A stretch of DNA of 59,421 nucleotides from an uncultured Flavobacteriales bacterium (lineage in GTDB: Bacteria; Bacteroidota; Bacteroidia; Flavobacteriales_D; Parvicellaceae), in the NCBI GenBank assembly GCA_913042175.1, contig CAJWIX010000004.1:1-59421 (forward strand), given 5' to 3'. Below the pieces are notes generated by a model. That model made no database searches and was not told the DNA's origin. It saw only the letters and a program-made list of their open reading frames with translations. The stretch's first letter is position 1, and every line of letters starts with the position of its first letter. Position numbers and translations under genes: made by a program. Below, piece after piece: positions 1 to 59,421 of the stretch.

Positions 1-140
1 AGCGTTTATTGCAAGAAATGGAAGAAATAAATGCGGCTCTTAAAAAACTAAAAGGGACTTTATTTGAAGATGATAAAAAGCTTAAAGTTATGCTAAGTGA
101 ATTGGATGTTTTGACTGACAATTTGGAAAAATACTACTAA
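1..140 (+). CDS. 3' end of a paralogue of the gene at 173-1468 (partial)
   Basis: An open frame runs from the window edge (first full codon at base 3) to a TAA at 138-140 and gives 45 residues of acidic, Leu/Lys-rich coiled coil. It aligns without gaps to the last 46 residues of the next gene. The first 55 bases are identical to 1327-1381, after which the copies diverge at both synonymous and amino-acid-changing positions. The gene therefore encodes a second copy of the same membrane/coiled-coil protein, at least at its C-terminus; the rest lies outside the window. It ends 32 bases before the next start and is probably in the same operon. Function unknown. Confidence 0.8.
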   Translation, partial: RLLQEMEEINAALKKLKGTLFEDDKKLKVMLSELDVLTDNLEKYY

Positions 141-172
141 AAGAATGAAAAAATTTGTTGTGTATTTAAAGT

Positions 173-1468
173 ATGAGTAAAGGGTGTTTATATAATTTTA
201 TTTTAGGACTTTTAATCGCTGTTATTATTATTATTATTCCTTTAATTATTTTTGGAGTCTTATTAGAAAATTTTCAATTAGATATTGCCAGATACATTTT
301 ACTTTTAAGCTATCCATTAGCAGCAATAATTTTTATTTTATTTCAATTTGGCGTATTTAACTTTTTATATGATAATGATAAAAAGAAAACGAGAGTAATT
401 TCAACAAAAAATAATATAAAAAAGGATAAACTAGTTATTGAAAACTTATTTAAAACCTATGACAAAGCAGATAATTATGTTTTTTCTATTTATATAACAG
501 CTTTATTTTCACATACTTACAAAACTTTTCTTTACAATAAATTTGAACAATGGGTTTTATTATGGTCAGATGAAGAAACCCAGAGAGAAACCATGATACT
601 TTTTAACTTTTTTTTAGAAAGGTTTGAACCGAATGATTCATTCAGAATTTTTGAGATTTTAAAACCAGGTCGTGGAAGATATAAATTTAAAAATAATAAA
701 GTGTATATTAAGCATGGGAGGACTTATAAAAGAGGAAATGAATTATTGCAATTTTGCTTTAAAGCAAAACAAATAATGAGCTATAAAGAAAAATCGAATC
801 TCATACAAATTTTATACAAAACCATAGTCTCGAAAGGAGGGAAAGCAGTTGATAATTTTGCTTTATTTATGGGGATAGATCATAAAGAATTACACTTTGT
901 GTTAGATCCCTTACCAAAAAGCGATGAAATTTCTAAAGAAGATATTTTTGAATCCACCTATTTTTTAGACCTGCATTACCAAAAAAAGGCATTCATTGAA
1001 GATGATGAAATAACTCCAAACTTTTTTGAGTTAATCCATCAAAAGCATGCCGAAGAATACGGTGAAAAGGAAAATTTATACCATAACTTAAATGAAAAAT
1101 TATCAAAAAAATGTCAATCGTTGTTAAAAGAGCTTGTGGATCAACAGATTATTTTTGATAATGAGATAAGCCAAAAATTTAACCCAACAGAAATCACTTA
1201 TCAGCGTTACAATAAAGCCTTCAAATTAGCTCATTCTTTTGGTGTGGCCAATATATTGGACATCGATAGAATCGAAAGCTCTATTGAAAAGCAAAAAATA
1301 ATAAACGAAAAAATAATTCTACATGAGCGTTTATTGCAAGAAATGGAAGAAATAAATGCGGCTCTTAAAAAACTAAAAGGAACTTTATTTGAAGACGAAA
1401 ATAAGTTGAATGATATGCTAAGTGAATTGGATGTATTAACAGAAAATATTGAGAAATATAAGATATGA
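173..1468 (+). CDS. Membrane-anchored protein with TerB-like helical region and C-terminal coiled coil
   Basis: The 431-residue protein has two hydrophobic segments near the N-terminus (about 8-30 and 41-62), so it is likely anchored in the inner membrane with a large cytoplasmic part. Residues about 135-245 are helical and have the spacing of TerB/DjlA-type domains (LLQ...LIQILYKTIVSKGG, then LFMGI), but the acidic metal-binding residues typical of TerB are mostly missing. Residues about 365-431 form a charged coiled coil. The stop overlaps the next start (ATGA at 1465), so translation is probably coupled. The linked telA gene supports a role in a Ter/Tel-like stress system, but the TerB assignment is inference from pattern. 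It is one of two tandem paralogues. Confidence 0.7.
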   Translation: MSKGCLYNFILGLLIAVIIIIIPLIIFGVLLENFQLDIARYILLLSYPLAAIIFILFQFGVFNFLYDNDKKKTRVISTKNNIKKDKLVIENLFKTYDKADNYVFSIYITALFSHTYKTFLYNKFEQWVLLWSDEETQRETMILFNFFLERFEPNDSFRIFEILKPGRGRYKFKNNKVYIKHGRTYKRGNELLQFCFKAKQIMSYKEKSNLIQILYKTIVSKGGKAVDNFALFMGIDHKELHFVLDPLPKSDEISKEDIFESTYFLDLHYQKKAFIEDDEITPNFFELIHQKHAEEYGEKENLYHNLNEKLSKKCQSLLKELVDQQIIFDNEISQKFNPTEITYQRYNKAFKLAHSFGVANILDIDRIESSIEKQKIINEKIILHERLLQEMEEINAALKKLKGTLFEDENKLNDMLSELDVLTENIEKYKI

Positions 1469-2001
1469 AGAAACAAGATTATCAAAGTATTTTAGTGTCC
1501 ATTAAAATTGAATTACAGCTACTTAATTCGATAGGAGATATAGTGAAACTAGTTCAAAAAGAACAAGATCTATTTTTCGAATTATTTCCATTATTAGGCA
1601 AAATATATGGTCATAATAAAAATGAGCTAGCTAAACTTGAAAATAGCTACAATGCTATTATGGATGAGTTTAGAAAAATAATTTACATCAATGATCATTT
1701 AAAACTTGACGAAAAACAATTTAATGTACTTGTCCAAAAACAAGCCATTGAAAAAACAAGTGTAGGGATTAACAAGATGATCCAATACTATCAAGAAGAA
1801 TCAAACAAGCAAATTGCAATAGTTAAAGTTGTAAATCAAATGATTTTAAAATTTAAAAAAGACATCATCGAGTATAAAGAGCATATCAGTCCTAATATGA
1901 ATGTTGATGAGTCTGCAAATTTAGCAAACATCCAACACCTTGAACAAGCTATTAGTCACCTAGATAAGTTAACGGACGATCTAAAAAATTATGAAATTTA
2001 A
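1465..2001 (+). CDS. Small helical (coiled-coil) protein of the telA operon
   Basis: I do not recognise the family of this 178-residue protein. It has no signal peptide or membrane segment, is rich in Glu, Lys, Ile and Leu, and appears almost entirely alpha-helical, with heptad-like stretches around 10-60 and 95-140. Its start overlaps the upstream stop by 4 bases and its 3' end overlaps the next gene by 11 bases, so it is made together with its neighbours. A soluble cytoplasmic partner that bridges the membrane proteins and TelA is plausible but unproven. The XpaC proteins that accompany TelA in Firmicutes are a possible functional analogue, though I see no clear sequence match. Confidence 0.65.
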   Translation: MKKQDYQSILVSIKIELQLLNSIGDIVKLVQKEQDLFFELFPLLGKIYGHNKNELAKLENSYNAIMDEFRKIIYINDHLKLDEKQFNVLVQKQAIEKTSVGINKMIQYYQEESNKQIAIVKVVNQMILKFKKDIIEYKEHISPNMNVDESANLANIQHLEQAISHLDKLTDDLKNYEI

Positions 2002-3148
2002 TTTTTTAAATGGTTTGAAAAAAAAGAAAAAAAATAACTTAATATTAATCTCTTTAGGTTTTTTGATTTTACTTCCTAGTCTACTATTAGTAGGGAATGA
2101 TTATAGTAGAATAATAGAAAGTATTAATGAAAGAGAACCTAATAGAGAACTTGAACTATGGGCATTCCTTCATATGATTCTTGTTTCGTTCAGTATTTTG
2201 GTATTTATAATAATCTTCACCTTACACAAAAGAGGAAAAAGACTTATTAAAGGAGAAATAGAATATAAGTTAGACCGATCAATCTATCCAGGTTTAGTGT
2301 ATTGGTTTATGAATGACGACTATCAAAGCCATGCCTTTTTAGCAGATCTTTTCTTTCATGAAAACAGCCATTTGGTTAAAGCATATTCTAGAAATAAACA
2401 TCTGAAAAACTATCAAAATGAAGTAAACAACTATGTGAATTTTGATAAAAAGAAATTTGAAATTTTAAATCAAAAAAACGATTACTATAAAAACAGCTCA
2501 AAAATGATGAACTTACTATCATTTGGATTGGTTTTTATATCAAACATACCTTACTTGAGTGTAAAGTTTAGTTCATGGGATGAGAGTCCGATAGGGGAAA
2601 TAGGTATATTTATTTTATACATAATGGCTAATGTTTTATTTTTTGCAACTTCACACCTATTACTGATAATTGTAAATTTTTTTAGACTAAAAGGTTTTAA
2701 CAGTACAAAAGCAATCCCAACAAACCCATGGTGGTCAGTTTTAATTCTTCTAATTATTTACTTAGGCTTTAACTTTATATTGTTACTTCAGTTGACGGCA
2801 AGTACAGGATTTTACAATGTAAATGTATTTTTCTTTTGTCTGCTTTCTATCTTTTTTGCTTATACATCAACAAAAGACTTTTATTTTATAAATCAAAAAG
2901 GAAAGAAACTTAAAAAAGATATTTCCAATATTTATGCTTATTTAATGCAAAGTCCAAAGGATTCATCGGGACGTTTACAGCTCTACCCTCATTTAATCCC
3001 TTATGCGATAGTTTTTGAATTTAAAGGTTACGACCTAAAGAAAGAAGATGATGTTAACTACATTTTTAATCGGATGTTCTATGAAAAGACTGAAGAAGAA
3101 AAACTATTTTTAAGAAACCAATTGAATCTGCTTAAACATGAAAAATGA
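1991..3148 (+). CDS. Multi-pass membrane protein, DUF2207-like (first of two paralogues)
   Basis: The 385-residue protein has about five to six hydrophobic segments (roughly 18-35, 57-78, 174-192, 205-230, 248-268 and 276-292). Two soluble blocks resemble the cytoplasmic half of DUF2207 (YciQ-like) proteins: one around residues 100-125 (YPGLVYWF...AFLADLFF) and a C-terminal block at 315-342 ending LYPHLIPYAI, comparable to the PYAIALG motif of that family. The usual large extracytoplasmic N-terminal domain is absent. The next gene is a diverged paralogue. Codons about 9-16 contain two runs of eight A that could cause polymerase slippage. The start is inside the previous gene and the stop overlaps the next start (ATGA). 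Family assignment is inference. Confidence 0.65.
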   Translation: MKFNFLNGLKKKKKNNLILISLGFLILLPSLLLVGNDYSRIIESINEREPNRELELWAFLHMILVSFSILVFIIIFTLHKRGKRLIKGEIEYKLDRSIYPGLVYWFMNDDYQSHAFLADLFFHENSHLVKAYSRNKHLKNYQNEVNNYVNFDKKKFEILNQKNDYYKNSSKMMNLLSFGLVFISNIPYLSVKFSSWDESPIGEIGIFILYIMANVLFFATSHLLLIIVNFFRLKGFNSTKAIPTNPWWSVLILLIIYLGFNFILLLQLTASTGFYNVNVFFFCLLSIFFAYTSTKDFYFINQKGKKLKKDISNIYAYLMQSPKDSSGRLQLYPHLIPYAIVFEFKGYDLKKEDDVNYIFNRMFYEKTEEEKLFLRNQLNLLKHEK

Positions 3149-4389
3149 CTAAAAGTAAACTCACAAGATATATCATTTTTGCATTTAATGTGGTGGCTAT
3201 TATTTTGCTTTCTTCTTTCTCTGAAGAAAATACGTGGGGTATCATTTACATAAGTTGTGCCACCTACTTTATAATATATGCATGGATAATAAATTCAATA
3301 ATTAAGCATGAGCATCAACCTGAAAATTATGAACTGAAAAATGCATCAACTATATTTAAAGATATCCTTCCATCGGAGGTCGGGATAATAAAGTCAAAAT
3401 CTGATGACATGCAGCTTTTATTGGCAGACCTGTTGCATCTATGGAAACACAACTACTTTTATTTAACTGAAAAGAATGTACTCTTTTTTAACCTAAGTAA
3501 AAAAGAGTACAAATCCAAATTTAACATCAGCGATAGTGGGCAATTATTAAAAAATTTATCCTTAAAAAGGTTTAAAAAAGACTTACATGAATTTAGAGAT
3601 GAAAACATTACCAAAAAATATAGATGGGATGTTATCATTACCTTTTTTTTAATCTATGTTCCTGTGTTTATAAGTGACATTTCAGCATTAATATACACTT
3701 TAATCATTTCTATACCCACGTTTTTAGTTTACTCTTGGATATTAAGAAATTTACCTAAAAAACAAAAAGGAAATTTTTTTACTACTTCAAAATTTTTTTT
3801 TAAAGATTTAATAAGGTTTTTCAAATCTACGACACCAGTTAATAAACCATTGATTGGTAAAATATTTATTTTCCTATTTATTCCCCTACTCATACCGCTC
3901 TTTCTATTTTTGTTTTGTTTTCTTTTGATTTTTTCTTTAATCCCGGTAATTGTATACTTCGTTGTTTTTGTTCAGGTAATTAACAAAAGTTTTTCATCAT
4001 TTCTTTTAATTAATTTTGGAATAGATAATCCATTTTTAGTTGGGTTTCTTATGTATTTTACCCCTTCAATAATGCTCTTTCACATCATGTATTTATTTGT
4101 TAAGCCAACTAATTCTATAACAACAAAAGGGTATACATACATGAATAAAGCCAACTTTATTTCAAAATACATAGAAGTTAGTCCAAAGGATAATAATCAA
4201 AGGTTTTTATTATACCCTCATCTTATTCCATATGCTGTAGCATTGGGTTACAAAGGATATAACATAGAAAAAAAAGAAGAAAGGAATAACATAGTAGAAA
4301 GCTTATTTGTTGAAAAATCCGATGAAGAAAAAAATAACTATACAACTTATTTAAATCAATTAATTGAAAAATTAAGTCATATTAAATAA
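3145..4389 (+). CDS. Multi-pass membrane protein, DUF2207-like (second paralogue)
   Basis: The 414-residue protein has two N-terminal hydrophobic segments (about 8-23 and 31-52), a soluble block containing PSEVG at 76-80 followed by LLLADLLHL, four or more further membrane segments between about 160 and 325, and a C-terminal block ending LLYPHLIPYAVALGYKGY. PSEVG and PYAVALG match the conserved cytoplasmic blocks of DUF2207 proteins, which usually also carry an extracytoplasmic domain that is missing here. The C-terminal block is clearly shared with the preceding gene (SPKD, LYPHLIPYA, KGY). A 35-base gap separates it from telA. Two different paralogues side by side suggest a hetero-oligomeric membrane complex. 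Confidence 0.65.
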   Translation: MTKSKLTRYIIFAFNVVAIILLSSFSEENTWGIIYISCATYFIIYAWIINSIIKHEHQPENYELKNASTIFKDILPSEVGIIKSKSDDMQLLLADLLHLWKHNYFYLTEKNVLFFNLSKKEYKSKFNISDSGQLLKNLSLKRFKKDLHEFRDENITKKYRWDVIITFFLIYVPVFISDISALIYTLIISIPTFLVYSWILRNLPKKQKGNFFTTSKFFFKDLIRFFKSTTPVNKPLIGKIFIFLFIPLLIPLFLFLFCFLLIFSLIPVIVYFVVFVQVINKSFSSFLLINFGIDNPFLVGFLMYFTPSIMLFHIMYLFVKPTNSITTKGYTYMNKANFISKYIEVSPKDNNQRFLLYPHLIPYAVALGYKGYNIEKKEERNNIVESLFVEKSDEEKNNYTTYLNQLIEKLSHIK

Positions 4390-4424
4390 TTTTTCTTTTT
4401 TATCTTTAATTAAAATTTAACATT

Positions 4425-5609
4425 ATGGCTAAAAAAGCAGCAGTAAAAACTAAAGAAAAAGTAGAGACTATTAGTGAGGAAGTGATTATCAAAGATTTAG
4501 GTCTTGAAGATGAATTAACTGACAAAACCACTGATACAGAGCTGGATAAAAAAGCTAATGAAGCCATTGACCAATTACTTAGTGAAGACTTAAGTGAAAT
4601 AGACAAACGAAATGCAGTAGATAAAATGGGTTCTGACACTCAAGAGGAAGTCACTCGTCTTTCCACCATGTTAGATGCTCCCATAAAAGAAATGGCAAAG
4701 AATGGCGATAATGGTGGGCCAGTAGCAGATGCCTTGTTAGATTTAAAATCAGAAATTGAAGAACTTGACCCTGCAAAATTTGACTTTTCTAGTGCATCAG
4801 GTTTTTTAGCCAGCTTAGCCCGTTTCTTACCTTGGGGAGCTAAGCCTATATCCCGTTATTTTTCAAAATTTATGTCCGCTGAAGATGTCATTAATAAAAT
4901 TATCGAATCTCTTAAAGATGGAAAAAAACAACTTGAAAGAGACAATATCACCTTAGGAACTGATAAGGAGCGAATGATTGCAGCCATGGGGAAATTGAAA
5001 AAAGCCATCCAGCTGGCCAAAAAAATGGACGAAAAACTTCAATACAAATTAGATAGAGAAGTTAAAGCAGATGATCCTCAACGCAAGTTTATTGAAGAAG
5101 AACTTTTATTCCCTTTAAGACAACGAATTATGGACTTACAGCAGACTCTAAATGTAAATCAGCAGTCCATTTTAACCATTGAAGTGATTATAAGAAACAA
5201 TAGAGAGTTAATACGTGGTGTTGATAGAGCGCTAAATGTAACTGTTACTGCTCTTCAAATAGCCGTAGCATGTGCACTTGCATTAAATAATCAAGAGATT
5301 GTTCTTCAAAAAATTGATGCTTTAAATACAACTACATCAAATTTAATAAAGCATAATGCTGAACGATTAAAAACTCAAGGGGTAGAAATTCATAAAAAAG
5401 CAGCTGATGCCAATATTAGTATAGAAGATTTACAACAAGCATTCAACGATATCAATTTAGCATTAGAAGGAATTTCTAAATTCCGTTCTGAAGCTCTTCC
5501 AAAAATGGCTAAAAACATTGAACTCATGAGTAATTTAAATACTAAAGCAGGAGAAAGTGTGGCTGAGATGGAAAAAGGCAGCAAAGCCAAGATTAAAATT
5601 GATGTTTAA
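4425..5609 (+). CDS. TelA-family protein (toxic anion resistance family)
   Basis: The 394-residue soluble helical protein has a charged N-terminal tail (1-60) and a long domain from about 60 to 385. The order LPWG...YFSKFMSA near 135-152, then EKL near 200 and repeated amphipathic helices containing NxxLI and TAL elements, is that of the TelA family (PF05816). TelA proteins are linked to tellurite, antibiotic and phage stress and often occur with XpaC, TerB-like or other Ter proteins; their biochemical role is unsettled. Here the gene closes an operon of membrane and coiled-coil proteins, so it is likely the cytoplasmic effector or scaffold. It is probably co-transcribed with the upstream genes; no promoter stands out in the short gap. 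The EamA transporter begins 9 bases downstream. Confidence 0.8.
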   Translation: MAKKAAVKTKEKVETISEEVIIKDLGLEDELTDKTTDTELDKKANEAIDQLLSEDLSEIDKRNAVDKMGSDTQEEVTRLSTMLDAPIKEMAKNGDNGGPVADALLDLKSEIEELDPAKFDFSSASGFLASLARFLPWGAKPISRYFSKFMSAEDVINKIIESLKDGKKQLERDNITLGTDKERMIAAMGKLKKAIQLAKKMDEKLQYKLDREVKADDPQRKFIEEELLFPLRQRIMDLQQTLNVNQQSILTIEVIIRNNRELIRGVDRALNVTVTALQIAVACALALNNQEIVLQKIDALNTTTSNLIKHNAERLKTQGVEIHKKAADANISIEDLQQAFNDINLALEGISKFRSEALPKMAKNIELMSNLNTKAGESVAEMEKGSKAKIKIDV

Positions 5610-5618
5610 TCGTACTGA

Positions 5619-6509
5619 TTGAAAAAAAATCTTCTTCTTGCTCATCTTGCACTTTTTGGGGCAAACTTAATATATGCATTCAATTATGGTTATGCCAAAG
5701 ATGTTATGGAAGGAGGATATGTCCCCCCTTTCACATTCATTTTATTTAGAGCTGTTGGTGCAACCTTGCTATTCTGGATAACTTCCTTTTTCTTTCGTGA
5801 AAAAATAGCCAAAAAAGATATTTGGCGTTTTGCTCTTTGTGGATTATTTGGTGTTACGGCTAACCAACTTATGTTTTTTTCAGGTTTAGATTTAACCTCT
5901 ACCATTCATGCTTCAATCATCATGATCAGCAGTCCAATAATTGTAAGTGTTTTATCCATTTTTATGATTAACGATAAAATGAGTTGGAAAAAAGCCATTG
6001 GCATTACAATTGGGCTTGCAGGAGCGTTAACTGTAATACTACATAAAGGGAATGCATCAGGAGAAGCTGGAATCTGGGGAGATTTACTGATCTTTTTAAA
6101 CGCTTCAAGTTATGGGCTATATCTAATTACCGTTAAACCATTGATGAGTAAATACCACCCCATTACGGTAATTAAATGGGTATTTACTTTTGGATTAATT
6201 GGCGTTATTCCATTTGGCTTATCACAATTTTCTGAAGTTAATTGGATCATGACTACTGACATAAAATTAAAAATTGGATTTGTTATTCTTTTTACTACCT
6301 ATTTCTGTTATTTATTTAATATATACGGGATCAAGTACGTTAGTCCTACCGTTGTAAGTACTTACATTTATTTACAGCCCATACTTACCTCTTTTATTGC
6401 GCTATTTACCGGAAGAGAATCATTAGAAACTGTTATCATATTCTCCTCGTTATTAATTTTCTCCGGAGTTTATTTGGTTAGTATAAGTCCCACAAAAAAA
6501 ATCAATTGA
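5619..6509 (+). CDS. EamA/DMT-family transporter
   Basis: The 296-residue protein has ten predicted membrane helices in two repeated halves, as expected of the EamA drug/metabolite transporter family (RhaT/PecM type). Typical elements are an N-terminal ALFGANLIYAFNYGYAK helix, SSPIIVSVLS in the first half, and IKYVSPTVVSTYIYLQPI in the second. The frame opens with TTG at 5619; no ATG fits the conserved N-terminus, so TTG is the likely start. It is an inner-membrane exporter of unknown substrate. It starts 9 bases after the telA stop and could be read from the same transcript, although the family is common and not specific to such systems. Confidence 0.85.
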   Translation: MKKNLLLAHLALFGANLIYAFNYGYAKDVMEGGYVPPFTFILFRAVGATLLFWITSFFFREKIAKKDIWRFALCGLFGVTANQLMFFSGLDLTSTIHASIIMISSPIIVSVLSIFMINDKMSWKKAIGITIGLAGALTVILHKGNASGEAGIWGDLLIFLNASSYGLYLITVKPLMSKYHPITVIKWVFTFGLIGVIPFGLSQFSEVNWIMTTDIKLKIGFVILFTTYFCYLFNIYGIKYVSPTVVSTYIYLQPILTSFIALFTGRESLETVIIFSSLLIFSGVYLVSISPTKKIN

Positions 6510-6510
6510 T

Positions 6511-6518
6511 TACTTTTG
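6511..6518 (+). promoter_or_regulatory. Candidate -7 box for yicC-gmk-nadD
   Basis: TACTTTTG matches the Bacteroidota -7 consensus TAnnTTTG exactly and lies 16 bases before the yicC ATG. No clear -33 TTG stands at the usual distance, so the call rests on one element. Confidence 0.4.
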
Positions 6519-6534
6519 AAGGAAATTACGCGCT

Positions 6535-7407
6535 ATGATGCTCTCTATGACTGGCTTCGGTAAGGCCGAAATTTCTCTAAATCAACTTCATTTACAAGTT
6601 GAAATTCGCTCATTGAATAGTAAGTATCTTGATCTTTCTGTAAAAATTCCATCATTTTTAAAAGCTGTAGAATTAGATGCTAGGAAAATAATTAAGCAGC
6701 ATCTTAAAAGAGGTAAAGTTGAATTACTTATTCATTATGAAAAGAATGAAAACCAAACAAACGTCAGTTTAAACGCAACACAAATTAGTGCCTATTATGA
6801 ACAGTTAGCAGCACTTAATGATAAACTTCAAGGTGGTTTAAAAATAGATTTATTAGGGCATACATTGAAATTACCAGATACCATACAACATCAAAAAGAC
6901 AACTTAGAAGACAGTGATTTACAAAAAATTCTTTCAGGCATTTCAGAAGCATGTAGCGATTTAAACAATTTTAGAAGAAATGAAGGGAAATCTTTGCATG
7001 CTGAGTTAGTGGGAAGAATAGAAAATATTCAACAACTCGCCCAAAAGGTAATTCCATTTGAAAGCGAACGCCTTCCAAAAGTGAAAGCTAAAATTTTAGA
7101 AGCTATAAATACGCTTAATCAAAAATCACAAATTGATGAAAAAAGATTGGAACAAGAGCTTATTTTCTATGCTGAAAAATTAGATATTACAGAAGAAAAG
7201 GTCCGATTAAATGAACATTGTGATCATTTTTTAAAGACTATGCGTGATGAAGGAGCAGGGAAAAAGCTGGGTTTTATTACTCAAGAAATAGGTAGAGAGA
7301 TTAATACTCTTGGTTCAAAAGCACATCATTTAGATATTCAAAAATTGGTGGTGGAAATGAAAGATGAATTGGAAAAAATAAAAGAGCAAATCTTAAATGT
7401 GTTGTAA
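6535..7407 (+). CDS. yicC: YicC-family endoribonuclease
   Basis: The 290-residue protein starts MMLSMTGFGKAE, the hallmark of YicC, with the YicC N-terminal domain to about residue 155 and the DUF1732 C-terminal domain ending in a GxxREINTLGSKA block. YicC proteins are cytoplasmic metal-dependent endoribonucleases implicated in small-RNA decay. Either of the two adjacent ATGs (6535 or 6538) could be used. The stop shares bases with the gmk ATG (TAATG), giving a yicC-gmk-nadD operon, a common order in bacteria. Confidence 0.93.
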   Translation: MMLSMTGFGKAEISLNQLHLQVEIRSLNSKYLDLSVKIPSFLKAVELDARKIIKQHLKRGKVELLIHYEKNENQTNVSLNATQISAYYEQLAALNDKLQGGLKIDLLGHTLKLPDTIQHQKDNLEDSDLQKILSGISEACSDLNNFRRNEGKSLHAELVGRIENIQQLAQKVIPFESERLPKVKAKILEAINTLNQKSQIDEKRLEQELIFYAEKLDITEEKVRLNEHCDHFLKTMRDEGAGKKLGFITQEIGREINTLGSKAHHLDIQKLVVEMKDELEKIKEQILNVL

Positions 7408-7988
7408 TGTCTGATAACAACTTTACTGGAAAAGCCATTATTTTTTCTGCACCTTCTGGAGCAGGAAAGACGACTATTGTAAAATCATTGCTAGCCAACA
7501 AACTTCCCTTATCATTTTCTATATCCGCCTGTAGTAGACAGAAGAGAGAAAATGAAATTAATGGCAAAGACTATCATTTTTTATCTATTGAGGATTTCAA
7601 ACAAAAAATTAATGAGCAAGCATTTATTGAATGGGAAGAGGTATATGAAAACAATTATTATGGGACTTTAAAGTCTGAGATTGAACGGATTTGGAACGAT
7701 AAAAAACATGTTGTTTTTGATGTTGATGTAGTGGGTGGATTAAATCTCAAAAAGCATTTTGGAAATAATGCACTGGCCATATTTATACAACCGCCATCCA
7801 TGGATGTGTTGATTGAGCGATTGAGAAATAGAGCAACAGAAAGTGAAGCATCACTAAACAAGCGTATAGACAAAGCAAAGCATGAAATGACTTACAGCCC
7901 ATCTTTTGATTCAATAATTATAAATGATCAATTAGAAGAAACCATTGAAGTTGCAGAAAAAAAGGTAAAAGACTTTTTAAACTTATGA
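7407..7988 (+). CDS. gmk: Guanylate kinase
   Basis: The 193-residue protein phosphorylates GMP to GDP with ATP. The P-loop APSGAGKT is at residues 15-22, followed by SFSISACSRQKRENE, which forms the GMP-binding region, and YGTLKSEI. Length and motifs are normal for the family. It overlaps yicC upstream by one base and nadD downstream by four bases (stop within ATGA at 7985), so the three are translationally coupled. Confidence 0.96.
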   Translation: MSDNNFTGKAIIFSAPSGAGKTTIVKSLLANKLPLSFSISACSRQKRENEINGKDYHFLSIEDFKQKINEQAFIEWEEVYENNYYGTLKSEIERIWNDKKHVVFDVDVVGGLNLKKHFGNNALAIFIQPPSMDVLIERLRNRATESEASLNKRIDKAKHEMTYSPSFDSIIINDQLEETIEVAEKKVKDFLNL

Positions 7989-8584
7989 AGAAGATAGGAT
8001 TATATTTTGGCACCTTTAACCCCATACATGTTGGACACCTAATTATTGCCAATTATATGGCGGACTATACAGAATTAGATGAAGTATGGCTTGTAGTTAG
8101 TCCTCAAAACCCACTTAAAAAAAAGGAAACACTACTTAAAGACCATCATCGACTTTCTCTGGTTAGAATAGCTCTTGAAGACAATACAAAATTGATGGCA
8201 AGTAATATAGAATTTGATTTACCCATCCCATCTTATACCATAAACACTTTGGTTCATTTAAAAGAAAAATATGAAACTTATGAATTTCATTTGATTATGG
8301 GAGAGGATAACTTGAGGTCTTTTCACAAATGGAAAAATCAAGAAGAAATAATTAACAACCATAAAATATTTGTTTATCCTAGGGTATTGACTGAACAAGA
8401 AATGGAGGATAACACAGTAGAATTCTCTTCTTTTAACCATTCTAACGTTATAAGATGTCAAGCTCCAATTATGAAAATTTCTTCAAGCTTTATAAGAAAA
8501 GCCATTAAAAATGGAAAAGACGTACGCTATTTGCTTACTCCAGAAGTGTTTAAATATGTAGATGAAATGAACTTTTACAAGTAA
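7985..8584 (+). CDS. nadD: Nicotinate-nucleotide adenylyltransferase
   Basis: The 199-residue enzyme joins nicotinate mononucleotide and ATP to make deamido-NAD in NAD synthesis. The nucleotidyltransferase signature GTFNPIHVGH (residues 9-18) and the C-terminal KISSSFIR motif (SxxxR) are both present. It is the last gene of the yicC-gmk-nadD operon and converges on the lipoprotein gene at 8587, with only two bases between the stops. Confidence 0.95.
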   Translation: MKKIGLYFGTFNPIHVGHLIIANYMADYTELDEVWLVVSPQNPLKKKETLLKDHHRLSLVRIALEDNTKLMASNIEFDLPIPSYTINTLVHLKEKYETYEFHLIMGEDNLRSFHKWKNQEEIINNHKIFVYPRVLTEQEMEDNTVEFSSFNHSNVIRCQAPIMKISSSFIRKAIKNGKDVRYLLTPEVFKYVDEMNFYK

Positions 8585-8604
8585 TTTTATTTTAGAAAAA
8601 TTAC
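8581..8604. terminator. AT-rich inverted repeat between convergent genes, possible bidirectional terminator
   Basis: GTAATTTT (8581-8588) and AAAATTAC (8597-8604) form a perfect 8-bp inverted repeat around an 8-base loop, covering the facing stop codons of nadD and the lipoprotein gene. The stem is weak and AT-rich, so its termination strength is uncertain. Confidence 0.35.
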
Positions 8605-9255
8605 ATATATGGCATACAAAACCGGTAGTATAAATAATATAAAAAGATCAAATCCGAATGCCCTGAATATAAAAAAAGGCAAGTAACACATTAAGTCTAA
8701 CCAAAGTTCTCTTTCAGTCCCAAATACAAACCATACTGCTACAGGAGGAAATATCAAACACAACAACAATAAAACAAAATCTGTTATTTCCTCATTATTA
8801 CTGACCTCATCTTGCTTTTGAAATGATGTAGTAGCTGATGTTTTAGTCCATTGTTTTTGGATTTTTTTCTCCATTTTTTGCGCTAAAATATTTACCAACT
8901 TATTCTGCTTATGTTGAGTAAGATTTGATTTTTTAGATTTATTTATTGAAGCAATGTTATTGTTTAAATCAAGATTTTTTACCACTTGAAATGAGTCATC
9001 CTTGTCTTCTAATTTTACATCAACACTTTCCGTTTCTTTAGTCTTGTAACTGATTTTTTTTAATTTGGAATCATTTAAGTTAAAATTCGAATTGTCATTT
9101 TTGGGCGCATTGGTTTTGAATACTACCCTTTCTGCTTTTAAAAAATCAAAAGGTCTTCCATAATTGGTATAGTGCAAAGTGGAACAGGAACATACAGACA
9201 CTACCAAAAAAACATAGAGGGAATATTTAAAATATTGCATGGTTGAACTTTTCAT
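8587..9255 (-). CDS. Lipoprotein with C-terminal Pmp3/YqaE-like hydrophobic domain
   Basis: The 222-residue protein has an N-terminal signal ending in a lipobox-like stretch (VSVCSCS), then about 120 hydrophilic Lys/Asn/Ser-rich residues. The hydrophobic C-terminus (about 155-222) contains CLIFPPVAVWFVFGTERELWL and LPVLYAIYVIFLK. The latter resembles the small Pmp3/YqaE (UPF0057) proteolipid: LPP.AV, then a final LYAIYVI helix, with an extra hydrophobic insert. Pmp3 proteins are short inner-membrane peptides linked to stress and membrane potential. A lipoprotein leader fused to this domain raises the question of which membrane it occupies. Function unknown. Confidence 0.7.
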   Translation of the reverse strand: MKSSTMQYFKYSLYVFLVVSVCSCSTLHYTNYGRPFDFLKAERVVFKTNAPKNDNSNFNLNDSKLKKISYKTKETESVDVKLEDKDDSFQVVKNLDLNNNIASINKSKKSNLTQHKQNKLVNILAQKMEKKIQKQWTKTSATTSFQKQDEVSNNEEITDFVLLLLCLIFPPVAVWFVFGTERELWLDLMCYLPFFIFRAFGFDLFILFILPVLYAIYVIFLK

Positions 9256-9265
9256 CTATTTTTGC

Positions 9266-9273
9266 CAAAATTA
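9266..9273 (-). promoter_or_regulatory. Candidate -7 box for the Pmp3-like lipoprotein gene
   Basis: Read on the minus strand this is TAATTTTG, an exact match to TAnnTTTG, 11 to 18 bases upstream of the ATG at 9255. It would give a leader of only about 5 bases. No convincing -33 element. Confidence 0.35.
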
Positions 9274-9290
9274 AAACTAACCTAAGTACT

Positions 9291-9309
9291 TTTATGGTGA
9301 AGCCATAAA
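9291..9309. repeat. Perfect inverted repeat just upstream of the start at 9315
   Basis: TTTATGG (9291-9297), loop TGAAG, CCATAAA (9303-9309). It ends five bases before the ATG of the 258-residue gene and could fold in the mRNA next to the start or act as an operator. Not a terminator by position. Confidence 0.45.
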
Positions 9310-9314
9310 TAGTT

Positions 9315-10091
9315 ATGAATACTAAGCTTTTTAAAATACTAACCCTGTTATCTTTTCTAATATGTATTATCATAATTGTAATACTGTATAGCGCGCTTAA
9401 AGTAGCCGATCATAGGTTAGAGAAACTTGGGCAAATTGTAGATGAGATTGCTGTTCAACATATCATTACTGATGTTAGCATTGATGATACTATCCCATTG
9501 AACTCCGACATTTTTGTTACAGAAGAAATAGAAGTCAACATAGATTTAAAACTTAAAACAGAAATACCATTAAATGTAGAAATACCAGTAGACCAAAGTA
9601 TTTTAGTGCCATTTGAAATGGGTGTATTAGATTATATTACGATTGATACATTAATACAAGTTATGGATAATGTAAACATAATTGTTGACGACACTATACC
9701 ACTAAATCAACGTGTAAATGTATCTCTACTTGGAGGTAAAGGATTTAATATTCCTATTAAAGGTGATATTCCTGTGGATCAAAAGTTAAATATCGGCTTT
9801 GATGAACTTTTGCCAGTTAAAAGTACTGTCCCAGTAGATCTTCTCATTATTGATACTTTACCAGTAGGGTTGTCTTTAAAAATACCTGTGGACATAAATG
9901 TTCCTGTTGAAATACCTCTAAAAACTAAGGCTAAAATTTCTTTTGACGGTCCCCTTCCTGTTGATGCTGATGTTCCTATCAAACTTAGTATCCCCGTTGA
10001 CATTCCATTAGAAAGCACATCTCTTTCTATTTACTTTAAAGAGTTGGGTAAAAGGTTAAGGAACTTACCCAAAATTAGGGAAGAAGATTAA
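9315..10091 (+). CDS. Membrane-anchored Val/Pro repeat protein
   Basis: The 258-residue protein has one N-terminal membrane segment (about 7-28). The remainder, from about residue 50 to 235, is built almost wholly of short repeats of the form [IV]PV-D/E-x-x-[LI]-x-[IV] (IPLN, IPVDQ, VPVDL, IPVDIN, VPVEIP, IPLK, LPVDAD, VPIKLS, IPVDIP), with recurrent DDTIPLN and IDTLPV. Such alternation predicts a beta-rich, solenoid-like or amyloid-like rod outside the cytoplasm. There is no catalytic motif. It is a lone gene overlapping the OmpA-like gene by four bases at the 3' ends. I do not know a characterised relative. Confidence 0.75.
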   Translation: MNTKLFKILTLLSFLICIIIIVILYSALKVADHRLEKLGQIVDEIAVQHIITDVSIDDTIPLNSDIFVTEEIEVNIDLKLKTEIPLNVEIPVDQSILVPFEMGVLDYITIDTLIQVMDNVNIIVDDTIPLNQRVNVSLLGGKGFNIPIKGDIPVDQKLNIGFDELLPVKSTVPVDLLIIDTLPVGLSLKIPVDINVPVEIPLKTKAKISFDGPLPVDADVPIKLSIPVDIPLESTSLSIYFKELGKRLRNLPKIREED

Positions 10092-11080
10092 TTATTTATA
10101 ATATCAAAAAGCTCGTCCAGTTTTGGAATAAGAACAACTTCTATTCTTCTATTTTTTGCTTTGTTTTCTGTATCAACTGGAATAAACTCACTTCTTCCAG
10201 AAGCACTGATATTAACAGGATTCATTTTACTGTGTTTTAGCATAATTTTCACAACAGACGTTGCTCTAAGCACACTAAGCTCCCAGTTGTCAGTTGGGTG
10301 AGAACTTGAATTCATCTTATCGGAATCGGTATGACCCTCTACCAAAATTTCTAATTCCTCTTGATCTTCTAACACTTTAGCCAATTCCTTCAATGCCTTA
10401 ACTCCACCTGCATCAACACTTGTGCTCCCAGATGCGAATAACAGTTTAGCGTCCATACTAACATATACTTTCCCATCTTTTTGCTCAACCGTGAGTCCCT
10501 TATCTTTAAAACCTAAAAGTGCCTTTGCAACTTTATCTTTTAATGCTTTTACAATGGCATCTTTATTTGCAATTATCTCCTCTAATTCATTAACTCTTTT
10601 CTCTCTTTTTTGTAATTCAACAGACATGTTTTCCAAGTCTATTTTTTTTGAATTTAAATCAATTTCTAAATCCCTAAGCTCGTCTTCCATTTTCAAAAGC
10701 TCTAATTTTCGCTTTTCAAGATCAGCCATCAAACGTTGTTTTTCTAAAGTTTGACCCTTTTGTAAAATCTCAAGTTGCTCTTGAATTCGCTGATTTAGCA
10801 ATTCAATTTTATCGTATTGCTTTTCCTTCATCCTCATGGATTTACCTAACAAAGTGGTGTCTTTAGTTAGCTTCTTATTGGCCTCATATAATTGATCATT
10901 ATTAGATTTTAGCTCAATATTTTCAGTCTCCAGTTCAGTTTTTACTGTCTTTAGCGTTTTTAATTCTTTTGCACATATTTCTTGCTTTTCGGCAACTTCT
11001 TCAAATTTTCTTGCAGGAACACAACCTTGTACGATGAAAGAAAAAATTAATATATAGGGAATAAATTGTTTAAAATTCAT
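10088..11080 (-). CDS. OmpA-family peptidoglycan-associated lipoprotein with coiled coil
   Basis: The 330-residue protein has a signal peptide and lipobox ending in Cys20 (IVQGC), a long coiled coil from about 30 to 190, and a C-terminal OmpA/MotB domain (about 205-325). The domain has LLFASGS, EGHTDSD, NWELSVLRATSVV and NRRIEVVL, the residues that bind diaminopimelate peptidoglycan. It probably sits in the outer membrane and tethers it to the wall. The gene stands alone on the minus strand. It resembles flavobacterial OmpA-like proteins with an extended helical spacer. Confidence 0.88.
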   Translation of the reverse strand: MNFKQFIPYILIFSFIVQGCVPARKFEEVAEKQEICAKELKTLKTVKTELETENIELKSNNDQLYEANKKLTKDTTLLGKSMRMKEKQYDKIELLNQRIQEQLEILQKGQTLEKQRLMADLEKRKLELLKMEDELRDLEIDLNSKKIDLENMSVELQKREKRVNELEEIIANKDAIVKALKDKVAKALLGFKDKGLTVEQKDGKVYVSMDAKLLFASGSTSVDAGGVKALKELAKVLEDQEELEILVEGHTDSDKMNSSSHPTDNWELSVLRATSVVKIMLKHSKMNPVNISASGRSEFIPVDTENKAKNRRIEVVLIPKLDELFDIINN

Positions 11081-11172
11081 AGTTGTTTTAAATGATGTTA
11101 GTACAAAAATGAAACCAAAAGGTTAATCTCCGCGAACAAAAGAGTATTTTTTTAAACACTCAGGTATTAAAA

Positions 11173-12978
11173 TCATTCTTTTGAAAGAAAGACTCTTGTA
11201 AAATCCCTATACTCCATGTTATTGATAGGAAGTGCATGAACATTATTTTGAATCAACCTAATATTATTTCCATAATAGATTGGAATAAGTGCTGCATCTG
11301 CAATTAAAAGACTATCTGCTTTGTAATAATAATACATGGCAGAATCTTGGCTTTTAGCATGTATGGCACGATCATAATACTCATCAAATATGGGATTTTG
11401 ATATCTAGAACAATTGGTGTAAGAAGGACTTATAACAGGCTTTCCATTTTCATCATAAGAGAGTTCTGGCACTACTCTTCCATTGAAAATTTGAAGGAAA
11501 TTTTGAGGATCTGGATAGTCTGCAATCCATGTTATACCAAAAAAGTCAGATTCAGCATTATTAAATTTATCTATTAGAACAGAAAGAGAGAAGTAATTTA
11601 TTTTGATGTTTATACCTAAATTATCATACAACATCTTTTGAATTGCTTCAGCAACAATAATATTTAGATAATTACTCTCACTAATATCCAACTCTAACTC
11701 GGGGAATTTTTCTCCACCTGGATATCCAGCATCGGCTAATAATTTTTGAGCTAAATCAGGATTGAAATTAAATCCATCAACATTGGTATGATCGTATTCA
11801 CCTAAGCTTGGAACAAATCCATAAACAGCTGGCTCAGATTCACCTTTTAGGATATATTTCACGATTTTTTCACGATCAATAGCGTGATTAAATGCTTTTC
11901 TAATTCTTATGTCTTGAAATATTGGATTAAGTAAGTTAAAGCAATAAAATGCAGAACTCAAACCGTTGTCTTTGTTACTCTGTAATTTAAATTCTGGATT
12001 ACCTCCATTTTTTGCCGAATCCAATGTAACCAATACAGCTTCTAGTTCTTCTACAGGAAGTTGATAAACCATATCAATATTTCCTTTTTTGAAGTTAGTT
12101 AGCTCAATTTTTTTGTTGTTATTAAAAGAAATTTTAATTACATCTAGGTAAGGAAGAGGATTTCCGTACTCATCATTTTCCCAGTAATTTTCATTTCTTA
12201 CCATCCTTAACTCCACATTTTCATTTATATCCTTATTCTTGAGGGTAAAAGGCCCTGTTCCAACAGTATGAGCTCTTAAATCAAGACCATACTTATCATA
12301 GGCCTCTTTCGGAAAAATGGTACAACAAGCTTGTGATAAAATTTTAAGAAAATAGGAGTAAGAAGAAACCAATTCAATGGTAATTGTAAAGTCATCTACA
12401 ACTTTTATACCCTTAACTCCACCTTCTGGGTACTCTCCTTTTGCTGTAGCTGCGTAATGATCTTGTGCACCTACTACAATAGAGGTGAAATAGCTAGATG
12501 TTCTGTTACCGTCAATAGATGAACATAACAAATCAAAACAATATTTAACATCATGAGCATTTAGCATTCTTCCCTTACCATTTGGAAAGCAAGGATCATC
12601 ATGAAAAAATACACTGTCTCTAAGATTAAAAGTATATAAAGTACCATCATCATTTATAGAAATACTTTCAGCTAATAGAGGTTCAACTTTTAAGTTCCTC
12701 TTGTTCAATTTTACCAATCCTTGATAGACTTGTAATGCAATTCTACTGGATACTGCATGATTAATAGAAATAGGAAATAAGCTTTGAAAAGAGTTTGTTT
12801 CATTGGTCCTAAATACTCCTCCTTCAAAAATTTTATACTTCTTATCCCCTTCATTGTAGTAACCTTTAGCATCTCTAATTTTTCCAAATTGAGTATCTGC
12901 ATTAGCACTTTTTTCTTGTTGACACGAAAACAAAGAAAAAACTAAAATTATAGTATAAATTGATCTAAAATCTCTCAT
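11173..12978 (-). CDS. Peptide ABC transporter substrate-binding lipoprotein (SBP family 5)
   Basis: The 601-residue lipoprotein (lipobox FSC near residue 19) has the SBP_bac_5 (DppA/OppA) layout: an N-terminal PLLAESISINDDGTLYTFNL strand pair, FHDD..FPNGKGR, AHDVKYCFD, TVGTGPF, NENYW, IRKAFNHAIDRE, and the C-terminal WIADYPDPQNFL. The family binds oligopeptides or related ligands for an ABC importer. No permease or ATPase gene is next to it, so its partners lie elsewhere or it acts as an orphan. An exact -7 box lies 18 bases upstream. Confidence 0.92.
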   Translation of the reverse strand: MRDFRSIYTIILVFSLFSCQQEKSANADTQFGKIRDAKGYYNEGDKKYKIFEGGVFRTNETNSFQSLFPISINHAVSSRIALQVYQGLVKLNKRNLKVEPLLAESISINDDGTLYTFNLRDSVFFHDDPCFPNGKGRMLNAHDVKYCFDLLCSSIDGNRTSSYFTSIVVGAQDHYAATAKGEYPEGGVKGIKVVDDFTITIELVSSYSYFLKILSQACCTIFPKEAYDKYGLDLRAHTVGTGPFTLKNKDINENVELRMVRNENYWENDEYGNPLPYLDVIKISFNNNKKIELTNFKKGNIDMVYQLPVEELEAVLVTLDSAKNGGNPEFKLQSNKDNGLSSAFYCFNLLNPIFQDIRIRKAFNHAIDREKIVKYILKGESEPAVYGFVPSLGEYDHTNVDGFNFNPDLAQKLLADAGYPGGEKFPELELDISESNYLNIIVAEAIQKMLYDNLGINIKINYFSLSVLIDKFNNAESDFFGITWIADYPDPQNFLQIFNGRVVPELSYDENGKPVISPSYTNCSRYQNPIFDEYYDRAIHAKSQDSAMYYYYKADSLLIADAALIPIYYGNNIRLIQNNVHALPINNMEYRDFTRVFLSKE

Positions 12979-12995
12979 TCATTTACAATATTGGA

Positions 12996-13003
12996 CAAAT
13001 ATA
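12996..13003 (-). promoter_or_regulatory. Candidate -7 box for the peptide-binding lipoprotein gene
   Basis: On the minus strand this reads TATATTTG, an exact TAnnTTTG match 18 to 25 bases before the ATG at 12978. No clear -33 TTG. Confidence 0.4.
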
Positions 13004-13097
13004 ACTAATTTATTGTCTATTATATCGAGTGATATTTATATTGAACTTCAAAAACAATTCTAAATAAAATCCGTTTATAATTTGGACGGCAAATTGA

Positions 13098-16000
13098 ATG
13101 ATTAAGCGAATACCCTATTATCTATTTTTAATATCGCTATTTTTTTTTGAAAGTGGTTACACTCAACAATATGGTCAATCAAAAATTATTAAGACTATAT
13201 ATGCTGGAAATGACACCATTATTTTTGACACCTGTTCTGTGCTATTACAAGGATTTAGAATTACACAAAATGACATAAAAATCCCAGATGAAAATTTCAT
13301 TTTAAACCCATTAACCTCAACGTTAATTTTCAAGAACTTACCTAAAGACTCCATTGAAATAGAATACTATTATTTTCCAATAAATTTCAAAAAAGAAATA
13401 TACCTACATGATCTTAAACTTAACCAAACGACCTTTCAAGACAATTACACCCCTATACCAATACAAAATTATAGCAACAATGTCGATTTAATAAGTAGTT
13501 CATCATTAAATAAAAGTGGAAATATTTCAAGGGGTATGATGGTTGGAAACAATCAAAACTTTTCATTAAACTCTAACTTAAACTTGCAACTTTCTGGAGA
13601 GCTATCGCCTGGCATAAAAATATTGGCGTCAGTAACAGATGATAACATTCCTATTCAACCAGAAGGAAATACGCAAAAACTACAAGATTTTGACCAAGTT
13701 TTTATTCAAGTATTTAACGATAATTGGAAAATTATAACAGGTGATTTTTGGATAAAAAGCAAAGAAAGTCATTTTTTAAAGTATCATAAAAGAGGTCAAG
13801 GAATTTATTATCAGACCCATAAAAAAAAGAAAAACGGTTCACTAATTAGCACTGAAAATAGTGCTTCATTAAGCAAAGGGAAATTTGCAAGAAATGTGAT
13901 TCAGGGTGTAGAGGGCAACCAAGGGCCCTATAGACTTAATGGAAATGAAAATGAAAGCTTCATTATAATTCTTAGTGGGACTGAAAATGTTTACATAGAC
14001 GGAGAGTTACTACAACGTGGTCAAAATTTTGATTACACAATAGATTACAACACAGCAGAAATAACATTTACGGCTAATCATCTTATCAATAAAGACAAAA
14101 GAATAATTGTTGAATTCCAATACAGTGATAAAAATTATGCCAGATCTCTATTACAAAGCAGAACTTCATTTAAAAAAAATAACAGTGTATTCTTTATCAA
14201 TGCCTATGGGGAACAAGACAGTAAAAATCAGCCTCTGCAACAAAACATAAATGACAATGATAGATTTAATCTTGAGCAAATAGGTGATGAAATAGATTTA
14301 GCTTTTAGCTCTGGTATTGACAGTGTAGCCTTTAATGATAATTTGAATATGTATAAAAAAGTGGACTCATTAGGATATGAAGTCTATATACATTCAATAA
14401 ATCCTGATTCTGCTCGATATCAGATAACATTTAGTGAAGTTTCAAATGGTGGAGGTGATTATATCATTAAGGAGTATAATGCACTAGGCAAAGTATTTCA
14501 ATGGGTAGCCCCTGATACTATCCCCTTTGTTGGTATTGTGAAACAAGGAAATTATGAACCTGTAAAGAAATTAATCACACCTAAAAAACGACAAGTGATT
14601 AGTATTGGTGGAGGAAAGAAATGGAATAATTCAAAATTGAATTATGAATTGACCACATCCAATATGGATCTGAATACTTTCTCTAACAATGGCAATGAAG
14701 ATAATATTGGATTAGCTGGCCTATTGAAATTGAATAACAAAAGAAAATTAACTGAAAAATGGTCTTTAGAAAATGATTTTTCCATCGAAATGTTGCAAAA
14801 AAACTTCAATAGAATTGAGCGATTTAGGGCAGTTGAATTTGAAAGAAATTGGAACATCTTAGATGTTGTTTTGCAAGAAGATCAACTCCTAGGTGCTGGA
14901 AAAATTAATCTACTCCACAATAAAAATGGAAACTTCAGCTATACTCTAAATACATTTATTTTAAGAGATACTTTTTCAGGTATTAAAAATGACGTTGATT
15001 TAAAATGGAATAAAAACTTTCATGCTGATTTTAAAGGAAGCCTATTAGAAACAAATGGCCTTAAGGATTCTAGGTTTATGAGGCATTTTACAGATTTGTA
15101 CATCCCAATTAAAAACTTTAAAGTTGGATTCAAAGATATTCATGAAGAGAATAAATTCTATCAAGCAGATACCCTTAGTAATGCCAGTTATCGATTTTAC
15201 GATTGGAAAGTATATATAGAAAGTGGTGATTCAACAAGTAATAAAATCCAATTCTACTACCAAGAACGTTATGATTGGTTTAAAAGAAATTCTTCTCTTG
15301 TTAAGGCAACACACGCTGTAAGCCCAGGACTATTGATAGACATCAAAAACAATAAAAAGTTTAAACTAAAATACAATCTGGCTCTTAGAACTTTAATAAC
15401 GGATTCTACGATAACTTCTATAGCGCCTGAAAACTCATTAACAAGTAGATTAAATTATCAGCTCAAACTATTAAATGGTGCATTTTACACCACCTCATTT
15501 TTAGAGTTGGGCTCAGGGCTGGAACTACAAAAAGAATTTATATATCTAGAAGTTCCTGCAGGACAAGGGGTCTACACTTGGATTGATTATAACAACAACG
15601 ATATAAAGGAATTAAATGAATTTGAAATTGCATTATATAATGATCAGGCTTCCTATATAAAAGTATTTACTCCAAATAATAATTATATTAAAATATACCA
15701 ATTTCAGTTTAATCAAAACCTCAATCTCAATCTTAAGAGAATGATTAAATCTGATGATGGCATAAGTAAATTTCTGAGTAAATTCTTTAATCAAACAGCA
15801 TTAAACACACAGAAAAAAATCAATGAGTTTGATTTTAACACACTTATTAACCCATTGGTTAATGCAGACGACCCAATGATTCAACAAATGTCAAACTCAG
15901 TTAGAAATAGTCTATTTTTCAATAGATCAAGTCCAAAATACAGCTTAGAATATGTAAGACAACTATACGCCAACAAAATATTATTAATCAATGGTACTGA

Positions 16001-16535
16001 TTATCGATCCACCAATAAAGAACAGATTAAATTGAGATGGAACATAAATAAATTAGTTATGGTAAACTCAGAATTGAATTTCAATTTGAAACAGAATTCA
16101 TCTACTTATGCCAGTTCAAGAAATTACCACATTACAGAACAAGAAAACACCCATCAAATTTCCTACCAACCAAACACATTATTTAGATTAAGCATGAAGG
16201 GTCGTTATAGTGAAAAAAAGAACACGATTGAATTTGGAGATGAAAAAGCTTACTTAACTGAAGTTGGATTTGAGGTGAGGAAAAGTAAGCAAAATAGTGG
16301 GTTAATTAATGCGGCTTTTAATGTGTTAAATATAAATTACAAAGGGAATAGCAATAGCGCCATCGGATATGAAATGTTAGAAGGGCTTCAACCAGGTACC
16401 AATTTTACATGGCAAATAAACATTCAGAAAAAAATGGCTAATAATATACAGTTGACCTTAAATTATAATGGCAGAAAATCTGTAGATGTTAAAACCATCC
16501 ATACTGGTGGGGTTCAATTAAGAGCGTTCTTTTAA
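13098..16535 (+). CDS. Large predicted outer-membrane beta-barrel protein
   Basis: The 1145-residue protein has an N-terminal signal peptide (about 1-22, ending near GYTQQ). A beta-sandwich-like region to about 350 includes a [20 protein letters not shown] stretch and ELSPGIKI. The rest consists of long alternating polar/hydrophobic strands rich in Asn and aromatic residues, ending with an aromatic C-terminus (RAFF), as in outer-membrane barrels. There is no TonB box, plug domain or type IX sorting domain. Similar long proteins without assigned function are known from Bacteroidota. The gene overlaps the end of lepA by four bases on the opposite strand. Exact role unknown. Confidence 0.7.
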
Positions 16536-18322
16536 TCCAATTTAAGAACTGCTAAAAAAGCTTCTTGCGGAACCTCAACTCTACCCACCTGTCTCATTCT
16601 TTTTTTACCAGCTTTCTGTTTTTCTAATAACTTTCTTTTTCTAGTAATATCACCTCCATAACATTTAGCTGTTACATCTTTTCTAAGTGCCTTAATCGTC
16701 TCTCTTGCCACAATTTTTGCGCCAATTGCCGCTTGAACTGGAATTTCAAATTGTTGCCTTGGAATTAGCTCCTTTAATTTTAAGCATATTTTTTTACCAA
16801 GAGTAAAAGCATTACTTCTATGCACAAGAGCAGATAAAGCATCCACTTGTTCAGCATTAAGTAAAATATCTAACTTAATTAAATCAGACTTTTTATAATC
16901 TGTAGGTGAGTAATCAAATGAAGCATAGCCTCTACTAACGGATTTTAAACGATCATAAAAGTCAAATACTATTTCTGATAAGGGCATTAAAAATGAAAGT
17001 TCAACTCTATCTTGTGTGAGATAAACTTGATTGGTAAGTTCGCCCCTTTTTTCGATACATAAATTCATTACAGCACCAACAAATTCGGATTTTGTTATAA
17101 CCTGAGCTTTTATGTATGGCTCTTCAATCCAATCAATTTTAGATGGTTCGGGCAATTCGGAAGGGTTATTTACAATAATTTCTTCCAAATCTTTTTTCAT
17201 GTAAATTCGATAAGAAACGTTGGGAACAGTTGTAATAACTGTCATGTTAAACTCTCTTTCTAATCGTTCTTGAATAATCTCCATATGGAGCATACCCAAA
17301 AATCCACATCTAAACCCAAAACCTAATGCAGCTGAAGATTCCGGTTCAAAGACCAATGAAGCATCGTTTAATTGAAGCTTTTCCATAGAAGCTCTTAATT
17401 CTTCATAATCTTCTGTATCAACAGGATATATTCCTGCAAATACCATGGGTTTAACATCTTCAAAACCTCTAATTGCACTTTCACATGGATTGGTCATGGT
17501 TGTAATGGTATCACCAACCTTTACTTCATTTGCTTTTTTTATGCCACTAATTATGTACCCAACATCACCAGATGCCAATTCTTTTTTTGGATCTAAATCC
17601 ATTTTTAAAACTCCAATCTCATCAGCGTCATAAGTTTTTCCGGTATTAAAAAATTTAACTTGTTGACCTTTTTTGATTACGCCATTAAATACCCTAAAGT
17701 AGGCAATGATACCTCGAAATGGGTTAAATACAGAGTCAAAAATCATGGCTTCTAAAGGAGCATTGTCTTGACCTTTAGGTGCAGGAATTTTTTCAATAAT
17801 TGCTTCAAGGATATTGTCAACGCCTAAACCTGTTTTTCCACTTGCAGGTATAACATCATCAACAGAACATCCTATTAAATCTATAATTTGATCGGTAACT
17901 TCTTCTGGCATAGCACCAGGTAAGTCCATCTTATTAAGAACAGGGATAATTTCTAAATCATTTTCAATAGCTAAGTAAAGATTGGATATAGTTTGCGCTT
18001 CTATTCCTTGAGACGCATCAACAATCAAAAGTGCACCCTCACATGCAGCAATAGATCTAGAAACTTCATATGAAAAATCCACATGGCCAGGAGTATCAAT
18101 TAGATTTAGCTTATAATCCTCTCCATTGAAAGTATAATCCATTTGTATAGCATGACTTTTAATGGTTATACCTCTTTCTCTTTCAAGATCCATATCATCA
18201 AGAGCTTGTTCTTTCATTTCACGGTCAGATATAGTACCTGTAGTCTGAAGCAATCTATCTGCTAAAGTACTTTTACCATGATCAATGTGAGCTATGATAC
18301 AAAAATTCCTGATGTTTTTCAT
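16532..18322 (-). CDS. lepA: Translation elongation factor 4 (LepA)
   Basis: This 596-residue GTPase binds ribosomes and affects translation and subunit assembly. G1 is [10 protein letters not shown]3 is DTPGHVDF, G4 is NKMDLP, and the LepA-specific C-terminal domain is present ([20 protein letters not shown]), which separates it from EF-G. The ATG at 18322 is preferred over an in-frame TTG at 18331, because the protein then begins [18 protein letters not shown] and because a -7 box covers that TTG. Confidence 0.97.
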
Positions 18323-18328
18323 AGGCAG

Positions 18329-18336
18329 CAAATGTA
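18329..18336 (-). promoter_or_regulatory. Candidate -7 box for lepA
   Basis: On the minus strand this is TACATTTG, an exact TAnnTTTG match ending only six bases before the ATG at 18322. If functional the lepA mRNA would have almost no leader. Confidence 0.45.
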
Positions 18337-18442
18337 GTACAATAAGTGTTTATAATTGACAGGTGTAAACAGAATATTTAAAGGACTTATATCAATTACA
18401 AAAAATTGTTTAACAAAGAATAACCTTTTTAATTAAAATTCG

Positions 18443-18474
18443 TTTGCTAATGACTTTATTTACGTGTTTATTTG
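18443..18474 (+). promoter_or_regulatory. Candidate promoter for metF (-33 TTTG, -7 TTTATTTG)
   Basis: TTTG at 18443-18446 and TTTATTTG at 18467-18474 are 20 bases apart, the expected Bacteroidota geometry; the -7 box has one mismatch to TAnnTTTG. Transcription would begin near 18480, which excludes the earlier in-frame ATG at 18444 and supports the start at 18486. Confidence 0.45.
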
Positions 18475-18485
18475 TTCCCCTTACA

Positions 18486-19436
18486 ATGAAAGTAACTGAA
18501 TACATACAAAAAAGAAAGGATACCATTTTCTCTTTTGAAATTATCCCTCCACTAAAAGGAAAAGGTATTGAAGATTTATGTGCAGGAATTGACCCACTCA
18601 TGGAGTTTAACCCCCCATTTATTAATGTAACATATCATAGAGAAGAATATGAATATAAAAAAATGGGTAATGGTCTATTGAAGAAGGTTTCCATTCGAAA
18701 AAGGCCTGGTACAGTAGGTATTTGTGCCGCATTGATGAATAGGTATAATGTGGATGCCATACCTCATATAATTTGCGGTGGTTTTACTAAAGAAGAAACG
18801 GAAAGTGCCTTAATAGACCTTAAGTTTTTAGGCGTAGATAACATCTTAGCACTAAGAGGCGACCCCATGAAAAATGAAGCTGCTTTTGTACCTACTGAAG
18901 GAGGAAATGCCTATGCTTTAGACCTCATCGGTCAAATCAGTGAAATGAACAATGGTCAATATTTGTATGAAGAGACTAAAAATAGTCCTTCAAATTTTTG
19001 TATTGGAACTGCTGGTTATCCTGAAAAACACTTTGAGGCCATGAATCTTTCAAGTGATTTAAAAAACCTAAAAAAGAAAGTAGATGCAGGAGCTGAATTC
19101 ATCGTTACTCAGCTATTTTATGACAATGAAAAATTCTTTGAGTTTGTAAGCAAATGTAGAGATATAGGTATTGATGTTCCTATTATTCCAGGTATAAAAC
19201 CAATTACAAACCTTAGACATCTTAGTTTTATTCCAAAGTTTTTCCACGTTAATTTTCCTGAAGCCTTTTCTAATGAATTAGAAAAATGTAAAAATGATGA
19301 AGAAGTAAAACAAGTTGGAATTGAATGGACTACAGCTCAATGTAAAGAACTTGTAAAAGCTGATATTCCAGTTATCCATTTTTATACAATGGGCAAAGGT
19401 CAAGCAGTAAAAAACATCGCAAAAGAAATTTTTTAG
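18486..19436 (+). CDS. metF: Methylenetetrahydrofolate reductase
   Basis: The 316-residue FAD-dependent enzyme reduces 5,10-methylene-THF to 5-methyl-THF for methionine synthesis. Seen are FSFEIIPP near the N-terminus (catalytic Glu), NVTYH, LALRGDP for flavin binding, and FIVTQLFYD. The start at 18486 (MKVTEYIQ) fits the family; an extension to 18444 would add 14 hydrophobic residues with no family support. The gene is divergent from lepA and not linked to other methionine genes here. Confidence 0.95.
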   Translation: MKVTEYIQKRKDTIFSFEIIPPLKGKGIEDLCAGIDPLMEFNPPFINVTYHREEYEYKKMGNGLLKKVSIRKRPGTVGICAALMNRYNVDAIPHIICGGFTKEETESALIDLKFLGVDNILALRGDPMKNEAAFVPTEGGNAYALDLIGQISEMNNGQYLYEETKNSPSNFCIGTAGYPEKHFEAMNLSSDLKNLKKKVDAGAEFIVTQLFYDNEKFFEFVSKCRDIGIDVPIIPGIKPITNLRHLSFIPKFFHVNFPEAFSNELEKCKNDEEVKQVGIEWTTAQCKELVKADIPVIHFYTMGKGQAVKNIAKEIF

Positions 19437-19498
19437 TCCCTACTTCTTTTCTTTTTTGATTAAATAATAATCTTAATTTTAACATTGAACTTTCCTCA

Positions 19499-19993
19499 AT
19501 GATTAGCAAAAGACATGTTTTAGTCCTTATTTTTTTTGTCCCTTGCATTGTCATCTGTGCTCAAAAAAAAACATGTGTTAACATGGTCATTAAACTAAGA
19601 CCAATAGAAAACTATAGAGGAAAATTAAAAAATTGTACTGTAAGTGTTCTACAGAATAATGCTGTTATTTTAAAAAGTGAACTAAAAGGATATAAATTCA
19701 AGACAAAATTAACCTCAAGGTCTGTTTATAAAATAGTTTTCGAAAAGGAACAATTCGTCTCCAAACATATTATCGTCAATACTGCAAGTATTCCAAATGA
19801 GAGAAAAATAAACCAAAAGTTAAAGGCTGACATTAGTTTATTTAAACTCAAAAATGAGTTTAAAACTGATTTTTTAGAAAAAGAACCAATATCTATTGGA
19901 TACTATAATGAACTTAAAGACGAAGTCATTTGGGATTTTGAGTATAACAGAAGTATGGTGGAAAAAATAATCCACACTATGACAAAAGAGTAG
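19499..19993 (+). CDS. Hypothetical secreted protein
   Basis: The 164-residue protein has a signal peptide (VLVLIFFVPCIVICAQ, cleavage probably after about residue 21). The rest is Lys-rich and probably beta-sandwich, with INxKLKADISLFKL in the middle, resembling the short hypothetical periplasmic proteins of Bacteroidota that carry a carboxypeptidase-regulatory-like fold. No catalytic motif is visible and I cannot assign a family. It ends two bases from the end of sdhB on the other strand. Confidence 0.6.
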   Translation: MISKRHVLVLIFFVPCIVICAQKKTCVNMVIKLRPIENYRGKLKNCTVSVLQNNAVILKSELKGYKFKTKLTSRSVYKIVFEKEQFVSKHIIVNTASIPNERKINQKLKADISLFKLKNEFKTDFLEKEPISIGYYNELKDEVIWDFEYNRSMVEKIIHTMTKE

Positions 19994-19994
19994 C

Positions 19995-20744
19995 TTAACT
20001 TTTTTTGAGGTTAGCAGACAAAAACTCTCTGTTCATTCTTGAAATATTGTCCAGAGAAATTCCTTTTGGACATTGTACTTCACAAGCACCAGTATTGGTA
20101 CAATTACCAAAGCCTTCTTCATCCATTTTGTTGACCATATTGGTTACCCTGTCTTTTGCTTCAACTTGTCCTTGAGGCAATAAAGCAAATTGAGAAACTT
20201 TAGCTGAAACAAATAACATAGCTGATGAATTTTTGCAAGAAGCAACACATGCTCCACATCCAATACAAGTTGCCGCGTCAAAAGCTAAATCAGCATCATC
20301 TTTTGGTATTGGAATAGCATTTGCATCTTGTGTGTTCCCAGATGTATTCACTGAAATATACCCCCCTGCATGTTGAATTCTATCAAACGATGATCTATCA
20401 ACAACTAGGTCCTTAACTACAGGGAAAGCATTTGCTCTAAAAGGTTCAATATAAATAGTATCACCATCCTTAAACTTCCTCATATGAAGTTGGCATGTTG
20501 TTACCATTCTATCAGGTCCATGGGCTTCTCCATTAATATATAAAGAACACATTCCGCATATACCCTCTCTACAATCATGATCAAAAGCTACCGGATCATC
20601 TCCTTTTTCAATTAATTCCTCATTTAAGACATCTAGCATTTCTAAAAATGACATGTGTTCAGAAACATTCTGAATATCATAATCCACCATTGATCCTTTG
20701 TCATTGGCATCTTTTTGTCTCCAAATTTTAAGCTTTAAATTCAT
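19995..20744 (-). CDS. sdhB: Succinate dehydrogenase iron-sulfur subunit
   Basis: The 249-residue subunit carries electrons from the flavoprotein to menaquinone in complex II. The [2Fe-2S] motif is CREGICGMC near residue 60, and two C-terminal cluster motifs follow: [13 protein letters not shown] and [14 protein letters not shown]. It is the last gene of sdhCAB, ten bases after sdhA. Sequence and order match the Bacteroidota type, which can also work as a fumarate reductase. Confidence 0.97.
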
Positions 20745-20754
20745 GGTGTATTTA

Positions 20755-22758
20755 TTATTTGTATGATCTTTCTTTAACTTCTATGTTTTCAAAATTCAAC
20801 TCTTCCTTATGTAAAACCGCATCAGCCGGCTCTCCCTTATATTCCCAAGCAGCCACATAAGTATAGTCTTTGTCGTTTCTTTTTGCCTCTCCCTCTGGTG
20901 TAGCATATTCTTCTCTAAAGTGACCTCCACATGATTCATTTCTTTCTAAAGCATCTTTAGCAAATAGTTCTCCTAACTCTAAGAAATCAGCCACTCTTCC
21001 TGCTTTTTCTAATTCTTTGTTCATCTCATTAATCCCACCAGGTACATTAACATTTTTCCAAAAATCATCTCTTAGGGACTTGATATCTTGGATGGCTTTT
21101 TTTAATCCTTCTTCTGTCCTAGCCATTCCACATTCATCCCACATGATTTTACCTAGCTTCTTATGGTAATAGTCAACAGAGTGCTTGCCTTTATTATTGA
21201 CTAAATTATTCAGTTGCTCTTTGACTTGCTGTTCTGCCTCATCAAATTCTTTGGTATCCGTTGATATTGGACCTGTTCTGATATCGTCAGATAGATAATC
21301 ACCAATGGTATATGGAAGTACAAAATAGCCATCTGCTAAACCTTGCATTAAGGCAGATGCCCCTAGTCTATTGGCTCCATGATCAGAGAAATTAGCTTCG
21401 CCAATAGCATATAATCCTGGAACTGAAGTCATTAAATTATAATCTACCCAAATACCACCCATTGTATAGTGAACTGCCGGATAAATCATCATAGGAGTTT
21501 CATACGGGTTTTCATCTACAATTTTTTCATACATCTGAAAAAGGTTTCCATACTTGGCTTTTACAATGTCCTGACCAAGTTTTTTAACTAATGATGCATC
21601 GTTCTCATCTAATCCTTTCAACAAAGCTTGCTCCTTCCCATAACGCATAATAGCTGAGCTAAAGTCTAGGAAAACTGCTTCTCCAGTTTGATTAACTCCA
21701 AATCCTGCGTCACAACGTTCTTTAGCCGCTCTGGAAGCAACATCTCTTGGTACTAAATTCCCAAAAGCAGGATATCTTCTTTCCAAATAGTAATCTCTAT
21801 CCTCTTCTTTAATGTTTATTGCTTTTAGAGTGCCATTTCTAAGCGCTTCTACATCTTCTTTCTTTTTAGGAACCCATATTCTGCCATCATTCCTCAATGA
21901 CTCTGACATAAGGGTTAACTTAGATTGGTACTCTCCTGATCTTGGAATACAAGTTGGGTGTATTTGCGTGTAACAAGGGTTAGCAAAATACGCTCCTTTT
22001 TTATGAGCTTTCCATGCCGCAGTTACGTTGCTTCCCATGGCATTTGTTGACAAAAAATAAACGTTTCCATATCCCCCAGATGCCAAAACTACAGCGTGGG
22101 CAGAGTGTCTTTCAATTTCACCAGTAGTTAAATTTCTTGCAATAATTCCACGAGCTTTTCCATCTACAACAACCACGTCAAGCATCTCATGGCGATTGTA
22201 CATTTTAATTTTACCTCTGGCAATTTGACGATTCATAGCCGAATATGCTCCAAGAAGCAGTTGTTGTCCTGTTTGTCCTTTGGCATAAAATGTTCTTGAT
22301 ACCAAAACACCTCCAAAAGACCTGTTATCTAAAAGCCCACCATAATCTCTTGCAAATGGCACTCCTTGAGCAACACATTGATCAATAATGTTGGTAGATA
22401 CTTCGGCTAGTCTGTATACGTTAGCTTCTCTTGATCTGTAATCTCCACCTTTGATAGTATCGTAAAAAAGCCTATAAGTTGAATCCCCATCTCCTTGGTA
22501 ATTTTTTGCAGCATTTATACCCCCTTGAGCTGCTATAGAGTGTGCTCTACGAGGGCTATCTTGGTAACAAAATGTTTTGACATTATAACCTAATTCGGCT
22601 AAAGTAGCAGAAGCTGATCCACCAGCCAATCCTGTACCTACCACTATAACATCAATGTTACGTTTATTAGCAGGGTTAACAAGATCAATATTGTCTTTGT
22701 AATTAACCCACTTATTTTTTAATTCCCCCTCTGGTACTCCTGAATTTAATTTTCCCAT
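20755..22758 (-). CDS. sdhA: Succinate dehydrogenase/fumarate reductase flavoprotein subunit
   Basis: The 667-residue subunit binds FAD covalently and oxidises succinate. The Rossmann motif [12 protein letters not shown] is near residue 40; [15 protein letters not shown] contains the FAD-linked His; [11 protein letters not shown] and [12 protein letters not shown] are substrate and FAD contacts. Its length and the [12 protein letters not shown] block fit the long flavoproteins of Bacteroidota and Epsilonproteobacteria. It lies between sdhC and sdhB with ten-base gaps on both sides. Confidence 0.97.
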
Positions 22759-22768
22759 GCTTCTAAAA

Positions 22769-23455
22769 TTAATGCGATTGTGTTAGAAAATGAAATAATG
22801 CAACTACTACAAAACCTAACGGAACTACTATAGCGAATAGATTTCCAAATTTAAGTAGTGCTAATCGTTTGTTTCCGTTTGTTAAACCTACACTTTGAAA
22901 AGATGATTTAAAGCCATGTTGTAAATGAAGTGCAAGAAAAATGAATGCAACAACATAAGCAATTACACGAGGTAAACTTTGAAATTCGTGCCTCAATTCA
23001 TGGAAATATCTGTAATTCCCATCAGCCATTAAACCAGTCATATCACCAAGTACATATTTTGTATTAATTTCTGGAATCCAAAAATCCACAAAATGAAGCA
23101 CTAAAAATGCCAAAACAGTTAAACCACTTATAATCATATTTCTAGACATCCAAGAAGAACTTGTAGAAGGGTTTTTAAATGCATAATCAACTGATCTTGC
23201 ATTTCGGTTTTTTAATTCTAAAACAAACCCCATTACAAAATGAAAAATCACAGCAAACATCAAAACAGGCTGTAATAGAAACTGAACAAGCGGATTTGTA
23301 CCCATAAAATGAGATGCCTCATTAAATGTATCTGGACTAATAACAGAAAGCATATTAATGGTAAGATGTTGCACAAGAAAGACCATTAAAAAGAGGCCTG
23401 AGAGCGCCATTAGAATTTTATATCCAACTGAAGTATAAAAAGATGATTTACTCAT
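22769..23455 (-). CDS. sdhC: Succinate dehydrogenase cytochrome b subunit
   Basis: The 228-residue membrane anchor has five hydrophobic segments and conserved His residues ([43 protein letters not shown]), as in the single-subunit di-haem anchors of type B complex II. I start it at the ATG at 23455 ([13 protein letters not shown]); the frame extends to a TTG at 23491, but that would start beside the -7 box. It is the first gene of sdhCAB. Confidence 0.94.
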
Positions 23456-23478
23456 GACAAAGTTACGTTTAAAGCACC

Positions 23479-23486
23479 CAAAAATA
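23479..23486 (-). promoter_or_regulatory. Candidate -7 box for sdhCAB
   Basis: On the minus strand this reads TATTTTTG, an exact TAnnTTTG match, 24 bases before the sdhC ATG. No clear -33 element. Confidence 0.4.
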
Positions 23487-23536
23487 TACAAACATTATGT
23501 AAGGTGAATAGTTAGTTTAATTAATTTTTAAATATC

Positions 23537-23560
23537 CCTTAAAATTTGACCATTTTAAGG
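23537..23560. terminator. Inverted repeat between the dehydrogenase gene and sdhC
   Basis: CCTTAAAAT (23537-23545), loop TTGACC, ATTTTAAGG (23552-23560): a perfect 9-bp stem lying 19 bases past the stop of the upstream minus-strand gene. It may terminate that transcript, or serve as an operator for sdhCAB. The following T run is short. Confidence 0.45.
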
Positions 23561-23578
23561 CTAATAATAGATCAATTA

Positions 23579-24514
23579 TTACGAAATAAAATTATCGCGA
23601 ATTTTATTTAATATTACTTGAGCCATTTTTTCTTTGGATTCTACTGTCCATCCCGCAATATGTGGAGTCAATAATACATTATTGAATTTAACAAGTGACT
23701 TAAATTTAGGATTGTCAGCGTAGCTAAATTTCTCAAAAGAAGTTGATTCAAATTCCAACACATCTAAACATGCACCGATAATTTTTTGATTTTCTAAGGC
23801 TTCTATCAAGTCTACAACTTTCACTGAATGACCTCTTGCTGTATTAATAAGGAAAAATGGTTTATTAAAGAGGTTTATGAATGAAGTATTTACTAAATCT
23901 TTTGTTTCAGGTGTTAATGGAGTGTGAAGACTAACAAAATCAGCATTTTTATATATAAAATCCATAGATACTTCTTCAACATATTGAGATGAAAAATTGG
24001 TTTTATACTTATCATATGCTACTACTTTTACATCAAATCCTTTCAACCTTTTTGCCAATGCCTCCCCCATATATCCATAGCCAATGATAGCAAAAACTTT
24101 ACCCTTTAATTCAATTCCTCTATTGGCCTCTCTTAGCCAAATACCATCTCTTACTTCAATATTTGAAGTGTTTATTTTATTGATGAGACTAAGAATCATT
24201 CCCATAGTATGTTCAGCTAATGCATCTCTATTCCCTTCTGGACTTCTAAAAACTAAAACGTTAACTTCTTTACAATATTCAATATCAATGTTTTCTAAAC
24301 CAGCTCCCGGCCTAGCGATAAACTTTAATGACTCTAATTGTGAAAGAATAGATTTGTTTAATGGAATGCTTGATCTAATGAAAATACCATCTAAATCTTT
24401 AACCCTTATTAAGTCTGTAGATTTAAATCCTTTTCCATCAATGACTTCAAAACCCCATTTTAAAAGTGTTTCGTTAATTAAAGGGTGAAAATCATCTAGA
24501 AGTACAACTTTCAT
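23579..24514 (-). CDS. D-2-hydroxyacid dehydrogenase (phosphoglycerate dehydrogenase-like)
   Basis: The 311-residue NAD-dependent enzyme has a substrate domain with ARPGAGLENID, a Rossmann domain starting IIGYGYMGEALAKRL near residue 142, and the catalytic set Arg (NTARG), Glu (LDVLEFE) and His (LTPHIAGWT). It lacks the C-terminal ACT domain of full serA, so its substrate could be 3-phosphoglycerate or another 2-hydroxyacid. It follows mgtE by three bases on the same strand. Confidence 0.88.
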   Translation of the reverse strand: MKVVLLDDFHPLINETLLKWGFEVIDGKGFKSTDLIRVKDLDGIFIRSSIPLNKSILSQLESLKFIARPGAGLENIDIEYCKEVNVLVFRSPEGNRDALAEHTMGMILSLINKINTSNIEVRDGIWLREANRGIELKGKVFAIIGYGYMGEALAKRLKGFDVKVVAYDKYKTNFSSQYVEEVSMDFIYKNADFVSLHTPLTPETKDLVNTSFINLFNKPFFLINTARGHSVKVVDLIEALENQKIIGACLDVLEFESTSFEKFSYADNPKFKSLVKFNNVLLTPHIAGWTVESKEKMAQVILNKIRDNFIS

Positions 24515-24517
24515 TTA

Positions 24518-25867
24518 TTAAAAATATAATGCCCAACCAATCAGAAAATAAATTAACAAGCCCACTACATCATTAGTTGTAGTAATAAACGGACCTGTTG
24601 CTAACGCTGGATCTACATTGTATTTATTGAGAATTAGAGGAACAAAAGTTCCAAATAATCCAGCATAGGTAAATACAGCCACAAGTGATACCCCAATGGT
24701 TAATGCTAAATTAAAATCGCTTTTAGTAACCCAGCAAAAAACAAGAGCTATAGCCGAACAAATTAAACCATTAAATAAAGCTACAAATAGCTCCTTCAAT
24801 AGCTTTTTAGTAATTGAATCATAATTCAATGTGTTGTTTGCTAAAGACTGTACAATTATAGCAGACGATTGCACACCAACATTACCTCCCATAGCCAATA
24901 TCAGTGGAATAAAAGAAGCCATAACTGCATGTTCAGTAATATATCCTTCAAAGAAACCAATAACATAAGCTCCTAAAATACCACCTAACATACCTATAAG
25001 TAACCATGGTAATCGTGCTCTGCTAATTACAAATAAAGAATCCGAAGATTCCACTTTTTCTGAAATACCACTAGCCATTTGATAATCTTTCTCCGCTTCT
25101 TCTTTTATGACATCTAGTGCGTCATCAATTGTAATCCTACCTAACAATTTACCACTAGCATCTACTACTGGAATGACTACTAAATCATACTTTTCCATTT
25201 TGGAAGCAACTGTTTCTGCCTCTTCATCAACTCCTACTGAAATAGGATCTTTTTGAAAAATATCTTTAATTAAGGTTTCATCTGAAGCGTACAAAAATCG
25301 CTTTAAGGACAATGTGCCCTTTAATCTTTTTTGAGCATCTACAACATAAATGGTGTAAACATGATCAACCTCTTCTACTTGTTCTCTAAATTTAGCAAGT
25401 GCATTAGCTACTGTCCAGTTCCAATTTGCAGATATAAAATCCACATCCATAATACCACCGGCACTGTCTTCATCAAAGTTCAAGAGCATAGAAATTTCAG
25501 ATGAATGCTCATCATCTTTAATAGCTTCTAATACCTCCTCTTGAATATTCTCTGGCAAATCCTGTATAACATCAGTAGCATCATCAGCGTACATCTTTTC
25601 TAAACTTTCAGCAATTTCTTCAGCAGAAAGAGATTCTAAAAACTTTTCTCTGATGTCTTCTTCAATTTCGACTAAAACTTCAGATGATAATTCTTCTCCT
25701 AATAGTCTGTATATATATTGCGCCTGTGGGAGATTGACAATACGCATAACCTCAGCAATGTCAACAGGGTGCAAAGAATGCAATTTTTCAATTAAAAAAT
25801 CATCATTTGCATTTTCAATTGCATTGATAATTTCATCAATAAAATCTTTAGTTAACTCAAACTGCAT
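24518..25867 (-). CDS. mgtE: Magnesium transporter MgtE
   Basis: The 449-residue inner-membrane Mg2+ channel has the usual order: an acidic helical N domain (about 1-130), two CBS domains (about 135-260) and five membrane helices. GGNVGVQSSAI and the final ATGPFITTTNDVVGLLIYF are the family's pore-region motifs. Regulation is expected through Mg2+ binding to the N and CBS domains. It is followed at three bases by the hydroxyacid dehydrogenase gene. Confidence 0.96.
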   Translation of the reverse strand: MQFELTKDFIDEIINAIENANDDFLIEKLHSLHPVDIAEVMRIVNLPQAQYIYRLLGEELSSEVLVEIEEDIREKFLESLSAEEIAESLEKMYADDATDVIQDLPENIQEEVLEAIKDDEHSSEISMLLNFDEDSAGGIMDVDFISANWNWTVANALAKFREQVEEVDHVYTIYVVDAQKRLKGTLSLKRFLYASDETLIKDIFQKDPISVGVDEEAETVASKMEKYDLVVIPVVDASGKLLGRITIDDALDVIKEEAEKDYQMASGISEKVESSDSLFVISRARLPWLLIGMLGGILGAYVIGFFEGYITEHAVMASFIPLILAMGGNVGVQSSAIIVQSLANNTLNYDSITKKLLKELFVALFNGLICSAIALVFCWVTKSDFNLALTIGVSLVAVFTYAGLFGTFVPLILNKYNVDPALATGPFITTTNDVVGLLIYFLIGWALYF

Positions 25868-25923
25868 TACAATGGTTTGGACATTTAATTGCGAAAATAA
25901 AAATTATTAAAGGATAAATCCCT

Positions 25924-26688
25924 TCAAATCTTTGATTCTATCAAATTAGTCAATCTTATGTAATCTAAAACACCTAACTGTTCTGGTCTTTTAGTGGCTA
26001 AATCATCATCTAATCCATGGTCTTTAAGCAAACTTTTTATTGAATTTCTAATCATTTTTCTTCTTTGATTAAAAACAGTTTTAACCACTTTGACAAAAAG
26101 AATTTCATTACAGGGCAAGTGCTCCGTTTCATTTCTTAAAAACTGAATTACACCAGACTTCACTTTTGGTGGAGGATCAAAAACATGCTCATCGACCGTA
26201 AATAGATATTCCGTTTTGTAAAAAGCCTGAATTAGAACAGAAAGAATTCCATATTTTTTTGTCCCTGGATTTGCACAAATTCTCTCCGCAACTTCTTTTT
26301 GAAACATTCCAACTAATTGACTAACTTGATTTCTATGTTCAAATACCTTAAATACAATTTGTGAAGAAATATTGTAGGGGAAATTTCCTACCACAATAAA
26401 TTTGTTTTCAAAAATACTTGTCCAATCCTCAATTAAAATATCTCTATTTATTACAGACATAGTAGGATATTGATTGATTAAATAATGATATGCCTCATCA
26501 TCTAACTCATAGGCCTTTAAGTCTATATTGTCAGTGAACAAAAATTTAGTCAATGCTCCTGTTCCTGGGCCAATTTCCAAAACAGATTCCTTATCTTCTT
26601 TTAAAACAATTGACTTAGCTATCTTTTCACAGATAGATTGGTCCTTTAAAAAATGTTGACCAAAATGCTTTTTAGGTTTTACATTCAT
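25924..26688 (-). CDS. rsmA: 16S rRNA (adenine(1518)-N(6)/adenine(1519)-N(6))-dimethyltransferase
   Basis: The 254-residue KsgA/RsmA enzyme dimethylates two adjacent adenines of 16S rRNA late in 30S assembly. Seen are KKHFGQHFLKD at the N-terminus, the SAM motif LEIGPGTGALT, and the catalytic NFPYNIS. It follows the ABC exporter gene by four bases on the minus strand. Confidence 0.96.
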   Translation of the reverse strand: MNVKPKKHFGQHFLKDQSICEKIAKSIVLKEDKESVLEIGPGTGALTKFLFTDNIDLKAYELDDEAYHYLINQYPTMSVINRDILIEDWTSIFENKFIVVGNFPYNISSQIVFKVFEHRNQVSQLVGMFQKEVAERICANPGTKKYGILSVLIQAFYKTEYLFTVDEHVFDPPPKVKSGVIQFLRNETEHLPCNEILFVKVVKTVFNQRRKMIRNSIKSLLKDHGLDDDLATKRPEQLGVLDYIRLTNLIESKI

Positions 26689-26692
26689 GAAT

Positions 26693-28522
26693 TTATTTGA
26701 GAGATTGTAAATCGATAAAGCGTTTGTAGAAATTGTTTTGTTTAATTAACTCATCATGAGAACCCATTTCAACAATTTTTCCTTTGTCCAATACAATAAT
26801 CTTTTGTGCATTTTTAATGGTAGATAGTCTATGTGCAATCACTAATGAAGTTCTATTTTGCATTAAACGATCAAGCGCTTGTTGAACAGCTTTTTCTGAT
26901 GCTGTATCTAAGGAAGAAGTTGCCTCATCTAAAATTAGTATTTGTGGATTTTTGTATAATGCTCTTGCAATACTAATCCTTTGTTTTTGACCTCCTGATA
27001 ATTTATTTCCACCATCTCCAATAATAGTTTTATAACCATTTTCTAATGCTATTATAAACTCATGTGCATTAGCCATTTTAGCTGCTTCAATAACCTTTTC
27101 CTCATTAACGTCACTATCACCAAAAGCTATATTGTTGTAAACATTATCATTAAATAAAATTGATTCTTGACTAACTACACCCATCAAGCTTCTTAATGCA
27201 GAAGAATTGATGTTTTTAATGTTGTGTCCATCTATGGCAATTTGACCACTCGACACATCATGTAATCTAATTAGGAGATCTGCCAGTGTTGTTTTACCAG
27301 CACCAGAGTGACCAACGAGTGCAACCGTTTTCCCATGAGGAATTTGAAATGAAATATTGTTTAATATTTCTTGTTCATCATATTTAAAATGAATGTTTTC
27401 AAAAGAAATTTCATTTTTAAAACTTAATTTCTCAAGGGCATTTGGACTGTCAACTATCTTTTCTTCTTCATTTAAAACTGCATCTACTCTGTTTAATGCT
27501 GCTATGCCTTGAGAAGAATCGTAAATGGCTTTAGAAATAGATTTGAATGGACTTATTAATTGAGAAAACAATATCAAGTATCCAATAAAAACATCGGGTA
27601 AAATTTCATTTCCTAAAACTAATCTACCCCCATAAAGCAATACTCCAGCAGTAGCTACAACACCTAAAAATTCGCTAACAGGTGAAGCCATAAATACACG
27701 TCTATTCACACCTAACATTAGCCTGTACAGATATCCACTTTGATCTTTAAATCTTTTTAAAATAAATTGTTGTGCATTGAAACTTTTTATAATTCTTAAA
27801 CCATAAAGCGACTCCTCAGTCATGGATAACATGTTGCCTACATTTTCTTGACCTAACTTTGATCTTTTTTTCAAACCACTACTTATTCTAGAAATAACAA
27901 AACCGGCTATGGGTAAGAAAATAATAATGAACAATGTTAATTTGTAGCTAATTACAAAAAGGGTCAAGAAATAACCAACTATGTAAAATGGATCTTTGAA
28001 AATAGCATTAGTGGTGGCTTTAACTGATAGTTCAATTTCTTTCAGGTCAACTGAAAATCTAGAGAGTAAATCCCCTTTTCTCTCTTCAGTGTAAAATGAC
28101 ATTGGTAAATAAAGTACTTTTTTAAACAGTCTGTTTCTAAAATCCAAAACACTACTTTGGATTAAATCGGAAAGAAAAAAAGTACTAAGAAATGTAAATA
28201 GATTTTTAAGAAAAACCATACTCACCAGGAAAACACATATCATGATTAATGTTTGATATCTACCTTCCATAATGGCATAGTTAGAAAGAAGGTAATTAAA
28301 ATGATCAACTATACTTTCCTTAGTCCAAACAAATTCTCCAGGGTTTTCATTGGCTAATGCTTGTATTGATTCCTCTTCGTTAAAAATTACTCTCAGTAGA
28401 GGAATAATCATAGCAAAAGAGAACAAGGAAAAAACCATTCCGAGTATATTAAATAACAGATTCAGTAACAGTGTTTTTTTAAACTGAAGCGTAATTTTAG
28501 CTATTCGAAGCAAGTTTTTCAT
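26693..28522 (-). CDS. MsbA-like ABC exporter (fused permease and ATPase)
   Basis: The 609-residue protein has six membrane helices in the first 330 residues and a C-terminal ATPase with Walker A GHSGAGKTT, Q-loop SQES, signature LSGGQKQR, Walker B ILILDEATS and the H-loop AHRLST. It is a homodimeric inner-membrane exporter of the MsbA/lipid A group, though the substrate is not shown by sequence. I start it at ATG 28522 (MKNLLRIAK) because the in-frame TTG at 28534 lies in the -7 box. It is likely co-transcribed with rsmA. Confidence 0.9.
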   Translation of the reverse strand: MKNLLRIAKITLQFKKTLLLNLLFNILGMVFSLFSFAMIIPLLRVIFNEEESIQALANENPGEFVWTKESIVDHFNYLLSNYAIMEGRYQTLIMICVFLVSMVFLKNLFTFLSTFFLSDLIQSSVLDFRNRLFKKVLYLPMSFYTEERKGDLLSRFSVDLKEIELSVKATTNAIFKDPFYIVGYFLTLFVISYKLTLFIIIFLPIAGFVISRISSGLKKRSKLGQENVGNMLSMTEESLYGLRIIKSFNAQQFILKRFKDQSGYLYRLMLGVNRRVFMASPVSEFLGVVATAGVLLYGGRLVLGNEILPDVFIGYLILFSQLISPFKSISKAIYDSSQGIAALNRVDAVLNEEEKIVDSPNALEKLSFKNEISFENIHFKYDEQEILNNISFQIPHGKTVALVGHSGAGKTTLADLLIRLHDVSSGQIAIDGHNIKNINSSALRSLMGVVSQESILFNDNVYNNIAFGDSDVNEEKVIEAAKMANAHEFIIALENGYKTIIGDGGNKLSGGQKQRISIARALYKNPQILILDEATSSLDTASEKAVQQALDRLMQNRTSLVIAHRLSTIKNAQKIIVLDKGKIVEMGSHDELIKQNNFYKRFIDLQSLK

Positions 28523-28531
28523 GATACTGAA

Positions 28532-28539
28532 CAAAGGTA
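28532..28539 (-). promoter_or_regulatory. Candidate -7 box for the ABC exporter-rsmA transcript
   Basis: On the minus strand this reads TACCTTTG, an exact TAnnTTTG match ending nine bases before the ATG at 28522. The predicted leader is about five bases. Confidence 0.45.
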
Positions 28540-28587
28540 ATTATAGTTCATCAACTAACCATATATAACTATCACTAACAAAAACTA

Positions 28588-28619
28588 TTGTGAAGAAGTG
28601 CTCACTTTTTCTAAATTTG
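28588..28619 (+). promoter_or_regulatory. Candidate promoter for rbfA (TTG, 21 bases, TAAATTTG)
   Basis: TTG at 28588-28590 and an exact -7 box TAAATTTG at 28612-28619 with a 21-base spacer. The box ends eight bases before the ATG at 28628, which implies a nearly leaderless mRNA and excludes the earlier in-frame start at 28598. Confidence 0.55.
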
Positions 28620-28627
28620 CACACTTC

Positions 28628-28960
28628 ATGAGTATAAGACAAGAGAAAATAGCGAATGTAATTAAGAAGGAACTAGGTGTGTTTTTCCAAAAAAATGCTG
28701 TGTCTATATGTCAAGGAGCTATGGTTAGTGTAACCATGGTCAGGATGAGTCCAGATTTATCCATTGCAAAAATTTATTTGAGCATTTTTGGAGGTAAAAA
28801 TAATGATGAAGTTTTTGACAAAATAATGGATTCAAAAAAATACATTAGGCACCAATTGAGTCAAGCAGTTAAAAATCAACTTCGAAAAACTCCTGATCTA
28901 CATTTTTATCGTGATGATTCATTAGACTATGCCCAAAAGATTGAAGAGTTGTTGAAATGA
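28628..28960 (+). CDS. rbfA: Ribosome-binding factor A
   Basis: The 110-residue KH-fold protein binds the immature 30S subunit and helps 16S 5'-end maturation. The N-terminus MSIRQEKIANVIKKELG and the C-terminal LRKTPDLHFYRDDSLDYAQKI block are the family signature. The ATG at 28628 matches the normal start. It opens an operon with a methyltransferase, tsaE and ald, all joined by 1-4 base overlaps. Confidence 0.95.
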   Translation: MSIRQEKIANVIKKELGVFFQKNAVSICQGAMVSVTMVRMSPDLSIAKIYLSIFGGKNNDEVFDKIMDSKKYIRHQLSQAVKNQLRKTPDLHFYRDDSLDYAQKIEELLK

Positions 28961-29727
28961 AAAAAATCTACAAATACTTACTAAATACCTTACCTCGACC
29001 TCTACTAATTAGATTGAGTTATATTTTTAGGTTATTTGCTCCACTTGCCTACAAAGGACAAAACGTTCACTGTCCAGTTTGTGATAGACATTTTAAAAAG
29101 TTCTTATCCTATGGTTCAAATACAGCTCACAGAGAAAATGTATTGTGCCCATATGATTTAACCTTAGAAAGGCATCGATTAATGTGGTTATACCTTCAAA
29201 AAAGTTCTTTTTTTAGTGCTGAAAACATCAAACTTCTTCATATTGCCCCTGAACAATGTTTTTATCCTCTATTTAAAAAACAAACAAATTTAGATTACAC
29301 AACAGCTGATTTAGAATCTCCTATTGCTGATCTTCATTTCGACTTACATGAAATCCCTTTAGAAGACAATTCTTTTGATGTTATTTTCTGTAATCATGTT
29401 CTTGAACATGTTGAAGACGACCATAAGTGCATGACTGAACTTAATAGGGTCATGAAAAAAGGTGGATGGGGAATTTTTCAAGTTCCTATAGATTACAATA
29501 GTGATACTACCTATGAGGATTCTACAATTACAGATCCAAAAGAGAGAGAAATACATTTTTGGCAAAAAGACCATTTGAGATTATACGGAAAAGATTATCC
29601 AAAAAAATTGGAAAAAGCTGGTTTTAAAATTGAGTTATTTAATCCAAGAAAAGATCTTCCAGGTGTTGACTACCAAAAAATGAGACTAAATCCTGATGAG
29701 CTTATCTATATTGCTAAAAAGCAATAA
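28957..29727 (+). CDS. SAM-dependent methyltransferase with N-terminal Cys motif
   Basis: The 256-residue class I methyltransferase has motif I-like LLHIAPEQ, an acidic TTADLE, FDVIFCNHVLEHVEDD (motif IV) and a GGWGIFQVP strand. The N-terminal part has CPVC at 39-42 and another Cys-Pro at 64-65, possibly a small zinc site that could bind RNA or protein. Its substrate is unknown. It overlaps rbfA by four bases and tsaE by one, which places it in a ribosome/tRNA maturation operon. Confidence 0.85.
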   Translation: MKKIYKYLLNTLPRPLLIRLSYIFRLFAPLAYKGQNVHCPVCDRHFKKFLSYGSNTAHRENVLCPYDLTLERHRLMWLYLQKSSFFSAENIKLLHIAPEQCFYPLFKKQTNLDYTTADLESPIADLHFDLHEIPLEDNSFDVIFCNHVLEHVEDDHKCMTELNRVMKKGGWGIFQVPIDYNSDTTYEDSTITDPKEREIHFWQKDHLRLYGKDYPKKLEKAGFKIELFNPRKDLPGVDYQKMRLNPDELIYIAKKQ

Positions 29728-30143
29728 TGGTAAATCAATTTCAAATAAATTCTTTAGCAGAACTTAACTTAGTTGTAGATGAACTTGAGCAACTAATTTC
29801 AACCCAAAAAATTTTTATTCTTTATGGTGATTTAGGAAGTGGGAAAACAACGTTGATTAAAACACTATTACAAAGACTTGACGTTCAACATGTTAATTCC
29901 CCAACTTTTAGCATAATCAACAATTATTATTCTTCTACAAATGGTGAAATTTACCATGTTGATGGATATAGAATAGAAAATGAAGATGAAGTAGAAAATC
30001 TGGGTTTTCAAGACATTATTGATGAAGATTGCTTGTGTTTTATTGAATGGCCAGAAAAATTTCTTAACTTTTTACCAAAGAATTACGTAGAAATTAAAAT
30101 TAAAGTACTAGACACTCAGCGGATTATTACACTTTCATTATGA
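29727..30143 (+). CDS. tsaE: tRNA threonylcarbamoyladenosine biosynthesis ATPase TsaE
   Basis: This 138-residue ATPase works with TsaB and TsaD to make t6A37 in ANN-decoding tRNAs. The P-loop GDLGSGKTT is near residue 36, SPTFSIINNY follows, and DGYRIE and IEWPEK are family blocks. The stop overlaps the ald start (ATGA) by four bases. Confidence 0.95.
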   Translation: MVNQFQINSLAELNLVVDELEQLISTQKIFILYGDLGSGKTTLIKTLLQRLDVQHVNSPTFSIINNYYSSTNGEIYHVDGYRIENEDEVENLGFQDIIDEDCLCFIEWPEKFLNFLPKNYVEIKIKVLDTQRIITLSL

Positions 30144-31360
30144 TTTCATCAGGAGACGCGCTAAAATCATTGGCCTTAGAAGCAGCCCTTTCCCCTCAAG
30201 AAGAGAAACTGGAAATTGGCAGAAAAAAACAAAAATTATTCATTGGAATACCAAAAGAAACAGAGTTTCAGGAGCAAAGAGTTGCATTGGTTCCAGAATC
30301 AGTAGGTTTATTGGTTGCCAATGGACATCGGGTTTTGGTAGAATCCAATGCAGGAAAGAATGCGAATTTTGATGATAATGAATACAGCGAAAGTGGAGCT
30401 GAAATAATCTATGACACCCATGAAGTTTTCAAAGCAGATATTATTTTAAAGGTATCACCTCCTAATGAGCAGGAAATTAAAATGATGAAGCATAAGCAAA
30501 TCTTATTTTCTGCACTTCAACTATCTGCACAGCCTAAAAGTACGTTAGTAAAACTCATGGAAAAGAAAATTACAGCAATTGCATGGGACTATATTGAAGA
30601 TGAAAGTGGTTCTTTTCCAATCATTAGATCCATGAGTGAAATTGCAGGCACCACATCAGTTTTGATTGCAGCAGAGCTCATGAGTAATGCCAATGAAGGA
30701 AAGGGGTTGATGCTTGGTGGGCTAGCTGGAATTACCCCACCTGAACTTGTAATTATTGGTGCTGGAACAGTTGGACAATTTGCTGCTAGTGCAGCCTTAT
30801 CTTTAGGTGTATCAGTAAAAGTATTTGATAACTCCTTGTTTAAGCTAAGAAGATTACAAAATGAAATAGGACATAAAGTATTCACATCGGTTATTCAACC
30901 TAAAGTATTAGAAAAAGCACTAAGAAGATGCGATGTTGCCATAGGTGCTTTACGTGTCCCGCATGGAAGAACCCCTTGTGTGGTTAACGAGGAAATGATC
31001 AAAAACATGAAAGATGGTTCTGTTATCGTGGATGTAAGTATTGATAAAGGAGGATGTTTTGAAACTTCCAAAATTACTACTCATCAAAAACCTACATTCA
31101 AAAAATTTGGAATCGTTCATTACTGTGTTCCCAATATTGCTTCAAGAGTATCTCGTACAGCCAGTTATAGTTTAAGTAATATATTTTCTCCTCTTTTATT
31201 GGAAATTGCTGAAAGAGGTGGTTGTGAGAAAATCATTCAAACTGAAAAAGGGTTTAGGCATGGTGTTTATATTTACAAAGGAACACTTACCTCCTCTTTT
31301 CTTGGAGAATCTTTTGATTTACCTTACAAGGACTTAGATTTACTAATATCTGCTTTCTAA
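30140..31360 (+). CDS. ald: Alanine dehydrogenase
   Basis: The 406-residue NAD-dependent enzyme interconverts L-alanine and pyruvate plus ammonia. The family start GIPKETEFQEQRVALVPESV is near residue 38, so the protein carries about 36 extra N-terminal residues compared with classical 370-residue forms. VIIGAGTVGQFAA is the NAD-binding fold and VDVSIDKGGCFETS is a family signature. It is the last gene of the rbfA operon and converges on pdhB with three bases between the stops. Confidence 0.9.
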   Translation: MISSGDALKSLALEAALSPQEEKLEIGRKKQKLFIGIPKETEFQEQRVALVPESVGLLVANGHRVLVESNAGKNANFDDNEYSESGAEIIYDTHEVFKADIILKVSPPNEQEIKMMKHKQILFSALQLSAQPKSTLVKLMEKKITAIAWDYIEDESGSFPIIRSMSEIAGTTSVLIAAELMSNANEGKGLMLGGLAGITPPELVIIGAGTVGQFAASAALSLGVSVKVFDNSLFKLRRLQNEIGHKVFTSVIQPKVLEKALRRCDVAIGALRVPHGRTPCVVNEEMIKNMKDGSVIVDVSIDKGGCFETSKITTHQKPTFKKFGIVHYCVPNIASRVSRTASYSLSNIFSPLLLEIAERGGCEKIIQTEKGFRHGVYIYKGTLTSSFLGESFDLPYKDLDLLISAF

Positions 31361-31363
31361 ATA

Positions 31364-32344
31364 TTAGCTTACGTATAAGCTCGATTTAACTGCATTGACG
31401 ATTCTACCTACATTTGGTAAAGCTTCATCTATCAGCACTTTTGAAAAAGCAAAAGGAGTATCAGCTTGCATTACTCTTATAACTGGAGAATCTAAATAAT
31501 CAAAAGCATATCGTTGTAGATGATAGGCTATCTCTCCAGAAATTGACGCTAATGGCCAACTTTCCTCAATAACTACACACCTATTGGTCTTTTTGACCGA
31601 TTCCACCACGGTGTCATAATCTATTGGCCTTACAGATCTTAAATCAATGATTTCACATGAAATCCCCTCTTTTTGAAGGGCTTCAGCAGCTTCATGAACC
31701 ACCTTAATTATTTTTCCAAAAGAAACTAAAGTAACATGTTCTCCTTTTCTTTTAACATCTGCTTTACCAATAGGAACAATGTATTCACCTTCAGGAATTT
31801 CTCCTTTATCTCCATACATTTTTTCTGACTCCATAATTAAAACAGGATCATCATCTCTTATGGCTGCTTTTAATAATCCTTTGGCATCATATGGTGTTGA
31901 TGGAGTAACAACTTTCAACCCTGGTACATGAGCATAAAATGATTCGAAGCTTTGTGAGTGAGTTGCAGCTAATTGACCAGCTTGACCATTACCACCTCTA
32001 AAAACAATGGGGCAAGAGTATTGACCACCGCTCATTTGAAGCACTTTTGCAGCACTATTTATTATTTGATCAGATGCCAATAGAGCAAAATTCCAAGTCA
32101 TGAACTCCACAATTGGTCTAAGACCATTCATAGCTGCCCCTACTGCAATTCCAGCAAAACCAAGTTCTGCAATAGGAGTATCTATAACTCTTTCTGGACC
32201 AAATTCATCAAGCATCCCTTGGGATACTTTATAAGCACCATTATATTCAGCAACTTCTTCTCCCATCAAAAATACATTTTGATCTTTTCTCATTTCTTCA
32301 ACCATGGCCTCTCTAAGGGCTTCTCTATACTGTACCGTTTTCAT
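31364..32344 (-). CDS. pdhB: Pyruvate dehydrogenase E1 component subunit beta
   Basis: The 326-residue thiamine-diphosphate enzyme subunit forms the alpha2beta2 E1 that decarboxylates pyruvate. VFLMGEEVAEYNGAYKVS, DTPIAELGFAG and the final transketolase C-terminal domain are as expected. The alpha subunit and the E2/E3 genes are not in the window; a separate pdhB is common in Flavobacteriia. The assignment to pyruvate rather than a branched-chain 2-oxoacid rests on overall resemblance. Confidence 0.9.
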   Translation of the reverse strand: MKTVQYREALREAMVEEMRKDQNVFLMGEEVAEYNGAYKVSQGMLDEFGPERVIDTPIAELGFAGIAVGAAMNGLRPIVEFMTWNFALLASDQIINSAAKVLQMSGGQYSCPIVFRGGNGQAGQLAATHSQSFESFYAHVPGLKVVTPSTPYDAKGLLKAAIRDDDPVLIMESEKMYGDKGEIPEGEYIVPIGKADVKRKGEHVTLVSFGKIIKVVHEAAEALQKEGISCEIIDLRSVRPIDYDTVVESVKKTNRCVVIEESWPLASISGEIAYHLQRYAFDYLDSPVIRVMQADTPFAFSKVLIDEALPNVGRIVNAVKSSLYVS

Positions 32345-32361
32345 CTTAAAAAATTGAATGT

Positions 32362-32369
32362 CAAAAATA
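32362..32369 (-). promoter_or_regulatory. Candidate -7 box for pdhB
   Basis: On the minus strand this reads TATTTTTG, an exact TAnnTTTG match 18 bases before the pdhB ATG. No clear -33 element. Confidence 0.4.
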
Positions 32370-32450
32370 AATTTAATTCTTATAAAAATGCATAAATCAA
32401 TGTATTTAAACTAAAAATTAATTAGACAGAATTGAATTTCTTTGCATTTG

Positions 32451-32464
32451 TTATGCTTGCATAA
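32451..32464. repeat. Palindrome in the pdhB/etfB divergent region
   Basis: TTATGC-TT-GCATAA is a perfect 6-bp-arm palindrome in the 197-base divergent spacer, about 80 bases before etfB. It has the size of a dimeric repressor site. No regulator gene adjoins it, so the role is a guess. Confidence 0.35.
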
Positions 32465-32541
32465 TATTTTTTGATACAATATAGGTCATCTTGACATAAA
32501 TAATTATTTTAGCAGACTTTAAAAATTTAACTCAATTTTCA

Positions 32542-33282
32542 ATGAAATTATTGGTATGTATTAGCAAAGTACCTGACACAACTAGCAAAATAAATTTTGT
32601 AGATAATAACACAAAATTTGATGAAAATGGTGTCCAATACATTGTTAACCCTTATGATGAATGGTATGCTCTTGTAAGAGCCCTTGAACTGGTAGAATCT
32701 AATGGCGGTTCAGTAACCACAATCACTGTTGGAACTACAGCAGATGATCCTACAATTAGAAAAGCACTAGCAATTGGTGCAAATGATGCAGTCAGAATTG
32801 ACGCTGAACCAACTGATGCTTACTTTGTAGCAAAACAAATTGCTGAATATGCAAAAAACGAAAACTATGATATCATTCTAACTGGAAAAGAAACTATTAA
32901 CTACAATGGTGCTCAAATTGGTGGAATGATTGCTGAAATGCTTGATATTCCTTTTGTTTCATTAGCTACCAAACTTGATGTTAATGGAAACACTGCTACA
33001 TTAGAAAGAGACGTTAAAGGAGGAGTAGAAGTTATTGAAGTTAACACTCCCTTTGCACTTAGTGCAGCTAAAGGCATGGCTGAACAGCGTATTCCAAACA
33101 TGAGAGGAATTATGGCAGCAAGAACAAAACCTTTAAACGTAGTTAGTCCTGTTGAACAAGATGCATTAAGTTCAGTTGTAAAATTTGAACTTCCTGATGC
33201 AAAATCTGGCTGTAAGTACATAGAACCAGAGAACATGGACGAATTAGTAGAATTATTACACAACGAATCAAAAGTATTATAA
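32542..33282 (+). CDS. etfB: Electron transfer flavoprotein subunit beta
   Basis: The 246-residue subunit binds AMP and, with EtfA, carries electrons from acyl-CoA dehydrogenases to the quinone pool. MKLLVCISKVPDTTSKI at the start, VNPYDEWY, DVILTGKETI-like DIILTGKETINYNGAQIG and the C-terminal AAKGMAEQRIPNMRGIMAA block are typical. etfA starts two bases after the stop region, forming a two-gene operon. Confidence 0.96.
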   Translation: MKLLVCISKVPDTTSKINFVDNNTKFDENGVQYIVNPYDEWYALVRALELVESNGGSVTTITVGTTADDPTIRKALAIGANDAVRIDAEPTDAYFVAKQIAEYAKNENYDIILTGKETINYNGAQIGGMIAEMLDIPFVSLATKLDVNGNTATLERDVKGGVEVIEVNTPFALSAAKGMAEQRIPNMRGIMAARTKPLNVVSPVEQDALSSVVKFELPDAKSGCKYIEPENMDELVELLHNESKVL

Positions 33283-33283
33283 C

Positions 33284-34231
33284 ATGTCAGTAGTCGTATT
33301 TGTAGAAGTAAAAAACAAAATAAGTAAGGCAGCTATGGAAGCTGTTTATTACGGAAGTAATTTAGGAACAGTAAACGTGGTTACTTTTGGAGATGCATCA
33401 GAAGATGCGCTTAAAGAATTAGGCCAATATGGTGCTGAAAACATTTGGGTTTGCAGAAATTTATCGGAAGCAAATGACCAGGCTTTATCCAGATTAATTG
33501 CAGCAGCTGTTGAGAAAGCAAATGCAGAATTTGTTGTTTTAGCACAAAATCAAACAGGAAAAGCTGTTGGTCCAAGAATTGCAGCTAAACTTAATGCTGG
33601 TCATATTTCTGGTGCTATTGATTTACCTGACACTTCGAATGGATTTGTTGTTAAAACAAATGTATACTCAGGTAAGGCGATTGCTCATGTTGCTTTACAT
33701 TCAGATAAAAAAGTAATCTCCATTTTACCAAATTCATTAGCCCCTCAGCAAAATCAAAAAAGTGGTAACATAGAAGACTTTAACCCAGATTTAGGGTCGA
33801 ATGGTATTGTGGTAAAAGAATTAAAATCTCAAGGTGATGGTGTTCCTTTACCTGAAGCTGAATTAGTTGTATCAGCTGGCAGGGGTTTAAAAGGGCCTGA
33901 AAACTGGGGTATTGTTGAAGATTTGGCAAATGCATTAGGTGCAACTACTGCTTGCTCTAGACCTGTTGCCGATATTGGTTGGAGACCTCATCACGAACAT
34001 GTTGGACAAACTGGAGTTGCCATAAGACCTAACCTGTATATTGCTGCCGGAATTTCTGGTGCGATTCAGCACTTAGCAGGAGTCAATGGAAGTAAGGTAA
34101 TTGTGGTAATCAATACTGATCCAGAAGCGCCATTCTTTAAAGCTGCAGATTACGGAATTGTTGGGGATGCTTTTGAAGTTCTTCCTAGACTAACTGAGGC
34201 AGTAAAGAAATTTATGGCTTCTCAAAATTAA
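33284..34231 (+). CDS. etfA: Electron transfer flavoprotein subunit alpha
   Basis: The 315-residue FAD-binding subunit pairs with EtfB. The C-terminal FAD domain shows AGRGLKGPENW, ADIGWRPHHEHVGQTG and YIAAGISGAIQHLAGV, with NTDPEAPFF following. Length and motifs are normal. The operon ends at a clear hairpin at 34264-34289. Confidence 0.96.
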   Translation: MSVVVFVEVKNKISKAAMEAVYYGSNLGTVNVVTFGDASEDALKELGQYGAENIWVCRNLSEANDQALSRLIAAAVEKANAEFVVLAQNQTGKAVGPRIAAKLNAGHISGAIDLPDTSNGFVVKTNVYSGKAIAHVALHSDKKVISILPNSLAPQQNQKSGNIEDFNPDLGSNGIVVKELKSQGDGVPLPEAELVVSAGRGLKGPENWGIVEDLANALGATTACSRPVADIGWRPHHEHVGQTGVAIRPNLYIAAGISGAIQHLAGVNGSKVIVVINTDPEAPFFKAADYGIVGDAFEVLPRLTEAVKKFMASQN

Positions 34232-34263
34232 TGATATAAATTCATTATATTTATAGATAGATA

Positions 34264-34289
34264 AAAATTGGGGAGTAGTCCCCAATTTT
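34264..34289 (+). terminator. Rho-independent terminator after etfA
   Basis: AAAATTGGGGA (34264-34274), loop GTAG, TCCCCAATTTT (34279-34289): a perfect 11-bp stem followed by GTTT. It lies 33 bases past the etfA stop and nine bases before the next gene's start, so it may also shape the next gene's leader. It is also symmetric enough to act on the other strand. Confidence 0.8.
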
Positions 34290-34297
34290 GTTTAGAT

Positions 34298-34894
34298 ATG
34301 GAGAAGATCAAATTAGAAATTGCTGGGTTATCATATAGTCAAACCCAATCTGGAGCTTATGCCCTTGTGCTTTCTGAAACTATAGGCAAAAGAAGACTGC
34401 CCATAATTATAGGTGGTTTTGAAGCTCAAGCTATTGCTATAGAGCTAGAAAAAATGACCCCAAGCAGACCACTTACTCATGATCTTTTTAAAAATTTCGC
34501 AGAACTATTTAAAATAAATATTACCGAAATCATCATATACAATTTAGTGGAAGGTATCTTTTTTGCTAAATTAATTTGTGAACACGAAGGAAAAGAAATT
34601 GAAATTGACTCAAGAACGTCAGATGCTATAGCACTCGCTATAAGATTTGACTGCCCAATCTACACTTACGAATTCGTATTAAGTTCTGCTGGAATTATTT
34701 TAGATGACGATGATATCGAAGAGACAAGCGAGGAAGTTACTCCAGAATTAAATATGGAAGAAATTTCACAAAATCCTATTGAAAGGATGACGGTAAAAGA
34801 ACTTAAATCGCAACTAAAAGATGCTATTGATAATGAAGATTATGAAAATGCCTCTAGGTTAAGAGATGAAATCAACAAAAGAAAAAAAGATTAA
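34298..34894 (+). CDS. Bifunctional nuclease-family protein with UVR tail
   Basis: The 198-residue protein has the bifunctional nuclease (BFN/DUF151) domain at about 1-135 (LPIIIGGFEAQAIAIELE, SRPLTHDLF, SRTSDAIALAIR) and a C-terminal UVR motif (about 160-195: LKDAIDNEDYENASRLRDEI), as in UvrB/UvrC-binding regions. This fusion is common in Bacteroidota. It may act on nucleic acids in stress or repair; the activity is not established for this branch. I start it at ATG 34298 because the frame upstream is the terminator stem. Confidence 0.88.
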   Translation: MEKIKLEIAGLSYSQTQSGAYALVLSETIGKRRLPIIIGGFEAQAIAIELEKMTPSRPLTHDLFKNFAELFKINITEIIIYNLVEGIFFAKLICEHEGKEIEIDSRTSDAIALAIRFDCPIYTYEFVLSSAGIILDDDDIEETSEEVTPELNMEEISQNPIERMTVKELKSQLKDAIDNEDYENASRLRDEINKRKKD

Positions 34895-35375
34895 TCAATT
34901 TAAACTTAACATTTCTGTTTTTGCCCTTTTAATTCTAATGACTTACAGCTGTGCTAAATCATTAGAAAACAAATTAATAGGAGATTGGGAAATTGAGGCA
35001 GTTAGCTGGGAAGGGAATGAAAAAATGGAAGTCCCAAATGAAGACCGTTACTTCCTACAATTAAAAAAATCTAATGGTAAATTAATTTTCAGTGATGATG
35101 AACAAAAAGGAACATGGTCTATAAAAGATTCTATTTTATCACTTGAAAGTATTCCTGTTTGCACTACATATGTTGATTCAATTTTTTTAGTAAATGATGC
35201 TTTTGGAAATTCTTCTTTATTATTGAAAAATGGCGACCAAAAATTAGGTATAGTTTCTTCTAATGGTATTGAGCCTGAAAAGGTAATTTACTCCATGAAC
35301 TTATTGTATGTTAACCAAACATCTCTTGAACTTTATGCTGACGGACATAGTTATTATTACAAAAAAATACGTTAA
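34866..35375 (+). CDS. Lipocalin-like lipoprotein
   Basis: The 169-residue protein has a basic N-terminus, a hydrophobic stretch and a lipobox-like LMTYSC with Cys near residue 29. The mature part opens with LIGDWEIEAVSW, then shows strands with KGTWSIKDSILSL, typical of the small lipocalin-like lipoproteins (DUF5004/DUF4923-like) of Bacteroidota. The start lies 29 bases inside the preceding gene. It is probably exported to the envelope; ligand unknown. Confidence 0.7.
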   Translation: MKSTKEKKINQFKLNISVFALLILMTYSCAKSLENKLIGDWEIEAVSWEGNEKMEVPNEDRYFLQLKKSNGKLIFSDDEQKGTWSIKDSILSLESIPVCTTYVDSIFLVNDAFGNSSLLLKNGDQKLGIVSSNGIEPEKVIYSMNLLYVNQTSLELYADGHSYYYKKIR

Positions 35376-35385
35376 TTAGCAATAC

Positions 35386-36699
35386 ATGGATTTGTCTATA
35401 ATCTCCATATTAAGAGGCCTTTTAGGTATTGCATTTATTCTTTTTATTGCTTTTATTTTTAGTGAGCAGAGAAAAAATATTCAATGGAAAGTTATTTTTA
35501 TTGGAATTGGAATTCAGGCTTTATTGGCATTTTTAATCATTAATCCTTTGGGCATAGGCTTTCTTGAGTATTTCAGAATGGGATTTGATGTACTTGGCAA
35601 AGGTTTTGTTAAAATATTAGACTTCTCTAAAGAAGGAACAAAGTTTTTATTTAGCTCTTTTCTTGACGTAGAAAAACATGGGTTTTTATTTGCATTTCAA
35701 GTGTTACCCACTATTATCTTTTTTTCTGCTCTTACTAGTGTTTTATTCTACTTAGGCGTAATACAAAAAATAGTATATGTACTTGCACTTTTAATGACTA
35801 AAGTATTGAAACTTTCAGGGGCTGAAAGTTTATCTGTAGCAGGAAATATTTTCTTAGGTCAAACTGAATCACCTCTCATGATAAAGGCTTATCTAGCTAA
35901 TATGAATCGGTCTGAAATACTATTGGTTATGACTGGTGGTATGGCAACACTTGCAGGTGGTGTTTTAGCTGCTTACATTGCATTTTTAGGTGGTGATGAC
36001 CCTGTAGAACGTTTAAAGTTTGCCAAACATTTATTAGCCGCCTCATTTATGGCTGCACCAGGTGCAGTAATCATCTCCAAAATATTAATCCCTCAGAAAG
36101 AAGTAATAGATACTAAAATTGAAGTCACAAAAGAAAAAATTGGAAGCAATGTGTTGGATGCTATTTCTAATGGGACAGTTGAAGGTTTGAAACTTGCTGT
36201 TAATGTGGCCTCCATGTTATTGGTTTTTATCGCCTTTATTGCCATGGCTAATTTTTTATTGGTGAAATTTGGGGGCTTAACAGGTATAAATGAATTTATA
36301 GAAAATGTAAGCGATGGACAATTTAAAGAATTTTCATTGCAAGTTATTCTTGGATACGTTTTTGCTCCTTTCATGTGGATGTTAGGAGTTTGTACCGAAG
36401 ACATTACTCTAGTTGGAAGGCTAATTGGAGAAAAAGTAATTATGACCGAATTTATTGGATATATCAGTTTAAGTGAATTAAAGGCTGCTGGTGCATTTAC
36501 AGAAGAAAAATCTATCACTATGGCCACTTATATGTTATGTGGATTTGCCAATTTTGCTTCCATTGGGATCCAAATTGGAGGTATTGGGTCTTTAGCTCCA
36601 TCAAAACGTAAATTACTATCTGAATTGGGTCTAAAAGCTTTACTTGCTGGCACATTAGCTTCTTTATTGTCAGCGACTATAGTCGGAATGACATTTTAA
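35386..36699 (+). CDS. Concentrative nucleoside transporter (CNT family)
   Basis: The 437-residue inner-membrane symporter has the N-terminal nucleoside-recognition region, then FLGQTESPLMIKAYLANM (the G-Q-T-E nucleoside-binding hairpin), MATLAGGVLAAYIAFLG, AAPGAVIISKIL, and a C-terminal domain with GFANFASIGIQIGGIG. It takes up nucleosides with sodium or protons. It precedes thyA-folA by 76 bases, which fits a thymidine or pyrimidine role but is not proof of specificity. Confidence 0.93.
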   Translation: MDLSIISILRGLLGIAFILFIAFIFSEQRKNIQWKVIFIGIGIQALLAFLIINPLGIGFLEYFRMGFDVLGKGFVKILDFSKEGTKFLFSSFLDVEKHGFLFAFQVLPTIIFFSALTSVLFYLGVIQKIVYVLALLMTKVLKLSGAESLSVAGNIFLGQTESPLMIKAYLANMNRSEILLVMTGGMATLAGGVLAAYIAFLGGDDPVERLKFAKHLLAASFMAAPGAVIISKILIPQKEVIDTKIEVTKEKIGSNVLDAISNGTVEGLKLAVNVASMLLVFIAFIAMANFLLVKFGGLTGINEFIENVSDGQFKEFSLQVILGYVFAPFMWMLGVCTEDITLVGRLIGEKVIMTEFIGYISLSELKAAGAFTEEKSITMATYMLCGFANFASIGIQIGGIGSLAPSKRKLLSELGLKALLAGTLASLLSATIVGMTF

Positions 36700-36726
36700 T
36701 AATAGTTGATAAATTTTTCAAACTTT

Positions 36727-36758
36727 TTTGGGTCATTTTTAATTACCCTTTATTTTTA
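36727..36758 (+). promoter_or_regulatory. Candidate promoter for thyA-folA
   Basis: TTTG at 36727-36730 and TATTTTTA at 36751-36758 are separated by 20 bases. The -7 box differs from TAnnTTTG only at its last base. The start site would be about 10 bases before the thyA ATG. Confidence 0.4.
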
Positions 36759-36775
36759 CAGCCTCATATTTTGAC

Positions 36776-37600
36776 ATGAAACAATATCACGACTTACTTC
36801 AACATATTTTAGATAATGGAACGCAAAAGGGCGACCGGACAGGAACTGGAACAATCAGTTGCTTTGGATATCAAATGAGATTTGATCTCTCTGAAGGATT
36901 CCCCATGTTAACAACCAAAAAACTCCACTTAAAATCTATTATTCACGAATTACTTTGGTTTATCAAAGGAGAAACTAACATTGCATATCTTAAAGAAAAC
37001 AATGTAAGAATATGGGATGAATGGGCAGATGAAAATGGAGATCTTGGCCCAGTATATGGTCATCAATGGCGCAATTGGAATTCTGAAGGTATTGATCAAA
37101 TAAAAGATCTTATACATCAAATAAAAAACAATCCAAATAGCAGAAGAATGATTGTTTCTGCATGGAATCCTAGTGTTTTACCTGACACATCAATTAGTTT
37201 TTCTGAAAATGTTAAAAATGGTAAAGCTGCTTTACCTCCATGCCATGCTTTTTTTCAGTTTTATGTAAGTGAAGGGAAATTATCATGTCAACTATATCAA
37301 AGAAGTGCTGATACATTTTTAGGTGTACCTTTTAATATTGCATCATATGCTTTATTCACCATGATGATTGCACAAGTTACTGATTTAGCACCGGGTGATT
37401 TTGTACATACTTTTGGTGATGTTCACCTGTATAATAACCATTTAGACCAAGCTAAAGAACAACTCTCAAGAGACACAAGACCACTCCCAGAAATGCGTAT
37501 CAATAAAAATGTAAAAAACATCACTGACTTCTCATTTGAAGATTTTGAATTGGTTAATTACAATCCGCATCCACATATCAAAGCAGCTGTTTCTATATGA
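36776..37600 (+). CDS. thyA: Thymidylate synthase
   Basis: The 274-residue enzyme methylates dUMP to dTMP with methylene-THF. [18 protein letters not shown], the catalytic Cys156 in [13 protein letters not shown], and [19 protein letters not shown] are intact. A short insert of about ten residues (141-150) just before the catalytic motif makes it slightly longer than the common 264. The stop overlaps the folA start by four bases, so the two folate enzymes are coupled. Confidence 0.97.
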
Positions 37601-38109
37601 TTATTTCTTTAATTGTTGCTGTTCCAGAAAATGGAGTAATTGGTAAAAACAACCAATTGATTTGGCATTTACCTAAGGATATGAAGTTTTTTATGGAAAC
37701 TACGTCTAATCATCCTGTTATAATGGGCAGGAAAAACTATGAAAGTATTCCTGAAAAATACAGACCATTAAAAAATAGAGAAAATATTATTATTACAAGA
37801 AATAAGAGGTTTAAAGCAGATGGGTGTACAGTTGTACACAGTTTAGAAGATAGTATCCAATATGTAAAAAATAATATTTCAACAAAAGAAGTTTTCATTA
37901 TTGGAGGTGGTGAAATATACAAGAGGTTTTTGGATAAAGATTTAATAGATCGAATGTACATCACTCATATAAAATCAACATTTGATGGTGACACCTATTT
38001 TCCAAAGTTAGACTTTAATAAATGGACGTCTTCAAAGATAATGACTCACAAAAAAGATGATCAAAACCCTCACGATTTCGAGGTAGTGGTATACAATAAG
38101 AAAAATTAA
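37597..38109 (+). CDS. folA: Dihydrofolate reductase
   Basis: The 170-residue NADPH-dependent enzyme regenerates tetrahydrofolate used by Thy[20 protein letters not shown] contains the catalytic acid Asp28; [12 protein letters not shown] and [13 protein letters not shown] are cofactor-binding blocks. The chain is complete. It overlaps the end of clpX on the other strand by four bases. Confidence 0.96.
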
Positions 38110-38132
38110 GCTACCTTAAGCTTGCTAATTTT
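38102..38132. terminator. Inverted repeat at the folA/clpX junction, possible bidirectional terminator
   Basis: AAAATTA (38102-38108) and TAATTTT (38126-38132) pair perfectly, and the stem extends inward by two more G-C pairs past one bulged A. It spans both convergent stop codons and has A/T runs on both sides. Confidence 0.4.
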
Positions 38133-39344
38133 AGATTTAGAAAATTGCTTTTCAGCATAAGCAAGATCAATAACTAGTTCTTTGACATCACTAGAAGGTG
38201 CGTTGAACATTGCTTCAGTTAGTATTGCCTCACAAATAGAACGTAAACCACGTGCCCCAAGCTTTAATTCTATTGCTTTTTCAACAATGAATTCCAGTAC
38301 TTTGGGTTGAATAGATAATTTGATATCATCCATTTCAAATAACCTTACATATTGTTTTACCAATGCATTCTGAGGATCTGTTAAAATACTTAGTAAAATC
38401 TCTTTAGTTAGTGGATTTAAATAGGTAAGTACAGGGAAACGACCAATAAGTTCAGGAATCAATCCATACTTTTTAATATCCAACTGGTTGACATGAGACA
38501 ATAATTTTTCTTCATTAAATTCATCCTTGGATAAGGCATTAAATCCTATGGATTGGCTTTTAACTCTTCTTTCAATAATTTTTGAAATCCCATCAAATGC
38601 ACCACCGCAGATAAACAAAATGTCTTTGGTATCTACTTGAACCATTTTTTGCTCAGGATGTTTTCTTCCCCCTTGAGGTGGCACACTAATTTGTGCTCCT
38701 TCCAATAATTTCAACATGGCTTGTTGAACTCCCTCTCCTGAAACATCTCTTGTTATCGATGGATTATCACTCTTTCGAGCAACTTTATCAATTTCATCAA
38801 TAAAAACTATACCACGCTCAGCAGCATTAACATCAAAATCTGCAGCTTGTAATAGTCTAGACAGAATACTTTCAACATCTTCTCCAACATATCCAGCCTC
38901 TGTAAGTACCGTAGCATCCGCAATACAAAAAGGAACATTAAGCAATTTAGCTATAGATCTAGCCAATAATGTTTTCCCTGTTCCTGTTTCACCAACCATG
39001 ATTACATTGGATTTTTCAATCTCAATTTCATCTTTACTTTTCCCCTTTTGGAGTAATCTTTTATAGTGGTTATAAACAGCAACAGCTAGTACTTTTTTAG
39101 CATCTTCTTGACCAATAACATGGTTATTTAAATGATCAACAATTTCTTCAGGGGTAAGTAGTTTGAGTGACTTTTCAATTTCAGCATTGGACTTTAAACC
39201 CGATTCTTCTTCAACAATAAGGTGTGCCTGACTAATGCAAGAGTCACAAATATGACCAGTTATACCAGCAATCAAGACATTTACATCTTTCTTTTCTCTT
39301 CCACAAAAAGAACACCTTATGCTATCGTCCTGGGCTTTGGCCAT
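38106..39344 (-). CDS. clpX: ATP-dependent Clp protease ATP-binding subunit ClpX
   Basis: The 412-residue AAA+ unfoldase feeds substrates to ClpP. The N-terminal zinc domain has CSFC and CDSC pairs; Walker A is GETGTGKTLLA; Walker B is IVFIDEIDK; SIGFN holds the IGF loop that docks on ClpP. It begins with ATG sharing bases with the clpP stop (TAATG) and ends the tig-clpP-clpX operon. Confidence 0.97.
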   Translation of the reverse strand: MAKAQDDSIRCSFCGREKKDVNVLIAGITGHICDSCISQAHLIVEEESGLKSNAEIEKSLKLLTPEEIVDHLNNHVIGQEDAKKVLAVAVYNHYKRLLQKGKSKDEIEIEKSNVIMVGETGTGKTLLARSIAKLLNVPFCIADATVLTEAGYVGEDVESILSRLLQAADFDVNAAERGIVFIDEIDKVARKSDNPSITRDVSGEGVQQAMLKLLEGAQISVPPQGGRKHPEQKMVQVDTKDILFICGGAFDGISKIIERRVKSQSIGFNALSKDEFNEEKLLSHVNQLDIKKYGLIPELIGRFPVLTYLNPLTKEILLSILTDPQNALVKQYVRLFEMDDIKLSIQPKVLEFIVEKAIELKLGARGLRSICEAILTEAMFNAPSSDVKELVIDLAYAEKQFSKSKISKLKVA

Positions 39345-40033
39345 TATTTACTTTTAATCAAAACTTCATCAATCATACCATATGCTTTTGCTTCTTCTGA
39401 AGTCATCCAATAATCACGATCACTGTCTTTCCAAACAGTTTCATAATCCTTTTTGGTATGATGAGAAATAATTTCGTACAATTCTTTTTTAAGTTTCTGG
39501 ATCTCTCTAGCTGTAATTTCAATATCAGAAGCTTGACCTTGAGCACCTCCTAAAGGTTGATGAATCATCACTCTAGAATGTTTTAGCCCCGTTCTTTTTC
39601 CATCTTGGCCAGCACAAAGTAAAACTGCACCCATTGAAGCAGCCATTCCTATACAAATGGTTGAAACATCAGGATTTATGTACTGCATGGTATCATATAT
39701 ACCAAGACCTGCATACACTGAACCACCTGGCGAATTAATATAAATCTGAATATCACGTTTTGCGTCCATAGACTCTAAGAAAAGTAATTGCGCAGTAATG
39801 ATATTAGCCACATAATCATCTATTCCTGTTCCAAGGAAAATAATTCTATCCATCATTAACCTAGAAAATACGTCCATAACCGCAATGTTCATCTGACGTT
39901 CCTCAATAATATTAGGGGTCATACCCAATGGAACATTAGGAACTGCAGAAGTATACTTATCTAAGGTAAGGCTTGAAATGCCCATGTGTTTAGTGGCAAA
40001 TTTTCTAAATTCTTCGCTGCTGTTTGGATTCAT
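39344..40033 (-). CDS. clpP: ATP-dependent Clp protease proteolytic subunit
   Basis: The 229-residue serine peptidase has Ser133 in GMAASMGA and His158 in MIHQP, with the Asp expected near the WKDSDRD stretch. About 30 N-terminal residues precede the conserved core; such a pro-region is usual in this phylum and may be removed by self-cleavage. It lies 33 bases after tig and overlaps clpX by one base. Confidence 0.97.
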   Translation of the reverse strand: MNPNSSEEFRKFATKHMGISSLTLDKYTSAVPNVPLGMTPNIIEERQMNIAVMDVFSRLMMDRIIFLGTGIDDYVANIITAQLLFLESMDAKRDIQIYINSPGGSVYAGLGIYDTMQYINPDVSTICIGMAASMGAVLLCAGQDGKRTGLKHSRVMIHQPLGGAQGQASDIEITAREIQKLKKELYEIISHHTKKDYETVWKDSDRDYWMTSEEAKAYGMIDEVLIKSK

Positions 40034-40066
40034 TCTTTTTTCTTTTGTTTCTAATTTAGGGATTTA

Positions 40067-41422
40067 TTAAATGGCTTCAGCAGACTTTTTAACGAAATCT
40101 TCATGAGAAATTTCCTTATCAGTGATTTTTAAAGTGTTTTTTAAATACTCCATCACTTTACGATCATAAATCATATCATTCAATTTTCTGGCTTCTTCTT
40201 GATTAGAAAGTACATTTTGTGCCGCTTTTTTCAATTCTTCTTCACCTGGAATCATCATACCATACTGCGCATATTGATTTCCTATTAGCTCCATCGCAAA
40301 GTTCAACAACTCATTGCCATCTACTTTAATATTTTGATCTTTAATGATGTTATTTTCTATTAACTGCCACTTTAAACCATCCGCATATTTATCATAATCA
40401 CTCTCAATTTGTTCTTTGGTAGCTTCTTTATTGGAACTTAAAATCCATTTCTTTAAAAATTCATCTGGAAGTTTAAGCTTTAACTTTTTGATGATTGTTT
40501 TGGTAACCTCAGTTTTGAAAATTCGATCAGTATCTCCAACAAACATTTTACTAAGATCATTAATAATCTTCTGTTTAAACTCTTCTTCTGTCTTTACTTC
40601 ACCAGCTCCATAAATTTTATCAAACAGCGCTACATCAACATTTGCAGGCTGAAGTGATTTCACTTCATTTACTGTTAGTAAAACATTTCTGTCGTATAAT
40701 TTAGCCCTGTCTTTGTCAATTCCCAACATAGATGCCATGTCAGCCTCTCCTCTACTAATTAATTTAGGATCTATTACCAATTCATCTTTAGGTTTAAGAC
40801 CTATTAGTTTTTTCTTCGTTTTCTTATCATCAACAAACTCAATAGACACCGTTGAACTATGATTAAAACCTTCTGGAATAACTTCACCTTTATCATTCAA
40901 TTCTTTGAAGTTAGCTAAAATCATATCACTATCAGAAGCAACATCAACACCAACTAATTTACCATAACGTTTAGCAAAATCATTGATTTGTTTATTGACT
41001 AAATTATCATCAATCTTAGGCTGATAACGAGTAAACTTATATTTACCAGGAAGATCTAAATCAAAATCTGGAGCAATGCCTAGTTCATAGGCAAACTCAA
41101 AATCACCAGGATTGTTCCAATCAATTTCCTTTTTTTCATCATCTATTGGAAGTGGATTTCCCAGTATATTTAGCTTGTTCTCCGTAATATGATCATAAAT
41201 TGATTTATTAAGGATTTTGTCAATTTCTTCAGCCAATATCGATGGGCCATATTTCTTTTTTACAATGCTAGCCGGGACATGTCCCTTTCTAAAGCCAGGC
41301 ATTTGAATTTGTTTTCTGTAATTTTTTAATGACTTTTCATAGGGAGAAGCATAATCTTCATTTGAAATCTTCACCGTTAAAACTGCATTTAATGCATCTC
41401 TGTTCTTAACACTTACGTCCAT
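40067..41422 (-). CDS. tig: Trigger factor
   Basis: The 451-residue chaperone has an N-terminal ribosome-binding domain with GFRKGHVP, a short PPIase-like region that is reduced as in other Bacteroidota, and a helical C-terminal domain. The frame is open up to 41527, but that part reads through tRNA-Leu and its terminator; the ATG at 41422 (MDVSVKNRDALNAVL) is the real start. It heads tig-clpP-clpX on the minus strand. Confidence 0.94.
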   Translation of the reverse strand: MDVSVKNRDALNAVLTVKISNEDYASPYEKSLKNYRKQIQMPGFRKGHVPASIVKKKYGPSILAEEIDKILNKSIYDHITENKLNILGNPLPIDDEKKEIDWNNPGDFEFAYELGIAPDFDLDLPGKYKFTRYQPKIDDNLVNKQINDFAKRYGKLVGVDVASDSDMILANFKELNDKGEVIPEGFNHSSTVSIEFVDDKKTKKKLIGLKPKDELVIDPKLISRGEADMASMLGIDKDRAKLYDRNVLLTVNEVKSLQPANVDVALFDKIYGAGEVKTEEEFKQKIINDLSKMFVGDTDRIFKTEVTKTIIKKLKLKLPDEFLKKWILSSNKEATKEQIESDYDKYADGLKWQLIENNIIKDQNIKVDGNELLNFAMELIGNQYAQYGMMIPGEEELKKAAQNVLSNQEEARKLNDMIYDRKVMEYLKNTLKITDKEISHEDFVKKSAEAI

Positions 41423-41448
41423 TTTATTTTGCTTTGTTTTTATAATGT

Positions 41449-41476
41449 AAAAAGGCATAAACAAACTGCTTATGCC
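41449..41476 (-). terminator. Rho-independent terminator of tRNA-Leu
   Basis: On the minus strand GGCATAA, a 9-base loop and TTATGCC form a 7-bp stem (arms 41454-41460 and 41470-41476), followed by TTTTT (41449-41453). It lies ten bases past the tRNA 3' end and 27 bases before the tig ATG, so it would separate or attenuate tRNA and tig transcription. Confidence 0.65.
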
Positions 41477-41485
41477 ATTCTTACT

Positions 41486-41570
41486 TGGTGCGGGTAGAGG
41501 GAGTCGAACCCCCATGCCTCGCGGCACTAGATCCTAAGTCTAGCGTGTCTACCAATTCCACCATACCCGC
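41486..41570 (-). tRNA. tRNA-Leu (anticodon UAG)
   Basis: The minus strand gives an 85-base class II tRNA with a 7-bp acceptor stem GCGGGTA/TACCCGC, discriminator A and an encoded CCA end (41486-41488). The anticodon stem CTAGA/TCTAG closes the loop CTTAGGA with anticodon TAG; a variable arm TGCCGCGAGGCA and a T loop TTCGACT follow. It reads CUN leucine codons. Confidence 0.96.
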
Positions 41571-41595
41571 ATGTTTGCTTTTTAAAAGCAGTTTG

Positions 41596-41624
41596 CAAAT
41601 TTATTCAATTTTCTTAAATACAAA
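41596..41624 (-). promoter_or_regulatory. Promoter of tRNA-Leu (TTTG, 17 bases, TAAATTTG)
   Basis: On the minus strand TTTG (41621-41624), a 17-base spacer and an exact -7 box TAAATTTG (41596-41603). The start would lie about 15-20 bases before the mature tRNA. This is the most complete promoter match in the window. Confidence 0.6.
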
Positions 41625-41675
41625 AGTCTTGAAATATTTTTCTACTACCTTTGGAGCCAACTTAAATTAATCTTA

Positions 41676-42569
41676 ATGCTAACTATTGATCTTATTGAAA
41701 TGGGATTACCAAAAGCTCACCACTACTTATTGGGGGCTGTTGGACCAAGACCGATATGTTTTGCCAGCACGATGGATGAAAATGGCACACCCAATCTTGC
41801 GCCTTTTTCTTTTTTTAATGTTTTTAGCTCTAATCCCCCCGTTGCGGTGTTTTCTCCCTCAAGAAGTGGCAGGACTGGAGCCCATAAAGACACTTACAAT
41901 AACGTCAAAAAAGTTGATGAAGTAGTTATTAATTTAGTGGATTACTCCATGGTTGAACAAATGTCTTTAGCCAGTTCTCCATATGCTCCAGAAGTGGATG
42001 AGTTCATTAAAAGTGGACTAACTCCAATTCCTTCAGAAACCATAAAACCTTATAGAGTGAAAGAATCTCCAGTACAATTAGAGTGTAAAGTGATAGAAGT
42101 AAAAGAATTAGGTGAAAATGGGGGTGCAGGAAACCTTATCATTTGCAAAATTTTGAAAATGCATGTTGCTGAACATATATTAGATGACAAACAAATGATA
42201 GATCAAGAAAAAATTGATTTGGTTGCAAGAATGGGCGGAGATTGGTACTGTAGAACAGATAAAAACTCCATGTTTGAAATTAAAAAACCCATTACCACTA
42301 AGGGAATTGGATTTGATCAAATGCCTCAAGAAGTTTTGGACAGCCCTATTTTAACTGGAAATGATTTGGGTAAATTAGGTGGTATAGAATCTTTACCAGA
42401 TGAAACAGCCGTAAATGATTTTAAATTGGTTGAATTAAGTGATCTATTTATAGCATTGGAAGATGACGCTAAATCACTTGAAATAGAACTGCACAAAAAA
42501 GCCAAAACATTTTTGAATGATAATAACTTGGATGCCGCTTGGAAAACCTTACTTTCGTTTAATAATTAA
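41676..42569 (+). CDS. Flavin reductase-like (FMN-binding split barrel) protein
   Basis: The 297-residue protein has the flavin-reductase-like split barrel at about 15-200 (LLGAVGPRPICFASTMDENG, NLAPFSFFNVFSSNPP, VVINLV), which binds FMN and may reduce it with NAD(P)H. The C-terminal 90 residues form an acidic helical extension conserved with similar Bacteroidota proteins. Its electron acceptor is unknown. It precedes the DUF3127 gene by five bases and likely shares its mRNA. Confidence 0.85.
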   Translation: MLTIDLIEMGLPKAHHYLLGAVGPRPICFASTMDENGTPNLAPFSFFNVFSSNPPVAVFSPSRSGRTGAHKDTYNNVKKVDEVVINLVDYSMVEQMSLASSPYAPEVDEFIKSGLTPIPSETIKPYRVKESPVQLECKVIEVKELGENGGAGNLIICKILKMHVAEHILDDKQMIDQEKIDLVARMGGDWYCRTDKNSMFEIKKPITTKGIGFDQMPQEVLDSPILTGNDLGKLGGIESLPDETAVNDFKLVELSDLFIALEDDAKSLEIELHKKAKTFLNDNNLDAAWKTLLSFNN

Positions 42570-42574
42570 TAAAG

Positions 42575-42916
42575 ATGGAACTGAAAATTAATGGAAGAGT
42601 AAAACTAATTATGGATCTACAATCATGGGATTCTGGTTTTACCAAAAGAGAATTTGTAATCACTACTAATGAGCAATATCCTCAAGATGTCAAATTGGAA
42701 TGTATTAAAGATAAAACCAATTTATTAGAAGGCTTAGCCGAAGGAGATGAAGTGGAGGTTTCATTCAATATAAGAGGTAACGAATACAACGGAAGGTATT
42801 ATGTAAATCTCCAAGCATGGAAGTTACAAAAGCAAGATGATGGGATGAATCAAGAAGCTCCACCTGCTCCAGATTTTGAACCTGTTGGAGATGATGATGA
42901 CGATTTGCCATTCTAA
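42575..42916 (+). CDS. DUF3127 OB-fold protein with SSB-like C-terminal tip
   Basis: The 113-residue protein is a DUF3127 member, a small beta-barrel found mainly in Bacteroidota (MELKINGRVKLI, FTKREFVITT, GDEVEVSFNIRG, YYVNLQAWKL). The last 30 residues are disordered and acidic and end DDDDDLPF. That ending is almost identical to the SSB tip (DDDIPF in E. coli), through which SSB docks its partner proteins. It may therefore bind single-stranded nucleic acid and recruit SSB-binding enzymes, or compete with SSB. Function is not established. Confidence 0.85.
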   Translation: MELKINGRVKLIMDLQSWDSGFTKREFVITTNEQYPQDVKLECIKDKTNLLEGLAEGDEVEVSFNIRGNEYNGRYYVNLQAWKLQKQDDGMNQEAPPAPDFEPVGDDDDDLPF

Positions 42917-42929
42917 CTAAATTCTACAG

Positions 42930-44321
42930 ATGACCCTATTTGACCGATACATCAAAGGGGTACGTTTCTTACTCCCTACTCCGTTCACCATAGCAATAGC
43001 GTTAACGCTGTTTACCATGGTATTTGCCTTTTGTTGGCCATGGGAAAATACTACCCAAAACATTGATGGTTATGGAAGGAAACTTTCTTTAATCCTAGAA
43101 TATTGGAATGATGGGCTTTGGAATATAAATGGTCTTGCCTTTGCTATTCAAATGATGCTGATGCTTTTACTAGGACACATCCTTGCATTAAGTCCTGTTG
43201 TTGAAAAAATCATCTTAAGACTTTTACCCATTTGTAGTTCAAATGCCAAGGGGGCTGCGTTTGTCACAATATTCACATTGATGGTAAGTTGGTTTAACTG
43301 GGGACTTGGATTAGTTTTTGGCGCTATTTTTTGTAAAAAATTATTAGAATATGCGCATGATCAAAAAATACCAATCAATGTAGGTTTAATTGGTGCTGCA
43401 GGATATTGCGGCTTAATGATTTGGCATGGTGGTATTTCAGGTTCTTCCCTAATTAAAATTGCTGAACCTGGTCATTTAGCTTCACTTACAAGTTCTAACT
43501 TACAAGAACAAGTCCCTAATCTTATTGATTTCAAAAGCACAGTTTTTTCTAGTATGAACTTATCTGTTACACTTTTACTTCTTTTTGCACTGCCTTTGAC
43601 TGCTTATTTTTTAGGAAAAAAAGTAAAAACTAAAATTCCTGACAATTACATTAAATCACCACAACAAATCAACGCTACTAATTTGATTGGTGCAGAAAAA
43701 TTAGACCATTCAATTTTAGCGGGAAAAATAATTGGTAGTGCCATCATTTGTTTTTGTGTATTCTTAGCTCTACAACATCCCAACACTTTATCATTTCAAT
43801 TTATAACACCAAATTTTTTGAATTTAAGCTTGCTTGGCTTGGCTTTATTAAGTCATGGCAGCTTCATGAATTTTTTGGCAGCATCACAAAAAGCCATTGG
43901 AGGAACCGTAGGTATACTTCTCCAATTTCCCCTGTATTTTGGAATTATGGGGATTTTTCAATCAACGGGTATAATTCAAGACTTATCTCATTATTTTCAA
44001 AGTATTTCTACTGAACTAACTTATCCTATTTATACCTTTTTAAGTGCCGGATTGGTCAACTTTTTCGTTCCAAGTGGTGGCGGACAATGGTATGTTCAAG
44101 GCCCATTGGTTATTCAGTCTGCTTTGGAAATGGGCATCCCTTTAAATAAAAGTATTATGGCATTAGCTTATGGAGATCAACTCACTAATATGATGCAACC
44201 ATTTTGGGCACTCCCACTATTGGGCATAACAGGTTTAAAAGCCAAAGATATTCTACCATTTACTCTTGTACTTATGATGGTAGGTATGGTGATTTTTCTA
44301 GGTGGATTAATCCTTTTTTAA
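42930..44321 (+). CDS. AtoE-type short-chain fatty acid transporter
   Basis: The 463-residue inner-membrane protein has about 12 hydrophobic segments and the AtoE family blocks: LPTPFTIAIALT, WFNWGLGLVFGAI, MIWHGGISGSSLI, NFFVPSGGGQWYVQGP, GDQLTNMMQPFWALPLLGI. AtoE proteins take up short-chain fatty acids such as acetoacetate or butyrate. It lies 13 bases after the DUF3127 gene on the same strand, which may be co-transcription without a shared role. Confidence 0.92.
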   Translation: MTLFDRYIKGVRFLLPTPFTIAIALTLFTMVFAFCWPWENTTQNIDGYGRKLSLILEYWNDGLWNINGLAFAIQMMLMLLLGHILALSPVVEKIILRLLPICSSNAKGAAFVTIFTLMVSWFNWGLGLVFGAIFCKKLLEYAHDQKIPINVGLIGAAGYCGLMIWHGGISGSSLIKIAEPGHLASLTSSNLQEQVPNLIDFKSTVFSSMNLSVTLLLLFALPLTAYFLGKKVKTKIPDNYIKSPQQINATNLIGAEKLDHSILAGKIIGSAIICFCVFLALQHPNTLSFQFITPNFLNLSLLGLALLSHGSFMNFLAASQKAIGGTVGILLQFPLYFGIMGIFQSTGIIQDLSHYFQSISTELTYPIYTFLSAGLVNFFVPSGGGQWYVQGPLVIQSALEMGIPLNKSIMALAYGDQLTNMMQPFWALPLLGITGLKAKDILPFTLVLMMVGMVIFLGGLILF

Positions 44322-44340
44322 AAAATTATATTATAATTTT
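44322..44340. repeat. AT-only palindrome after the AtoE-type gene
   Basis: AAAATTATA-T-TATAATTTT directly follows the stop and is followed by CTTATTTT. It could be a weak terminator, but it has no G or C and a minimal loop. Confidence 0.3.
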
Positions 44341-44442
44341 CTTATTTTAGAATTAATTGTGTTTTCAACTTTTTAAGGGGAATATTTAAACAACAATTCT
44401 ATAAAAATTACGTTTATCAAATATTCTATTTGTATAAAGTCT

Positions 44443-44736
44443 ATGAAAAAACTAATCACAACAACAATTATTTTTTGTACCCTTTTAGCATGCAACAAAA
44501 ATGAATGTGTTAATAGTGAAAAAGCAAGAATAGAAAACAACCAGATAGATGGTTGTGGCTATACCATTAGATTAAATAATGGTGATCAAATCGAACCCGT
44601 TAATTTAGCTGATTTCGATATTCAACCAAAACACAATAAAAAAGTGTGGGTCAGTTACCATATAAATCAAAATTTATCTGCCAGTATCTGTATGGTAGGA
44701 GATATTGTTGTGATTGATTGTATTAGTGAACGATAG
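44443..44736 (+). CDS. Small hypothetical lipoprotein
   Basis: The 97-residue protein has a short lipoprotein signal (TTTIIFCTLLAC, Cys16) and about 80 mature residues with three or four Cys and a DGCGYTIRLNNGDQIEPVNL stretch that suggests a small beta-barrel or disulfide-bonded fold. Similar small lipoproteins occur in Bacteroidota without known function. It has its own 121-base upstream spacer and converges on the glycosyltransferase gene. Confidence 0.65.
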   Translation: MKKLITTTIIFCTLLACNKNECVNSEKARIENNQIDGCGYTIRLNNGDQIEPVNLADFDIQPKHNKKVWVSYHINQNLSASICMVGDIVVIDCISER

Positions 44737-44742
44737 ATTTAA

Positions 44743-46149
44743 CTACTTTTTGAATAACTGATAATAATTTAAATTATCATTAATCAATTTCTTGTCATTT
44801 TTAAATGATACTGATTTTTCTGTTAGATAAAAATCAGCTTCTTCAGTAGAACTTGTTAATGCAATATTGAAATAACGAATTAAATACATTTGAAGTGGCC
44901 AATTTTCAACAAGAGTCTTAGACACCTCAACAACACTATTTTCTGGAACAATTTGTCCTATTTGATATACGTCTTGCAACAATAAATGGTCTCTCTTAGT
45001 CTTTCCAATGCTAAAAGCCGTAACCGCTAAAGCAATCAATAAAAAGCAAAGTGATATAGTCTGAACTATTTTCTTTAATTTATCCCAAGGTTTTTTATTT
45101 AAGTAATGTACTAATGGAACTATAAAAAAAGCACACGATATGGCAAAGTAGGGTAAGCTAGGCACTAAATAAAAATTGCGCTGTACGTGAGTCAATATTA
45201 ATGGAACGGAAGCCGATAATCCTATTAGGATAAACCATTGCATTTCAGGATATTTCCAATTAAGTTTTTTAATTTTTATATAACTATAGCTTATTGCCGC
45301 TAGCAAAATTAAAGGAGCAAGATTTAAAGCTAACTGGCCAATTATAATCCACCTATTATTTACAACAGGTTCTTCGTTTACTCTATACCATAGACGTTCT
45401 TTGATATAGTAACTAAGGCTTTCATATGCCTGCTGATCCAGTAATAACAACATTGCAACTACAAAAAATAATACCACATAAATTAAGGACGAAATCATCA
45501 ATCTCTTCCAGGATTCAAGCTTTAAAATAACATATAAGCATCCCACTATTATAGGGAACAACCCTACTATGCCTTTACATAGAAATGAACCTAACAAACA
45601 TCCTACAGAAATAAATAAATACCAACTCCAAATCTTATTAGATTGTATATGTTTTATCCATCCCAAAACTGCGCCCAATGCAAAAAAACTTAAAGTAAGT
45701 TCGTGAATATTATGTTGGAATGCCCAAAAATTAACAGGTATAATTAACCACAACAATACAGGCAACCAACTCAATTTTTTTAGTGCTTCATTTTCACGAA
45801 AAATACTAACCCATATTTGTAAAATGAGAATTGTAGATAATATTAAAATGGAAAAATCATAAATCCTTTCCGTATATAGACTACTGCCAAAAACATAAAA
45901 ATAAAACGATTGTATACCATAAACTAATGGAGGATGTTCCATAAAAAAAGAAGAACCTGCTTTTGTCCATGTAGCGGATAAATGAGGAAACCAAAACGTG
46001 CCATTTCCATCTGCTAATTGTTTGGCCACACAAGCATATTGTTGACCATCCATAAACATACCGTCTTGAACCAGTCCAGGACAAATTAGCATTATACCAG
46101 TGGCTATAGTAAATACCCAACCTGTATTAATGCGAAACTTCTTAAACAT
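44743..46149 (-). CDS. GT39/ArnT-like polyprenol-dependent glycosyltransferase
   Basis: The 468-residue membrane protein has about 12 hydrophobic segments. The first loop has the D-G motif (DGMFMDGQQYACVAKQL) and MEHPPLVYGIQSFYFYVFG, in which the E-H-P-P-L core is the hallmark of GT39/PMT_2 enzymes such as ArnT. These move sugars from polyprenyl phosphate to lipids or proteins on the periplasmic side. The acceptor cannot be told. It follows the secreted phosphatase gene by nine bases. Confidence 0.85.
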   Translation of the reverse strand: MFKKFRINTGWVFTIATGIMLICPGLVQDGMFMDGQQYACVAKQLADGNGTFWFPHLSATWTKAGSSFFMEHPPLVYGIQSFYFYVFGSSLYTERIYDFSILILSTILILQIWVSIFRENEALKKLSWLPVLLWLIIPVNFWAFQHNIHELTLSFFALGAVLGWIKHIQSNKIWSWYLFISVGCLLGSFLCKGIVGLFPIIVGCLYVILKLESWKRLMISSLIYVVLFFVVAMLLLLDQQAYESLSYYIKERLWYRVNEEPVVNNRWIIIGQLALNLAPLILLAAISYSYIKIKKLNWKYPEMQWFILIGLSASVPLILTHVQRNFYLVPSLPYFAISCAFFIVPLVHYLNKKPWDKLKKIVQTISLCFLLIALAVTAFSIGKTKRDHLLLQDVYQIGQIVPENSVVEVSKTLVENWPLQMYLIRYFNIALTSSTEEADFYLTEKSVSFKNDKKLINDNLNYYQLFKK

Positions 46150-46158
46150 GCCAATAAT

Positions 46159-47973
46159 TTATAAAACAATAAACTTTAAAGACTGCAGCAAATTATCCTG
46201 TTGTTTAAAATGAAGAATATAATTACCACTTTTTAAAGAAGAAGTATCAAGATGCCAAACAGGCGGGTGTATATGACTGTAGCTTTGCACTAGTTTTCCT
46301 TTTTGATTGTATAAGAGAACACTCATGTGCTGCTGGTCATCAAGAGGTATATTCACTCTCAGGGTTGATGTAGTTGGGTTTGGAAACAATACCCATTGAC
46401 TAAACGCTTTGGTATGAAATTGAACAGAATTTGACCAATTACTCCATTTTAGCCCTTTGTCACGATACCTAACTCTTGCATAATAGGTTTGATGAGGTAA
46501 TAGCGTTTTAATATTCAACATACTTAAATCTACGCCCTCTTGTGAGTCTTGGTCTTTATATAGGTTTTTATATTGAACCCATCGATCAACTATGGAATTG
46601 GTATAATTTGTACTATCTGATGAAACCTGCCAATGTGAAGCCCCATGACCATGCATATCATAATCCATGAAAGGAGTAGCATTTATATCAAAATCTTCTG
46701 GATTAACAGAATCTGACATCATTGGATATATCAATTCAGGTGTTTCTGGTGACTGGTTATTTAATGAAATGACTAAACTATCTTCAATAGTATTGTTTTT
46801 GAGGTTATGTTCATTTCCTAAACTAATTCTTTTCAATACAAATTTTGGATGCTCTCCAGCTTCTGCTTCAACTATTACAAACCCATATTCATCCTGTGAT
46901 ATTATATATTCTTCATAGTCTTGCTGGAAATATTCATCCCAATAGTCAATATTTCCACCTCCAGAAGCTACGTTCACCATTAGATGCTGATGATCTCTAG
47001 ATTGTCCTCTTGAGTATCCATGAGTATGCCCAAAAAAGTGAATAGATGGCTTACCAGAATTTGAACTAAAGGCTTCCATTTTATCGATCATTTCACCAGT
47101 AAAACTTGTATTACCCTCAGGCCATAATTCAGAATGATGAGGGTGGTGTAACTGAACAAAAACAAAATCAATTGTTGTGTCTGAAGCTGTCAAAGACAAA
47201 ATACTATCTAGCCAATCCAATTGTTCTTGAATTCGATAATCACCATTAGAGTCCATACCAATAATGCGAATATTTGAGTGGTCTTTGTACCACCAATGTT
47301 CTTCGAATCCAGGAGTTCCGTTATTGGGTAATTCAAAATAATTAAAATAAAAAGCGTGGTCTCTTTCATGGTTGCCGAGAACTGGATACAATGGAATATA
47401 ACTTAAAATGTTTTTACCCTGATCAAAAAAGTCATCAGTCCAATGATGATGTTTGGATCCATCGTCAACTAAATCCCCAGGGAAAAGTAAAAAATCAATA
47501 TGTTCATTAATTGAAGATTGAACATCATTAGTGAAATAGGGAATTATACCATCAACTACAACTTCATTAAACTTATTAGGGTTAGCATGATCTTTTTGCA
47601 TATCACTTGTTGCAACCAATACCGTTTTACTTTCTTGTGCTGTAAGCTCATTTGTTTTAAATGAAAAAACTGCAGAGCTATAATTATTATTTCTCACACT
47701 GTAATAATATCGTTGAGAGGGTACAAGACTAGTTAATTCAACCCGTTGAATAAAATTACCCGTGTTTAATAAAGATGTGGATTGTGAAGCAAGACTTTGG
47801 CCAAAAGTTTGATCAACTCCCCAATCTAAATGCCAAGAATTAGCCTCTTCGGTTTCCCACATGACAACCACACTTTGTTCTGTCAGGTTTTGTAAGTAAG
47901 GTTGAACTACAACCGATTGAGCTATGCTGTTTAGAGCAAAGAAAATGCTAACTATGATTAAACTAAACTTCAT
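46159..47973 (-). CDS. Secreted metallophosphoesterase with type IX secretion sorting domain
   Basis: The 604-residue protein has a signal peptide (1-18) and a fibronectin-like purple-acid-phosphatase N-domain (about 20-110). A calcineurin-like phosphoesterase domain (about 115-370) follows with DMQKDH, FPGDLVDDG, GNHERDH, QLHHPHH and FGHTHGYSRG, so the metal ligands are intact. Then come a second FN3-like domain (about 400-525) and a C-terminal sorting domain that begins LFPNPTTSTLRV and ends SLKFIVL. It is likely exported through the type IX system to the cell surface or medium to release phosphate. Confidence 0.92.
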   Translation of the reverse strand: MKFSLIIVSIFFALNSIAQSVVVQPYLQNLTEQSVVVMWETEEANSWHLDWGVDQTFGQSLASQSTSLLNTGNFIQRVELTSLVPSQRYYYSVRNNNYSSAVFSFKTNELTAQESKTVLVATSDMQKDHANPNKFNEVVVDGIIPYFTNDVQSSINEHIDFLLFPGDLVDDGSKHHHWTDDFFDQGKNILSYIPLYPVLGNHERDHAFYFNYFELPNNGTPGFEEHWWYKDHSNIRIIGMDSNGDYRIQEQLDWLDSILSLTASDTTIDFVFVQLHHPHHSELWPEGNTSFTGEMIDKMEAFSSNSGKPSIHFFGHTHGYSRGQSRDHQHLMVNVASGGGNIDYWDEYFQQDYEEYIISQDEYGFVIVEAEAGEHPKFVLKRISLGNEHNLKNNTIEDSLVISLNNQSPETPELIYPMMSDSVNPEDFDINATPFMDYDMHGHGASHWQVSSDSTNYTNSIVDRWVQYKNLYKDQDSQEGVDLSMLNIKTLLPHQTYYARVRYRDKGLKWSNWSNSVQFHTKAFSQWVLFPNPTTSTLRVNIPLDDQQHMSVLLYNQKGKLVQSYSHIHPPVWHLDTSSLKSGNYILHFKQQDNLLQSLKFIVL

Positions 47974-48059
47974 TTGATTTTTAATGTATATGAAATTAAA
48001 TTAAAATTTGTGAAACTTATTCTTTTTTGGAATACATTTATTTTCCTTTTTTCTGATGA

Positions 48060-49469
48060 ATGAAAAATACCTATTTTAACCTAATAAATCAAACTTACCA
48101 ATTCCCTCAAGAAGGGTTTAATCTTAAAGAAGGTCAGCTTACTTTCCATGGTATTTCCATTAAACATCTTATAGATAAATATGGCACCCCATTTCGTTTA
48201 TTTTATTTACCCGAAATAAGGGCAAAAATTAAAAGGGCTCGTACACTATTTCAAAAAGCCATTGACAAGTACCAATATAAAGGTAAATACCATTATTGTT
48301 ATTGTACTAAGTGTAATCATTTCTCACATATCATAAGTTCTGCATTAAAAGAGAATGTACACTTAGAGACTTCTTCTTCGTTCGATATAGATTTAATTAT
48401 AAACCTATATAAAGAACAAAAAATAAATAAAGAGATTGTCATCATTAATAATGGATATAAAACGGAGGAGTATCTAAAAAAAATAATTGCCCTTTATGAT
48501 GATGGATTTAAGAATATTTTGGTTGTTCTTGATAATAAACCTGAGCTAAAACGATTATCAAAACTCTTAAAAGGGACAAACAAAAAGATAAAAATAGGCC
48601 TTAGAATGGCTATTAATGAAGAGCCCCAGTCATCTTATCACACCTCAAGAATGGGGATAAGACACACTGAAATTGTTGACTTTTACAATAATGAAATTAA
48701 AAACAATGTAAATATTTCTTTGAAAATGCTTCACTTTTTTGTTGACTCAGGAATTAAAGACAGCATGTATTACTGGGGAGAATTTCAAAAAGCACTTAAA
48801 CTATATGCTGAACTAAAAAAACAATCTGATTCTCTCAATGCATTTAATTTAGGAGGTGGATTTCCCATTAGAAATAATCTTGGTTTTGATTATGACTATA
48901 ATTATATGATAGATGAAATAGTTAAAAATATTAAAGAAGGATGCGACAATGAAAATATACAACACCCTGATATTTTTACAGAATTTGGAAAATACACCGT
49001 TGGAGAAAGTGGGGCTATAATTTTTGAAGTGCTCGAGCAAAAAAAGCAAAATGACACTGAATGCTGGTACCTCATCAACAATAGTTTAATGAATACCATT
49101 CCCGATGCATGGTCCATACATGAAAAATTTATTTTATTACCCATCAATAAATGGGAAAATGAATACAAAAGAGTAAATATTGGTGGAATTAGCTGCGATC
49201 ATTCTGATTATTACAATTCTGAAGATTTTAATCAAGAAGTACACCTTCCCCATTTTCCAGAAGATGATAAAGAACCCCTTTATCTTGGCTTTTTTCATAC
49301 TGGTGCCTATCAAGATTCGCTCAGTGGTTACGGTGGTATAAAACACTGTTTAATTCCTGCGCCAAAACACATCATTATTGACAAGGACGACAATGGAAAT
49401 TACACAGATTATGTATATCGTAACGAACAATCAGTAGAAGAAATGTTTAATTTATTAGGGTACAATTAA
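48060..49469 (+). CDS. speA: Arginine decarboxylase (PLP-dependent)
   Basis: The 469-residue fold-III enzyme decarboxylates arginine to agmatine. The PLP Lys is Lys84 in YCTKCNH, the glycine loop is GGG at 265-267, and the C-terminal Cys379-Asp380 in GGISCDHSDYY supplies the second subunit's active-site residues. It is shorter than the E. coli enzyme (about 660) and matches the compact form of Bacteroidota. It heads an operon with agmatinase and a deoxyhypusine-synthase-like gene, which supports arginine as substrate. Confidence 0.88.
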   Translation: MKNTYFNLINQTYQFPQEGFNLKEGQLTFHGISIKHLIDKYGTPFRLFYLPEIRAKIKRARTLFQKAIDKYQYKGKYHYCYCTKCNHFSHIISSALKENVHLETSSSFDIDLIINLYKEQKINKEIVIINNGYKTEEYLKKIIALYDDGFKNILVVLDNKPELKRLSKLLKGTNKKIKIGLRMAINEEPQSSYHTSRMGIRHTEIVDFYNNEIKNNVNISLKMLHFFVDSGIKDSMYYWGEFQKALKLYAELKKQSDSLNAFNLGGGFPIRNNLGFDYDYNYMIDEIVKNIKEGCDNENIQHPDIFTEFGKYTVGESGAIIFEVLEQKKQNDTECWYLINNSLMNTIPDAWSIHEKFILLPINKWENEYKRVNIGGISCDHSDYYNSEDFNQEVHLPHFPEDDKEPLYLGFFHTGAYQDSLSGYGGIKHCLIPAPKHIIIDKDDNGNYTDYVYRNEQSVEEMFNLLGYN

Positions 49470-49470
49470 C

Positions 49471-50319
49471 ATGAAAAATTTTGCAGGTATAGAAGAGGCT
49501 TATAGTGATAAAATATCAGCAAATATTCTTTTACAACCTATTCCATATGATGGCACAAGCTGTTGGGGTAAAGGAGCTGATAAAGGTTTTGAAGCTTTTA
49601 TAGAAGCTTCGCAACACATGGAACTTTATGATATAGAAACTCAATCAGAAGTGTATAAAAAAGGTATTCATATACTAAATGAAATAGGTGAATTTAAATC
49701 ATCTAAGGATATGTTTAATAAAGTTTATGAAAACACCACTTCACTACTTAAAGAAGATAAATTCCTTACTTTTTTTGGAGGAGAACACTCTATAAGCATT
49801 GGTATTATAAAAGCCTTTTATGAAAAATTTCAAAACCTAAGTGTCTTACATATTGACGCCCATGCCGACTTAAGACCTTCCTACTTAGAAGATCCATACA
49901 GCCACGCTTGTGCCATGCACGATGCCAACAAAAATTGTAATTTAGTTCAAGTAGGCATTCGATCTATGGATATTAGTGAAGAAGAATTTATAAATAGAAA
50001 TCAGGTGTATTTTGCTGAAAAGATGTATGGCCATCCTACATGGATGAATCATAGCATTAATCATCTTACAGATGATGTATACATTTCTTTGGATTTAGAT
50101 GCCTTTGACCCATCCATTATGCCATCAACTGGCACACCAGAACCTGGAGGAATACAATGGAATGACATGATTCAATATTTAAAATTGGTTTTTACATCAA
50201 AAAATGTAGTTGGATTTGATATTGTAGAATTAGCTCCTATTGATGGCTTACATGCACCAAATTTTTTAGCGGCTAAATTGTATTATAAAATGCTATCTTA
50301 TAAATTTTGCAGCTCATGA
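49471..50319 (+). CDS. speB: Agmatinase
   Basis: The 282-residue ureohydrolase splits agmatine into putrescine and urea. Manganese ligands are all visible: His106 in GGEHS, Asp129, His131 and Asp133 in HIDAHAD, and Asp208 and Asp210 in SLDLDAFDP. The start is one base after the speA stop, and its stop overlaps the next ATG. Agmatinase rather than arginase is chosen because the decarboxylase gene precedes it. Confidence 0.93.
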   Translation: MKNFAGIEEAYSDKISANILLQPIPYDGTSCWGKGADKGFEAFIEASQHMELYDIETQSEVYKKGIHILNEIGEFKSSKDMFNKVYENTTSLLKEDKFLTFFGGEHSISIGIIKAFYEKFQNLSVLHIDAHADLRPSYLEDPYSHACAMHDANKNCNLVQVGIRSMDISEEEFINRNQVYFAEKMYGHPTWMNHSINHLTDDVYISLDLDAFDPSIMPSTGTPEPGGIQWNDMIQYLKLVFTSKNVVGFDIVELAPIDGLHAPNFLAAKLYYKMLSYKFCSS

Positions 50320-51281
50320 AAATAAAAGATTTTGTACACGAACATTATAAACATTTCAATGCAGCTGCCCTTGTTGATGCTGCTAAAGCATATGAAAAAC
50401 ACTTGAGTCAAGGCAAGAAAATGTTAGTTAGTCTAGCAGGCGCAATGAGTACTGCTGAACTTGGTAAATCACTGGCAGAAATGATCAGACAAGATAAAGT
50501 TCATATAATATCTTGTACTGGAGCAAATTTAGAGGAAGACATCATGAACTTAGTGGCCCACAAACATTATAAAAGGGTTCCTAATTACAGAGATTTAACT
50601 CCAATAGAAGAAAGAGCACTTTTAGATAAAGGTCTGAATAGAGTAACTGACACCTGCATCCCTGAAGAAGAAGCTTTTAGGAGATTGCAAGGACATGTGT
50701 ATGAACTTTGGAAAGAGGCAGAAATAAATGGGGAAAGACTTCTGCCCCATGAATTTATGTATAAGTTATTGCTTTCTGGTGTTTTAGAACAATACTATCA
50801 AATACCACCAGAAAACAGCTGGATGATTGCTGCTGCAGAAAAAAAACTCCCCTTAGTTGTTCCAGGATGGGAAGATTCTACTTTAGGAAATATTTTTGCA
50901 TCTTATTGCATTAAAAAAGAATTGAGTCCAAATACCATGAAAAATGGTATAGAATATATGATGGAATTAGCCAATTACTATTCCAATGAAGCTGGTAAAG
51001 AAGGTATTGGCTTTTTTCAAATTGGTGGCGGAATAGCTGGAGACTTTCCCATTTGCGTAGTTCCTATGTTATACCAAGATTTAGAAAAAACAAACACTCC
51101 CTTTTGGAGTTATTTTTGCCAAATAAGTGATTCTACAACAAGCTATGGCTCATACTCTGGAGCTGTGCCAAATGAAAAAATCACATGGGGAAAATTAGAT
51201 GTTGATACACCTAAGTTTATCATTGAATCTGATGCTACAATAGTGGCCCCCTTAATTTTTGCTTATCTTTTAAATTGGTAA
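50316..51281 (+). CDS. Deoxyhypusine synthase-like protein, probable homospermidine synthase
   Basis: The 321-residue NAD-dependent enzyme of the deoxyhypusine synthase family has SLAGAMSTAELGKSLAEMI, ISCTGANLEED, FQIGGGIAGDFPI and the catalytic Lys293 in TWGKLD, equivalent to Lys329 of the human enzyme. Bacteria have no eIF5A, so protein modification is unlikely. Flavobacteria are known to contain sym-homospermidine, and the operon makes putrescine, so aminobutyl transfer to putrescine is the likely reaction. The ATG at 50316 overlaps the speB stop; the TTG at 50307 is rejected. Confidence 0.85.
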   Translation: MKIKDFVHEHYKHFNAAALVDAAKAYEKHLSQGKKMLVSLAGAMSTAELGKSLAEMIRQDKVHIISCTGANLEEDIMNLVAHKHYKRVPNYRDLTPIEERALLDKGLNRVTDTCIPEEEAFRRLQGHVYELWKEAEINGERLLPHEFMYKLLLSGVLEQYYQIPPENSWMIAAAEKKLPLVVPGWEDSTLGNIFASYCIKKELSPNTMKNGIEYMMELANYYSNEAGKEGIGFFQIGGGIAGDFPICVVPMLYQDLEKTNTPFWSYFCQISDSTTSYGSYSGAVPNEKITWGKLDVDTPKFIIESDATIVAPLIFAYLLNW

Positions 51282-51291
51282 ATTCAAAAAA

Positions 51292-52731
51292 ATTAAAAAG
51301 TATTCATCATATATATTTACCTTCTTAGGACCAGCTTTATTTTTCCTAAGCTTCTTCTTTGAACCACCTAACGAAATGGGGTTAAGCGGACTTAGATTAA
51401 TGGGGATTATTCTATGGATGGCTATTTGGTGGATTAGTGAGGTAGTTCCAATTGCTGTTACGGCTTTATTGCCAATCATTCTTTTTCCGTCTTGTGATAT
51501 CATGTCAATTCAAGATACTGGTGCTAATTATGGACACAAATATATTTTTTTATTTATCGGAGGATTTATTCTTGCTAATGCTATACAAAAATGGAATTTA
51601 CATCAACGTATTGCTTTAAACATCATACTAAGGTTAGGGAGCAGTACAGATAAAATTATTTTGGGATTCATGATTGCTACTGGATTTCTTTCCATGTGGA
51701 TTTCCAATACTGCTACTACTGTTATGATGCTTCCCATTGCATTATCAGTCATCTCTCAAATAAATGACCATCCTGACACAAAAGAAAATGAACACCAACT
51801 ATTTGGAAAAGCTTTAATGCTATCAGTAGCCTACAGTGCTTCAGCAGGAGGAATTGCCACTTTAATTGGAACTCCTCCAAATCTGATTTTTGCCGGTTTC
51901 ATTGAAGATAACTTACAAACAGAAGTTTCTTTTTTCCAGTGGTTAAAAATTGGATTACCCATCTCTATTAGTTTAATTATTATTACATGGATATTCCTTA
52001 CAAAGTTTGCATTTAAACTAAATAAAACTGGATTCCCTGGGGGAAAACAAGAAGTCCAAAAATTATTGGATAAAATGGGGCCAATGAAAAATGAAGAAAA
52101 AAAAGTCCTACTCATTTTTTTAACCACTATTTTTTGTTGGATTAGTAGAAAATATATCATTACTCCATTCATCCCTAATTTTGATGATTCAATGATAGCT
52201 ATAACAAGTGCAATTGTTTTATTTATTATTCCATCAAAAAACCATAACAAACCTCTTTTGAAGTGGAAAGAGGCTGTGAAAATTCCATGGGGAATATTAA
52301 TATTATTTGGAGGAGGTTTATCAATCGCTAATGGATTTCAAACAACAGAAATGGATGTCTGGATTGGAACTCAATTAAGTTCCATTTCAATTACTCAAGC
52401 AGTTGTTGTTGTACTGCTAGTAATAACAGCGGTAAATTTCATAACTGAAATATCATCCAATATGGCTACGACAGCCATGTTATTACCTGTCATGATTCCT
52501 TTGGCTCAACTCGTAGACATACACCCATACCTGCTTCTTGTTGGGACAACTTTAGCAGCATCATGCGCTTTTATGCTACCCGTAGCTACACCACCAAATG
52601 CAGTAGTTTTTGGATCTAAACTACTCTCTATCTCTGATATGGTAAAAACAGGTATATTAATCAACATTATCTCTATTATCTTAATTCTGATAATGGTTTA
52701 TTTTGGATTACCATTGTTATGGAGCCTTTAA
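51292..52731 (+). CDS. SLC13/DASS sodium-anion symporter with no standard start codon
   Basis: The inner-membrane symporter of the divalent anion/sodium family has SNTATTVMMLP, IGTPPNLIFAGF, EISSNMATTAMLLPV and VATPPNAVVFGSK, so both SNT-type motifs and the substrate helices are present. The first in-frame ATG (51376) lies within the first membrane helix region: the frame upstream encodes YIFTFLGPALFFLSFFFEPP, which the family needs. There is no ATG, GTG or TTG before the stop at 51271-51273. An ATT at 51292 would give MKKYSSYIF; ATT at 51274 is the other option. Dicarboxylate is the usual substrate. It follows the polyamine genes directly. Confidence 0.8.
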   Translation: MKKYSSYIFTFLGPALFFLSFFFEPPNEMGLSGLRLMGIILWMAIWWISEVVPIAVTALLPIILFPSCDIMSIQDTGANYGHKYIFLFIGGFILANAIQKWNLHQRIALNIILRLGSSTDKIILGFMIATGFLSMWISNTATTVMMLPIALSVISQINDHPDTKENEHQLFGKALMLSVAYSASAGGIATLIGTPPNLIFAGFIEDNLQTEVSFFQWLKIGLPISISLIIITWIFLTKFAFKLNKTGFPGGKQEVQKLLDKMGPMKNEEKKVLLIFLTTIFCWISRKYIITPFIPNFDDSMIAITSAIVLFIIPSKNHNKPLLKWKEAVKIPWGILILFGGGLSIANGFQTTEMDVWIGTQLSSISITQAVVVVLLVITAVNFITEISSNMATTAMLLPVMIPLAQLVDIHPYLLLVGTTLAASCAFMLPVATPPNAVVFGSKLLSISDMVKTGILINIISIILILIMVYFGLPLLWSL

Positions 52732-52737
52732 TGAAAT

Positions 52738-54660
52738 TCACAACTTAAGGACCCTTATTTGTTCCATTTGGTTGTTGTAATGAACCTCTAGTATATATAT
52801 ACCTTTTTTATATTTTTTCATAGAAATCATCTCTCCTTTTTGTGTAGAAATTAATTTTCCATTAGTTCCATAAATTTTAGTACTTAAATCCCCATTAAAA
52901 TCTTCAATTTTAAGACTAACCTCATCTATAGTAAAAGTGGGATAGGCAATTACTTTATTTTTTTTGGATTGATTTTCTATTAGCGTATTCAAATGGTTAG
53001 AGGCACCAATATTTGGTGAAACTGTAGAGGAAACTAAATTTCCAAAATAATCCATCCCCCCATTGTTTTGAAGAAAATTTAAAGGGTCTGTACTACCTGA
53101 AATTAATTTCCCCATTCCAATCACTGGACTTTGCGACTGAATCTGATACATAAATGGATCATCTACACCCAAAATAGAAGGATTTAATAAAGATGGGTCA
53201 CCCCAGAGAGCATTATTTATAAGATCTGCATCTAAATCAACTCTTGCAGAATCATAAAATAAATTATGGCTAATATCTAGAGTATTTAAATTATTTTGAA
53301 TTAATGTAGGGAGAACTTGACCGCTGGAACCCACATAAACAATATTGTTATACATTAAAATGTCACCAATATTTGGCCAAAAATAAATTTCAGGGTTGAT
53401 AGAATCATTTACGAAAACAGTATTGTTGTATATAAAAGAACCTGTACTAGGACACCTAACACTTCCACTGCCGCAAAAATTGGAAACCCAAAAAATTTTA
53501 CCTTTTTTATCCCAAGGAGTATTATTCGGATCTTCACGATACCCGTCATTTACACTTATATTATATCTGTATCCGCAGTTAATATTATCGCCTAGAATTT
53601 CAACAAACCCTCCTTCATTATTGTAGCTATAATTGTATTGAAAAACAACATTTTCATTGCCATAATCAATATGAGCACCATAAGAATCAGCCGGTCCATG
53701 AGCATTCATGAAATAATTATGTTGGGCGATTACATTTTTACAATCGAAAGGCCACATACCACTCCCTCTTTCCCACATTCTGGAATCATCACTTGAACCA
53801 GTATGATTAAAAACACAACTTTCTACTAAGACATCAATAGACTTATTGGGGACAAATCCCGATCCGCCTGTATGTTCAAATAGCGTATTTTCTATAGTAA
53901 TATTTGAATTTTTAAACCCATCTAAATTATTTAATCCAATTGACTTTATCCAAATACCATAATGTCCCGTGTGGTGAATAAAACAATTAGATATATTAAC
54001 ATTAGAAATTAAGTTATAGTCATTATTAGCAGTATCAGATTGAGTTTCGAATTTAATCCCGTATCCTTTATGTATGTTGGATGATAATGATGGTGTAGGA
54101 AAAACGTGGTGTATTTCAAGACTATCCATTACAAAATAGTTTAAAGAGTCTGTATCAGTCACTACTTTTATACCAAATCTAACATTCTTCCCAGATCCCC
54201 AAGTGTTTGCAGCACCACCAAATCCAATGAGTTGTTTTACATTTCCTAAACTATCTAAATGGCTATTTTCATTGTTCAATTGCAGGTTTTTTATGACTAT
54301 ACCATCATCGTTGTAAATTAAAATACAAGATTGATATCCATCTCCATTTAATATTGGTTTTGTTGAACCACCATAACTTCCTAAAAAAATTGGATTTTGT
54401 TGGTTTCCGGATCCCTTAACCCAAAACATTCCCTTGAACTCTTCCCCTGATTTGAATAATATAGAGTCGCCAGGATTAAATAATAAAGTATTTAATTTGT
54501 CTATTGTTTTAAAAGGAGTTAAAGGACTTAATCCATTGTTATTATCATCTCCCGTTGAATTATTTACGTAAAAAACACTAGCTGTAGCTTTTTCTAAAAA
54601 AAAACAAAAAATAAAAATCAAAAAAACTATCCTACATGTAATATCAGTTAAAAACTTCAT
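52738..54660 (-). CDS. Secreted parallel beta-helix protein with type IX sorting domain
   Basis: The 640-residue protein has a signal peptide to about residue 28. A right-handed parallel beta-helix (about 30-540) follows, starting FYVNNSTGDDNNNGLSPLTPFKTI, with many short strands of pectate-lyase/right-handed-helix type (NxxIxxxxF, NNIVY). A C-terminal sorting domain starts near IAYPTF and ends IRVLKL. Such folds bind or cut polysaccharides; no catalytic site is certain. I start it at the ATG at 54660, because an earlier ATG at 54702 lies in the preceding gene and delays the signal peptide. Confidence 0.85.
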   Translation of the reverse strand: MKFLTDITCRIVFLIFIFCFFLEKATASVFYVNNSTGDDNNNGLSPLTPFKTIDKLNTLLFNPGDSILFKSGEEFKGMFWVKGSGNQQNPIFLGSYGGSTKPILNGDGYQSCILIYNDDGIVIKNLQLNNENSHLDSLGNVKQLIGFGGAANTWGSGKNVRFGIKVVTDTDSLNYFVMDSLEIHHVFPTPSLSSNIHKGYGIKFETQSDTANNDYNLISNVNISNCFIHHTGHYGIWIKSIGLNNLDGFKNSNITIENTLFEHTGGSGFVPNKSIDVLVESCVFNHTGSSDDSRMWERGSGMWPFDCKNVIAQHNYFMNAHGPADSYGAHIDYGNENVVFQYNYSYNNEGGFVEILGDNINCGYRYNISVNDGYREDPNNTPWDKKGKIFWVSNFCGSGSVRCPSTGSFIYNNTVFVNDSINPEIYFWPNIGDILMYNNIVYVGSSGQVLPTLIQNNLNTLDISHNLFYDSARVDLDADLINNALWGDPSLLNPSILGVDDPFMYQIQSQSPVIGMGKLISGSTDPLNFLQNNGGMDYFGNLVSSTVSPNIGASNHLNTLIENQSKKNKVIAYPTFTIDEVSLKIEDFNGDLSTKIYGTNGKLISTQKGEMISMKKYKKGIYILEVHYNNQMEQIRVLKL

Positions 54661-54661
54661 T

Positions 54662-55645
54662 TTAGTTTTTAGCAATGAAATAATGATGTGTTTTTCCATC
54701 ATAAACTATACTTATAATATAAGTTCCTCGATTAAGCTCTTTCAAAGAAAAATTAGTAGAAACTTCTTCTCTTATTAGACGCCCTCTTGAATCATAAATA
54801 ATTACTTTTTCAATATTAAGATTCTCCCTATGTTGGATATTTAATTCATCAATCACAGGATTTGGGAATACTAATATAGGAGAATCATGAATAGTATTAC
54901 TAATCAAAGGAAGTGGAAGACATGTATCACAACTACTCCAACAAACAGCTGGCAAAATCGTATCTTGATTGGGTATAACTAAACGTCTTACTGTAGTGTT
55001 TATATCGCCATTAGTACAAGAATCATTGGGATCTAAACTTTCTTCAATAGACCAGTTATCAGCTGAATATTTAAACTCTATTGTGTCTCCAACTGGAAAA
55101 TTCAATGTTGTTTCCCACGTTAAATTACCTAATGTATCCTGCATGGGGTTACAATTTCCACACCATGCATTAAAAGAACCATTCAACTCTGGGGTGGTAA
55201 AATTATCTGTCACATAATTCATGTTGACCCTGAAAGTCACGTCAGATGTTGCTGAACTGACTACATCAAAATATATGGAATCAACGTCATCAACAACAAA
55301 CCCTGGTGTACAAGGGACAGCTCCTGAACCTGATGTTGAAGTATGAACTAATTTATAAGTTCCCAAGGGCAATGGAGCTAACTGTAGCGTGTCTGTTGTA
55401 TTGCAAATAGCAGCCATAGGCCCTTGACAATGATGTGAAGATGATTGGATATCATTTCCCAAAATGGATATATATTTATGATCTAATGGACAATCGCTGT
55501 ATGCAAAAGATAAGTCTACAAAAACCGTGATGGAATCCAACTCTGTTGGATTTGATGGTGATATGGAAATACCATTAATCCATGACATCTGACTTTTTAC
55601 AATAGATATAAAAAAAACCAAAAAAATCAATATTATTTTTTTCAT
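54662..55645 (-). CDS. Secreted protein with type IX sorting domain and possible CBM-like domain
   Basis: The 327-residue protein has a signal peptide (about 1-18). A first beta-sandwich domain (about 20-130) and a second domain (about 133-235) follow. The second has VTFRVNMNYVTDNFTTPELNGSFN-type strands, GDTIEFKY and a WSIEESLDP stretch, like starch-binding or extended-AMP-kinase glycogen-binding sandwiches. The C-terminal sorting domain starts VFPNPVIDEL and ends YFIAKN. The many Cys pairs suggest disulfides. Its stop is one base from the start of the beta-helix gene, so the two are probably made together. Ligand unknown. Confidence 0.75.
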   Translation of the reverse strand: MKKIILIFLVFFISIVKSQMSWINGISISPSNPTELDSITVFVDLSFAYSDCPLDHKYISILGNDIQSSSHHCQGPMAAICNTTDTLQLAPLPLGTYKLVHTSTSGSGAVPCTPGFVVDDVDSIYFDVVSSATSDVTFRVNMNYVTDNFTTPELNGSFNAWCGNCNPMQDTLGNLTWETTLNFPVGDTIEFKYSADNWSIEESLDPNDSCTNGDINTTVRRLVIPNQDTILPAVCWSSCDTCLPLPLISNTIHDSPILVFPNPVIDELNIQHRENLNIEKVIIYDSRGRLIREEVSTNFSLKELNRGTYIISIVYDGKTHHYFIAKN

Positions 55646-55708
55646 AATGCTGAAGTTATGGTTATAAAGTTAAATAATGAAATAGATTAATGATTTCTCA
55701 AATGATAA

Positions 55709-58700
55709 TTAATCCATCTCTACCATTTGCCATGACCCAGAATTTATAAGAGGCTCAGCTTGTTTGAATTTCATTTCTTTTGTTTCGCCATTTTGAAGAT
55801 TCAAGACTTTTACTCTTTCATTTCTTCCTGGTTTTTTGGTTACCATAATAGGCTTTGATTTTACAGGACCTGATTGATCTCTTTGAGCAGCTTCCTTATT
55901 TAATTGAGTTGCTTGAGCTATATCTTCTCTTCCAGTCTTTAGCTTGCTGTAATCTTGTTTTTGTGGTTGATGAGAGGAGGTAACAGCCTGTTCATTGGTA
56001 TCATAAATTTGAGCTTTCATTAAAAATGAAATTATATCTCTATTCATTTTATCCATCATACCTTGAAAGAGTTGATATCCTTCCAATTTATATATTAACA
56101 AAGGATCTTTCTGCTCATATTGCGCGTGGTATACACTTTGCTTCAAGAAGTCCATTTCTCTTAAATGTTCCTTCCATTCGTTATCTATAAATCCAAGTGT
56201 GATACTTCTTTCTAAAGCTTTAAGCGCTTCCAAACCTTCAGTTTCATAAACCTTAGAAAGTTTAGCTACAACTTTCATAACTCTTTTACCATCAGTAAAT
56301 GGGATAACGATATTTTCTATTTTATCACCCTGTTGCTCATATATATTCTTGATTACAGGAAATGCTCTTTCTTGAATATAAGCTGACTTTCTGTTGTATC
56401 TCTCCTTAGCATTTTGATATAGTTGCGTTGCAAGTTCATTAATATCTTTTTCTAAAAATTCTTTTTCAGAAAATGGTGGTTCAATGCCAAAGTTGGTAAT
56501 AACATCAAATTTAAAACTTTCATAATCGGAACTTTCTTGTGTGAATGATATGATACTGAAACTGATATCATAAATCATATTATCTATATCCAGGTCTAAT
56601 TTTTCACCAAATAAAGCATTCTTTCTTCTGTTATAAATAGCTGTTCTTTGACTATTCATCACATCATCAAACTCCAATAATCGTTTTCTTATACCAAAAT
56701 TGTTTTCCTCTACCTTTTTCTGAGCTCGTTCAATAGATTTTGTAATCATGGAGTGTTGAATAACTTCTCCTTCTTTATGCCCCATTCTATCCATCATCTT
56801 TGCAATTCGTTCAGAACCAAACAAACGCATTAAATTATCTTCAAGAGAAACAAAAAATTGAGATGAACCAGGATCACCTTGTCTTCCAGACCTACCTCTT
56901 AGCTGTCTATCAACCCTTCTTGAATCATGTCTTTCTGTTCCAATAATGGCCAATCCACCACCTTCTTTAACCCCTTCACCTAATTTAATATCTGTACCTC
57001 TACCTGCCATGTTTGTAGCAATAGTTACAGTACCTGGTTTCCCAGCCTCTGTAACAACTTCAGCTTCTTTTTGATGAAGTTTAGCATTCAACACCTGATG
57101 AGGAACTTTTTTCATCTTTAACATTCTGGAAAGAAGTTCTGAAACTTCTACAGAAGTAGTACCTACCAATACTGGTCGTCCAGCAGACCTTAATTCCTCA
57201 ATCTCATTAATAATAGCTTGATATTTTTCTCTACCAGTCTTAAAAACCAAGTCATTTTGATCAAATCTTATGACGGGCTTGTTGGTTTGAACTACAACTA
57301 CATCTAATTCATAAATATCCCAAAACTCTTTAGCTTCTGTTTCTGCCGTACCAGTCATACCAGCTAATTTGTGGTACATTCTAAAGTAATTTTGTAAGGT
57401 GATTGTAGCATAAGTTTGAGAAGCAGCTTCAACTTTTACATTTTCTTTTGCTTCAATAGCTTGATGTAATCCGTCAGAATATCTCCTGCCCTCCATAATT
57501 CTACCCGTCTGTTCATCCACTATTTTCACCTTGTTGTCCATGACAACATATTCAATATCTTTTTCAAAAAGTGTATAAGCTTTCAACAACTGATTCATGG
57601 AATGAATACGTTCTGCCTTAACTGTATAATCAGCCATCATCTCGTCCTTAAGCTTAATGATTTGCTTAGAATCTGAGTGTTGTTGTTCTATTTCTGCTAC
57701 TTTCTCCCCTATATCAGGTAAAATATAAAAATCTGGGTCGTTCTCTCCAGAAATTAAATCAATTCCTTTCTCAGTAAGATCAATCGTGTTATTCTTTTCA
57801 TCTATCACAAAATATAGAAGCTCATCTGCCTTAGGCATCTCCTTAGCATTATCTTGCAGATAGAAATTTTCAGTTTTTTGTAAATGTACTTTAACACCAG
57901 GCTCACTTAAATACTTTATAAGTGCCTTATTTTTTGGCAACCCTCTAAAAGATCTAAAAAGAGCTAAACACCCATCTTCAAATAGTTGTTTTTGTTCTTT
58001 CTTATCTAGACCTTCTGATTCCGATTTAGCAATTTTTGTTTTTGCTTCATTAAGCAGTCCATTAATCAATTTTCGTTGATAATTAACTAAGGTTTCTACT
58101 TTTGGTTTTAAACCTACATATTCTTGTTCATCTCCTTTTGGTACAGGTCCTGAAATAATAAGTGGTGTTCTTGCATCATCAATTAAAACAGAATCCACCT
58201 CATCAATAATTGCATAATGGTGCTTTCGTTGAACTAACCCTTCTGTTTCAGACACCATATTATCTCTCAAATAATCAAACCCAAATTCATTATTGGTTCC
58301 AAAAGTTATATCTGCATCATAAGCCGCTTTTCGTTCAGGAGAATGTGGCTGATACCTGTCAATACAATCCACTGTTAAGCCATGGAATTGATACAATGGG
58401 CCCATCCATTCTGCATCTCTTCTGGCTAAGTAATCATTCACTGTTACCACATGGACACCTTTGCCAACTAGAGCGTTTAAATAAACTGGTAAAGTGGCTA
58501 CCAAGGTTTTACCTTCACCGGTCATCATCTCTGCAATTTTGCCTTTATGCAATGCCGCACCACCCATTAATTGAACATCATAATGCACCATGGACCACTG
58601 TATTTCAGACCCTGCAGCATCCCACGTATTTGACCAAAGAGCATGATCACCTTCAATTTTGACAAAGTCTGAATTTTCGGCTAAAATTTTATCAAAATCA

Positions 58701-59098
58701 TTGGCTTTTACTTTTAACAATCCGTTTGTTGTTAGCCTTCTTGCCGTTTCTTTTACTACAGCAAAGGCTTTTGGCATTAATTCAAGAAGTTTTTCCTCAA
58801 TAAGTGCATTCTCATCCTTCTCTAATGATTCTACTTTTTCAAATAAAGCTTCTTTATCTTGAATAGACATATTTTCAGATGAAGCTTTTTGTTTAAGCTC
58901 ATGAACCTCATCAGAAATCATTTTGTAAGATGATATTATTTCCTCTTTGAAAATTCGCGACTGATCCCTTAGCTGATCATCTGACAATTGTTGCAATTCA
59001 CTAAATACCCCAGCAGTTTGATCTATTATAGGCGACAGCTCTTTTAAATCTTTTTGAGATTTATCTCCAAAGAGTTTTTTTAGGATTCCATCAAGCAT
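55709..59098 (-). CDS. secA: Protein translocase ATPase SecA
   Basis: The 1129-residue ATPase drives proteins through SecYEG. Walker A is MTGEGKTL, the DEAD-like box is IIDEVDSVLIDDARTP, motif VI is RQLRGRSGRQGDPG, and the helical scaffold contains HAQYEQKDPL. It is longer than E. coli SecA (901) because of inserts around residues 320-470, as in other Bacteroidota. The usual Cys-rich zinc tail is absent; the chain ends with a short basic segment and a beta-like tip. It follows the DUF2795 gene on the minus strand, with a 105-base spacer. Confidence 0.97.
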   Translation of the reverse strand: MLDGILKKLFGDKSQKDLKELSPIIDQTAGVFSELQQLSDDQLRDQSRIFKEEIISSYKMISDEVHELKQKASSENMSIQDKEALFEKVESLEKDENALIEEKLLELMPKAFAVVKETARRLTTNGLLKVKANDFDKILAENSDFVKIEGDHALWSNTWDAAGSEIQWSMVHYDVQLMGGAALHKGKIAEMMTGEGKTLVATLPVYLNALVGKGVHVVTVNDYLARRDAEWMGPLYQFHGLTVDCIDRYQPHSPERKAAYDADITFGTNNEFGFDYLRDNMVSETEGLVQRKHHYAIIDEVDSVLIDDARTPLIISGPVPKGDEQEYVGLKPKVETLVNYQRKLINGLLNEAKTKIAKSESEGLDKKEQKQLFEDGCLALFRSFRGLPKNKALIKYLSEPGVKVHLQKTENFYLQDNAKEMPKADELLYFVIDEKNNTIDLTEKGIDLISGENDPDFYILPDIGEKVAEIEQQHSDSKQIIKLKDEMMADYTVKAERIHSMNQLLKAYTLFEKDIEYVVMDNKVKIVDEQTGRIMEGRRYSDGLHQAIEAKENVKVEAASQTYATITLQNYFRMYHKLAGMTGTAETEAKEFWDIYELDVVVVQTNKPVIRFDQNDLVFKTGREKYQAIINEIEELRSAGRPVLVGTTSVEVSELLSRMLKMKKVPHQVLNAKLHQKEAEVVTEAGKPGTVTIATNMAGRGTDIKLGEGVKEGGGLAIIGTERHDSRRVDRQLRGRSGRQGDPGSSQFFVSLEDNLMRLFGSERIAKMMDRMGHKEGEVIQHSMITKSIERAQKKVEENNFGIRKRLLEFDDVMNSQRTAIYNRRKNALFGEKLDLDIDNMIYDISFSIISFTQESSDYESFKFDVITNFGIEPPFSEKEFLEKDINELATQLYQNAKERYNRKSAYIQERAFPVIKNIYEQQGDKIENIVIPFTDGKRVMKVVAKLSKVYETEGLEALKALERSITLGFIDNEWKEHLREMDFLKQSVYHAQYEQKDPLLIYKLEGYQLFQGMMDKMNRDIISFLMKAQIYDTNEQAVTSSHQPQKQDYSKLKTGREDIAQATQLNKEAAQRDQSGPVKSKPIMVTKKPGRNERVKVLNLQNGETKEMKFKQAEPLINSGSWQMVEMD

Positions 59099-59154
59099 GA
59101 CTTAATTTTTCGGATGATAAAAATAATCGAATAGTTCAAACAAGCGTAAACTAT

Positions 59155-59170
59155 AATCTTAAAAAAGATT
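59155..59170. repeat. Inverted repeat between the DUF2795 gene and secA
   Basis: AATCTT (59155-59160), loop AAAA, AAGATT (59165-59170). It lies 34 bases past the DUF2795 stop on the minus strand and may be a weak terminator or leader hairpin. AT-rich and short. Confidence 0.3.
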
Positions 59171-59203
59171 AAAGTTAAATGAAGAGGATTAAATAAAATT
59201 TAT

Positions 59204-59421
59204 TTAATACTCGTCTTCATTGAAGAAGAAGTCCTCCTTAGTAGGGTAATCAGGCCAAATTTCTTCAATTCTATCATAGATTTCTCCTTCATCTTCCAAT
59301 GCTTGAAGATTTTCAACTACTTCTAACGGAGCGCCAGTTCTCATGGCAAAATCTATAAGTTCGTCCTTTGATGCTGGCCAAGGAGCGTCTTCTAAATATG
59401 ATGCAAGTTCTAATGTCCAAT
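59204..59421 (-). CDS. DUF2795 protein (partial, C-terminal part)
   Basis: The minus-strand frame from the window edge to TAA at 59204-59206 gives 71 residues: WTLELASYLEDAPWPASKDE, FAMRTGAP, VVENLQALEDE and a very acidic Phe-rich end (KEDFFFNEDEY). This is the small DUF2795 domain, usually a protein of about 75 residues in Bacteroidota, so only the first few residues are missing. Function unknown. Its place before secA is common in Flavobacteriia. Confidence 0.8.
   Translation of the reverse strand, partial: WTLELASYLEDAPWPASKDELIDFAMRTGAPLEVVENLQALEDEGEIYDRIEEIWPDYPTKEDFFFNEDEY

Follow-up and report, generated by a model that had tools for sequence, protein, structure and literature searches.

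DUF3127 proteins with a predicted SSB-type OB fold and an SSB-like C-terminal tip: candidate second single-stranded DNA-binding proteins of Bacteroidota

Results

The DUF3127 gene and its neighbourhood

The window, i.e. the whole stretch of DNA analysed here, comprises 59,421 nucleotides from an uncultured Flavobacteriales bacterium. It contains a gene (Table 1) whose product belongs to the Pfam family DUF3127 (PF11325), with a match at residues 5-84 above the curated cut-off (E 4.5e-27, 94.5 bits against 27). Among the PHROGs profiles, phrog_4932 ('single strand DNA binding protein') covers residues 4-113 of 113 (E 6.6e-30), and two more SSB-named PHROGs align with the C-terminal half of the protein (E 2.2e-6 and 8.5e-5). 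PF00436, the family of the classical SSBs, was absent from the Pfam matches of the protein in searches up to E 10, and the gene is not one of the two PF00436 matches that a profile search found in its genome. The closest named records are Flavobacteriales MAGs, marine-type Crocinitomicaceae among them, and one of these (L034) encodes a protein identical over all 113 residues.

Table 1 Features of the DUF3127 locus (positions in the window)
Feature	Position	Strand	Remarks
Trigger factor, longest ORF	40067-41527	-	GTG start inside the tRNA-Leu gene
tRNA-Leu gene	41486-41570	-	
Flavin reductase-like upstream neighbour	41676-42569	+	PF01613, E 2.9e-17; 5 nt between its stop codon and the start of DUF3127
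DUF3127 ORF	42575-42916	+	ATG to TAA, 113 aa, C-terminus ...PVGDDDDDLPF
OB-fold domain, residues 1-88	42575-42838	+	Pfam PF11325 at residues 5-84; AlphaFold2 model; SSB/PriB structure matches
Disordered Pro/acidic linker, residues 89-105	42839-42889	+	Low pLDDT; length variable among relatives
SSB-Ct-like tip DDDDDLPF, residues 106-113	42890-42913	+	P112 and F113 invariant (47-row alignment)
Short-chain fatty acid transporter, downstream neighbour	42930-44321	+	PF02667, E 4.3e-90
Lipoprotein-like ORF	44443-44736	+	97 aa, no Pfam match

When 72 flanked loci were compared, 18 had a homologue of the short-chain fatty acid transporter, which adjoins DUF3127 in close relatives. Other cellular neighbours are trigger factor, ClpP and, in 17 of 20 loci of a family treated below as f6, a protein which we take to be Aat-like. 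A function based on operon structure was considered and rejected, since the cellular neighbours are metabolic genes, include no replication genes and vary between clades. The five phage records inspected carry the RefSeq label single strand DNA binding protein for the DUF3127 product, and the gene lies close to an Erf annealing protein, to RecT and a metal-dependent hydrolase, or to NinG, or (in two records) upstream of both a primase/helicase and NinG. The phage genes are thus located in replication/recombination modules. Within the window, the longest trigger factor frame begins inside a tRNA gene, so that its true start lies further in.

Conservation of the C-terminal tip

The tails of 82 relatives were compared, comprising the best 30 loci of the 222 matching Bacteroidota genomes and all 52 loci of a second set. 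All 82 have PF as their last two residues, and the seven positions preceding the last three hold two or more acidic residues. LPF is the most frequent end (56), followed by SPF (17), VPF (4), MPF (2), IPF (2) and APF (1). None of 429 other ORFs of at least 100 aa from L034-L085 and the window ends in PF; these control ORFs were called mechanically and not all are genes. According to this comparison, the DDDDDLPF tip is not due to chance. A preliminary description of the locus had named conservation of the tail in DUF3127 relatives as one test of its SSB-like reading, and the tail is indeed conserved. The proposed comparison with the SSB of the same genome likewise revealed the same type of end (DDDDDLPF versus DETDDLPF).

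Nine further, mostly more distant copies were inspected. Five of them are tipped, and the other four, all from family f14, have an acidic stretch without PF. A match was present in 99 phage records; five of these copies were read, and each has a DLPF end. Thus the tip is present in Bacteroidota, Verrucomicrobiota and phage copies. All 17 SPF ends belong to verrucomicrobial (Opitutales/Pelagicoccus-type) loci, whereas the classical SSBs from three such genomes (L103, L105, L113) end in EEDVPF; the DUF3127 and the classical SSB tips are therefore not copies of each other.

Tipped DUF3127 genes also occur on contigs labelled Kiritimatiellia, Akkermansiaceae, Opitutaceae and Candidatus Saccharibacteria (L056, L058, L063, L085). 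The Opitutales group looks native, and the Candidatus Saccharibacteria contig may be mis-binned or of phage origin. In genome G183 the DUF3127 match (C1:1633180-1633428) lies within an open frame of 282 aa, possibly a fusion. Among the classical SSBs, the main SSB ORF of genome G396 (L097, 1489-1945) stops after GDIEF and codons for DDLPF follow downstream in another frame, reflecting either a sequencing error or a real frameshift.

Predicted fold and relation to PF00436

An AlphaFold2 monomer model built on a 47-row alignment reached a mean pLDDT of 83, with block values of 88-94 up to residue 80. The predicted elements are strands 3-12, 23-31 and 38-44, a helix at 45-51, and strands 59-71 and 74-86. 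In the tail, pLDDT was 53-63 in residues 91-113 and below 50 at 90-95. The layout given in the preliminary description, an OB domain followed by a disordered acidic/Pro linker and an acidic-L-P-F end, is backed by this model together with the conservation of the tip.

On the basis of the model, the DUF3127 domain is predicted to be an SSB-type OB fold. The 50 PDB matches listed by Foldseek are all SSB or PriB chains (best E 1.6e-6). Similarly, the 50 entries listed by VIA-align 2 are all SSB, PriB or mitochondrial SSB (Z 11.0-12.4, rmsd 2.0-3.4, 80-92 residues). Yeast mitochondrial SSB Rim1 (Z 12.4, rmsd 2.3, 88 residues), Salinibacter SSB (Z 12.2, rmsd 2.0, 87 residues) and PriB (1woc, Z 12.1, rmsd 2.8, 88 residues; 3klw, Z 12.0) are tied in their scores. 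In a comparison with viral predicted structures, DUF3127 proteins ranked first among the named matches, ahead of single-stranded DNA-binding proteins. In the alignment K24, R25, F22, F27, F64, R67, Y71 and W82 of the OB domain are invariant or nearly so.

A proof of homology to PF00436 by sequence was attempted and failed: hhalign with trimmed OB profiles gave P 0.079 and a probability of 0.7% (reversed-profile control 0.79). Pairwise BLAST of DUF3127 against PF00436 proteins yielded nothing significant, and PDB sequence searches found no relative, the sole match (E 4.3) being to the tail. Remote homology is independently supported by seven f6 genomes without PF00436, in which five of the six weak PF00436 matches obtained at E≤10 fall on a DUF3127 gene. 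Homology to PF00436 is thus suggested by the fold and by these matches, sequence similarity alone being weak.

Classical SSBs in the genome of the window

The genome, 2.36 Mb in 165 contigs and 85% complete, encodes one DUF3127 protein and carries two SSB genes of the PF00436 family. One of the latter encodes the classical SSB ending in DETDDLPF and follows a gene which is presumably MutY-like. The other product (L002) is tail-less and ends in EILFLKK. Because a tipped classical SSB and a tail-less paralog are also present, DUF3127 would be an additional SSB in this genome, in line with the accessory SSB suggested by the preliminary description.

A Bacteroidota family with tip-less or missing classical SSB

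Wider surveys revealed genomes with a tail-less protein as their sole PF00436 member. The Bacteroidota family to which they belong (f6), which judged by its SSB sequence may be Weeksellaceae (Chryseobacterium and kin), was then surveyed in 100 genomes. DUF3127 is present in 98 of them, including all 93 with a completeness of 90% or more and no more than 5% contamination. PF00436 copies number none in 7, exactly one in 44 and two or more in 49 genomes. The seven assemblies without PF00436 range from 3 to 330 contigs, and their completeness is 93-99% in six cases and 79% in one (G407). Tip counts for the classical SSB refer to the 44 single-copy genomes, the 49 with two or more copies being set aside. 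All 44 tails were read and 40 lack the PF tip. The four tipped exceptions are G403 (a divergent copy), G428 (TPF), G430 (56% complete) and G483 (81% complete). Restricted to the 40 single-copy genomes at least 90% complete, 38 are without tip.

The DUF3127 proteins of f6 end in LPF at 71 of 72 distinct loci (71 genomes; L209 and L223 are the same locus and were counted once). The exception (L224, G415 C22) is a second copy of 90 aa that stops right after the OB domain, while the main copy of G415 is tipped. Tail-less DUF3127 thereby parallels the tail-less SSB paralog. G430, which has a tipped PF00436 protein and no DUF3127 match, is possibly a mirror case.

A tree of 110 PF00436 proteins, with few columns for many rows (tool warning) and a long branch for L002, placed 38 tip-less f6 SSBs in one clade of 42 (support 100/100). 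The rest of this clade comprises the window's paralog L002, the tipped protein of G430 and, from family f7, two tail-less proteins. A separate clade of main-type f6 SSBs (26 rows, 100/99) contains 16 tipped and 10 tip-less proteins, and seven of these ten form one clade, all from genus g186. The placement implies that most tip-less f6 genomes have lost the main SSB and kept the tail-less paralog, and that g186 has retained the main SSB with its tip eroded. In G281 another gene follows the MutY-like gene, at the place that ssb occupies in the window's genome.

Family f14 shows the reverse of f6: the DUF3127 tip is missing in four of four copies and the SSBs end in DLPF in four of four. Across the phylum, DUF3127 was found in 222 of 395 sampled genomes and PF00436 in 392, the missing ones being G024, G136 and G220. 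Two of these three have DUF3127; G136 is not among the DUF3127 matches listed, and some isolated absences of PF00436 may therefore be assembly gaps. Family f6 differs from such isolated cases by a cluster of PF00436 absences together with consistent tip loss. A Fisher test comparing absence in 7/100 with 3/387 genomes gave p 0.0009; being post hoc and ignoring relatedness, this value is descriptive only.

Discussion

We consider it highly probable that DUF3127 is an SSB-type ssDNA-binding protein with a docking tip, which acts beside classical SSBs in the window's bacterium and probably has a housekeeping role in f6. Judged by the fold and by the phage gene context, its SSB/PriB-like OB domain would coat ssDNA, and the flexible acidic tail would present the conserved SSB-Ct tip for docking of repair and replication partners. 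In E. coli the SSB tip docks RecQ, PriA, RecO or RecJ. In the window's bacterium DUF3127 would share the work with the tipped classical SSB and the tail-less paralog, in a putative division of labour. In f6 genomes with one or no classical SSB it would mostly be the only tip-bearing SSB found.

Since the classical SSB of f6 is often absent or tip-less, the pattern suggests more than an accessory role there, and DUF3127 has probably replaced the classical SSB in this family. With some reserve, we lean towards DUF3127 being the main replicative SSB of f6, which took over ssDNA coating and the SSB-Ct hub while the tip of the classical SSB eroded (the seven-genome g186 clade), the tail-less paralog alone was left (most genera) or the classical SSB was lost (7/100). 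Bacteria could then swap one of their best-conserved essential replication proteins for a distant OB-fold relative; bacterial SSB is generally regarded as both universal and essential. Several observations count against the SSB reading of DUF3127: most f6 genomes retain a tail-less PF00436 protein, which could itself coat the ssDNA; G430 has a tipped PF00436 protein and no DUF3127 match; the tip is missing in f14; the neighbours in cells are metabolic; and sequence similarity to PF00436 is weak.

Other readings were weighed against the same data. PriB equals SSB in the fold comparison (1woc and 3klw), and DUF3127 might be a PriB-like accessory, a small OB protein aiding PriA at restarting forks and not a general coat of ssDNA. 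We regard this as improbable, since PriB lacks the SSB C-terminal region according to an excerpt of PMC8509808, whereas DUF3127 keeps the tip; the SSB-less f6 genomes would moreover have no SSB at all, and the phage copies sit in Erf/RecT/NinG modules. Even less credit is given to a decoy or regulator whose tail mimics SSB-Ct and titrates SSB partners without coating ssDNA. That the window's genome also encodes a classical SSB with a tip would suit such a protein, but the conserved basic and aromatic OB residues listed above fit a nucleic-acid surface, and many f6 genomes have no tipped SSB left as competitor. Nothing observed requires the regulator of SSB traffic offered as an alternative in the preliminary description.

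The tip might also be a lineage quirk of a protein with an unrelated job, e.g. RNA binding or metabolism together with its neighbours, as the metabolic neighbours in cells and the acidic ends without PF in all four f14 copies would allow. We think this the least probable reading, because the tip is kept in Bacteroidota, Verrucomicrobiota and phage copies and the neighbours change between clades.

If DUF3127 acts as a second tip-bearing SSB, many genes of 'unknown function' would be reassigned, given its presence in more than half of the sampled Bacteroidota genomes. It would also explain how some genomes cope with a tip-less SSB or none, and would offer a test in nature of whether another OB protein can take on the docking tip. 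The annotation of phage copies as SSB (PHROGs, RefSeq) is already known. Our search of the open-access literature found DUF3127 named in one paper, on a Pantoea phage whose SSB gives it as a second domain hit (PMC8004638), and PF11325 in none. Neither a cellular SSB role of DUF3127 nor SSB replacement in Bacteroidota was reported in the literature so searched.

DUF3127 shares with the classical bacterial SSB (PF00436; E. coli SSB, B. subtilis SsbA) an OB fold whose third and fourth strands are separated by a helix, a flexible linker and an acidic-L/I/V-P-F tip. Classical SSBs bind ssDNA and assemble into dimers or tetramers; the DUF3127 model is that of a monomer. It differs by the lack of a PF00436 match at usual thresholds, by its shorter length (113 aa; OB domain about 88 aa) and by invariant motifs of its own (KREFV, NIRGNEY, NLQAW). 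It is SSB-like by fold and tip and, by the profile test, not a member of PF00436. The phage SSBs of phrog_4932 resemble it in the full-length profile match and the DLPF end; unlike these, the window's gene lies on the chromosome of a cell that also has classical SSBs, and the PHROG name is an annotation only. With PriB it has the SSB-like OB fold in common (Z up to 12.1) but, unlike PriB, it carries an SSB-type tail and tip. In the laboratory construct PriB-SSBc, an added SSB tail increased ssDNA affinity and PriA stimulation, as stated in the above-mentioned excerpt (PMC8509808), and thus an architecture of PriB-like OB domain and SSB tail can work. DUF3127 pairs the same two parts and would be a natural analogue of this engineered fusion.
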